From Fibrobacter sp. (lineage in GTDB: Bacteria > Fibrobacterota > Chitinivibrionia > Chitinivibrionales > Chitinispirillaceae): DNA of 40,190 nt. Position 1 is the stretch's first letter; every line of letters starts with the position of its first letter. The position numbers and the translations under genes are program-made. Shown here piece after piece: positions 1 through 40,190 of this stretch. The notes under the pieces were generated by a model that saw only the letters and a list, made by a program, of their open reading frames with translations, searched no databases and was not told where the DNA came from. Location: assembly GCA_012728995.1 (NCBI GenBank), contig JAAYEB010000184.1, positions 1-40,190 on the forward strand, read 5' to 3'.

Positions 1-2
1 AT

Positions 3-134
3 ACCCGCAAAACTAAAGCCCGTGTAATAGGGCTCGTTTATGAAAAAGCAATTCAGAAGATCAAAAAAGAAATTTCTGCAATAGCAGAAACAAAAAACAT
101 GTCCTTAAAGTTCGAATTGTTTTTCATCGGATAA
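3..134 (+). CDS. C-terminal fragment of an unidentified protein (cut by window edge)
   Basis: A reading frame is open from the left edge and ends with TAA at 132-134, giving the last 43 residues of a protein. The peptide is lysine-rich and looks helical (repeated K-x-x-K-K spacing, ending in an aromatic/hydrophobic tail FELFFIG). No family is recognised. The DNA is AT-rich like most of the window and unlike the cellulose operon that follows. The frame is short enough that chance openness cannot be excluded. Confidence 0.35.
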   Translation, partial: TRKTKARVIGLVYEKAIQKIKKEISAIAETKNMSLKFELFFIG

Positions 135-729
135 TACCCATTTTACAACTCATAAGTGTTCAGCGGCAATTTGAAGCGTACTTGCGATGCATGGCTGTGT
201 TGTTTGTAGACCAAAGCATCAATGTCAAAACCATTCTGCCTATAGACTTGTTTATTTGCAAGAGTTTGTTTTTTGGGGGGTGGAGTAATTCCGTAAGTAA
301 TAATCACAGATTCTCACTGAAAAATATTTCTTTTTAACAAGCCCGTTATCTTCTTTCGTTATAAAATATTTCTGTTTATAAATTTTATTTGATTATTTCT
401 GTTTGTATTATGATTTTCCTGTCAATCGGAGCTATTCACACCTTTCCACACGCCCACAAGAGAGATTTACAGAACTGCAATGCATTACCGCGTGGGGCGT
501 GTGCGCTCGGCGACCCCAAAAACCTTTTAAAAACATGATAAGGTTGACAATACTGCGATGCTGACCATCCAAAACACCTTACAGCAGAGATCTGCAAACG
601 CCGAATTGTTCTGATGGCACAATTCTTGAACTATCGGGTAATGTGGGGTTGGGGCGCTCTCACCAGATCATGTTTCGGCGCCGCCTGATGAGGATACCCT
701 CACATCTATAGGAAGCGGAAGGAGGTTCT
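135..729. other. Intergenic region upstream of the cellulose operon
   Basis: No convincing gene is seen. Up to about 420 the DNA is AT-rich; from about 430 it becomes visibly GC-rich, so the composition boundary of the bcs block lies inside this gap. On the minus strand 307 to 143 there is an open frame of 54 codons (GTG start) containing IDALVYK, a string also found near the C-termini of some Eco57I-type methyltransferases; this could be a gene remnant or chance. A TTGACA hexamer lies at 544-549, but I see no good -10 box at the right distance. A strong Shine-Dalgarno (AAGGAGGT) precedes the first bcs gene. Confidence 0.5.
447..503. repeat. Inverted repeat in the bcs leader
   Basis: CACACGCCCAC (447-457) is matched by GTGGGGCGTGTG (492-503), complementary except for one bulged base, with 34 bases between the arms. 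It lies about 230 bp upstream of the first cellulose gene, close to the composition boundary. It could be an operator, a transcript stem or the end of an element; no T-run follows, so it is not a standard terminator. Confidence 0.4.
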
Positions 730-1008
730 ATGGTCAAAGTGGAAAGCTCATTTTCACAGATGTTCATTCCCCGAAAAGAAACGATACGTAATAGTGGCGA
801 CGGCTATGCTTTTGATGTGGCCGCTCTTCTGGCCGCTGTGGGTGGGGAGCAGATGCATTACATCGAGTTCAACAGCGTGCGCCGTGAGCTTGAAACCCGG
901 CAGCGGTGGCCTTTGCTGCATCTGGTATCCGAGTTGCTCGACCAACCGGAAAGATCCGCCGATGTCGCCAAACCCGTTTCCTTGCACAAGGAGGGAGCCG
1001 CTATATGA
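730..1008 (+). CDS. bcsR: BcsR-like small cellulose operon protein
   Basis: A 92-residue cytoplasmic protein heading the cellulose operon. The centre (about residues 28-65) resembles enterobacterial BcsR (about 62 residues). It has an alternating hydrophobic stretch (DVAALLAAVG), an acidic/aromatic HYIEF segment, then a helix ending in RWPLL, the same RWPLL string seen in E. coli BcsR. BcsR works with BcsQ at the cytoplasmic side of the synthase. The start is supported by an AAGGAGGT ribosome-binding site. Its stop overlaps the bcsQ start in an ATGA, so the two are translationally coupled, as in proteobacterial bcsRQ. The first 25 residues and the last 20 are extra compared with E. coli. The assignment rests on the motif plus position. 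Confidence 0.7.
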   Translation: MVKVESSFSQMFIPRKETIRNSGDGYAFDVAALLAAVGGEQMHYIEFNSVRRELETRQRWPLLHLVSELLDQPERSADVAKPVSLHKEGAAI

Positions 1009-1793
1009 AGTTCATCGCCTTTGTCTCGGCTAAAGGAGGCACCGGCCGCACGACGTTAGCAGCCAACCTGGGTGTCATACTTGCCCGTGCGGGCCACCGT
1101 GTGCTCGCACTGGACTGTGATCCGCAAAATGCCCTCGGGACTCACCTGGGTATACCGCCCGGGTTGCGACTTGGTATCGCCGAAGGCTCCTCGCCTGACG
1201 AAATCATCGAGTACCTGACTGCGCAACGAGGAGAGGTGCCCTGCATTCCGTTTGGCACCCGTGACCGCGACGATTTGCAACAGGCTGAGAGTACTCTCCT
1301 GGCCGATTCTGGTTGGCTGATGCGCCGTGTACTGGATGTTGTTCCTTCCGGCACTGAACTTGTATTGGTCGACACACCGGCTGGGGAGCGGGTCTGGACG
1401 GAGCACGTGCTTGAGATGGCAAATGTTATCGTGGGTGTGCACCTGCCCGATGCCGCCTGCTTCGCTACACTTCCGGTTATGGCGGCCATGCTGGAACGCC
1501 AGTGCCGTGGGCGTGAGCTGAAGCCGGCAGTCTGGCATGTGCTCAACCAAATGGAGCCGCGCAGTAAACTCGCTCGTGACACGGAGTTCTTGATGCGGCG
1601 ACACCTGGGTGAGCGGCTGGTGCCTTGCCCGGTACCGCGCGATCCCGTTGTCGGTGAAGCATGGGCCCAACAGTTGCCGGTCGCCTTGCACAGTCCCACA
1701 ACCGGGGCAGTCGCTGCTTTGCGTGAGCTGAGCGAGCACCTGCTGACACCGCTCGTCGATCTTCAAAGACACACGGCCAAAGTTTGCCGCTAA
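1005..1793 (+). CDS. bcsQ: Cellulose synthase accessory ATPase BcsQ (ParA/MinD family)
   Basis: A 262-residue SIMIBI-class ATPase that localises or assembles the cellulose synthase with BcsR. Residues 4-9 form the first beta strand, followed by a deviant P-loop KGGTGRTT at residues 10-17. The family signature lysine (K10) is kept, but the usual GKT lysine is Arg15. E. coli BcsQ also departs from the consensus in this loop. A DCDPQN switch-I-like motif follows near residue 34 and LVDTPAG near residue 122. The start at 1005 is chosen over an in-frame ATG at 906 because it directly precedes strand 1, has a GGAGGG site 9 bases upstream and overlaps the bcsR stop by ATGA. The gene ends 11 bases before bcsA. 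Confidence 0.88.
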   Translation: MKFIAFVSAKGGTGRTTLAANLGVILARAGHRVLALDCDPQNALGTHLGIPPGLRLGIAEGSSPDEIIEYLTAQRGEVPCIPFGTRDRDDLQQAESTLLADSGWLMRRVLDVVPSGTELVLVDTPAGERVWTEHVLEMANVIVGVHLPDAACFATLPVMAAMLERQCRGRELKPAVWHVLNQMEPRSKLARDTEFLMRRHLGERLVPCPVPRDPVVGEAWAQQLPVALHSPTTGAVAALRELSEHLLTPLVDLQRHTAKVCR

Positions 1794-1804
1794 CGAGGTG
1801 AATC

Positions 1805-3937
1805 ATGAAAAAAGCAAAATTGCTTCAAACGCCTTCAATCACGTTCGCTGGGGGAATTGCACGTGCGGTGCGCCTGCTGGCAATGGTAATAGCTGTGGTG
1901 ACACTGACATTGGTGGTGCTCACACCTTTAGGGCTACGCGAGCAAGTGAGTCTGAGTGGGATGCTGTTTCTCGTGGCGTTGGTCGTCACCCGCTCACGTC
2001 ACCGTTTAAGCACGCTAATGTTGATGGTGATGGCGATAACGGTGTCGGCGCGCTACCTGGCCTGGCGTATCAGCGCCACCATGAGCGTAGAGTCGCTCGA
2101 CCTCATGCTCAGTGCTGCAATGCTGTTCGCTGAGCTCTATGCCTTTCTGATCCTGGTCCTTGGTTACTTTCAGATATCGCGGCCGATCGTGCGCAAGCCG
2201 TTGGCGTTGCCCGCCGACCTAAGAGACTGGCCGGCAGTGGACGTGTTTATCCCTACTTACAATGAGTCGCTGGAGGTTGTACGCGCCACCATTTTGGCCG
2301 CTCAGACACTCGACTGGCCGCAGGACAAGCTGCATATCTTCGTGCTCGACGACGGCAACCGTGAGGATTTTCAGCACTTCGCGAATGATGTGGGGGTTGG
2401 CTATTTCAGTCGCCGCGACAATCGTGGCGCCAAGGCCGGTAACATCAATGCTGCGCTGGCCCGCACTAACGCTCCCTTTGTGGCTGTATTTGACTGCGAC
2501 CACATCCCGACCCGCTCCTTCTTACAGCTCACCATGGGATGGCTGGTCGAGGATGACCGACTGGCAATGGTGCAGACACCACACCACTTCTACTCTCCCG
2601 ACCCGCTCGAGCGGAACTTGCGTATTTTCAAAACCTGCCCGAATGAAGGCGAGTTGTTTTATGGCCTCATTCAACCCGGCAATGATCTCTGGAACGCCGT
2701 CTTTTTCTGCGGCTCCTGCGCGGTTATACGGCGAGCGGCCCTGGTTGACGTAGGCGGCATTGCCGAGGAAACCGTTACCGAGGACGCGCACACAGCTCTC
2801 AGAATGCACCGGCGCGGCTGGAGAACAGCTTTTCTTGGTGTACGCCAGGCGGGCGGTCTTGCAACCGAGTCTCTCTCTGGTCACATACGCCAACGGGTCC
2901 GCTGGGCCCGCGGTATGGTGCAGATCCTAAGAGTTGATAACCCGCTGTTCGGGCCGGGACTGACCTGGCCTCAAAGGCTCTGCTATCTCAACGGGCTGCT
3001 CTATTTTCTGTCCGGGCTTCCGCGTCTCATCTTCCTTACTGCGCCGCTTGGCTTCTTGCTGCTCAATGCCCACATCTTCGCCGCCGAGCCTGTCATGGTG
3101 CTCGCCTATGCCTTGCCGCACTTGACTTTCACGCTTATGGCTACTTCCCGTATTCAGGGCAGCTTTCGGCGCTCGTTTTGGGGCGAGCTGTACGAAACGG
3201 TTCTCTCCGCCTATATCGTCCTGCCGACAATTCTGGCTCTTATCAATCCACGGCTCGGGCGTTTCAATGTCACGGCAAAGGGCGGACTCATTACCACGAG
3301 CTATTTCGACTGGCGTATTGCTCTGCCGTTCCTGGTGCTTTTTGGTCTCAATCTTACTGGTATCGCCGCCGGACTTTGGGCTGCCAGTACGGGGCGACAG
3401 CAGCTCGATTCTGTGCTCATCAATGTTGGCTGGGCAACCTATAACCTGATTATCCTCTCGGTCGCCATTGCCGCCGCCTTCGAGCGCCAGCAGCGCCGCA
3501 GACACGCCCGTATTGTGCTGCGACTGCCGGCCATGGTGGAACGCTCATATGGGAACACTGTTGCCTGTGAGCTCAGTGATTTATCGCTCTCCGGGGCTTC
3601 ATTGGGTCACGCCGGCAATGAGATCGAACGCGGCGAGGAGCTCCATCTGACTCTGCGTCTCGGTGAAGAAAGCTTGCCCATGCCGGCCCGGGTTGTAAGC
3701 ACCAAGGCAGGAATCTTGCGACTCGAACTCGCAACGCTCTCTCCCGAGCGAGAGCGCTTCCTGGTACGGGCGCTTTTCTGTCGGGCAGACAACTGGATAC
3801 GCTGGGCCGACGAACGCAGGCTCGATCAGCCAGTGCGTTCGTTTCTGGATATCTCGTTGTGCGGTCTGCGCGGCCTCATACAGTTAGTCGTCAACTCAAC
3901 AACATCGAACTCAACAATATCAAGAAGGTACACATGA
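1805..3937 (+). CDS. bcsA: Cellulose synthase catalytic subunit BcsA (GT2, PilZ)
   Basis: A 710-residue inner-membrane UDP-glucose beta-1,4-glucosyltransferase that makes and exports cellulose. N-terminal membrane helices span about residues 20-125. The GT2 domain has LDDG (181-184), DCD (230-232), TED (325-327) and QRVRW (363-367), all the expected substrate-binding and catalytic motifs, plus FFCGS (300-304). More membrane helices follow, and the gating-loop motif FNVTAK is at 487-492. The C-terminal PilZ domain keeps the c-di-GMP site: R565-x3-R569 and DLSLSG (592-597). Allosteric activation by c-di-GMP is therefore expected. A GAGGTGA ribosome-binding site precedes the start. Length is slightly short of the E. 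coli protein (about 870) but near that of Rhodobacter and Komagataeibacter. The stop overlaps bcsB by ATGA. Confidence 0.96.
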   Translation: MKKAKLLQTPSITFAGGIARAVRLLAMVIAVVTLTLVVLTPLGLREQVSLSGMLFLVALVVTRSRHRLSTLMLMVMAITVSARYLAWRISATMSVESLDLMLSAAMLFAELYAFLILVLGYFQISRPIVRKPLALPADLRDWPAVDVFIPTYNESLEVVRATILAAQTLDWPQDKLHIFVLDDGNREDFQHFANDVGVGYFSRRDNRGAKAGNINAALARTNAPFVAVFDCDHIPTRSFLQLTMGWLVEDDRLAMVQTPHHFYSPDPLERNLRIFKTCPNEGELFYGLIQPGNDLWNAVFFCGSCAVIRRAALVDVGGIAEETVTEDAHTALRMHRRGWRTAFLGVRQAGGLATESLSGHIRQRVRWARGMVQILRVDNPLFGPGLTWPQRLCYLNGLLYFLSGLPRLIFLTAPLGFLLLNAHIFAAEPVMVLAYALPHLTFTLMATSRIQGSFRRSFWGELYETVLSAYIVLPTILALINPRLGRFNVTAKGGLITTSYFDWRIALPFLVLFGLNLTGIAAGLWAASTGRQQLDSVLINVGWATYNLIILSVAIAAAFERQQRRRHARIVLRLPAMVERSYGNTVACELSDLSLSGASLGHAGNEIERGEELHLTLRLGEESLPMPARVVSTKAGILRLELATLSPERERFLVRALFCRADNWIRWADERRLDQPVRSFLDISLCGLRGLIQLVVNSTTSNSTISRRYT

Positions 3938-6162
3938 TCGCGGAAAAGATTATCCGTAGCTTCATCTGGACGGCTGGGTGGCTGGTGGTGGTTGCCGGTG
4001 GTGGTTTACGGGCGCACGCAGACCCTGTAGCTCGAAACAGGGATTCACGATCTGCTCTTCTGGACCAGACTGAGCGTTCTGTGCTTGAGGCTTCGGTACC
4101 CGAGCCGCTTGAGGCAAATGACTGGCGTACCATTTCGATTGTAAAACCCGGTAAAGAAACTTCCGGACTTAGCACTTCCGGCTCCGGAATTCGTTTTTTC
4201 TTCAGGTTACGTGTTGACCGCCTGATAACCGCTGCGCAGCTTCGTCTCTGCACAACCGACAAAAAGGGCGGGGCGGTCGATATTGAGGTGGTTCTCAACG
4301 GCTGCACTGTTGACCGAATCGAGCTGATCGCGGGACAGGTTGAAGTTCTGGCCCTCGACCCATCCCTGTTTTCCGATGACAATGTTCTGGTGCTGCGCCG
4401 GCCGGGCGCCGACCCATGCGAGCCCGCAGGTAATGAGCTTCTTCTGGCACTCAAAACCTCTGAGCTCGAGCTTCAGCAGTCCGCGCTTCCGATCGCCAAT
4501 GATGTGGCTTTACTCCCATTACCGTTTCTCGACCCCCGGGTGGAGGAACCGACCACTATCCAGGTTGTGTTTTTAGGCGAGCGAACGCTGGAGATGGTGC
4601 GTGCAGCCGGCCTTGTAGCCGCCTATTTTGGGCTTCAGGGTGGCTCGCGGTTACGTTTTGTGGTCTTCTTCGATGAGTTGCCCAATGGGAATGCAGTTGT
4701 GATTGCGGCAGGGAAATCAGAGCTGACGCATGGCCTGATCGAGGGCGAAGGCCCAACAGTACGTCTGGTCGACCACCCGAACGGTGCGGATGATGCGGCA
4801 AAGCTGCTCGTCATCGGGGCTGCGATGCCTGGCGAGCTGTTGGCGGTCGCGCAGCGGTTCGCAGCGGGCAATATCACTCGTGGTGGTGTTCTTCCCGGTA
4901 ATCGAAGCGAGTACCTACCTTACGAGTCGCCTCGCTGGGTGAAGAACGACAAGGCGATCCGTTTGAGCGACTTGACTGCGGGCAACGACCTTGTTTTGGA
5001 AGGAACGGGCAGGGCGACCCAGGTGGTCTCGTTCCGGCTGGCGCCCGATCTTTTTGCTGAGCTCACCCAGTCGATTCCGCTCGTTGTTGACTATCGGGTG
5101 AGCGTACCGCCCGGGGCTCCTCTCCCAGAGCTGATGGTCGAGTTGAATCACCATATAATTGGCAGATTGACGGTACCCGGGCCAGAACAGCGTTCCATGC
5201 TTCAACGCGCCCGCTTCGCTATCCACCCAAGCCAACTGTCAGGCTACAACGAGTTGTGTCTGCATGCTGAATTCAGTCCTGACGGGAGAGGTTGTGAATT
5301 GTTAAGACCAGTGGTTTCCCGTGTCGTGATTGAGGGCAGCACCGTTCTGCATGTCGAAAAACTACACCATTTCGCAGTCATGCCGGACGTGAAGCTATTC
5401 GTTTATGACGGCTTTCCCTTCACTCGTTTCGCCGACCTGCGTGAGACCGCCGTGTTGCTTGCTCCGCAGCCGCGTCCGGCCGAGATCGGCTTGTTGCTCT
5501 CTGTGCTGGCGCACGTTTCAGCAGTTACGGGAGAGCTGCCAAAGCGTGCAGTATTCGCGAACTCAAGCAGCACCTACGAGAAGGCAGGGCGTGACAGAGA
5601 TCTACTCGTAATATCCAGCGGCCCCTGGCATCCATGGCTTCGAAGTCATGCAGACGAGCTGCCCTTTACATACACTCCCGGCGGCCTGGTACCGCGCCGT
5701 CCGTGGCGGCCAGGTGTGCTGCTTAACTACCTGACCGGATTTGCCGCTTTCGTTCAGTTGCCCCAGGCCCGCCGTTTCGCCCAGACAGTATCGCCCGTCC
5801 TTGGTGTTGCTGGTGTCGAATCGCCCTGGGCCACTGATCGCAGCACTATCCTTCTGCTCGCAACCGAAAACAGTCAGGTACCAGCCTTAGTTGACGCGAT
5901 GGGCCACGCTGAAGCGTCGCTTGCCGGAGGTGACTTGTTAATTGCCGGTGCAGCCCGCCGTGGCACCTTCGTGCTCGGACCACGTACTACTTGGGGAGCT
6001 CTGCCATTGTGGCGCAAGGGACGCTGGTTTTTCTCGACTCACTGGCTACTGCTCGTGCCAATGCTGGTCGTGCCAGCTTTGTTTCTGGTACGACGGTCCG
6101 CTCGGGTACTCGAGCTCCTGGCGAAGAGGCGGCTGCAACTGCCGCGGCGAAGGCAATCATGA
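3934..6162 (+). CDS. bcsB: Cellulose synthase periplasmic subunit BcsB
   Basis: A 742-residue periplasmic, membrane-anchored partner of BcsA that guides the nascent glucan and is needed for BcsA activity. A signal peptide occupies residues 1-29 (hydrophobic core GWLVVVAGGG, likely cleavage after AHA). Tandem beta-rich carbohydrate-binding and flavodoxin-like domains follow, with family strings such as FRLAPDLF and YNELCLH. A single C-terminal membrane anchor is near residues 705-725 (LLLVPMLVVPALFLV), followed by a basic tail. The start at 3934 is chosen because it overlaps the bcsA stop (ATGA) and immediately precedes the signal peptide; an upstream in-frame ATG at 3859 would add 25 residues in front of the signal peptide. 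Its stop overlaps the next ORF by ATGA. Confidence 0.92.
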   Translation: MIAEKIIRSFIWTAGWLVVVAGGGLRAHADPVARNRDSRSALLDQTERSVLEASVPEPLEANDWRTISIVKPGKETSGLSTSGSGIRFFFRLRVDRLITAAQLRLCTTDKKGGAVDIEVVLNGCTVDRIELIAGQVEVLALDPSLFSDDNVLVLRRPGADPCEPAGNELLLALKTSELELQQSALPIANDVALLPLPFLDPRVEEPTTIQVVFLGERTLEMVRAAGLVAAYFGLQGGSRLRFVVFFDELPNGNAVVIAAGKSELTHGLIEGEGPTVRLVDHPNGADDAAKLLVIGAAMPGELLAVAQRFAAGNITRGGVLPGNRSEYLPYESPRWVKNDKAIRLSDLTAGNDLVLEGTGRATQVVSFRLAPDLFAELTQSIPLVVDYRVSVPPGAPLPELMVELNHHIIGRLTVPGPEQRSMLQRARFAIHPSQLSGYNELCLHAEFSPDGRGCELLRPVVSRVVIEGSTVLHVEKLHHFAVMPDVKLFVYDGFPFTRFADLRETAVLLAPQPRPAEIGLLLSVLAHVSAVTGELPKRAVFANSSSTYEKAGRDRDLLVISSGPWHPWLRSHADELPFTYTPGGLVPRRPWRPGVLLNYLTGFAAFVQLPQARRFAQTVSPVLGVAGVESPWATDRSTILLLATENSQVPALVDAMGHAEASLAGGDLLIAGAARRGTFVLGPRTTWGALPLWRKGRWFFSTHWLLLVPMLVVPALFLVRRSARVLELLAKRRLQLPRRRQS

Positions 6163-6404
6163 TTGTTGGAGATTTACTGAACGCCAGGGTTCCGGTCGGT
6201 TTTTTCGCCATGTTATTGCCGTGGAGCAAGAGCTTCGCACAGAGGCTGGCCGCATACCTTCATGACAGCGGCGACTACAATGTTTTGCCAGCCTGCTATG
6301 ATATGAACCTGGTGCTGTTCGGCCAGGGCTTCATCCAGTGTCACTACAACTTCGCGGTGGACAACGCTCTATACCCAAACTGGAGGTCTCAATGCATCTG
6401 TTAA
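6159..6404 (+). CDS. Unassigned 81-residue ORF between bcsB and bcsC
   Basis: This small ORF starts in an ATGA overlap with the bcsB stop and ends 13 bases inside bcsC, so it is fitted tightly into the operon. It occupies the place where bcsZ (periplasmic GH8 cellulase) lies in proteobacterial operons but is far too short to be that enzyme. No signal peptide or clear membrane helix is seen. The protein has a basic amphipathic segment (about residues 20-35) and an aromatic/cysteine-rich second half with motifs such as FGQGFIQ and NALYPNW. A distant, unproven resemblance to the N-terminal half of BcsD (A-x-RL then G-aromatic spacing) can be argued by eye. It may be a novel subunit, a truncated BcsD-like protein or a remnant. 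The ribosome-binding site is weak, so translation probably depends on coupling. Confidence 0.55.
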   Translation: MIVGDLLNARVPVGFFAMLLPWSKSFAQRLAAYLHDSGDYNVLPACYDMNLVLFGQGFIQCHYNFAVDNALYPNWRSQCIC

Positions 6405-9400
6405 TGACAACCGCCCCGGCGTTACAGTTCAGGGGTGCAGACTGTTCTTCTGGATTTCCCGGGAGTTGGAGGCGCGCTTTTGCACTCTACCTGGTACCCA
6501 CGCGTAAAACCGGCTACGCCGGTTCCTTCGTATCTACATCTTCTCGTAAAAGCCGAAGCGGGCACCCCGTAAACGCTTATATTCTGGCAATCTGCTTTGT
6601 GCTTGGGCTGTGCTTTGTCGTAGCTGCGCAAAGCCGCATAGCGGAGACCCTCGAAGCACAGGCATACATCTGGATGCAACGCGGGCGCGCAGACAAAGCG
6701 GCCGAAATGTGGCGCAAACTGCTGCTCTCGCAACCGCAACACGAGACTGCGCTCTGCGAATTGGCGGTTCATGCTGTTACTGCAGGTGTGTTGACTGAGT
6801 CGCAGCGGTGCCTGCGTCAGCTACAGGAGGCGGATCCGCGGGATGATCGGCTAACGTTCGTGCGCGCGATGCTGCGTGGAGGCGACCATGTTGCGGCAGA
6901 GCTGCGGGAGGCGCGTTTGCTTTCCGAGGCAGGCCGCCCTAACGCGGCATTGCGGCATTACCGGAAGGCGTTTGGCGAAACCGAGCCCACCACCCTCTTG
7001 GGTCTTGAGTACTACCAGGTGCTTGCCGCCACTCCTGATGGTTGGGATGCCGCCCATGCTGGCCTCAAACGTTTGGCCGGGATGTACCCCGAAGCAGCCC
7101 ATGTACAGCTTGCGCTGGCCCTTCATCTAACATACAACCCATCCACCCGTACTCGCGGCATACGGTTATTGCAGAAGTTAGCCGGCATGCCGGAGGTAAA
7201 TGGCGAAGCGCATACCGGCTGGCGCCAGGCTGTCATGTGGCTCGGCGAGACTCCTCAGGCACTGCCGTGTCTGCGGGCTTACGTGAGTGCCAACCCGAAA
7301 GACAGCGAGTTGCGCCGTCGACTGGAACTGCTGGAGCCGCGTTTGGCACGGCAAAAGGCTTTGCGTCAGGCTTTTAAGGCTCTCGAAGACGGCGAGCTGG
7401 ACCAGGCTGAAGAGAAGTTCCAGAGTATCAATGGTGCCGAGCGCGATCCGGAAGTGCTCGGGGGATTGGCGAGCGTTGCACTGGCACGTGAGGCATTCGA
7501 TCAGGCAGTTAAGCTATTATGCCGGGCGCGGGAGCTCGCCCCGCAGCGAACCGAGCTGTGGCAACCGTTGTTGCGCACGGCTGAGCTTTGGCAGGCTATC
7601 AAGCGTGCCGACGTGTTGCGGCGCGAGAACCGGCTCGACGAGGCGCAAGCGTTACTCGAACACGCGGCAACCTCAGTTGCGACTGAGCGGTACCAGGCTG
7701 TCCTGGCTCTCGTCGATCTTCTGCTTGAGCGGGGTGATATTTCAAGAGCCCAACACAGCCTGAATGAACTGATAACCGCGCCGCCTGCCAAGGCCGCGGA
7801 TCTGCGATGGATGGTGTCGCTGCTGCTGCGTGCCAACCTGGATGAGCAGGCTGCGGCTGCCAATGATATGTTGCGCGACATTGATACATCGGCTGCCTTT
7901 AGTCCGGAAGGTCTGAAGGTCGAACAGTTGCGGCAACGGGCGATACATCTGCGACAGACAGGCGATGTCATTGCCGCTCATGATACTCTGGTGGTTGCGG
8001 CCGGTCTTGACTTGCGCGCTTCGCGGGTGTTGCTCGACTTGGTGCACCTGGATCTTGAACTCGGCTATCTTGACGAGGCACAACGCTCGATCGAAACACT
8101 GTTGAAGACGGAACCGGAGCTGCCCGAGGCGGTTCTGGTAGCGGCGCGGCTTGCCGAGCAACTCGGCGAGCATGAGCGCGGCCTCAAGTTGCTCGGAACC
8201 ATTGACGCACCGGCTTCCTCCGACGAGATCGACAATCTGCGACGGCGGCTCGAGATGCGTCTTGCCGCAGCCAGGGCAGTGCGTGTTTTTCGTATTGGTG
8301 GAGTGAGTGCTGCCCGCATGCAGCTCTCAGAGCTTGAGCGGGCGGCACCCAGCTTGAACCATCTTGCGATTATTGCCGAGGCGTGGGCCGACATCGGGGA
8401 GGTTGATCATGCCGTGTTGCTGCTGCATACGGGAAGAACAGCATCGGCCGAGTTTCCGGGTGTGCGGCTGCAGATGGCGGCATTGCTGCTGCGGGCTGGT
8501 CGCACAGGTGAGGCGAAAGCCGTTCTTGAGGAACTTGTTGCTCAGCCTGGTCTGGCATCGGCAGAGCTGCATGCGCTTCAGAAACTGCGAGTTGGGTGCG
8601 CAGTGCGCGTTGCCGACTCGCGGCGGTCACAAGGTGATCTGGCCGGTGCCCGGCGTGAGCTGGCTCCATGGACTGGAGCTCGTCCTCCCGAGCCACAAAT
8701 CGCCAACGCCTACGGGCGGGTTTTGCACGATGCAGGTGATTGTGAGGCGGCCGCAAAGCAGTATATTCACGTCTTGAAGCGGGAGCCCGGTAATTTCGAT
8801 GCGTTACAAGGCTTGACATATGCGGCTTTGGGTGATGGTGTCGACCTGGCCGAGGCTCGACACGCTTTGCAACAGGGACTTCTTGTGCGTAGTGGTGATC
8901 CGCGTCTTCACCTGTTCATTGCTCGCCTGGACGCCAAGGCCCAGAGCTATGCAGCAGCACTTGAGGAGCTTGCTCAGGCAAGAAGACTCGTTGAGGATGA
9001 AATGCGCTCAGTCGCGACGTTTACCTTTAATGAGAAAACGATCTCAAACAGGCCGCCCTCAAAGGTCCGGCAATCAGAGGCCGAGCTTGAGCATTTGCAC
9101 TCGGAAATTCAGTCTGAGATGCAGCGGGTACATGCTGCCGCCGGTATCAAGATTAAGCCGGAGATCACGATGCGGTCACGACAGGGCGAGCCCGGCCGGC
9201 AGGCGATGTTCGAGCTAATGGCGCCTTCGCGGCTGGAGTTTCCGAATCCGTGGGGGACGCTGTCTCTTCAGGTAACACCCATCCATCTAAGTGCTGGACG
9301 TCTCGTCTTAGGTGGCGATCCCGATATGGTGCCTTTCGGCACCGTCGAGGGGGTTGTAGGGGAGCGCGATGTCGAGGCGGATGGTGTGGCTCTCGGGGCA

Positions 9401-10213
9401 GGATATGAGCATCGCGGTTGGCAGCTCGATTTGGGTGTCACCCCGGTGAATTTCGCCCGCTCGACTATAGTCGGCGGTCTGTGCTGGAAACAAGCATTCC
9501 GCGATGTTGCCCTGACACTCGAAATCTCGCGTCGGGCAGTGGAGGAAAGTGTGCTCTCGTTCGCAGGGATCTCAGACCCCGGCACCGGGCGCGTTTGGGG
9601 CGCAGTGGTGAAGCAGGGCGGGGAAGTGATCTTGCGACATGATGGTCGCAACTTCAGGTCCTACGTGGTTCTCGACTACAAATACCTGACCGGTACGGAT
9701 GTCAAGACGAATCACTCACTCGCAGCGCATCTTGGCCTTCGGTGGGAGCTTCACAGTGCCAGGAGCATGTGTCTCGAGACCGGGATTGCGGTTTCGGCCA
9801 TGGCTTTCGAGCGCAATTTGTCAGAGTTCACCTACGGCCACGGCGGCTACTTCAGTCCCCAGCGCTTTGTTCACTCCGGCCTGCCGATTGATTGGCGGGG
9901 CAGCTATAAGGCGATGGCGTGGCGGTTGACCCTCGAGCCTGGTGTGACGTGGTTCCAGATGGATGAGGCCCCTTACTTTCCGCTTGGGGCGAGTGCGCTG
10001 ATGTCAGAACCGACTGCCCGGCATCCGGGTCGCGAATCGCTCGGGCTGGGCTTCGATGGTGGGCTGGAGCTAGGTTATGTTCTCACCCCACAGATTACCC
10101 TTGGGGCACGGAGCGAGCTGCACACCGGTGATGACTATCGCGAGATTCGCGCTGTTACATTTATACGGTTTGCGTTGAAGGGCGGCGACGACCTGCTACG
10201 CAAGCGCGATTAA
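6392..10213 (+). CDS. bcsC: Cellulose export protein BcsC (TPR scaffold plus outer-membrane barrel)
   Basis: A 1273-residue protein that carries cellulose through the periplasm and outer membrane. A hydrophobic export segment lies at about residues 60-78 (AYILAICFVLGLCFVVAA). Long alpha-helical TPR repeats run from about 85 to 900, with A/L/R-rich helix pairs and recurring RGRADKA-type turns. A linker follows, then the C-terminal BcsC beta-barrel domain from about 940, marked by the family signature YGHGGYFSPQ and ending in alternating strands. The start at 6392 has a GGAGG site 5 bases upstream. It leaves about 58 polar residues before the export segment, which is unusual for a signal peptide. 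Slightly longer than E. coli BcsC (1157). This is the last gene of the operon. Confidence 0.93.
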   Translation: MHLLMTTAPALQFRGADCSSGFPGSWRRAFALYLVPTRKTGYAGSFVSTSSRKSRSGHPVNAYILAICFVLGLCFVVAAQSRIAETLEAQAYIWMQRGRADKAAEMWRKLLLSQPQHETALCELAVHAVTAGVLTESQRCLRQLQEADPRDDRLTFVRAMLRGGDHVAAELREARLLSEAGRPNAALRHYRKAFGETEPTTLLGLEYYQVLAATPDGWDAAHAGLKRLAGMYPEAAHVQLALALHLTYNPSTRTRGIRLLQKLAGMPEVNGEAHTGWRQAVMWLGETPQALPCLRAYVSANPKDSELRRRLELLEPRLARQKALRQAFKALEDGELDQAEEKFQSINGAERDPEVLGGLASVALAREAFDQAVKLLCRARELAPQRTELWQPLLRTAELWQAIKRADVLRRENRLDEAQALLEHAATSVATERYQAVLALVDLLLERGDISRAQHSLNELITAPPAKAADLRWMVSLLLRANLDEQAAAANDMLRDIDTSAAFSPEGLKVEQLRQRAIHLRQTGDVIAAHDTLVVAAGLDLRASRVLLDLVHLDLELGYLDEAQRSIETLLKTEPELPEAVLVAARLAEQLGEHERGLKLLGTIDAPASSDEIDNLRRRLEMRLAAARAVRVFRIGGVSAARMQLSELERAAPSLNHLAIIAEAWADIGEVDHAVLLLHTGRTASAEFPGVRLQMAALLLRAGRTGEAKAVLEELVAQPGLASAELHALQKLRVGCAVRVADSRRSQGDLAGARRELAPWTGARPPEPQIANAYGRVLHDAGDCEAAAKQYIHVLKREPGNFDALQGLTYAALGDGVDLAEARHALQQGLLVRSGDPRLHLFIARLDAKAQSYAAALEELAQARRLVEDEMRSVATFTFNEKTISNRPPSKVRQSEAELEHLHSEIQSEMQRVHAAAGIKIKPEITMRSRQGEPGRQAMFELMAPSRLEFPNPWGTLSLQVTPIHLSAGRLVLGGDPDMVPFGTVEGVVGERDVEADGVALGAGYEHRGWQLDLGVTPVNFARSTIVGGLCWKQAFRDVALTLEISRRAVEESVLSFAGISDPGTGRVWGAVVKQGGEVILRHDGRNFRSYVVLDYKYLTGTDVKTNHSLAAHLGLRWELHSARSMCLETGIAVSAMAFERNLSEFTYGHGGYFSPQRFVHSGLPIDWRGSYKAMAWRLTLEPGVTWFQMDEAPYFPLGASALMSEPTARHPGRESLGLGFDGGLELGYVLTPQITLGARSELHTGDDYREIRAVTFIRFALKGGDDLLRKRD

Positions 10214-10596
10214 GGAAGGTGACTAAAAACTGCGCACGTGGAGTTAAAAAAAAAGAGTTTCTTTAGTCCCAAAACATTCTGTGATAAATAATTATAATAG
10301 CGGCTCTATCATTGTGGGTCTAACAAGTTAAAACTCACTTTTTCAGGTCAAAAACGATATTTTAATCGGTTAAAATTTTGATGATTTCCGAACAAATTCA
10401 ATAGCTTATTGTGGTCCGACCCGACAGATTTTGCGTTCAATTATCCCTCCAATTATATTTAAAAACCAAAAAACCTTTAAAAAGGTTCTTTTTCCGACTA
10501 TTAATTGTTAGTTGAACATACTTACAAAAAAAACGGGAAAAAAATTAATTATAACCAAAACTCTTTGAAATTTATAACTTAGAATAACAATTCACA
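10214..10596. other. AT-rich intergenic region after bcsC
   Basis: Composition drops abruptly to AT-rich within about 30 bases of the bcsC stop, marking the right edge of the GC-rich block. No ORF of note. A small hairpin with a T-run lies at 10472-10493. No transposase, integrase or clear flanking direct repeat is seen here or at the left edge. Confidence 0.6.
10472..10493 (+). terminator. Weak candidate terminator downstream of bcsC
   Basis: AACCTT (10472-10477), a 4-base loop, then AAGGTT (10482-10487) and CTTTTT. The stem is only 6 bp and AT-rich, and it lies about 260 bp past bcsC, so the assignment is tentative. Confidence 0.3.
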
Positions 10597-10685
10597 GGAG
10601 AGGTGCCTGAGCGGTTGAAAGGGGCGGTCTCGAAAACCGTTGAGCTGAATTTTCGGCTCCCAGGGTTCGAATCCCTGCCTCTCCG
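10597..10685 (+). tRNA. tRNA-Ser(CGA)
   Basis: A complete class II tRNA. The acceptor stem GGAGAGG pairs with CCTCTCC (10678-10684) and the discriminator is G (10685). The D-arm is GCCTGAGCGG, the anticodon loop CTCGAAA gives anticodon CGA, there is a long variable arm (GAGC paired with GCTC), and the T-loop is GGTTCGAATCC. The 3' CCA is not encoded (AAT follows), so it must be added by the CCA enzyme encoded at 36113-37453. Confidence 0.96.
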
Positions 10686-10930
10686 AATTTAAAAAACCTT
10701 TTATAGGTTAAATCAGTGAATCAATACCTTGATTTCTATACCTTATAAGTTGTTGCTTTTAGTCTTTCTAGACTCAATTTCGTGACTTTAATCCAGTAAA
10801 GGGTAGATCGGTTAATTTAATCAGCTCTATTTGTCTTTGGCTGTTCTATAATCTATTTTTATAAACTTGAATTTCAGGTTCTTTGATATATTTTTTTCCT
10901 GGTTTATACTTTTAAACCTTTAAAAATCAT

Positions 10931-11016
10931 GGAGAGATGCCCGAGCGGTCGAAGGGGCACGCCTGGAGAGCGTGTGTACGGATCCCGTACCCTGGGTTCG
11001 AATCCCAGTCTCTCCG
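10931..11016 (+). tRNA. tRNA-Ser(GGA)
   Basis: A class II serine tRNA. The acceptor stem GGAGAGA pairs with TCTCTCC (11009-11015), and the discriminator is G. The anticodon stem CACGC/GCGTG closes the loop CTGGAGA, giving anticodon GGA. The long variable arm is GTACGG/CCGTAC. Unlike the neighbouring tRNA-Ser, the 3' CCA is encoded (11017-11019). Confidence 0.97.
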
Positions 11017-11085
11017 CCATTCTAAAAGTATAAACAGGATACAAAACTGTAATATCAAGGAACAAAAATCGTAGTTAACAAGTTT

Positions 11086-11183
11086 GGGCCAGGCCCTGCG
11101 CAACTAAAGGCTGTGAACCCCGCCAGGCCTGGAAGGGAGCAACGGTAAGCAGATGCTTGGTGTGCCGCAGGTAAACTTGGCCC
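11086..11183 (+). ncRNA. ffs: Small signal recognition particle RNA (4.5S type)
   Basis: About 98 nt. The termini pair (GGGCCAGG at 11086-11093 with the 3' CTTGGCCC ending at 11183). The conserved helix 8 is present: AGGCCTGGAAGGGAGCA with the GGAA tetraloop, the AGCA internal-loop side, then CAGAT and GTGTGCCGCAGG as in E. coli 4.5S RNA. It binds the Ffh M domain for co-translational membrane targeting. TTTT follows the closing stem, so the 3' end doubles as a terminator-like structure. Its position just before dnaX-ybaB-recR is a classic bacterial arrangement. Confidence 0.95.
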
Positions 11184-11218
11184 TTTTAATTTATTTTTTG
11201 GAAATATAAAGAAGTAAA

Positions 11219-12418
11219 ATGAGCTATCTGGTTTTTGCCCGTAAATGGCGTCCTTTGACATTCGATGATGTCGTGGGTCAGGAACATATCACAGAAACCC
11301 TGAAAAAAGCAATCGAAAAAAACAGGGTTGCTCATGCGTATATCTTTACCGGAACCCGTGGAGTTGGTAAGACCACTTCAGCCAGAATACTTGCCCGCGC
11401 CCTTAACTGCGAAAAAGGACCAACTACAGATCCCTGTGGTGAATGTGTCTCTTGCAAAAATATCATAAGCGGGTCCAGTTTCGATGTGCTTGAGATTGAT
11501 GGTGCATCAAATAACGGTGTTGATGATATCCGTGAACTCCGCGAAAATATCGGGTATTCATCAATGGGTGGCAAATACCGTATCTTTGTTATTGATGAAG
11601 TGCACATGCTGACAAAGTCCGCTTTTAATGCTTTGCTTAAAACCCTTGAAGAACCACCTAAAAATGTGATTTTTATTTTTGCAACAACCGAACCGCAAAA
11701 AATTCCTGCTACTATACATTCAAGATGTCAGAGGTATGATTTCCGGCGTATAAGTGCAGAACAGATTCTTCAGAGACTGGCTCATATCTGTGAAAAAGAA
11801 AATATCGCCTTTGAACGGTCCGCTTTAATGCTGGTGGCCCGCAAAGCTGAAGGAAGTATGCGTGATGCACTCAGTCTGCTCGATCAGGTATACTCTTTTT
11901 GCCATGATAACCTCACAGAAAAAGAGGTCCGGTCTGTTCTTGGTCTCGTTGGCATGGATATTTTTGACAGTGTAATGGATGCAATACACGGAAAAAAAGC
12001 AGCTTTGGCCTTAAAGGCTGTGCATGATGTTCTGTATCAGGGTTTTGACCTTCAGGAATTCGTTGTCGGATTCGAGGAACATATCCGTAACCTTCTTTTC
12101 GCAAGAATCCCGGGTGCTCTCGAAACCAGGGGAATTGATATGGAGCAGGATCTCATTGAGCGGTTTGTCAGTTCCGCATCAAGGTTCTCTGAAGGAGATC
12201 TTTTGCGGATGAGTGAAATAGTCAGAAAAACTGAAAATGACATTAAATGGAGCGCTTACCCAAGATTTTGTGTTGAAATAATGCTTCTGAAACTTGCCAG
12301 CCTCGATAAAACAGTTTCTCTGGAACAGCTTGTAAGCATGATCGGCAATTCACAGGAATCTTCATCGGAAATCGAAACATCTGCAGATGATTCTGATTTA
12401 AAAAAAAAAGCCCGTTAA
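11219..12418 (+). CDS. dnaX: DNA polymerase III gamma subunit (DnaX, zero-frame product)
   Basis: A 399-residue AAA+ clamp-loader subunit. Walker A is GTRGVGKTT near residues 44-52. The zinc module comprises four cysteines (CEKG..PCGECVSC, about residues 63-80). Walker B is VIDEVHML, and the sensor-1 region ATTEPQKIP is followed by SRC. The clamp-loader collar domain follows to about residue 370. The frame ends LKKKAR-stop immediately after a run of ten A (12400-12409). E. coli gamma is 431 residues, so this matches a gamma-type product. The remaining tau-specific domain is encoded in the -1 frame downstream. The gene begins 35 bases after the SRP RNA and leads an operon with ybaB and recR. 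Confidence 0.95.
   Translation: MSYLVFARKWRPLTFDDVVGQEHITETLKKAIEKNRVAHAYIFTGTRGVGKTTSARILARALNCEKGPTTDPCGECVSCKNIISGSSFDVLEIDGASNNGVDDIRELRENIGYSSMGGKYRIFVIDEVHMLTKSAFNALLKTLEEPPKNVIFIFATTEPQKIPATIHSRCQRYDFRRISAEQILQRLAHICEKENIAFERSALMLVARKAEGSMRDALSLLDQVYSFCHDNLTEKEVRSVLGLVGMDIFDSVMDAIHGKKAALALKAVHDVLYQGFDLQEFVVGFEEHIRNLLFARIPGALETRGIDMEQDLIERFVSSASRFSEGDLLRMSEIVRKTENDIKWSAYPRFCVEIMLLKLASLDKTVSLEQLVSMIGNSQESSSEIETSADDSDLKKKAR
12400..12409 (+). other. A10 slippery site in dnaX (gamma/tau frameshift)
   Basis: Ten consecutive A follow TTA in the zero frame, which then reads GCC CGT TAA. Slipping by -1 (or inserting one A in the mRNA) reads AGC CCG TTA AAT GAT and stays open to 12966, encoding a recognisable tau C-terminus. 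This layout (A-run, then stop within three codons) is like dnaX of Thermus thermophilus, where transcriptional slippage makes both products, and serves the same purpose as the E. coli AAAAAAG shift. No strong downstream stem-loop or nearby upstream Shine-Dalgarno is seen, which favours slippage on the homopolymer. A homopolymer sequencing error is the alternative. Confidence 0.8.
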
Positions 12419-12966
12419 ATGATTATTACACTGATATTGAACCAGATCTGAGTGTTTCGGAACCGGATATTCCAGATACTACGCAAGTATCTGAGCCAGA
12501 TATTCAGGACAATGATGATGTGTTGTCGTTATCCGATGGTGGTTTGGGTGATGTTTCGTTCAACGGTCAGGATGAGGCCAATACTAAAGATATCGGCATG
12601 TTATGGCCACAATTTCTTGAATGGTTATCAAAGGATCGTCCTAATCTCGGGTCATTTTTGTCACAGGCACAGGTTGTATCAAGCTCAACGAGTTCAATAG
12701 ATCTGAAGTATTCGCCGATTTGCAGTTTTCCTTACAAGGAGATTACAAAGAGGCATAACCGCGAACAGATTAAGCAGCTTATGCATCAGTTTGTGGGTTC
12801 TGTTGTTGAAATTCGTATTAATCTTGACAATAAAGTTTCAGAGAAGCAGGAACAGAATTATTTTATTAATAAATCAAACATGTTATCTAATATAAACAAT
12901 GAGATTGAGAGGGAACCGATTATTCAGAACATTCTGGATATATTTGATGGTGAGATTATTGATTAG
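12409..12966 (+). CDS. dnaX: DnaX tau-specific C-terminal part (-1 frame)
   Basis: This frame is open from the slippery site and adds 185 residues, giving a tau of about 582. It begins with an acidic, low-complexity linker containing repeated SEPDI units (flexible linker of domain III/IV). The folded tau C-terminal domain follows: LWPQFLEWLSKDRPNLGSFL, a hydrophobic strand region (LKYSPICSFPY), and a terminal helix with EPIIQNILDIFDGEI typical of DnaX C-termini. In tau this part binds the polymerase alpha subunit and DnaB helicase. There is no good independent start: the first in-frame ATG (12520) cuts into the linker and lacks a ribosome-binding site. It ends 12 bases before ybaB. Confidence 0.85.
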   Translation, partial: SPLNDYYTDIEPDLSVSEPDIPDTTQVSEPDIQDNDDVLSLSDGGLGDVSFNGQDEANTKDIGMLWPQFLEWLSKDRPNLGSFLSQAQVVSSSTSSIDLKYSPICSFPYKEITKRHNREQIKQLMHQFVGSVVEIRINLDNKVSEKQEQNYFINKSNMLSNINNEIEREPIIQNILDIFDGEIID

Positions 12967-12978
12967 GAGAGAAAAAAC

Positions 12979-13290
12979 ATGTCGAAAAATTTACAAAAAA
13001 TGATGAAACAGGCTCAGAAAATGCAGTCGCAGTTTGTGAAAGCCCAGGAAGAACTTCAAAAAAAAGAGGTTGAAGGTACTGCCGGGGGAGGGATGGTAAC
13101 TGTGACAATGAATGGATCAAATCAACTGGTTTCAATAAAGATTAATCCTGAAGTAGTTGATCCGGATGATGTTGAGATGCTTGAGGATCTTATCGTTGCT
13201 GCGCATGCAAATGCTCTGGAAAAAATAAAAGAGATGTCGGATTCGACATTTGGTTCAATTACAGGTGGATTGAATATACCGGGTTTATGA
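12979..13290 (+). CDS. ybaB: YbaB/EbfC family nucleoid-associated protein
   Basis: A 103-residue DNA-binding protein that forms dimers with a tweezer shape. The N-terminal helix is rich in K/Q/M ([13 protein letters not shown]), and the conserved segment [15 protein letters not shown] at about residues 35-49 and the [21 protein letters not shown] helix are diagnostic. Length is normal for the family. An AGGAGAG ribosome-binding site precedes it. It sits between dnaX and recR as in most bacteria, and its stop overlaps the recR start in ATGA. Confidence 0.95.
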
Positions 13291-13889
13291 TAGGACCACT
13301 TGAAGAACTGGTTAAGTCTTTTTGTCGTCTTCCTGCTATCGGTCAGAAAAGTGCATGGCGGCTTGTTTTGTATCTGATGGAGAGGCCGGAGGCTGAGGCT
13401 TATGAACTGGCTGATTCAATTCGCAATGCCCGCGAAAAGTTAACCATCTGCAAACGATGTTTCAATTATAGTGAAAATGAGATATGCCCGGTCTGTTCAA
13501 ATCTTGCAAGGGATCAGGGATGTATCTGTATTGTAGAGAAACCGGTTGATGCATTTGCGATTGAAAAATCGGGGCGGTTCAGGGGTGTTTATCACATTCT
13601 GGGAGGAGTCCTTTCACCACTCAGTGGAATTACAGCAGATAAAATCCGGATTGCTGAATTAAAAAACAGGGTTATTACCGAAAAACCGCAGGAACTGATT
13701 ATCGGGTTTGGTGGCAGTGCTGAAGCTGAAACAACGGCTCTTTACCTGGCAAGACTGTTCAGGAATGATAACGTACGGATTACCCGGTTTGCCCGGGGAT
13801 TGCCTGCAGGACTTGATCTTGAATATGTTGACCAGATTACCTTAACTCAGGCTTTGAATGAACGGACAGATATAATTTATGGAGAATAA
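13287..13889 (+). CDS. recR: Recombination mediator RecR
   Basis: A 200-residue protein that, with RecO/RecF, loads RecA on SSB-coated gaps. An N-terminal helix-hairpin-helix is at [19 protein letters not shown] (residues 8-26). The four-cysteine zinc finger CKRC..CPVC is at about residues 55-72. The Toprim domain is marked by [17 protein letters not shown] and, in the second half, [21 protein letters not shown]. The C-terminal tail ([17 protein letters not shown]) is typical. Translation couples to ybaB by an ATGA overlap, and the 3' end overlaps pgpA by 11 bases. Confidence 0.97.
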
Positions 13890-14400
13890 TAAACCCTCAC
13901 GTTCTGTACTCTATTGGATTCGTAAAGCTGGCGCCAGTTTGATGTTTCTGGGATACATCCCTTTTGCTCCCGGGACTGTGGGGTCTGCTGTTACTGCCGG
14001 CGCAATCTGGTACGCAAATTCCCGATGGAGTTTCTTTTTTACTCCGGATAATCTCATTTATTATTATGCTGGCATTTTTATTCTTGTCGCTGTAAGCATT
14101 TTTCTTTCATCAGAAAGTCTGGAGATATTTGGAAGGGAAGATGCACCGCAGATAATAATTGATGAAGTAGCGGGGCAGTATATTACCTTTTTGATGGTTC
14201 CTTTGTCTTTAGAAACCATAATTGCCGGATTCCTGATTTTCAGGTTTTATGATATTGTAAAACCATTTCCGGTTTATGGTCTTCAGGAAGCACCCGGGGG
14301 TACGGGTGTTACCATGGATGATGTAGCTGCAGGGTTTATGGCTAACATAACAATGCTGATACTGTTGGCAGCTTACAGCTGGATTAAATCTTATCTTTAG
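13879..14400 (+). CDS. pgpA: Phosphatidylglycerophosphatase A
   Basis: A 173-residue inner-membrane phosphatase converting phosphatidylglycerophosphate to phosphatidylglycerol. Family motifs are present: PFAPGTVGS at about residues 27-35, DEVAGQ at about 94-99 (metal/catalytic acidic residues), and FRFYDIVKPFPV near residue 120. Four hydrophobic segments fit the family topology. Length is normal. It overlaps recR by 11 bases, suggesting co-transcription, and is followed after 11 bases by the DUF3392 gene. Confidence 0.93.
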   Translation: MENNKPSRSVLYWIRKAGASLMFLGYIPFAPGTVGSAVTAGAIWYANSRWSFFFTPDNLIYYYAGIFILVAVSIFLSSESLEIFGREDAPQIIIDEVAGQYITFLMVPLSLETIIAGFLIFRFYDIVKPFPVYGLQEAPGGTGVTMDDVAAGFMANITMLILLAAYSWIKSYL

Positions 14401-14411
14401 AGGAACGGTTA

Positions 14412-14738
14412 TTGTCAAATCACATTGTTGTTGCGGTTGCGGACTGCATTCGTCAGTATATTCCGGAGATCAGTTTCGGGATTACTGCTGTTACTCTCAT
14501 GTTGGCCGGGCCGATAATAAACAGAACTGTAAAGCAGCTTTCCAGGAGTCTTCATTGGTTATTGCGATATGCCATATTTATAATGCTTTGCACGGTTGTT
14601 TACGGATTTTTGTCCCAGGCTATTTACAGGAGTCTGAGGATATGGTTTGTCAATCTTGATAACATGATGCTGGATCTCTGGGTATGTGTCATCTATCTTG
14701 GGCTGGCATGGTTTGCCAAACGGCAGCATGAAATTTAA
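14412..14738 (+). CDS. DUF3392-like small membrane protein
   Basis: A 108-residue protein with three hydrophobic helices (about residues 20-37, 48-70 and 82-101). The sequence pattern (GPIINRTVKQLSR, then LLRYAIFIMLCTVVYGF) resembles the DUF3392 family of short inner-membrane proteins known mainly from Gammaproteobacteria. Function unknown. The start codon is TTG at 14412, supported by AGAGGA 8 bases upstream. It appears to be the last gene of the dnaX-ybaB-recR-pgpA run. Confidence 0.65.
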   Translation: MSNHIVVAVADCIRQYIPEISFGITAVTLMLAGPIINRTVKQLSRSLHWLLRYAIFIMLCTVVYGFLSQAIYRSLRIWFVNLDNMMLDLWVCVIYLGLAWFAKRQHEI

Positions 14739-14834
14739 TCTCCAAACACAGGAAATCACATATTAACCTCTTTTTTTTTTACTGACAACAATCATCTTTT
14801 TTAACATTTCAGGATATTTCGGAAAAGAGTTCAA

Positions 14835-16418
14835 ATGAACAGTTTTGAAAGACTCGGTCTTTGTGACCAGACACTTGAAGCCCTTGCTCTTAAGGGTTTT
14901 GAAGAACCAACAGAAATTCAGACTCTCACAATACCCCTCATTCTTGAGGGTAAAAGGGATATTATTGCGCAAGCCCAGACAGGAACAGGTAAAACCGCAG
15001 CGTTTGGGTTACCACTGCTCGAAAAGGTAACTTCCAGAACGAAATCTCCACAGGTGCTGATTCTTGCACCAACAAGGGAGCTGGTTATTCAGATATGTGA
15101 AGAGATAAACTCGTTCAAAGGTAAAAATTCTGCAGTGATAGTCCCGATTTATGGCGGGCAGTCGATAGAATTGCAGCTTAACCGACTGAGAAAAGGTGTG
15201 ACTTTTGTCGTAGGAACTCCAGGACGTATTCTGGATCATATATCAAGGAAAACACTGGATTTGAGCAAAATCAATTATGTTGTCCTTGATGAAGGTGATG
15301 AGATGCTTAACATGGGGTTTATAGATGATATCGAGATGATCCTGGAAAAAACACCTGCAAACAAAAAGGTTTTTCTCTTTTCTGCAACCATGCCGGAGCG
15401 GATTAAACGCCTGGCAAATCGGTATATGTCTGATTCTGTTCATGTAAGGACAAAAACCGAATTGACAACCAATCTGACAGATCAGATCTATTTCGAAGTT
15501 GCAAGGCAGGACAAATTTGAAGCATTATGCCGGATTATTGATATCGAAAGCTCTTTCTACGGGATAGTTTTCTGCAGGACCAAGACTGAAGCCAATGAGT
15601 TGTCTTCAAGGCTGCAGGATCGGGGATATGCTGCCGAGGGACTTCACGGGGACATTTCCCAGTCGCAGCGCGAAGCTGTTTTAAGAAAATTCAGAAGAAA
15701 AAGTGTAACTGTCCTTGTGGCTACAGATGTAGCGGCAAGAGGTATTGATATCAGTAATCTGACCCATGTAATAAATTATGCTCTTCCACAAAATCCCGAA
15801 AGCTATGTTCACAGGATTGGAAGAACCGGCAGGGCTGGTAATCAGGGTACCGCGGTTACATTTATTACACCGGATGAATTCAGTAAACTTGGATTTATAA
15901 AAAGAGCTGTAAATGTATCCATTGAGCGTCGTGATATTCCTGAAGTTTCACAGATCATATCTGTAAAACAGAAAAGGATCTCTGATGAGATCGGCCGGAT
16001 TGTGCAAGACGGGCAAAGTGGTATTTTGCGTGAATGGGCTGAAGAATTGCTGGAAGCTAATGATCCCGTTGAGATTGTGTCAGCAATCCTGAGTGCATCA
16101 TTCGGGAAAATTCTTGATACTTCAAATTATCGCAAATTAACCCCTGTAATGAAAAAAAGAGGAAAAACACTGGTTGAAGAGGGGGGTAAGACACGCTTGT
16201 TTATTGCAAAAGGTAAAGATGATAATATTTCAAAAAAAGGTCTGGTTGATTTCATAGTTAAAAAAGCTGGTACTCCACCAAATCTGATTGAAAAAATTGT
16301 AATCCATGACCGGTATTCATTTGTTACGGTTCCGTTTGCTGAAGCTGAACAGATTTTGGCAAAATTCAAAAAAGCAGGTAAAAGGTCCATTGTTGTAAAA
16401 GCAAAAAAAAGAAAATAG
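14835..16418 (+). CDS. DEAD-box ATP-dependent RNA helicase (DeaD/CshA type)
   Basis: A 527-residue RNA helicase. The Q motif (GFEEPTEIQ) ends at Gln29; motif I AQTGTGKT is 47-54; Ia is PTREL (79-83); Ib is TPGR (128-131). Motif II reads DEGD (152-155) instead of DEAD; III is SAT (183-185). VI is HRIGRTGRAG, preceded by TDVAARGID. A C-terminal DbpA-type RNA-binding fold is visible at about 450-520 (RLFIAKGKDDNISKKGLVDF), followed by a basic tail. This architecture is found in DeaD/CsdA proteins that act in ribosome assembly and cold adaptation. Ala to Gly in motif II is conservative and the catalytic acids remain. The gene is monocistronic in appearance. Confidence 0.93.
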   Translation: MNSFERLGLCDQTLEALALKGFEEPTEIQTLTIPLILEGKRDIIAQAQTGTGKTAAFGLPLLEKVTSRTKSPQVLILAPTRELVIQICEEINSFKGKNSAVIVPIYGGQSIELQLNRLRKGVTFVVGTPGRILDHISRKTLDLSKINYVVLDEGDEMLNMGFIDDIEMILEKTPANKKVFLFSATMPERIKRLANRYMSDSVHVRTKTELTTNLTDQIYFEVARQDKFEALCRIIDIESSFYGIVFCRTKTEANELSSRLQDRGYAAEGLHGDISQSQREAVLRKFRRKSVTVLVATDVAARGIDISNLTHVINYALPQNPESYVHRIGRTGRAGNQGTAVTFITPDEFSKLGFIKRAVNVSIERRDIPEVSQIISVKQKRISDEIGRIVQDGQSGILREWAEELLEANDPVEIVSAILSASFGKILDTSNYRKLTPVMKKRGKTLVEEGGKTRLFIAKGKDDNISKKGLVDFIVKKAGTPPNLIEKIVIHDRYSFVTVPFAEAEQILAKFKKAGKRSIVVKAKKRK

Positions 16419-16482
16419 CATTTCTATCTGAACAGTTTTCTTAATCCGAACTGTTTAAAAAAAGCTTACAATAAAAAAAATT

Positions 16483-16512
16483 TTGCTCTTTAATCTGATA
16501 TTTGTCTATATT
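16483..16512 (+). promoter_or_regulatory. Candidate sigma-70-type promoter
   Basis: TTGCTC (16483-16488) and TATATT (16507-16512) are separated by 18 bases, upstream of the 234-residue orphan gene. Only the spacing and hexamers support it. Confidence 0.35.
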
Positions 16513-16597
16513 ACTTATGGAAGTTAAACTGCTGCAATGGGGGGTGCATTTGTTGCAACAGATCCAGATAAACAGTTTTTGCCGGGGGGCTTTCTGA

Positions 16598-17302
16598 ATG
16601 GAAAACAAATATGGATTAAACTGGAGAGTGTGGGGTAATGATGACAAGAAAAGTTCTTCAGAGAAGACTACTCCAAAAATTCTGGAAGGAATCGGAACCG
16701 GATGGAGTTCACCCAAACCAAAGAATTCACAGGTAGAATGTGAAGAACCTGTAGAACAGCAGGTTTCAGAAAAGCAATATACAGTACGTCTAAAAAACGC
16801 GAAATTTGTTCCGGATGAAAATACCGATTTCAACAAAACTTGTAAAGTAATCGTTGAAATCGATTCTCAGGAGCAGCCTAAAGGAAAAGTTACTTTTTCA
16901 TTGTGGTCAATTTATAATGACAATAAAACCGATCTTCATCATGAAACCCAGGAGTATGCTCAAAACGGTGTTGTAGAGTCAAAGCTTGAGCTTTATTATG
17001 ATGAAAAGTATTATGAAGACTCCTATTTTAATGGCAAAAAAGATGTCACTGTTGATTACTTTTTCAAAGTAAATGCCAAAAATGCCAGAGAGATTGAAAG
17101 CGAGCCGCTGACAATGCCCCGTTGTGCAGGCAAAACCTGCAAGATGGTTTTTCAGGATGGCAACGGTAACAATTTACAGGGTGTTAATGTTACAATGGGA
17201 GACGGTACTGTTTACACTTCCAATGGACAGGGAGAGATTGAAGTTGTTGCTCCTGATGGAGCTGAAACAGTTTCTGTAGAAAAAATCGAAATGCCTGTTT
17301 GA
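16598..17302 (+). CDS. Orphan protein with Ig-like and carboxypeptidase-regulatory-like domains
   Basis: A 234-residue protein with no signal peptide and no membrane helix. Residues 1-55 are polar and low-complexity (K/S/E/P). Residues 60-165 form a beta-rich segment of Ig/filamin-like appearance (alternating strands around CKVIVEID, KVTFSLW, VDYFFKVNA). Residues 175-234 look like a carboxypeptidase-regulatory-type beta sandwich (MVFQDGNGNNLQGVNVTMGDG, then TSNGQGEIEVVAPDG). Domains of this kind occur in contractile-injection and VgrG/Rhs-associated proteins, but no such genes are adjacent, so this is only a lead. A G-rich stretch serves as a poor ribosome-binding site. Confidence 0.7.
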   Translation: MENKYGLNWRVWGNDDKKSSSEKTTPKILEGIGTGWSSPKPKNSQVECEEPVEQQVSEKQYTVRLKNAKFVPDENTDFNKTCKVIVEIDSQEQPKGKVTFSLWSIYNDNKTDLHHETQEYAQNGVVESKLELYYDEKYYEDSYFNGKKDVTVDYFFKVNAKNAREIESEPLTMPRCAGKTCKMVFQDGNGNNLQGVNVTMGDGTVYTSNGQGEIEVVAPDGAETVSVEKIEMPV

Positions 17303-17666
17303 AAAGCACAGCATAGAAATGACAATTAATTATTCAATTAAGCGGGTGGAATAGATATTACTCCTCATCCTGATTTGAGGCAGAAGGTATTTCAAAGAGT
17401 CAGAATGTAGTATTTATACGCTGATCGCTGCTGTGTTTAAATGAATTACTCTGTATTGCATTGTTTATTTCTGTTGACAGCGATAACACTTTAATGGAAA
17501 TAGTATCCAATTTTGTCTTCAAGTCTGCATGTTTATCTGAATTCAAACCGTATTTAATCTGTAATGATTTATTTTATCATGTATTGGTTGAAAATAGTGC
17601 AATGGACAGCACACTGGTTTAAAAACTGCAAATTACAAAGTTTTTATTGGTTTTCAGGAGTAAAAT
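17303..17666. other. Intergenic region before the thioesterase gene
   Basis: No coding frame with support. A TTGACA hexamer is present near 17475 without a convincing -10 box. Nothing else is recognised. Confidence 0.5.
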
Positions 17667-18020
17667 ATGGAAACATTATGTTTCGTTCGCCCCGAGCATT
17701 TAAGTCATCAGGGGTTTCTTTTTGGTGGCCAGCTTTTAAAGTGGATTGATGAATATGCCTGGCTTGCGGCAGCCAGGGATTATCCCGGAACTATTCTGGT
17801 TACCAGAGCTATGGATAATATACAGTTTAAAAAACGGGTCTGTAATGGTGCAATCCTAAGATTCGAAATACAACCGAAACGATACGGTAATACATCAATT
17901 ACATATAGTGCAGAAGTATTTGCTTCAAGCCAGGATTCGCGAAATGAAGAAATGGTGTTTTCGACTCATATCACTTTTGTAGCTGTAAATGAAAAAGGTA
18001 AAAAGATACAACTGCCATAA
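17667..18020 (+). CDS. Acyl-CoA thioesterase, hotdog fold (YciA/BACH-like)
   Basis: A 117-residue single-hotdog enzyme hydrolysing acyl-CoA thioesters in the cytoplasm. The signature segment is HLSHQGFLFGGQLLKWIDEYAWLAA (about residues 11-35): the hotdog helix with GG-x-LLKWID-E, where the acidic residue is catalytic in the family. MDNIQFKKRVCNGAILRFE follows as the next strand pair. An AGGAG site 6 bases upstream supports the start. The family is usually 120-160 residues, so this is at the short end but includes the full core. Confidence 0.88.
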   Translation: METLCFVRPEHLSHQGFLFGGQLLKWIDEYAWLAAARDYPGTILVTRAMDNIQFKKRVCNGAILRFEIQPKRYGNTSITYSAEVFASSQDSRNEEMVFSTHITFVAVNEKGKKIQLP

Positions 18021-18137
18021 GTCGAATTGACCCTGAATGGTTTGCAAAAACTTCATGTAAACTTTCTTTCGCAGATATATTTTGAACTATCAAAACTTAT
18101 CTGATATGTATGCATTGCCATTACAAAAAAGTTTTGT

Positions 18138-18162
18138 TGTCAGTAATATGACCTTACTGACA
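18138..18162. repeat. Perfect 9-bp inverted repeat
   Basis: TGTCAGTAA (18138-18146) and TTACTGACA (18154-18162) flank a 7-base loop, about 120 bp past the thioesterase stop. A second small palindrome (ACAAAA-AAG-TTTTGT) lies just before it. No T-run directly follows, so it could be an operator or a weak transcript-end hairpin. Confidence 0.45.
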
Positions 18163-18242
18163 TGAATCGTTCCGTGTTTTTAGTAACTTATGTTGATTTT
18201 TTAACTGGTCATCTGTCAGAAGATAATTTTTATCCGGAAGTT

Positions 18243-18398
18243 TTATTTGTCGAGTGATTGAGGTTTTGAATTTCCGGAGTACTTCCTGCTTTTTTGAAAA
18301 TCCATAATATCTTTTTTCCCAAAAATCGATTCATAACTGGTATCGAACCTCTTTTTATCCACTTTTCTGTAAGTATCACCTTTTCCTGCACCACTCAT
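18243..18398 (-). CDS. Small phage-like protein (51 aa)
   Basis: A short, highly charged protein beginning MSGAGKGDTYRKVDKKRFDTSYESIFGKKD. The pattern (small-residue GKGD-x-x-R, then a basic helix, then Y-x-x-IFGKK) is familiar from many uncharacterised small proteins of phages and prophages, though no function is established. The start at 18398 rather than the in-frame ATG at 18431 is chosen because AAGGA lies 8 bases upstream. It is isolated and transcribed against its neighbours; no phage structural genes are nearby. Confidence 0.55.
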   Translation of the reverse strand: MSGAGKGDTYRKVDKKRFDTSYESIFGKKDIMDFQKSRKYSGNSKPQSLDK

Positions 18399-19031
18399 TT
18401 TCTGATCCTTTTCGAGATAAAATTGATTCATAAAATAATTTTTCGGAAGAACAGAAAAAAATGGTTAATTTTACGTTTAATTTTTCTGAATCTGAAATTG
18501 GACTGCTTGATTTCGAATCTTTAATTTGTACTGCGTTGGTCGTATCTGCTCAGGATTAATAATTGAATAAAAAAGTTGCAAAAAGCTACCCTGGAAAAAA
18601 GGACTATCGGAGTCATCCGGAAAAGAAAAACAGGAATGAGGATAAAAAACGGTAAAAGGTTACTTAAACCTAAATAGTAACAATCCCTTCACGCGATCTG
18701 CTTCGCGTACATGGCATAAAGAAATAGACCCTGTTAAAATGCAGTAATGGGGATAGCGATTACGACAACGACAATGGTGAAAGTTAGATATTACCTTCAC
18801 AGCCATAAAACCTTTCTGCAATAGTGCCGCTGTGCAGCTCATCGTATATTAATCGTCTCCATTCAGGTTAAATGATTATCAATTTGAAAAACCATCTGCA
18901 TAATACCCAAAAAGTAAGCAAAACAATTTTCGAAAAATCATGTAATTATATAAATAACAACATTATAAAAATAATTAGACATTCTCGTAAAAAATAAAAT
19001 ATATTATTTAAAGTAAGCAAAAGGAATCCGG

Positions 19032-19865
19032 ATGCCATCAATATACAACTATCTGAATTATCGGGAATATTTGAAGGATTTATTCCAGGAGCAGAAACAG
19101 TTCCACAATCCGCTTACTCACAGGGCTGTACTGAAAAAGATGGGTGTTTCTTCTACAGGTTTTCTGTCGAATGTGCTTTCTGGAAGAAAAAACCTTAATA
19201 AAGAAATGAGTGTAAAACTTGGTAAAATTTTAAAACTCGCGACACGTGAACGGCAATATCTGAATCATATGATTGTGTATTCTCAGGCAAAATGCATAGA
19301 AGAAAAAAAAGAATACCTTGATAAACTTCTCGCCATGCGGAAAAGTGAACTGGCATACATTAGCAAGGAACAGTTGTCGCTTTTTTCCAAATGGTATTAT
19401 GTCTATATCCGTGATCTTCTCTGCTTTTTTGATTTCAAAGATGATTATGATGCACTTGCAGCAAAGCTTGATCCGCCTGTCAAACCCCAGGAGGCTGAAG
19501 CGGCAGTTCGTGAACTGGAACGACTGGGGTTCATCACGAAAGACAACCATGGCTATTACCGTGCATCCGAACCTGTTGTAAGTACCGGTGACGAAGTGCA
19601 TTCAGTTCAGCTTGCAAATTTCCAGCTTACTACTATGGACATGGCAAAACGTTCGCTTAAGAATCACCCGCATGAACAGCGCGATATTTCCTTTGTATCT
19701 CTGACCCTCTCAGAAAAAAGCTATGCAAAAGTAAAGTGTGAAATACAATCATTCAGAAAAAAACTTTTACTTATAGCTAAGGATGAAGAGTATCCGGATC
19801 GTATCTGCCAGTGCAACATTCAGCTTTTTCCCGTAACACAAAAACCGGGAGATAATAATGAATAA
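19032..19865 (+). CDS. TIGR02147 family protein (putative regulator)
   Basis: A 277-residue cytoplasmic protein. The N-terminus (IYNYLNYREYLKDLFQEQKQ, residues 4-23) is the family hallmark. It is followed by a helix-turn-helix-like segment (VSSTGFLSNVLSGRKNLNKEMSVKLGKIL, about 37-65) and the DUF4423-type C-terminal half with a winged-helix look (EAEAAVRELERLGFITKDNHGYYRASE). TIGR02147 was defined from paralogs in Fibrobacter succinogenes; function is unproven, but the HTH-like region suggests transcription control. The ribosome-binding site AAAGGAA is well placed. Its end overlaps the next gene by 8 bases, so the two are coupled and probably act together. Confidence 0.85.
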   Translation: MPSIYNYLNYREYLKDLFQEQKQFHNPLTHRAVLKKMGVSSTGFLSNVLSGRKNLNKEMSVKLGKILKLATRERQYLNHMIVYSQAKCIEEKKEYLDKLLAMRKSELAYISKEQLSLFSKWYYVYIRDLLCFFDFKDDYDALAAKLDPPVKPQEAEAAVRELERLGFITKDNHGYYRASEPVVSTGDEVHSVQLANFQLTTMDMAKRSLKNHPHEQRDISFVSLTLSEKSYAKVKCEIQSFRKKLLLIAKDEEYPDRICQCNIQLFPVTQKPGDNNE

Positions 19866-21528
19866 AACTTTATTGCCGATCTCCTGTGTTATGCTCATCT
19901 GCATGGTTTCACTATTTCTGAACCTGGGCTGTTCACCTGAATCAGTTGCAGGTGGCGGAACAGAAGGTGGCAATACCATATGCGGAACTCTTGTCAATGA
20001 TGACAGATCGTTATCTGTTAACGCCAAAGTATACCTTTTACCATCGGAATTTAATCCTGGTATCGAAAATCTGGCTGCTTCCTCAATTTGTACAACTACT
20101 GAAGAAGATGGAGGTTATGTATTTGACAATACACCTCAAGGTGAATATTCCATACAGGCACAAGATACACAAAATGGTAAAAATACACTTATAACCGGGA
20201 TAAAAGTTTCCGGAGTTGATATTGATATACCTGTTGATACTCTAAAAGATCCGGGTGTGATGATAGTAGAAATACCTGATACAACCGGAAATTCAGCCTG
20301 GTATCTGTATGTGTCGGGAACAACCATCCATGTTCCTGTTTCCGGCACCTCGAAATTTATAGCGGTCAACAATGTGCCGGCAAAACAACTTCCTCCAATA
20401 TGCTTTGTAAAGCAAACCGATTCCATTCCGGATATAATTCGTTACAATGTCAAAATCAATTCCAATGATACTGTGTTTGTCAGAAATACTCAATGGGTGC
20501 ATTCCCGCAAACTATATCTCAATACGACTAAAACCGGTGCAGATGTGGACGAAATTGTAACTGATTTTCCTGTTGTTGTCCGATTAAACGCAAATAACTT
20601 TGATTTCCCGCAGGCACAGGCCAATGGCAGAGATATCCGTTTTGTCCTGAATGATTCAGTTCCGCTGGTTCATGAGATCGAGCGATGGGACGTTAGTGCC
20701 GGGCATGGTGAAATCTGGGTCAGAGTTGATACGATTTATGGAAACGACAGCACGCAGTTTATCATGATGTATTGGGGTAATCCTGATACTTCAGACAATT
20801 TTGGGGAAATGACAGTTTTTGATATTGCTCTCGGTTTCCAGGGAGTTTGGCATCTTGACGGGAATACCGATACTGTATATGATGTGACACCGAATCGTTT
20901 TCATGGTGTTCGAAATGGAATTATAACCGAAACATCCGGTATGGTCGGGTCAGGACTGTTGTTTGAGGAGCCCGGTGCTTTTATTGATATGGGGGATGTA
21001 CTCAATGCCGAAAGTTCCGATTTGACCATAAGTGCATGGGTCAAACGTTCTGCAATTGGGCTGCAGACGATTATGGCGAAGTCTGATGGGGGTGATCCCA
21101 ATTCCGGGTATGGATGGACTCTTTCATTTCATACCGCAGACCAGTTGCACTTTTTTACGGCAAGCGGGGGAACATTCTGGGGTGAAGACGGTGTTTTTGA
21201 TTGCTGGTCAAAAGAAGAATTGCCGGTTGTTGATACGACTGCGTGGCATTTCGTGGCAGTGGTATTTGACAGGTCCGGTAAAAATGAATGCCGTCTGTAT
21301 ATTGACGGAGTTGAAATGACCGGTGGTTCAAACGGAGAAGCTGCTGGTGTGAATGTTATAAAAAACGAGGTGTCTTTCAGAATTGGTGCGGAAGCTGACG
21401 GTGACTATCCATGGACAGGATTAATTGATGAATGCATTGTTGCACACACGATAAGAAGTGAATCATGGATACGGTTATGTTACAGCAATCAGGGGCCGGA
21501 AGATAAACTTGTCAAATTTGAAAAATGA
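19858..21528 (+). CDS. Surface lipoprotein with DUF2341 and LamG domains
   Basis: A 556-residue predicted lipoprotein. The signal peptide ends in a lipobox with Cys25 (LNLGC). A GGGTEGGN spacer follows, then a carboxypeptidase-regulatory-like beta domain (about 38-105). A DUF2341 domain is at about 225-315 (KLYLNTTKTGADV, DFPVVVRLN, EIERWD, IMMYWGNPD). A concanavalin-like LamG domain is at about 325-550 (GVWHLDGNTDTVYDVTPNRFHG, LTISAWVKR, WTGLIDECIV). DUF2341-LamG proteins are carbohydrate- or surface-associated in many environmental bacteria. It overlaps the TIGR02147 gene by 8 bases, implying that the regulator controls or senses this lipoprotein; that link is inference. Confidence 0.85.
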   Translation: MNKTLLPISCVMLICMVSLFLNLGCSPESVAGGGTEGGNTICGTLVNDDRSLSVNAKVYLLPSEFNPGIENLAASSICTTTEEDGGYVFDNTPQGEYSIQAQDTQNGKNTLITGIKVSGVDIDIPVDTLKDPGVMIVEIPDTTGNSAWYLYVSGTTIHVPVSGTSKFIAVNNVPAKQLPPICFVKQTDSIPDIIRYNVKINSNDTVFVRNTQWVHSRKLYLNTTKTGADVDEIVTDFPVVVRLNANNFDFPQAQANGRDIRFVLNDSVPLVHEIERWDVSAGHGEIWVRVDTIYGNDSTQFIMMYWGNPDTSDNFGEMTVFDIALGFQGVWHLDGNTDTVYDVTPNRFHGVRNGIITETSGMVGSGLLFEEPGAFIDMGDVLNAESSDLTISAWVKRSAIGLQTIMAKSDGGDPNSGYGWTLSFHTADQLHFFTASGGTFWGEDGVFDCWSKEELPVVDTTAWHFVAVVFDRSGKNECRLYIDGVEMTGGSNGEAAGVNVIKNEVSFRIGAEADGDYPWTGLIDECIVAHTIRSESWIRLCYSNQGPEDKLVKFEK

Positions 21529-21664
21529 ACTTACCGGTAAAGGAATAAACGTTGTTGTAACCACACATAGCAGAATGTCCGATTTGATTTTGGTATGTCT
21601 GTAAAGAGACTTACGCAAAGGAATCGATACTGTTCAGAATTAACTTATATAGAGAGGATTGATT

Positions 21665-23239
21665 ATGAATCCAGAGAAATTCTTCAATAAAACGGCTCGT
21701 ATTTTACTTGGGATAACACTTTTTACTTCAATTGCTTTCGCAGACAACCCCATTATTTCTCAAAGGTTTACAGCAGACCCGAATGCGTTTGTTTTCGAAG
21801 AACGCCTTTATGTTATCTGCACCAGTGACGAAGAAAACGTAGACAGCTATAACCTTATCAACTACACACTAATATCTTCTGATGACATGGTGAACTGGAC
21901 TGATCACGGTCTGGTATTCAAGGTACAAGAGGTTACTACATGGGCCGGGCAGGCATATGCTCCAACAGCCTGTGTTCGTAACGGTAAAGTATGGCTCTAT
22001 TTTCCCAATGGCGCCAACAGTATTGGAGTGGCGGTAGCCGACAAGCCCGAAGGGCCGTATACAGATGCATTGGGAGGACCTCTTATTACCAGAAGCATGC
22101 CCAATTGTGACGTTGGCTGGTTGTTTGATCCTTTTATTTTTCTCGACAGTACAGAAAATGGTGTTGATGCATATCTTACGTTTGGTGGAGGCGAAAACAA
22201 CAACCATCCTTATGGAGCAAATCTCAAAATTATCAAAATCAATGATGACATGATTTCTGTTTCCGGAACAGCGGTTACCGTGAATTCACCAAATTCCTTT
22301 GAGGGACCGTTTATACATAAGTACAACAATAAATATTACTTTTCGTACCCGACAACCGGGGCATCTACAATCGATTACTGCATGAGTGACGATCCGATGA
22401 GCGGATGGGTTCACAAGGGGACATTTCTGGAAAACCCGACACTCAATGGCCAGAATATCAACCAGTATAACAACAGCCACGGCGGGCCGGTCAATTACAA
22501 TGGACAGTGGTATATGTTTTACCATGACCGGCGTATATCGGATATGGTATACAAACGTAATGTTTCTGTCGACCTGCTTCATTACAATGACGACGGCACC
22601 ATTAAGAAGGTCATTGTCACATCTGAAGGGGCTCCGCAAATCAAACTTTTAAACCCTTATGATACAATCCAGTCAGAAACTATCTGCAAACAAAACGGGA
22701 TTGAAACGGAATTCTTTGATGGGCGCAATGTAATGTTGACCGATATTCAGGAGGGCGACTATACCAGTCTGAAGGGAGTTGATTTCGGTGATGGTGCGAA
22801 ATCATTTCAAATACGTGCTGCCAGCGCATCCGGGGGAGGAACTGTCGAAATCAGAACAGGCAGTGAAAACGGTACACTGGTCGGAACCTGTGAGATATCT
22901 GGAACCGGTGGCTGGGGGATATGGGAAACGTTTTCCTGCAATCTGACTGATTGCAGTGGTGTCAAGAACGTTTACTTCGTCTACAAAGGGGCTGGGGAGC
23001 CGTTCCGGCTAGACTGGCTGAAATTTGAGGCTATTCCAACCAGTGTGTTTTCCCGAAAAGGTCTGTCATTACATCAACCTGATAATCGCAGGTTACTAAT
23101 TGATGTCAAGGGCAGAGAAGCACCTGGTCAATTCGGGGAAAAAATGTTTACGCTTACGGGCAGAGCCTTTCAGAAAAAATTAATGAATTATTCAGAAAGA
23201 AAATCAAAAGGTGTGTATGTAATCATGCCCGGTAAATGA
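21665..23239 (+). CDS. Secreted glycoside hydrolase family 43 with CBM6
   Basis: A 524-residue secreted five-bladed propeller glycosidase, probably acting on arabinose- or xylose-containing polysaccharides. The signal peptide is about residues 1-26 (ILLGITLFTSIAFA). GH43 catalytic residues are apparent: Asp38 in TADPNAFVF (base), Asp155 in LFDPFIF (pKa modulator) and Glu213 in SFEGPFIHK (acid). A CBM6-like module is at about 330-450 (TEFFDGRNVMLTDI to FRLDWLKFE). The final 70 residues (RRLLIDVKGRE to SKGVYVIMPGK) resemble a C-terminal sorting-type domain. The start at ATG 21665 is preferred over TTG 21659 because AGAGAGG sits 7 bases upstream of the ATG. Confidence 0.87.
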   Translation: MNPEKFFNKTARILLGITLFTSIAFADNPIISQRFTADPNAFVFEERLYVICTSDEENVDSYNLINYTLISSDDMVNWTDHGLVFKVQEVTTWAGQAYAPTACVRNGKVWLYFPNGANSIGVAVADKPEGPYTDALGGPLITRSMPNCDVGWLFDPFIFLDSTENGVDAYLTFGGGENNNHPYGANLKIIKINDDMISVSGTAVTVNSPNSFEGPFIHKYNNKYYFSYPTTGASTIDYCMSDDPMSGWVHKGTFLENPTLNGQNINQYNNSHGGPVNYNGQWYMFYHDRRISDMVYKRNVSVDLLHYNDDGTIKKVIVTSEGAPQIKLLNPYDTIQSETICKQNGIETEFFDGRNVMLTDIQEGDYTSLKGVDFGDGAKSFQIRAASASGGGTVEIRTGSENGTLVGTCEISGTGGWGIWETFSCNLTDCSGVKNVYFVYKGAGEPFRLDWLKFEAIPTSVFSRKGLSLHQPDNRRLLIDVKGREAPGQFGEKMFTLTGRAFQKKLMNYSERKSKGVYVIMPGK

Positions 23240-23390
23240 TATTGTTGCACGGGTGGTGGGGGTATCATTTGGCAAAGACATATTCATACTATAGATATTC
23301 ATGTGTGTCGGGCGCAAAGTCCCGGTTTTATCCACTGAAGTGAATATCGTTAAGATTGTTGTTCATTCAAAACTTAAACGATGTAATCAA

Positions 23391-23420
23391 GGCGCGTTGA
23401 TTTAACCCATGCAACGCGCC
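23391..23420. repeat. 9-bp stem-loop between convergent genes
   Basis: GGCGCGTTG (23391-23399) and CAACGCGCC (23412-23420) form a perfect GC-rich stem with a 12-base loop. It lies between the plus-strand GH43 gene and the minus-strand GH65 gene, so a shared transcription-end structure is plausible, but no T-run follows on either strand. Confidence 0.5.
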
Positions 23421-23527
23421 GATTTGTTGGACTGGTAATTTTACGCAAGCTCACAGGTTATCCTTTTACTGCCAGAAACAGATCTTGCGGATAAGAATTC
23501 ATTAAGCAGCAGAAAGAAAATACCTCT

Positions 23528-26500
23528 TTAACTTTCAATCCCACGGGCATATTCAGTTTGAGGATATTTTATTTCCAGAACCTCTTTTCCTTTTGAATGA
23601 AACAATCTGCCGTTTACTTCAATTCCAAACTCCATCTCTTCTTCCTGTAATTGCTTTATAAAAATCCGGTTTCTGGTTATTTTGATATTAAAAAGAATTC
23701 CTTTATGGAAAATGTTGAAATGAACCAGTTCCCATTTGCCAGGAATAACCGGTGCTATTTCAAGATACTCATTATAACGGCTGATACCGGCAAAGCTGCT
23801 TATTACCATATTTACTGTTCCACCCATAACTCCGGTATGAATACCCTCTCTGGTTGTTCCTCCCTGAGAGTCGCAGAGATCACTTTTTAGCGCTGTTATG
23901 AATTTTTCATACATATTCTCTTTCTGATCGGGAAGATATTTGAGAATGGCACTGTGTACAACATGGCTTAGAGTTGAACCATGACTGGTACGTTGAACAT
24001 AGTAGTCATAATTTTTTTTCAGCAAATCCAGAGGATCAGAAATTTCAAATCCAAGCGTTGAAAGGATTTCACACACCTGATCTGGAGGCAGAAGATAGAA
24101 AAGCATGAGCACATCAGCCTGTTTTGAGACTTTGTACCGATCTGGAGAATCATTTTCCGATTTAAGGATTCTGTCGAGTCTGTGAATATCACCATATTTT
24201 TTTCTGTAGGTTTCCCAGTCCAGTTCTTTAAGGTTCAAATAACCGTCAAACTGTTCAATTATTTCCTGTTTGGTAATATTAACAGAAAGATTATGGGAAA
24301 CATTGCTCCATAAGGGTAATTCAGATCTGTTGAAGTTGATTTTTTTGTCAAGTTTTTCAAGGATTTCTGAAGGAAGGGATTCTATAATTTCGGAAGTTTT
24401 TTTTAACAGCCAGCTAACCATGATGTTTGTATAGGCGTTATCTTTTAGACCGGGTATTTTCGAACCGTGATAACTTTCGTGGAATTCATCCGGTCCCATA
24501 ACTGCGCTTATATGGTATTTTCCCCTTTCTTTTTTTGTCATACTGACCCACATACGTGCAATCTCAATCAACATTTCGGCACCATGGTTAAGGATAAAGT
24601 CTGTATCAGAGGTGACTTTGAAATACTCCAGAATATTGTAAGCTATTGCAATTGAAACATGTCTCTGATTTCTGCTCAGATCCGGATCCCACTTACCGGA
24701 AACCGGATTATAGTGTACTTCCTGAGTCTCTTCATCACCAGTATCTGCGGTTTGCCATGGATACATTGCACCTTTACATCCGTTTAGAGCAGCATGTTCA
24801 CGTGCTTTGTCAAGTCTTCTGTATCTATACAAAAGCAATGATTTTGTGATTTCGGGAGAATGAAGGTTAAAGAACGGGAAAATGAACAGTTCATCCCAGA
24901 ATATATGGCCTCTGTATGCTTCTCCTGATAATCCTCTGGCAGTCATTCCGGCATCAAGGGACAGGTTGTGTTGGGATGCAGTTGTAAATAGATGATAGAT
25001 ATGCAGTCGTAGTATTTTCTGGGAGAGCTGGTCGCCTTTAATGATTATATCTGCTTTTTTCCAGATTTCAAACCATTCTTTGATGTGTTCATTCTCTAAC
25101 TGTTCGTAAGTACACTGAGGGTTGCAAAGATTGTGTACCTCACTTTTTGTTGCATGAACAGATACCAGTTTATCTATTGTATACACCTTTTCCGCTTCAG
25201 CTTGAAAAGTAAAGCTGCATGCCGCCGCATTCTTTTCCTCAATACATTTTATTTCAGTATTGTTATCAGCAAAACTGTGTACTGCTTTCATGAAAATGTT
25301 TATATGAGATTCGGATGTTTTGGTGTGAAGAAAAACTGATCCGTCTGGTAAAGCTTTTTTGTTTATTGTTTCAAGATGTCTTGAATTGAGATTTCTGTAT
25401 CTTGGAACACCATCATTTACTACAGATCCATCAAGCCATGAACGTAAAGTTACAGAAGAGGAGTAATTGCAGGGAGTTATTCTGTATCTCAGGGCCCCGT
25501 AATGAGATTGAGCCATTGATGCAAACATAAATGTTTCAATTTTTGTGATACGCGCCTGTGAATCTTTAAACAGAATTGAGCGGTAAACAACCGCTTTTCT
25601 TATATCAAGCTCATGGGTGTACGAAATAATTTCTTCATTAAACGGATCAATAATATCCATGTCATCAATTATCAGTTCAACAAGAAGCCAGTTCGGACAG
25701 TTTACCAGATCGTTATTATATATGGTCCTTCCATGCACAACGGTTGGCAGTTTGTTATAAACTCCGGCGATATATGTCCCGGGGTAATGTGTTTCCCGTA
25801 AGGCTTTGGATCCGGCAAAGCAGCCTCTTGTACCAAAATAACCATTACCAGTACAAGTAAGTGTCTCGCGAAGCAGTTCGTTTTCCGGCTCAAATATTTT
25901 GTAAACAAGTTTCCAGTTATCACTTTCAAACCTTGATTCATAATAGCTGGTAATGGTATGCAGTGAGATTTCTGATATGTCTTCAACTGCGATATCAGCC
26001 CCGTTTTCAATGAGCAACTGTGTGTCGTGATTGCGGCTTACCCCCAAAACGATTGCAAAGTTGCCGTTTTTCCCCGACTGAACACCGGAAATAGAGTCTT
26101 CCACCATAATGCATTCATCATGAGACAGATCAAGATTTTGGGCTGCCTGAATAAAAATATCAGGGTAGGGTTTACCCCTGAGATTCAGTTCCTTTGAAAC
26201 GATCCCGTCAACAACAGTGTCAAAAAGGTCCAGAAGACCTGATTTTTCAAGTACAAGCCGGCAGTTTTTACTTGATGATGCAATTGCTGTCCTGAATCCT
26301 CTTTTTTTCATTTCCTTTATAAGATCTATAGTGCTTTGATAGATTTCAACACCATCATTAAACAGAATCTCCTTGAACATGCTGTTTTTTTGATTGGAGA
26401 GCCCATGGATTGTTATCTTGTCCTTACTGTCATTTTCAGTTCCTTCAGGAAGATCAATTCTTCTGGATGACAGGAATGAAGTTATACCCTCAATGCGCGG

Positions 26501-26695
26501 CTTACCGTCTACATAAAGAATGTAATCCTCATGGGTAAACGGTTCAATCCTGAATGATGTATTTTCGGTTTTTAGATTTCCTGAGTAACTTTTTAAAAAC
26601 GCATCAAACAATTTTTTCCAGGCCTTGAAGTGTATTGCTGCTGTTTTGGTTACTACTCCATCAAGATCGAAAATGGCACCTTTTAACTTGTACAT
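23528..26695 (-). CDS. Beta-phosphoglucomutase / GH65 disaccharide phosphorylase fusion
   Basis: A 1055-residue bifunctional cytoplasmic enzyme. Residues 1-245 are an HAD beta-phosphoglucomutase: FDLDGVV (nucleophile D10, D12), a cap domain, ASSSKN and VEDSISGVQSG. Residues about 265-1050 are a GH65 glycoside phosphorylase (maltose, trehalose or kojibiose type). They have GNGYFGTRG, an acidic GPDEFHE (general-acid Glu near 737), NAYTNIMV, KQADVLML, and the phosphate-binding-type HGSTLSH. The phosphorylase would release beta-glucose 1-phosphate, which the mutase converts to glucose 6-phosphate, so the fusion channels the product. The inserted segment at about residues 75-100 makes the mutase part longer than usual. 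It overlaps the upstream HAD gene by 13 bases (same strand). The disaccharide cannot be told from sequence alone. Confidence 0.9.
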   Translation of the reverse strand: MYKLKGAIFDLDGVVTKTAAIHFKAWKKLFDAFLKSYSGNLKTENTSFRIEPFTHEDYILYVDGKPRIEGITSFLSSRRIDLPEGTENDSKDKITIHGLSNQKNSMFKEILFNDGVEIYQSTIDLIKEMKKRGFRTAIASSSKNCRLVLEKSGLLDLFDTVVDGIVSKELNLRGKPYPDIFIQAAQNLDLSHDECIMVEDSISGVQSGKNGNFAIVLGVSRNHDTQLLIENGADIAVEDISEISLHTITSYYESRFESDNWKLVYKIFEPENELLRETLTCTGNGYFGTRGCFAGSKALRETHYPGTYIAGVYNKLPTVVHGRTIYNNDLVNCPNWLLVELIIDDMDIIDPFNEEIISYTHELDIRKAVVYRSILFKDSQARITKIETFMFASMAQSHYGALRYRITPCNYSSSVTLRSWLDGSVVNDGVPRYRNLNSRHLETINKKALPDGSVFLHTKTSESHINIFMKAVHSFADNNTEIKCIEEKNAAACSFTFQAEAEKVYTIDKLVSVHATKSEVHNLCNPQCTYEQLENEHIKEWFEIWKKADIIIKGDQLSQKILRLHIYHLFTTASQHNLSLDAGMTARGLSGEAYRGHIFWDELFIFPFFNLHSPEITKSLLLYRYRRLDKAREHAALNGCKGAMYPWQTADTGDEETQEVHYNPVSGKWDPDLSRNQRHVSIAIAYNILEYFKVTSDTDFILNHGAEMLIEIARMWVSMTKKERGKYHISAVMGPDEFHESYHGSKIPGLKDNAYTNIMVSWLLKKTSEIIESLPSEILEKLDKKINFNRSELPLWSNVSHNLSVNITKQEIIEQFDGYLNLKELDWETYRKKYGDIHRLDRILKSENDSPDRYKVSKQADVLMLFYLLPPDQVCEILSTLGFEISDPLDLLKKNYDYYVQRTSHGSTLSHVVHSAILKYLPDQKENMYEKFITALKSDLCDSQGGTTREGIHTGVMGGTVNMVISSFAGISRYNEYLEIAPVIPGKWELVHFNIFHKGILFNIKITRNRIFIKQLQEEEMEFGIEVNGRLFHSKGKEVLEIKYPQTEYARGIES

Positions 26696-27891
26696 ATCTG
26701 CAAACCTTTACTAAAATTAAAGAGTATCGTTATCAGAATATCAGGCGATTTAACTGTAAAACTGTTAGATGTGATATCAGAAAGGGCTTGTACAAGCGAA
26801 TTGTCTTCGGTAACGAATATCGCTTTGGTACTGCTGTTTTTTTCAAATGCAGCTTTAATCATTGGCAGATCTGAGAATGTATCTCCGCAAACAAGAGTAT
26901 GTTTATGTTTCAGGTCAAGATTCAGTTCCTTGTCGAGATACCTGATTCCATCACCTTTATCATAATCCTTTATTACATTGGATTCACTGTCTACGGTAAG
27001 TATGATCTCGATATCCTTGCCTGTATCCTCAATTTTCAGAAATGAACTTTCCGGATCAATCTCGTTTACAGTTTTTTGGACAGTTTCAAGCCAGTGTTCT
27101 GAATCTGAAGGTGGAATGGATAAATTGATATCCTGGCGTGCTATTGTAGTTTGACCGAATTTGAACTGAAGTCCTGAACCAATATGGCTGAAAATTTCAA
27201 ACTCTTTTTGTTCAAGCAAATATTTAAGTCTTTTGTTAAGAGCATCAAGCATATCCTGTTTTTCCGGGGGTATGGCAAAAGAATGCCTTTGACCTCTCTT
27301 ATCAAGATATTCCCGGCCTTTGGACCCTGCATAATGAAAAAGACCGTCAGGATTTATGTTAATGTCTGTTATCCCGCCGTTATCCAGCGGGGCAGAAGTG
27401 AGAATGATATTGTTGGCTACAATTGATGCAAATCTGGAGATAAACCAGGAATTGTAAATGGACTGAACAGATGAAAGATATCGTCCGCAATAGTTATTAA
27501 TGGTGCCGTCCCTGTCTGTAATAAAAATATCAGGTTTTGAATCGCCAAGAAATTCAAGTCCCTTTTTTACCTGAATGTCAAAATTGTCATATAGTTTTCC
27601 AAGATAAGAAATTATGAACGATTCACCTTTTTCCAGAAATAAAAGATCTCTTTTAAGTTCTTCTGTTTCATATCCCAGATCAGTGGGGATCGTTTTTGAT
27701 CCTATGTTTATCAGTTTTTTTTTATCTGTTTCAGGGATTTTTGAAAGTCTATCGTAAGTATCATTCAATATTTTGATATCGGTTGGGCAAACTGGTTTGT
27801 TAAAATATAGACTGTTTATGATACGCCGTTTAACCGGAACTGTTTCGCCGATAATTTTGTAGAATTCATCAAGATTCAAGCTGGTTTTCAT
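26683..27891 (-). CDS. HAD-superfamily phosphatase (trehalose/sucrose-phosphatase-like)
   Basis: A 402-residue protein. The first 118 residues are a helical extension of unknown role. The HAD core follows: motif I FITDRDGTI (D126, D128), motif II LTSAP (T165-S166), motif III Lys near 312 (DYDKGDG) and motif IV CGDTFSDLPM (D337, D341). The spacing between motifs II and III indicates a C2B-type cap as in Cof, sucrose-phosphatase and trehalose-6-phosphate phosphatase proteins. It is the first gene of a two-gene operon with the GH65 fusion, overlapping by 13 bases. A role as trehalose-6-phosphate phosphatase feeding or opposing the phosphorylase is attractive, but no trehalose-6-phosphate synthase is in the window. 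Confidence 0.8.
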   Translation of the reverse strand: MKTSLNLDEFYKIIGETVPVKRRIINSLYFNKPVCPTDIKILNDTYDRLSKIPETDKKKLINIGSKTIPTDLGYETEELKRDLLFLEKGESFIISYLGKLYDNFDIQVKKGLEFLGDSKPDIFITDRDGTINNYCGRYLSSVQSIYNSWFISRFASIVANNIILTSAPLDNGGITDININPDGLFHYAGSKGREYLDKRGQRHSFAIPPEKQDMLDALNKRLKYLLEQKEFEIFSHIGSGLQFKFGQTTIARQDINLSIPPSDSEHWLETVQKTVNEIDPESSFLKIEDTGKDIEIILTVDSESNVIKDYDKGDGIRYLDKELNLDLKHKHTLVCGDTFSDLPMIKAAFEKNSSTKAIFVTEDNSLVQALSDITSNSFTVKSPDILITILFNFSKGLQICTS

Positions 27892-28228
27892 AAAATTTTC
27901 TCCTATGGAAAATTTGTCTGATTTTGGTGCGTCAGAGATTCTGGATATAAGTAAATACGATGTGATGAGGAAATATAAGAGTGCATTATAAAAGAAACCC
28001 AGTCAGAACTTTTTATGCTACTATTATATAATAACTCCTTTGAATGGATGTGTCAAATTCCTGTGAAGTAAGATTTACAAAACTGTAAACAGGTTAATGT
28101 TTATTTTAAAAATCGTACATGAAATTATGTTTTAAATTAAATTATAAGATATTCGATTAAACTGAATGCTAAAAAATCCAAAGATTGAATGCCACAAATG
28201 CAAAATTTATCTCAAATTGTTAATTAAA
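27892..28228. other. Divergent promoter region
   Basis: AT-rich gap between the minus-strand HAD gene and the plus-strand lamin-tail lipoprotein. It should hold promoters for both directions. Runs such as CTATTATATAATAACT near 28020-28035 are -10-like on both strands. No repeat or RNA element is recognised. Confidence 0.45.
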
Positions 28229-29524
28229 ATGCGTTTAAAATATTTGTTAATTACAACATTAATTATGGTTTTAAGCTGTCAGAATCCGGTATCAGACAGG
28301 AATCCTTCCGATTTTACTGCGGCTTCTGTAAAAATCAATGAATTAATGGTAAAACAGGTTAAAACAATTACCGATCCGGATTTTGGAGAATATAGTGGCT
28401 GGATTGAATTCAAAAACCATGAAGAGTTCACTGTTGATCTAAGTGGCTGGATAATTGCGGAACAAGTGCCATACCAGACCAATTTTAAACATCTTTATTC
28501 AATCCCCCCAAGTACTGTAATCGAACCCGGTGGATATTTTCTCGTATGGATGGATGGTAGAGGGTGTGTGAAGAAATCTGTTCATGCTGATTTTTCACTT
28601 TCTACGGATAGTGCCAAAATAGGGTTATATGGACCGCAATGGGCGCAAATGCCTGTAATAGATACGCTTTCATACTTTTATGAGGATTTTGCTGAAGATA
28701 TATCACCAGGAAAAATATTATTAGGTGATACTGATAAAATTGAAATTCTGATTCCAATGAATTATCCTACCCCAGAAAGAAAAAACCGGTTGGCAAAACT
28801 GCATCAGATCAGCTCTTTTGAACTGGATATCGAAGAACCGTCCGGATTATGTCCGGATTTTGCAAACAATTTTCTGTGGATTGTAAGTGATAATGTCGGT
28901 GGAAGTATTTACAAGATTACAAAAGAGGGTAAAATAGTAAAAGAATTATGTGTAAATGGCGAAGACATGGAAGGAATTTGCCAAAGTGCAGTGGATAAAC
29001 AGTTGTATGTGCTTAAAGAACGAAAACGTGAAATTGTAATCTTCGATACACTTGGTAATGAAAAAGGATGTTTTAAAGTTGAGGTGGAACAGAAATATGA
29101 CAACTATGGGCTTGAGGGAATCGCAATAAACTCCTCCGGCAAGCATCTTTTTACAGTTAACGAAAGATATCCGAGTGCATTTATTGAACTGGAAATCACC
29201 GGGGAAAATTCGTTACAGCAAATACAATACACTCCTCTATATTTTGGTGCTGATAAAGATAGCAGAAGCTGGGGGCTGTCCGGGCTTTCTTATGAACCTG
29301 ATGAATCTGTTTTGTGGATGATAAGTGACAGAACACGGGCTGTTTTTGTTATCGATCGTACTTGCCGTGTGCTTGCCGTTTATGATGTATCTGAAGAGGA
29401 TCTGGAGGCCGTGGCAGTGATAAAAACGGAAAACAAAATCTATTTTGTCAGCGATCAATACCATACTTTGTATGTTTATGAGTATCCACAACCTTTGCTC
29501 AAACTTGCTGCCCATAAATTTTGA
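28229..29524 (+). CDS. Lipoprotein with lamin-tail domain and SdiA-regulated-type propeller
   Basis: A 431-residue predicted lipoprotein. The signal peptide MRLKYLLITTLIMVLSC ends in a lipobox at Cys17. A lamin-tail (LTD) Ig-like domain spans about residues 32-170 (VKINELMVKQ, WIEFKNHEEFTVDLSGW, PPSTVIEPGGYFLVW). A beta-propeller follows from about 190 to 420, like the SdiA-regulated (YjiK) family: EEPSGLCPDFANNFLWIVSDN, EDMEGIC, YGLEGIAIN, WGLSGLSYEPDESVLWMISD. Such proteins sit on the cell envelope; the function is unknown. An upstream in-frame ATG at 28166 would add 21 residues before the signal peptide, so 28229 is preferred although its ribosome-binding site is poor. Confidence 0.82.
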   Translation: MRLKYLLITTLIMVLSCQNPVSDRNPSDFTAASVKINELMVKQVKTITDPDFGEYSGWIEFKNHEEFTVDLSGWIIAEQVPYQTNFKHLYSIPPSTVIEPGGYFLVWMDGRGCVKKSVHADFSLSTDSAKIGLYGPQWAQMPVIDTLSYFYEDFAEDISPGKILLGDTDKIEILIPMNYPTPERKNRLAKLHQISSFELDIEEPSGLCPDFANNFLWIVSDNVGGSIYKITKEGKIVKELCVNGEDMEGICQSAVDKQLYVLKERKREIVIFDTLGNEKGCFKVEVEQKYDNYGLEGIAINSSGKHLFTVNERYPSAFIELEITGENSLQQIQYTPLYFGADKDSRSWGLSGLSYEPDESVLWMISDRTRAVFVIDRTCRVLAVYDVSEEDLEAVAVIKTENKIYFVSDQYHTLYVYEYPQPLLKLAAHKF

Positions 29525-29740
29525 TACCCAAATAGCAATTGTTGCTTTACTTGGGGTGGTAGTACACAGCCTGTTTTTTACACTGCGGACGTAAACTATT
29601 CATTTTCATTCAGGACGTATCTCATTATTTCGGCAGATTGTGTAAAAGCCCGATTTGTTTATTAAGGCATAGATTTTGTTATTCAAGTTTCTTGCTGACT
29701 CGTAACATATCCGCTTGATACCTGAGTTAGGGGAAAATGT

Positions 29741-30355
29741 ATGAAAAAAAAACCTGCTTCATTTATTATTATGCTGTTTATGATTGTCTGGCAGGCTTAT
29801 GCAATTGGAAGTGGCAGACTGCTTGATTTTGATAATCAAAAGTATTATTACGCATACTGGTTCAACTCTTTGAAAAATGAAAACCAGGTTTTTGATATGC
29901 TTTTTAGTGCAAAGCAGTTTCATTGTTCATTACCAAAAGCAGAACAATTTCAGGTTTTTACGCGAAATGACAGCACCTATGATATCGATTACAGAAACCG
30001 CAGCCTTGCTTGTGTTTTCACTGTAACAAAAAAGGCCTGTCCTAAGATGGTTGTTGCTGAAGTTAAGAAAATTTCAGATTTAAACGGGAAATTTCCTAAC
30101 CTTGTATCATTAAGACTTGAATATAAACTTCTTAATTCAGGTAACAGCATAGAAATTCAGACGGTTCAGAGGGCTTTTTTTGATTCCAACCTTTCCAGGG
30201 CCCAATCTTTTGTGATCAGGACAATTCTTGATAAATTCAGCAACAGACTTGCTGATTATATAGAAACTGACTATGAGGAAGTAAACCAGTTTGAAAAAAA
30301 TGGTTCAGGTAAAAAGTCGGATTTTATTATTCCGAACAGGATTGGTGATATTTAA
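29741..30355 (+). CDS. Hypothetical secreted protein
   Basis: A 204-residue protein with a Sec signal peptide (about residues 1-21, IIMLFMIVWQAYA) and no further membrane segment. The mature part alternates short beta-like stretches (VFTVTKKACPKMVVAEVKKI) with a C-terminal helix containing acidic residues. Two cysteines flank the middle. No family is recognised; a periplasmic or outer-membrane-associated location is likely. AGGGGA upstream supports the start. It appears to be a single gene. Confidence 0.65.
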   Translation: MKKKPASFIIMLFMIVWQAYAIGSGRLLDFDNQKYYYAYWFNSLKNENQVFDMLFSAKQFHCSLPKAEQFQVFTRNDSTYDIDYRNRSLACVFTVTKKACPKMVVAEVKKISDLNGKFPNLVSLRLEYKLLNSGNSIEIQTVQRAFFDSNLSRAQSFVIRTILDKFSNRLADYIETDYEEVNQFEKNGSGKKSDFIIPNRIGDI

Positions 30356-30776
30356 CCTTTCAATTTTCAATATTCTGTGATAAACTCTTATATGACATAT
30401 TCTGTATTTTAAACCACCTTGAAACACAGTGCTTTACCTATGCAGGTATGATCTGTATGTTTTAGCGAATGCCTTACGTGTGAAGAGCGGATGTATTGAA
30501 GTTTCTTTTTGGGACAGGAATACGGTTTGCGACTGTTGTGGCATAACGGCTAATTCGAGTGGGAACAGTGTATTCTGCCTGTATAATTCGACTAAGATCT
30601 TTGGCTGGGTTTGCTGCTTGCAGGATAACTTATCGTGTTAAACAGGCTTAATTTTTGCTAGTATGTTTCACCTGAGTAGATTAATATCTTTATGCGAATT
30701 TCTTTGATTTTTGGCCTGTTATTGTATTATTGCTTTTTTTTGGGGTGGGAGATAATGGGTTAAGTATTGGAGGGTT
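30356..30776. other. Intergenic region upstream of glgA
   Basis: No supported gene. A 70-codon cysteine-rich frame (GTG start at 30429) lacks a ribosome-binding site and recognisable features. The promoter of the glgA pair should lie here; GGAGG at about 30767 is the glgA ribosome-binding site. Confidence 0.5.
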
Positions 30777-32249
30777 ATGTTTATAGTAGAAATCGCTTCT
30801 GAGTGTGCTCCAGTTGCAAAAGTTGGTGGGCTTGCTGATGTTGTTTACGGGCTTACGCGTGAGTTATCGATTCGGGGCAATGATGTAGAAATTATTTTAC
30901 CAAAATATGATGTCATGCGTTATGATCAAATATGGGGTTTAACTGTAACTTATGGGGATTTATTGGTTCCATGGTATGGAAGTGCAATTCACTGTACTGT
31001 TTGGTTTGGGTTTGTACATGGACACAAATGCTTTTTTATTGATCCCCACTCAAGCGACAATTATTTTAATCGGAAATTGTATTATGGCAGTCATGATGAT
31101 CCTGTAAGATTTGCTTTTTTCTGCAAAGCAGCGCTTGAATTTCTGTTAAAAACAAATAAAAGGCCAAATGTAATTCATTGCCACGATTGGCAGACTGGCC
31201 TTGTGCCGGTTCTTTTGTTTGAAATGTACCAGTCTCTTGGAATGTGGGAGCAGCGGGTTTGTTTTACAATACATAATTTTAAACATCAGGGAGTGACTGG
31301 AGGAGAAGTGTTGTGGGCAACAGGTTTGGGGCGTCCTGAATATTTTTTTGATTACGAAAAAATGCGAGACAACAACAACCCTTTTGCATTGAATTTTACC
31401 AAAGGTGCAATAGTCTACTCTAATTTTGTCACGACTGTTTCCCCTCATCATGCATGGGAAACCCGTTTTACATCACAGGGTTACGGGCTGGAACCTACAC
31501 TTGAAAAATACCAGGGCAAATATGGAGGAATTCTTAATGGTGTAGAATATGATGTATGGAATCCGGAAATAGACAGATTTATACCAGCTCAGTATTCAAA
31601 GGATTCGATTGAGGAAAAATACCGCAATAAAGAAGCACTTCGTGACCGGCTTTGGCTTAATAAAAACATTAAGCCTGTTATCTCTTATATCGGACGGCTT
31701 GATGGGCAGAAAGGGCTGGATTTGATATATCATGCAGCTTTTTTTGCACTTCAGAGAAGTGCTCAGTTTATATTGCTTGGACTTGGTTCCAATCAGGAGA
31801 TTAATGATCGTTTCGGTTTTTTGAAAAATCAGCTCAATGATAACCCGGATTGTCATATTGAAATTGGATTTGATGAGGAACTGTCACATCTGATTTATGC
31901 TGGTTCTGATATGGTTATTGTTCCTAGTGTTTATGAACCTTGTGGACTAACTCAGATGATTGCGTTAAAATATGGTACAATACCTGTTGTGAGATCTGTA
32001 GGAGGTTTGACCAATACTGTTTTTGATCGGGATTTTTCAGAAAAGCCATGGTGGGAACGTAATGGATATACGTTCAGGGATTTGAATAATCAGGGGATTG
32101 AATCTGCTATGGTACGGGGAATAGGACTATATTTCGATTTTCCGCAGCATTTCAGGCAGCTTATGCTTAATGGTATGCAATATGATTTTTCCTGGAATCA
32201 TCCGGGAACGCATTATCTTAATATATTTGAATACATAAGACATAAATAG
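30777..32249 (+). CDS. glgA: Glycogen synthase (GT5)
   Basis: A 490-residue GT-B glycosyltransferase transferring glucose from ADP-glucose (or UDP-glucose) to alpha-1,4-glucan. The N-terminal donor-phosphate motif KVGGLADV (K15-V22) is intact. HCHDWQTGLVP, FTIHNFKHQG and LNGVEYDVWNPE are family landmarks. The C-terminal domain has ISYIGRLDGQKGLDL and the EPCGLTQMIALKYGT donor/catalytic motif, then VRSVGGL. Length is typical. GGAGG precedes the start. The GH57 gene follows after 14 bases in the same direction, so the two form a glycogen-metabolism unit. Confidence 0.95.
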   Translation: MFIVEIASECAPVAKVGGLADVVYGLTRELSIRGNDVEIILPKYDVMRYDQIWGLTVTYGDLLVPWYGSAIHCTVWFGFVHGHKCFFIDPHSSDNYFNRKLYYGSHDDPVRFAFFCKAALEFLLKTNKRPNVIHCHDWQTGLVPVLLFEMYQSLGMWEQRVCFTIHNFKHQGVTGGEVLWATGLGRPEYFFDYEKMRDNNNPFALNFTKGAIVYSNFVTTVSPHHAWETRFTSQGYGLEPTLEKYQGKYGGILNGVEYDVWNPEIDRFIPAQYSKDSIEEKYRNKEALRDRLWLNKNIKPVISYIGRLDGQKGLDLIYHAAFFALQRSAQFILLGLGSNQEINDRFGFLKNQLNDNPDCHIEIGFDEELSHLIYAGSDMVIVPSVYEPCGLTQMIALKYGTIPVVRSVGGLTNTVFDRDFSEKPWWERNGYTFRDLNNQGIESAMVRGIGLYFDFPQHFRQLMLNGMQYDFSWNHPGTHYLNIFEYIRHK

Positions 32250-32263
32250 ATGAGGAGTGTTTA

Positions 32264-33727
32264 ATGAAATCTCAAGAATTTCCGGAGTACGTTCATGGAT
32301 TACCTGATATCAGTGGTACAGAGTACCTTGAAAGCGTAAAAGAGAAGTCTAAGCAACCGGTTTTTCTTTCAAGGAGTTCGGTGTCATTTAATTCAATCAA
32401 AAGTGCTGCTGCGATTGCTCTTCACATGCATCAGCCGCTTATTCCGGCTGGGGGAACAGATCTTTCAACAGCCGAATTAATCAGCAATTTGCAATATATG
32501 ATGGAAAACCAGGGAATCGGAGATAATCATAATGCCCCTGTATTCCAATGGTGTTACAAACGGATGGGTGAGTTCATACCTCAACTGATTCATGAGGGAA
32601 AGCAGCCCCGTGTGATGCTCGAGTATTCGGGGACCCTTTTTCACGGGCTTCGTAAAATGGGCTTAAATGATGTGATTGATAACCTCAAAAGAATAACTAT
32701 TGATGATCAGTACTGGCATGCTGTAGAGTGGTTAGGGTGTCCTTGGGGACATGCTGTTGCACCATCAACTCCTGTTCAGGATTACAGACTTCATGTGCAG
32801 GCATGGCAAAAACATTTTGCCGGAATTTTTGGCATTGATGCACTCGAAAGGGTCAGAGGGTTTTCACCTTCAGAAATGGCTCTTCCAAATCATCCTGATA
32901 CAGCTTATGAGTTTGTTAAAACGCTTGTAGACTGTGGCTTCAAATGGGTTTTGGTTCAGGAGCATACTGTTGAACTGCCAAATGGTAATGGAGTGGAACG
33001 GAAGCATATTCCGCATCGTCTTGTATGCAAAAATTCCTCAGGAAAAGAAATCAGTATAGTTGCTATAATAAAAACACAGGGAAGTGATACTAAACTGGTT
33101 GCTCAGATGCAGCCCTGGTATGAAGCAAAAAGCTTGTCGAAATGGGAACTTGGGAAAAAACGGATTCCACCTCTTGTGACACAGATTGCAGATGGAGAGA
33201 ATGGTGGTGTCATGATGAATGAATTTCCGGCAAAATATATGGAAGTTGTAAGGGAGGCGAGTGGCTCAGAAACTCCAATGATGAATGTTACAGAATATCT
33301 GGAACACCTTTCCAATGCAGGTATAAGTGAAATGGATTTTCCTGAGATTCAGCCTTTATTTCAGAAAAGAATATGGGACAAAATGAAAAGTGGCGATGGT
33401 CCCGAGAAACTTCATAAGGTTATTCAGGAATTGAAAAAAGAAGACAATAGATTTCATATGGAGGGTGGAAGCTGGACTAATGATATTTCATGGGTCAGGG
33501 GGTATTCCGATGTCCTTGATCCGATAGACAAATTAAGTGCAGCTTTCAATGAAAAAATACTTGATAAAAAAATCCCGACAGGTGAATATCGTTACATTAA
33601 TGCTCTTTTTCATCTGCTTGTTTCGGAGACAAGCTGTTATCGTTACTGGGGGCAGGGTATCTGGACTGAATATGCAAAAGAGATTTGTCGTCGGGGGATG
33701 GCTATTCTGGATAATGATTTTTCCTGA
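32264..33727 (+). CDS. Glycoside hydrolase family 57
   Basis: A 487-residue alpha-glucan-acting enzyme of GH57 (amylase, 4-alpha-glucanotransferase or branching type). Conserved regions: HMHQPL (region 1, residues 54-59), WGHAV, GFSPSEMALP with probable nucleophile Glu204 (region 3), and IADGENGG with probable acid Asp310 (region 4). The first 45 residues are extra and polar. Located 14 bases after glgA with its own AGGAG site, it likely shapes or trims the glycogen made by GlgA. The exact activity cannot be read from these motifs alone. A strong terminator follows at 33908. Confidence 0.88.
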   Translation: MKSQEFPEYVHGLPDISGTEYLESVKEKSKQPVFLSRSSVSFNSIKSAAAIALHMHQPLIPAGGTDLSTAELISNLQYMMENQGIGDNHNAPVFQWCYKRMGEFIPQLIHEGKQPRVMLEYSGTLFHGLRKMGLNDVIDNLKRITIDDQYWHAVEWLGCPWGHAVAPSTPVQDYRLHVQAWQKHFAGIFGIDALERVRGFSPSEMALPNHPDTAYEFVKTLVDCGFKWVLVQEHTVELPNGNGVERKHIPHRLVCKNSSGKEISIVAIIKTQGSDTKLVAQMQPWYEAKSLSKWELGKKRIPPLVTQIADGENGGVMMNEFPAKYMEVVREASGSETPMMNVTEYLEHLSNAGISEMDFPEIQPLFQKRIWDKMKSGDGPEKLHKVIQELKKEDNRFHMEGGSWTNDISWVRGYSDVLDPIDKLSAAFNEKILDKKIPTGEYRYINALFHLLVSETSCYRYWGQGIWTEYAKEICRRGMAILDNDFS

Positions 33728-33907
33728 TAAATAGTTTTAACAAGATATTAATGCGGCATAGATCGGTTGAAACGGTACGTATCAGGAACAGTTTTTAACA
33801 GTACTGGTTTTGTGATTTGGCATTGAAGTGTATCTCCTGGTGATCAACAAGACAGGCATAAAGCCGTAATGATAATTGGGTAAAATTTATTTTGGATAAT
33901 GTGATTT

Positions 33908-33944
33908 TCAGATATGTGCAAAATTCGCACATATCTGATTTTTT
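33908..33944 (+). terminator. Rho-independent terminator of the glgA-GH57 operon
   Basis: TCAGATATGTGC (33908-33919) and GCACATATCTGA (33927-33938) form a perfect 12-bp stem with a 7-base loop, followed by TTTTTT. It lies 180 bases after the GH57 stop and just before the pseudouridine synthase gene. Confidence 0.88.
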
Positions 33945-33965
33945 ATTTAAAGATCAGGTTAATTG

Positions 33966-34664
33966 ATGGATTGTGAAAAAAACGTTTTTTTCAGACTCAT
34001 TGAGCATAATGAAGACTTTGTTCTTATAAGTAAAAATCCGGGAGTGCATTTTCATAAAAATGATGGATTTTGCGGTCTTTGTGCCTGTATTAAAAATGTT
34101 ATCGGTTGCAGCAAGCTTTATCCTCTGCACAGACTTGACACCATGACATCCGGATTGATCCTGTTTGCAAAAAACAGGTCTTCTGTAAAAGAGCTTGCAG
34201 ACCAGTTTGCATCTCAAAGTATCGAAAAATACTATCTGGCTATTGGAGGAAATAAACCGGTAAAAAAACAGGGCAGGGTTATTGGTACTATGGTGAGAAG
34301 TCGCAGGGGGGGCTGGAAGCTAATGGCGTTAGTAGAGTACAATCGTGCGATAACCAGCTTTTTGAGTGCTGGTTTGGGAAATGGTTTCAGACTCTACTTA
34401 TGTAAACCTCTGACCGGCAAAACGCATCAGATACGGGTTGCACTTAAAGCTATTGGTGCACCGGTATTTGGAGATCCAAAATATGGAAAAGCTGTTTATG
34501 ATAACGGAGCAGACCGTGGTTATCTTCATTCTTACGCATTAAAATTCAGTTTAAAGGGAAAAGAGTTCAAGTTCATAGATACACCAGTCTGCGGTAAACT
34601 GTTTTTGTCAGAAGAGTTTAAAAGAACTTTTGAAAAATTTGCTGACCCCTGGAATCTGCTTTAG
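33966..34664 (+). CDS. RluA-family RNA pseudouridine synthase
   Basis: A 232-residue enzyme converting uridine to pseudouridine in RNA. The catalytic motif PLHRLDTMTSGLILFAK carries Asp58. KYYLAIGG, then TGKTHQIRVALKAIGAPVFGDPKYG near the C-terminus, are typical of the RluA/RsuA-like fold. There is no S4 domain, as in the short RluA or TIGR01621-like branch. ATG 33966 is chosen; TTG 33963 is also in frame but offers no better ribosome-binding site. The substrate site (rRNA or tRNA) cannot be told. The gene stands alone between two terminators. Confidence 0.92.
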   Translation: MDCEKNVFFRLIEHNEDFVLISKNPGVHFHKNDGFCGLCACIKNVIGCSKLYPLHRLDTMTSGLILFAKNRSSVKELADQFASQSIEKYYLAIGGNKPVKKQGRVIGTMVRSRRGGWKLMALVEYNRAITSFLSAGLGNGFRLYLCKPLTGKTHQIRVALKAIGAPVFGDPKYGKAVYDNGADRGYLHSYALKFSLKGKEFKFIDTPVCGKLFLSEEFKRTFEKFADPWNLL

Positions 34665-34810
34665 GCACATGACACTCGGGGTTCGAATTATGTTTAATAA
34701 ACCAAATTTGTTATTGTTAGAGTGCAAATATCGAAAGTGTGTTATGGAGAAGGTATTAGAATGCCAGGGTTAGCCTGAAGTGCTTTGGGGTTACAGGTGC
34801 ATAAACATAA

Positions 34811-34838
34811 AAAACCCGGGTTTTAACACCCGGGTTTT
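34811..34838. terminator. Bidirectional terminator
   Basis: AAAACCCGGG (34811-34820), an 8-base loop, and CCCGGGTTTT (34829-34838). With flanking A and T runs it works on both strands: it closes the minus-strand lipoprotein gene (stop at 34862) and may stop readthrough from the plus-strand pseudouridine synthase gene. Confidence 0.88.
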
Positions 34839-34861
34839 AGAAATTTGAGAAAAAGGAGAAA

Positions 34862-35893
34862 TTATTTGAAAAACTTTTCGCTTAAGTGGTCTCCATTTTC
34901 ATATACCAGTTTTTCGATTTCTGCTTTCGGAGCAGGAAAGGTCATTTTTAATTTTGCTTCATGTTCCTGATCGAGCATTTCCGGGAAAACTTTTCCAGGC
35001 ATAGCCTTGTAACGGTTCCCGTTTACATCTATAAGAGTGAAATCTGTTGTTCTGAGCCTGAGTGGGTTGTAGGAATAGTTATAGATATCAACTATGGCAC
35101 GAATTGTTTTACCTCTTCTTTGGGTAGTAGGAACTGCAAGAAGAATATCATATTTATTTATTTTCTTGAAAATTGTTGAATCCGGAATAGGGTCTACGAC
35201 TCTCAGGTATGCAGAATAGGTTGAAACATTTGTTTTTCTTAGAGTGCTTAAAAGTTTTTTAGCTTCTTCATGGGTAGAATCAAAATAAAGAGCTGTTAAT
35301 GCCCAGAATTCAGCTCTGATCATGTCTTCCTCATCTTCATTGAGCTTCCCGTTGTTGTAGTCCATGTCAGCCATTTCATAGTTTTCCTGAGCCAGTTTGG
35401 CTGTTAATTCTTTTCTTTTTTCTTTTATTGGACTTGGGTCATTAGCTTTTATAATAGCAGAATCAATAAGGTCGAGAGCATCGTCGTATCTTTCTTTTGA
35501 GACAGCCGAGTCTGCAAGTTGAGTGAGAAAAATTGCATATTGCTGTTTTAAATCCGGTTGGATATCTGTTCCGCCGATAAATTTTTCTATATCTTCTCTT
35601 ATTAATGGAATAGCTTCCATGTGAGCTGCACCTTCTTCGCGGATCATATTCGCTCTGGTAAGAGCCATTTCTATAAAACGATTTTTAAGTTTTGGACTTG
35701 CTTTATCCGGATTATCTTTAATGGCTTTGTCATACATCATGTAGGCTGTTTTAAGTTGAAGTCTTTTCTGGTTGCCTTCGAGTTTTTGTGATGCCCTGTA
35801 GGCAGCATCACCTTTTTTCTCTGAAGGGGATGAACAGGACATAACCATAGCCAAAACGCTTAAACTGACTACTATTTTCCAAACCGCTTTCAT
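34862..35893 (-). CDS. TPR-like lipoprotein
   Basis: A 343-residue predicted lipoprotein. The signal peptide MKAVWKIVVSLSVLAMVMSC puts the lipobox Cys at 20. Residues 30-225 are helical with TPR-like pairs (AYMMYDKAIKDNPDKAS, RYDDALDLIDSAII, EFWALTALYFDSTHEEA). Residues 230-343 look like a beta-sandwich of DUF4352/telokin type (IRAIVDIYNYSYNPLRLRTTDFTLIDVNGNRY). The start at 35893 is selected over 35905 because GGAGG lies 5 bases upstream of it and the signal peptide begins there. Probably an outer-membrane or periplasmic scaffold; the specific role is unknown. Confidence 0.8.
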   Translation of the reverse strand: MKAVWKIVVSLSVLAMVMSCSSPSEKKGDAAYRASQKLEGNQKRLQLKTAYMMYDKAIKDNPDKASPKLKNRFIEMALTRANMIREEGAAHMEAIPLIREDIEKFIGGTDIQPDLKQQYAIFLTQLADSAVSKERYDDALDLIDSAIIKANDPSPIKEKRKELTAKLAQENYEMADMDYNNGKLNEDEEDMIRAEFWALTALYFDSTHEEAKKLLSTLRKTNVSTYSAYLRVVDPIPDSTIFKKINKYDILLAVPTTQRRGKTIRAIVDIYNYSYNPLRLRTTDFTLIDVNGNRYKAMPGKVFPEMLDQEHEAKLKMTFPAPKAEIEKLVYENGDHLSEKFFK

Positions 35894-36112
35894 GTACTCC
35901 TCCATTTTTATTTATGTTAGCAGGTCTTATTATGAATAAGAATAAAGATGCTTTTCTCCTAAGGCATTGTCAATAGAAATGAACTATATCGGTTGCTAAA
36001 AGTTCTAAATGACACATATATTATCATTGAACGGGTTGTTTTGATTTATTTTGAGCCAATTTGAAGCTAAAAAGTGTGGCACAGGTTTAAAATACGAGGG
36101 AAAAATTGATCG

Positions 36113-37453
36113 ATGGAGAAAGATGATTCACAGCAAAAGCGGGCTGCAGCCAGGTCGCTGGTTGAAAGGCTGGTTTCACAAGGCTACATGGCACTTTTTG
36201 CTGGCGGTTATGTCCGGGATATGCTAATGGGAAATGAAGAATACGGTGATATTGATATTGCAACTGATGCAACGCCGGAAGAGGTACAGAAAGTTTTTTC
36301 ACATACAGTAGGTGTTGGGGAGCAGTTTGGGGTAATGGTTGTAATTCATAAAGGTATTCCTTTTGAGGTAGCAACATTTCGTTCTGACCTGGGGATTGAT
36401 GACGGGAGGCATCCGGAAGGTGTAGTTTTTACAGATCCTCAAAGTGATGCCTGCAGGAGAGATTTTACTATTAACGGGATGTTTTATGATCCGATAGAAG
36501 GAAAAGTACTGGATTATGTTTCGGGGGTGGAAGATATAAAAAGGAAGATTATTCGTTCAATAGGAGATCCGGATAAAAGATTCAGTGAGGATTATCTCAG
36601 GATGTTGAGGGGGATCAGATTTGCTGCGCGGTTTCATTTTAAAATTGAAAAAAATACATGGGCTGCACTGAAAAGCAGTTCCAGGGAAATTGAAAGAATT
36701 TCTCCCGAACGTATCTTTTCCGAAATCGATAAGATGCTTGTTTACAGGAATTCAGATCAGGCAATTTTACTTCTGAATGAGAGCGGGTTACTTGAACGGA
36801 TAATTCCTGAGATATCTGCAATGAAAGGGGTTGAACAGCCCCCCGAATTTCATCCGGAGGGGGATGTTTTTGTTCATACTTTGAAAGCTTTGGGGTTATT
36901 AAAGGATGGTGTTTCTTCGGTTCTGGGCTGGAGTGTGTTACTTCATGATATAGGAAAGCCGGGTACAATGAGCAGAACAGACCGTATACGGTTTAATAAT
37001 CACGACAGAATTGGTGCAGCAATGGCAAAGCGGGTATTGAAGCGACTGCGTGCTTCAAATTTATTGATTGAAAATGTGGAAGCATGTATTGAAAACCATA
37101 TGAATTTCATGAATGTGAGAAAGATGCGCCTGTCTACATTAAAAAAATTTTTATCACGCAAAACGATTCTGGAAGAACTGGAACTTCATAGAGTAGATTG
37201 TCTTGCAAGCCATGGCGATCTTGAGAACTATTTTTTCATTAAAGAACAACTGGAAAATTTTAAACAGGAACAGATCAAGCCGAAGCCACTTATTGGTGGA
37301 CGTGATCTGATCAGTATAGGTTTGGAACCGGGACCGGTTTTTGGTGAAATATTAAGTGAGATATATGATCTTCAACTGGAAGAAAAAATCAGTACCAGGG
37401 AAGAGGCATTAAATGCAGTTAAAGAAATGTGGAAAAATGAATCTATGAAATAG
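36113..37453 (+). CDS. cca: CCA tRNA nucleotidyltransferase with HD domain
   Basis: A 446-residue class II nucleotidyltransferase that adds or repairs the 3' CCA of tRNAs. Active-site motifs: FAGGYVRDMLMG (29-40) and the metal pair in DIDIA (D46, D48), then RRDFTINGMFYDP with the second-strand acidic neighbourhood, and EDYLRMLRGIRFAARF (nucleobase-recognition region). A C-terminal HD domain is seen near residue 277 (LLHDIGKPGT). The family overlaps in sequence with poly(A) polymerases. In this window tRNA-Ser(CGA) lacks an encoded CCA, consistent with a need for this activity. The ribosome-binding site is not strong. Confidence 0.92.
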   Translation: MEKDDSQQKRAAARSLVERLVSQGYMALFAGGYVRDMLMGNEEYGDIDIATDATPEEVQKVFSHTVGVGEQFGVMVVIHKGIPFEVATFRSDLGIDDGRHPEGVVFTDPQSDACRRDFTINGMFYDPIEGKVLDYVSGVEDIKRKIIRSIGDPDKRFSEDYLRMLRGIRFAARFHFKIEKNTWAALKSSSREIERISPERIFSEIDKMLVYRNSDQAILLLNESGLLERIIPEISAMKGVEQPPEFHPEGDVFVHTLKALGLLKDGVSSVLGWSVLLHDIGKPGTMSRTDRIRFNNHDRIGAAMAKRVLKRLRASNLLIENVEACIENHMNFMNVRKMRLSTLKKFLSRKTILEELELHRVDCLASHGDLENYFFIKEQLENFKQEQIKPKPLIGGRDLISIGLEPGPVFGEILSEIYDLQLEEKISTREEALNAVKEMWKNESMK

Positions 37454-37515
37454 CTGGCAGTTTTCCAGTCAAACAGGAATCTATTTATTCTTGATTGGAA
37501 TCTTATTAATGTTGG

Positions 37516-37545
37516 TTTGCATTACCATAGGCAATTTAGTATATT
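37516..37545 (+). promoter_or_regulatory. Candidate promoter of rimP-nusA-infB
   Basis: TTTGCA (37516-37521) and TATATT (37540-37545) are separated by 18 bases, predicting a transcript start near 37552 and a leader of about 70 bases ahead of rimP. Based only on hexamers and spacing. Confidence 0.45.
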
Positions 37546-37572
37546 AAATAGATTTTTGAGCTTGAAAGTTAG

Positions 37573-37593
37573 ACGGGCGAACAGCCCGTTTTT
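37573..37593 (+). terminator. Terminator hairpin in the rimP leader (possible attenuator)
   Basis: ACGGGC (37573-37578), loop GAACA, GCCCGT (37584-37589) and a run of five T ending at 37593. It ends 27 bases before the rimP start, leaving no room for a full promoter plus ribosome-binding site downstream. It can serve as the cca terminator, but transcription of rimP must start upstream and cross it or begin inside it. Confidence 0.8.
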
Positions 37594-37620
37594 AGTATGC
37601 ATATATCTGTGAGATTGATT

Positions 37621-38079
37621 ATGTCTTTTATTGATTCGATAAAATCTGTAATAGAGCATAAGGTTCAGGATCTTGGGTTCGAACTGTTTGATTTACGCTG
37701 GTTTAGTGCTGGTACCAAATCGATTCTCAGGGTTACAATTGACTCTTCAAAGAGTGTTACAATAAAAGATTGTGAAATTGTGAGCAGGGAACTGTCTGAG
37801 ATACTGGATTCAGAGCAGTTTTCACAGGACCGGTTTTACACACTTGAGGTATCATCACCTGGAATTGACCGTCCTTTGAAAACTGAACGTGATTACAAAA
37901 GAATTATCGGACATCCTGTACTTGTTCATTTATCGGAACCGGTTGAAGGAAAAAAGAGTTTTGAGGGAGAAGTAGTAAAATGCGAAAATGGCATTTTGGT
38001 ACTTAATTTTAACAATAAAATGGTGGAGATTCCGTTATCAATTATTTACAGTGGAAAAGAAGAAATCCGGTTCAAATAA
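37621..38079 (+). CDS. rimP: Ribosome maturation factor RimP
   Basis: A 152-residue 30S maturation protein. The N-terminal domain has GFELFDLRWFSAGTKSILRVTIDS (about residues 19-42) and the family motif YTLEVSSPGIDRPLKTERDYKRIIG (about 73-98), followed by an SH3-like C-terminal domain. ATG 37621 gives the normal family length (about 150); an in-frame ATG at 37597 would add eight residues and overlaps the terminator region's end. It precedes nusA by 16 bases, the conserved order in bacteria. Confidence 0.95.
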   Translation: MSFIDSIKSVIEHKVQDLGFELFDLRWFSAGTKSILRVTIDSSKSVTIKDCEIVSRELSEILDSEQFSQDRFYTLEVSSPGIDRPLKTERDYKRIIGHPVLVHLSEPVEGKKSFEGEVVKCENGILVLNFNNKMVEIPLSIIYSGKEEIRFK

Positions 38080-38095
38080 TGGAAGGATTAAATAG

Positions 38096-39487
38096 ATGAG
38101 AAAGAAGAGCAAAAACGAAGCATTAAAGGCGCTTGATATAGTTGCTTCGATTAGTGCCGTTACAAAGGAAAAAAGTATCAGTATGGACATGGTACTTGAG
38201 ACGCTCAAGGATGCTTTGACTACTGGTGCACGTAAATATTTAAAAAAGCCGATAAATGTTGAAGCCAGAGTGGACCGGGAAAAGGGTACAATAGAAGTCT
38301 TTACCCGTCAGACAGTTGTTGAGGTAGTTGAGGATCCTGAAATGCAGATCTCAATTGATGAAGCACGTGAGATTGACAGTGAGCTGGAACCAGGTGATGA
38401 GCTGGTTCAGGAACTGGATATTGACAGATTCGGAAGAATGGCCATTCAGACTGCCAAACAGGTAATAATTCAAAGGGTTCGTGAAGCTGAACGTGATAAG
38501 ATTTTTGTTGATTACAGTGAAAGAATCGGAGAGTTGGTGACCGGAACTGTTCAGCAGATTGAAAAGGGTAATATCCTTGTTAATCTGGGACGTACTGAGG
38601 CTTTGTTGCCTTTCAGGGAGCAGATCAGAAAAGAACATTATCGTCAGGGAGACAATATTCGTGCCTGTATCGTCGATGTAAAGAACAACCTTAAAGGGCC
38701 CCAGGTGATAATTTCGCGTACATGTCCAGAATTTCTCGCACGGCTTTTTGAGCTCGAAGTACCGGAAATATTTGACAAAACAGTTCGTATTGTTAAGGTT
38801 GTGCGTGATCCGGGACACAGGTCAAAAATTGCAGTTACTACAAGTGACAGTAGGGTTGATCCTGTTGGCGCCTGTGTCGGTATGAGGGGAAATCGTGTTC
38901 AGGCTATTGTCAGGGAACTGTCGAATGAGAGAATCGACATAATTAACTGGACCGATGAATTATCTCTTCTGGTACGTCGTGTTTTTTCTCCTGCAGAAGT
39001 CAAACGGGTTATTCCTGTTGGTGATCACAAAATAGTTGTTGTTATTCGGGAAGAAGATCTTGCTCAGGCTATTGGAAGAGAGGGACAGAATATACGCCTC
39101 GCATCAAAAATGCTTGATAAAGAGATTGATGTTTTTGGCGACGAAGAGTTTTCAAATATGACTGAAGAGCAGCGTTCAGAGGCGTTAAGTGAAATCCCTT
39201 CTGCTGCGCAGAGTCATGAACAAAAATCTGAATCGGATGCGCAAACGGGCGAATTTGACAGTGAACAGGATCAAAATGATGAGACTTATGATGAAGCGTA
39301 TGATGCGATGAGGGATGAAGCCAGGGGGGAACTTTTTTCTCAGAATAAAAATGAAGAAACTCCCGTTGTTGGTGAAATAATTGATAGTGCTTTAGGTACT
39401 ATGACAGAATCGGATGAAGACGCACAGGAGGCGATAGATGATACTCATGAAAATAAAGAGAGTAAATCAGCCGGTTCTACGCCTTAA
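38096..39487 (+). CDS. nusA: Transcription termination/antitermination factor NusA
   Basis: A 463-residue RNA polymerase-binding factor. The N-terminal domain (about 1-130) has ALKDALTTGARKY and a helix ending AKQVIIQRVREAERDKIFVDYSERIGE. The S1 domain is about 135-200 (GTVQQIEKGNILVNLGRTEALLP). Two KH domains follow (VGACVGMRGNRVQAIVRELSNERIDII at about 262-288 and AQAIGREGQNIRLASKML at about 325-342). The last 110 residues are a long, low-complexity acidic tail (D/E/S/Q rich) instead of the AR1/AR2 repeats of E. coli. AGGA precedes the start. It lies between rimP and infB. Confidence 0.95.
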   Translation: MRKKSKNEALKALDIVASISAVTKEKSISMDMVLETLKDALTTGARKYLKKPINVEARVDREKGTIEVFTRQTVVEVVEDPEMQISIDEAREIDSELEPGDELVQELDIDRFGRMAIQTAKQVIIQRVREAERDKIFVDYSERIGELVTGTVQQIEKGNILVNLGRTEALLPFREQIRKEHYRQGDNIRACIVDVKNNLKGPQVIISRTCPEFLARLFELEVPEIFDKTVRIVKVVRDPGHRSKIAVTTSDSRVDPVGACVGMRGNRVQAIVRELSNERIDIINWTDELSLLVRRVFSPAEVKRVIPVGDHKIVVVIREEDLAQAIGREGQNIRLASKMLDKEIDVFGDEEFSNMTEEQRSEALSEIPSAAQSHEQKSESDAQTGEFDSEQDQNDETYDEAYDAMRDEARGELFSQNKNEETPVVGEIIDSALGTMTESDEDAQEAIDDTHENKESKSAGSTP

Positions 39488-39609
39488 ATGAAGTATAATT
39501 ACAACTTGTTACTGTTTATAAAAAAAATGTGCGCGTCCATGTTTCTAACAATTTAGGGCGCTTTCATAACAATCCGATCAGCCGGCAGTCAATATATGAG
39601 AGGTAAAGC

Positions 39610-40190
39610 ATGGCAAAAGAGAAAGTTTACAAATTAGCCCAGGAATTCAAGGTCTCGAGCGAAGCTCTTGTGCAGATGCTGCGCGGCATGGGTATACAGG
39701 TTAAAAGTCATATGAGCACTGTTGACGAAAGTCTTCGAAACGACATCAAGAAGAAATTCGAACAGGAACGTGCTGAAATTAAAAAAGAGTATGAACGAAA
39801 AAAACAGATGCTTACCAGGGCACGCGAAGAACTGATTGGGAGAGAGGAAGAACAGGAATCTCAGAAGAGTGTAGAAAAAAGTGATTCTGGTAGTGAAAAG
39901 AATGTAGAAAAGAGCGATATAAAACCAAAAGAAGCAAAACCGCACGTTTCACATCGGCGGTTTGGGCGCAGTGAGCAGCCTTCAAGAGAACGTACGTATA
40001 TATCCCCAGAAAAAACTGTATCAAAAGATATGCCGGCAACACCGTTGACGCCTAACAAGACTGCGGAAGATAAGTCAGGAGCCAGAAAAGATAAAAAGAA
40101 AAAGTCCAAAAAACGTTCTGGACGGCCCGAAATCAATGAGATTGAATTAAAAGCCAATATTAAAAAGACTCTTGCAAAAATCGGCTCCGG
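39610..40190 (+). CDS. infB: Translation initiation factor IF-2, N-terminal part (runs off window)
   Basis: The first 193 residues of IF-2. The start MAKEKVYKLAQEFKVSSEALVQMLRGMGIQVKSHMS matches the conserved IF2_N fold that opens IF-2 proteins. It is followed by a long charged, lysine/glutamate-rich linker typical of the variable N-terminal region; the GTPase domain lies beyond the window. AGAGGT upstream serves as ribosome-binding site. Only 122 bases separate it from nusA, and no ylxR (often found here) is present. The frame is open to the last base. Confidence 0.94.
   Translation, partial: MAKEKVYKLAQEFKVSSEALVQMLRGMGIQVKSHMSTVDESLRNDIKKKFEQERAEIKKEYERKKQMLTRAREELIGREEEQESQKSVEKSDSGSEKNVEKSDIKPKEAKPHVSHRRFGRSEQPSRERTYISPEKTVSKDMPATPLTPNKTAEDKSGARKDKKKKSKKRSGRPEINEIELKANIKKTLAKIGS

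Follow-up and report, generated by a model that had tools for sequence, protein, structure and literature searches.

In Clostridium thermocellum, biomass is sensed by paralogous pairs of a regulator and a surface sensor, SigI and RsgI (PMC4711584, PMC12203970). The gene pairs described here, which consist of a regulator of the TIGR02147 family and a lipoprotein, resemble this system in logic, not in parts. In both cases, many paralogous pairs are present in a plant-fibre degrader and carbohydrate-binding domains occur in the sensors, whereas the TIGR02147 pair comprises no sigma factor, no anti-sigma domain and no transmembrane helix that connects inside and outside. Accordingly, neither protein of the pair under study gave a Pfam or NCBIfam match to a sigma-factor or anti-sigma domain. 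A second point of reference are the RRNPP systems. Their hallmark is that the gene for a cytoplasmic receptor (250-500 aa) lies next to that for a Sec-exported partner containing the recognition peptide (PMC10075063). The TIGR02147 pairs share with Rap, Rgg, NprR, PlcR and PrgX the adjacency of receptor and exported partner genes, export being deduced from a signal peptide and lipobox in the sequence. They differ in that the TPR peptide-binding domain is replaced by an architecture of HTH, winged helix and helical C-terminal domain, and no RRNPP receptor was among the top 50 Foldseek matches of the regulator. Moreover, the RRNPP propeptide is small (10-100 aa), whereas the partner in the present case is a large surface lipoprotein, and the TIGR02147 pairs reside in Gram-negative phyla.

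In control systems of the FlgM and ExsE/LcrQ type, the activity of a regulator depends on the presence of its exported partner in the cytoplasm, from which the partner is removed by type III export. A comparable link between activity and partner export may exist for TIGR02147, but these pairs use Sec and lipoprotein processing and form many parallel cognate pairs. HigA-type antitoxins, finally, are single-domain HTH proteins with an adjacent toxin; the neighbour of TIGR02147 is instead a lipoprotein, and the resemblance of the regulator to HigA is limited to the N-terminal HTH (NCBIfam 14.9 bits, cut-off 47.7).

TIGR02147 (Fsuc_second) and Pfam DUF4423 are names without function, and the TIGR02147 family description includes neither a partner nor a motif nor any covariation. 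No paper that mentions TIGR02147 was found in the open-licence literature, and the preliminary description of this locus likewise names no known function, even though a description may exist elsewhere; DUF4423 is mentioned in one paper, in passing, for the upregulated Bdellovibrio protein Bd3700 (PMC12546842). Here, we propose that the TIGR02147 protein regulates its own gene and, by means of its C-terminal domain, binds a motif near the N-terminus of the lipoprotein encoded beside it, so that both genes would constitute a cognate two-gene module. The probability of this reading is estimated at roughly 60%.

The Regulator-Lipoprotein Gene Pair

The pair is located in a stretch of 40,190 nt (the window) on a contig from a draft genome of the phylum Fibrobacterota that totals 4.97 Mb (Table 1). 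By both curated models, the regulator is a full-length member of its family, with 249.5 bits for TIGR02147 (cut-off 50; model positions 1-271 of 272) and 106.6 bits for DUF4423 (cut-off 30), which was the sole domain in a Pfam scan of this protein. The coordinates and domain calls of the preliminary description were correct on rechecking, including the overlap of the two genes by 8 nt (19858-19865). In the partner, the lipobox Cys, which is invariant across 45 aligned partners, is followed by SPESVAGGGTEGGNT, a segment that includes GGGTEGGN (residues 32-39). The region 5' of the regulator gene is AT-rich (26% GC). On the other side of the pair, a gap of 130 nt separates the lipoprotein gene from the GH43-CBM6 gene on the same strand, and a search for a terminator-like site in this gap found none. 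Further downstream, the minus strand (23528-26695) encodes a 1055-aa protein that by eye has the look of a HAD phosphatase-GH65-type phosphorylase fusion.

Table 1. Features of the TIGR02147-lipoprotein pair and its surroundings (positions refer to the window).
Feature	Position	Strand	Basis or remark
Direct repeat AAAGTAAGCAAAA, copy 1; candidate for one half of an operator	18911-18923	+	exact match
Promoter-like site TAGACA-18-TATATT	18976-19005	+	consensus match alone; such sites are no commoner than in shuffles
Direct repeat copy 2, AAAGTAAGCAAAA, adjoins ribosome-binding region	19010-19022	+	exact match
TIGR02147/DUF4423 regulator gene, 277 aa	19032-19865	+	ATG start; NCBIfam and Pfam; AF2 pLDDT 93
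Predicted N-terminal HTH, residues 10-66, lambda repressor/HigA-like	19059-19229	+	AF2 helices, Foldseek, weak profile matches
Predicted winged-helix region, residues 139-178	19446-19565	+	AF2; weak Foldseek matches of MarR/IclR/ArsR type
C-terminal subdomain (residues 186-270), proposed to bind the motif	19587-19841	+	covariation with partner motif
Codons V189; Q198; L246	19596-19598; 19623-19625; 19767-19769	+	in C-terminal subdomain
Partner lipoprotein gene, 556 aa	19858-21528	+	ATG start
Signal peptide and lipobox, NLG/C25	19858-19932	+	sequence; Cys25 at 19930-19932
Partner motif GGGTEGGNT, residues 32-40	19951-19977	+	motif position 3 = Gly34 (19957-19959)
CarboxypepD_reg-like beta domain, residues 43-104	19984-20169	+	weak, E 0.0035, under Pfam cut-off
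DUF2341, residues 256-322	20623-20823	+	Pfam 41.5 bits
Laminin_G_3 (ConA-like lectin) domain, residues 382-538	21001-21471	+	Pfam 70.1 bits
Secreted GH43-CBM6 enzyme gene, possible third operon gene	21659-23239	+	Pfam

Pairing in Fibrobacterota

The pairing of regulator and lipoprotein is a phylum-wide rule that goes beyond chance. The genome of the window contains 20 intact TIGR02147 genes and one fragment, and a lipoprotein gene follows in 19 of the 20 intact copies. Eighteen of these partners are visible directly, most of them with an overlap of between a few and a few tens of nt; the nineteenth, on contig C187, is short and was detected through its motif. Using an automatic rule (partner start at -60 to +250 nt, Cys behind a hydrophobic stretch), 98 of 108, 57 of 61 and 101 of 108 Fibrobacterota loci were paired, a total of 256/277, with -4 (ATGA) or -8 as the usual overlap. 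As a base rate, 131 of 1399 predicted genes are lipoprotein-like in a related complete genome. A few TIGR02147 regulators are exceptions without a partner. The family was found in 157 of 168 Fibrobacterota genomes and reaches up to 85 matches in one of them. Hence, the coupled unit and the expansion of the family that the preliminary description had put forward hold well beyond the window, and pairing in relatives, whose absence would according to the same source have spoken against such a unit, was looked for and is present at the loci counted above.

Ten genomes of 2.0-2.9 Mb (G007-G014, G028, G029), which belong to two genera (g5, g15), are devoid of TIGR02147; their relatives have many copies, and the absence is an apparent secondary loss. 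In the genome of the window, contig C469 (L023, 8420-16316) harbors three pairs in a span of less than 8 kb, of which two are arranged in tandem and the third is convergent; a pectate lyase gene adjoins them. Three frames of 850 aa that had the appearance of TIGR02147-lipoprotein fusions (L339-L341) are actually runs of N starting inside a TIGR02147 gene, and a check for plasmid carriage gave no match.

The Partner Motif

The 195 non-redundant partners yield the consensus G-[GTS]-x-[ST]-[ED]-T-x-N-x, which is placed 1-20 residues past the lipid-anchored Cys and scores at least 9 in 133 of 155 partners. This motif is nearly confined to TIGR02147 partners. When half of a complete genome was scored, 8 of 115 lipoprotein-like proteins attained this value, and four of these adjoin TIGR02147 or a fragment of it. 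Within 1.6 Mb of a complete relative, the motif was recognized by eye in six of 131 lipoprotein-like predicted proteins, and five of these six are neighbours of TIGR02147 or a TIGR02147 fragment. The SET-x-N form occurs at 16 places in the genome of the window; the four places in lipoprotein context are all located directly after TIGR02147. A function as generic lipoprotein sorting signal was rejected, as the motif is rare in lipoproteins not beside TIGR02147 (half of the complete genome), and a role on the RNA level is unlikely because wobble positions differ among copies. The sixth carrier in the complete relative is an orphan lipoprotein (G144:C1 125944-127645, minus strand) with the motif-like NSAESGNPEIAG, no regulator and mnmG-like sequence upstream.

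Thus, GGGTEGGN, which had been taken for a spacer in the preliminary description, is instead a linear motif that covaries with the C-terminal subdomain of the regulator (see below). The AF2 model of the window lipoprotein is middling (pLDDT 72) and was therefore used solely for the disorder of the motif region, according to which residues 22-37 are predicted to be largely disordered (pLDDT <50). The partners, mostly 200-570 aa in length, have a CarboxypepD_reg match with E<=0.01 in 33 of 45 cases and differ in their C-terminal parts, which include LamG (10/45), DUF2341 (9/45), LRR (2/45) and, in single members, a CBM or lectin match. Another locus (L249, G144:C1 1012059-1015113) contains four near-identical tandem lipoprotein genes whose products start with CEKDSFTD[PS]RDGQTYRTVQIGNQTWMAENLNY and are FISUMP-like by eye.

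Covariation of Motif and Regulator

In a set of 114 non-redundant pairs, Mantel tests gave a rho of 0.29 (p 1e-4) between the motif and regulator residues 186-270, as compared to 0.09 for the HTH and 0.10 for the winged helix. The 60 aa behind the motif gave a rho of 0.008 against residues 186-270, the rest of the lipoprotein was likewise uncorrelated in these pairs, and the partial correlation was 0.28 versus about 0. In 81 new pairs, residues 186-270 were again strongest (rho 0.24, p 0.0005; 60 aa: 0.03), with the HTH (0.16) and the winged helix (0.17) also weakly correlated with the motif.

A column scan returned regulator residue 246 and motif position 3 as the top pair. Leu, Met or Phe at residue 246 is associated with Gly or Ala at motif position 3, and Ile, Val, Ala, Lys, Ser or Arg with Ser or Thr; in the window pair, Leu246 matches Gly34. 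Since this rule had been found by scanning, it was fixed in writing before 110 further loci were analysed. Out of sample, it was obeyed in 85 of 95 pairs and, once near relatives of training pairs had been set aside, in 75 of 84 (Fisher p 2e-14), and a second rule, W189 with T-N-G, in 78 of 84. Across all non-redundant pairs, 186 of 195 are concordant for Leu/Met/Phe with the Gly/Ala form, and one regulator residue predicts the partner tag about 95% of the time. The codons of residue 246 and motif position 3 do not overlap.

With the Gly/Ala form, which was broadened from Gly following validation exceptions (M with A), phylogenetically independent contrasts on a tree from regulator residues 1-180 were about 9.7:0 (p about 0.002), and with Gly alone 8.1:0 (p about 0.008). 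In the same broadened form, cognate partners were concordant in 95 of 100 cases versus 376 of 680 (55%) for partners swapped within a genome, and none of 5000 within-genome partner shuffles reached the observed concordance. As residue 246 predicts the tag of its own partner, the switch very probably reads its exported partner. A contact between regulator and lipoprotein would be the simplest cause of this covariation, which shared ancestry or base composition do not easily yield.

Fold of the Regulator and Candidate Operators

In the AF2 model of the regulator, an HTH and a helical linker precede a winged helix, and long helices follow in the C-terminal part. Foldseek relates the HTH to the HigA/GraA antitoxins (probability 0.91-0.99), and weak profile matches point to HigA, C.BclI and CI. 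For the whole regulator, Foldseek returned no match with E <0.001, and the DNA-binding assignment was therefore made domain by domain; a viral fold library also gave no match with E <0.001 and mostly HTH proteins. On this basis, a DNA-binding fold with an XRE-type HTH and a winged helix is predicted, which is in keeping with the HTH-like character noted previously. By inspection, the regulator has no signal peptide and no membrane helix.

Across the entire genome of 4.97 Mb, the repeat AAAGTAAGCAAAA has exactly two copies, and each of them lies upstream of the window regulator gene (Markov-shuffle p 0.01-0.05). It is kept as no more than a candidate operator, since its choice followed inspection and the tests covered many regions. 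Operator-like footprints are also predicted elsewhere: GTGTTCYC arrays are found upstream of one TIGR02147 orthologue group in 8 of 8 genomes from four genera, three of the genomes coming from the genus that gave the pattern and five from outside, and, as a merely suggestive case, a second orthologue group has TGTGGAC repeats upstream. Overall, direct repeats with p<=0.05 were present in 9 of 109 upstream regions versus 1 of 66 controls, with several of the nine representing one orthologue group, and among these 109 regions those of most paralogues were without a significant repeat. A single operator common to all paralogues was searched for in the upstream regions and not found.

Operon Context

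Several pairs in the genome of the window head operons with secreted pectin or hemicellulose enzymes, which they may control. The enzymes following or flanking pairs comprise GH43-CBM6 (in the window and on contig C128), GH27-CBM6, GH5, GH53 and a pectate lyase, whose gene lies beside the above cluster of three pairs; other pairs have secreted proteins of unassigned function nearby, or nothing close. Hence, the GH43-CBM6 gene that had been noticed behind the pair in the same direction has counterparts in GH/CBM genes following paralogous pairs, and the idea of a self-contained unit gives way to one that often stands at the head of operons with secreted carbohydrate-active enzymes. The unit might also switch or sense surface adhesins, as the preliminary description had suggested.

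Proposed Mechanism and Alternatives

According to our proposal, the cytoplasmic DNA-binding regulator would act on upstream direct-repeat sites that differ between paralogues and in this way control its own operon, which comprises the lipoprotein gene and in many cases the genes for secreted enzymes that follow. Through about residues 186-270, it would bind the N-terminal motif G-[GTS]-x-[ST]-[ED]-T-x-N of the lipoprotein with which it is paired. As the regulator carries neither a signal peptide nor a membrane segment, it should meet the motif in the cytoplasm, where the simplest ligand would be the unexported or nascent prelipoprotein. The regulator could then report the production of its cognate precursor relative to the speed of export. 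Residue pairs such as 246/motif 3 may tune each paralogue to its own partner and thereby keep the 20-85 parallel circuits of one cell separate. Physical binding, the precursor as ligand, the compartment, the sign of regulation and the control of downstream enzymes are what we infer from the genomic data. A point against this reading is that the exported motif sits outside the inner membrane, so that a cytoplasmic reader could meet it only transiently.

Because the motif leaves the cytoplasm, a bound regulator would report either an unexported partner or a returned peptide. In the latter case, the exported lipoprotein would lose its motif by cleavage, perhaps at the time when the surface domain is shed or attaches to polysaccharide, and the regulator would recognize the imported peptide, as the receptors of the RRNPP pheromone systems do. 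Such a detour would fit an HTH receptor gene that adjoins the gene of a Sec-exported partner, a linear motif that is close to the mature N-terminus and part of a disordered linker, and paralogue-specific circuits in which this motif covaries with a C-terminal receptor domain, and it would account for the variable surface domains (LamG, CBM, LRR) and the adjacent enzymes. It is nevertheless unlikely, considering the size of the partner, which is no short propeptide, the receptor without TPR domain, the two import steps that a Gram-negative envelope would require, and the pairs inspected, beside which there was no protease or importer. Alternatively, the regulator might serve its lipoprotein as a chaperone or targeting factor in the cytoplasm, with HTH-like domains that are inactive on DNA. 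A dedicated chaperone would be in line with the translational coupling and with binding to the cognate motif, but the predicted HTH plus winged-helix fold and the conservation of direct-repeat arrays upstream across four genera render this very improbable. Slightly less probable still, and largely refuted, is mere co-inheritance, with the covariation reflecting shared descent or genome composition and the motif serving as a generic sorting signal. While pairs do duplicate together and the rank correlations are modest, the neighbouring partner regions give about 0 in the same covariation test, within-genome shuffles never match the observed concordance, the independent-pair test yields p about 0.002, and other lipoproteins of the complete genome lack the motif.

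The autoregulatory module proposed here is compatible with a SigI/RsgI-like function, in which polysaccharide is sensed by the surface LamG/CBM lipoprotein and the regulator in turn switches on the neighbouring genes for secreted enzymes. This extension is conceivable, albeit somewhat doubtful. The enzyme neighbours in this genome and the LamG/CBM domains within the partners speak for it; yet a membrane-spanning transmitter is missing, the enzyme neighbours are known from the flanks in this genome alone, and some pairs have no enzyme neighbour.

Chances appear about even that the pairs represent a new signalling class. In this class, a transcription factor in the cytoplasm would recognize, with residue-level cognate specificity, the tag near the N-terminus of the surface lipoprotein that belongs to it, and tens of insulated circuits per cell would each tie a carbohydrate-binding surface protein, together with enzymes, to its own gene, at least in Fibrobacterota and Bdellovibrionota. 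This would be a widespread control system in a plant-fibre-degrading phylum for which no description was found in the open-licence literature. With a residue-level code, binding between a regulator and a lipoprotein could be predicted beforehand and should switch by one or two residues. If true, the model would account for the separate control of dozens of surface lipoprotein/enzyme operons in fibre degraders and for the sensing of export or surface state without a sigma factor, two-component system or membrane-spanning sensor.

Occurrence in Bdellovibrionota

Outside Fibrobacterota, the TIGR02147 family is present in 12 of 12 Bdellovibrionota genomes; the Bdellovibrio records were reached via a 16S primer sequence. 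One highly conserved orthologue (L141, L143-L151, L153) is solo; it is extended at the N-terminus and lacks an exported partner. Apart from this orthologue, most copies precede a gene for a signal-peptide protein, usually with a -4 (ATGA) overlap. Two of these partners are TTTGNP lipoproteins and thus near the TGNP form of Fibrobacterota. In others (L157, L159, L161, L162, L164, L165, L169), GNGG(D/G/N) or GIGGD is located right behind the Sec signal peptide, which is perhaps the local version of the motif.
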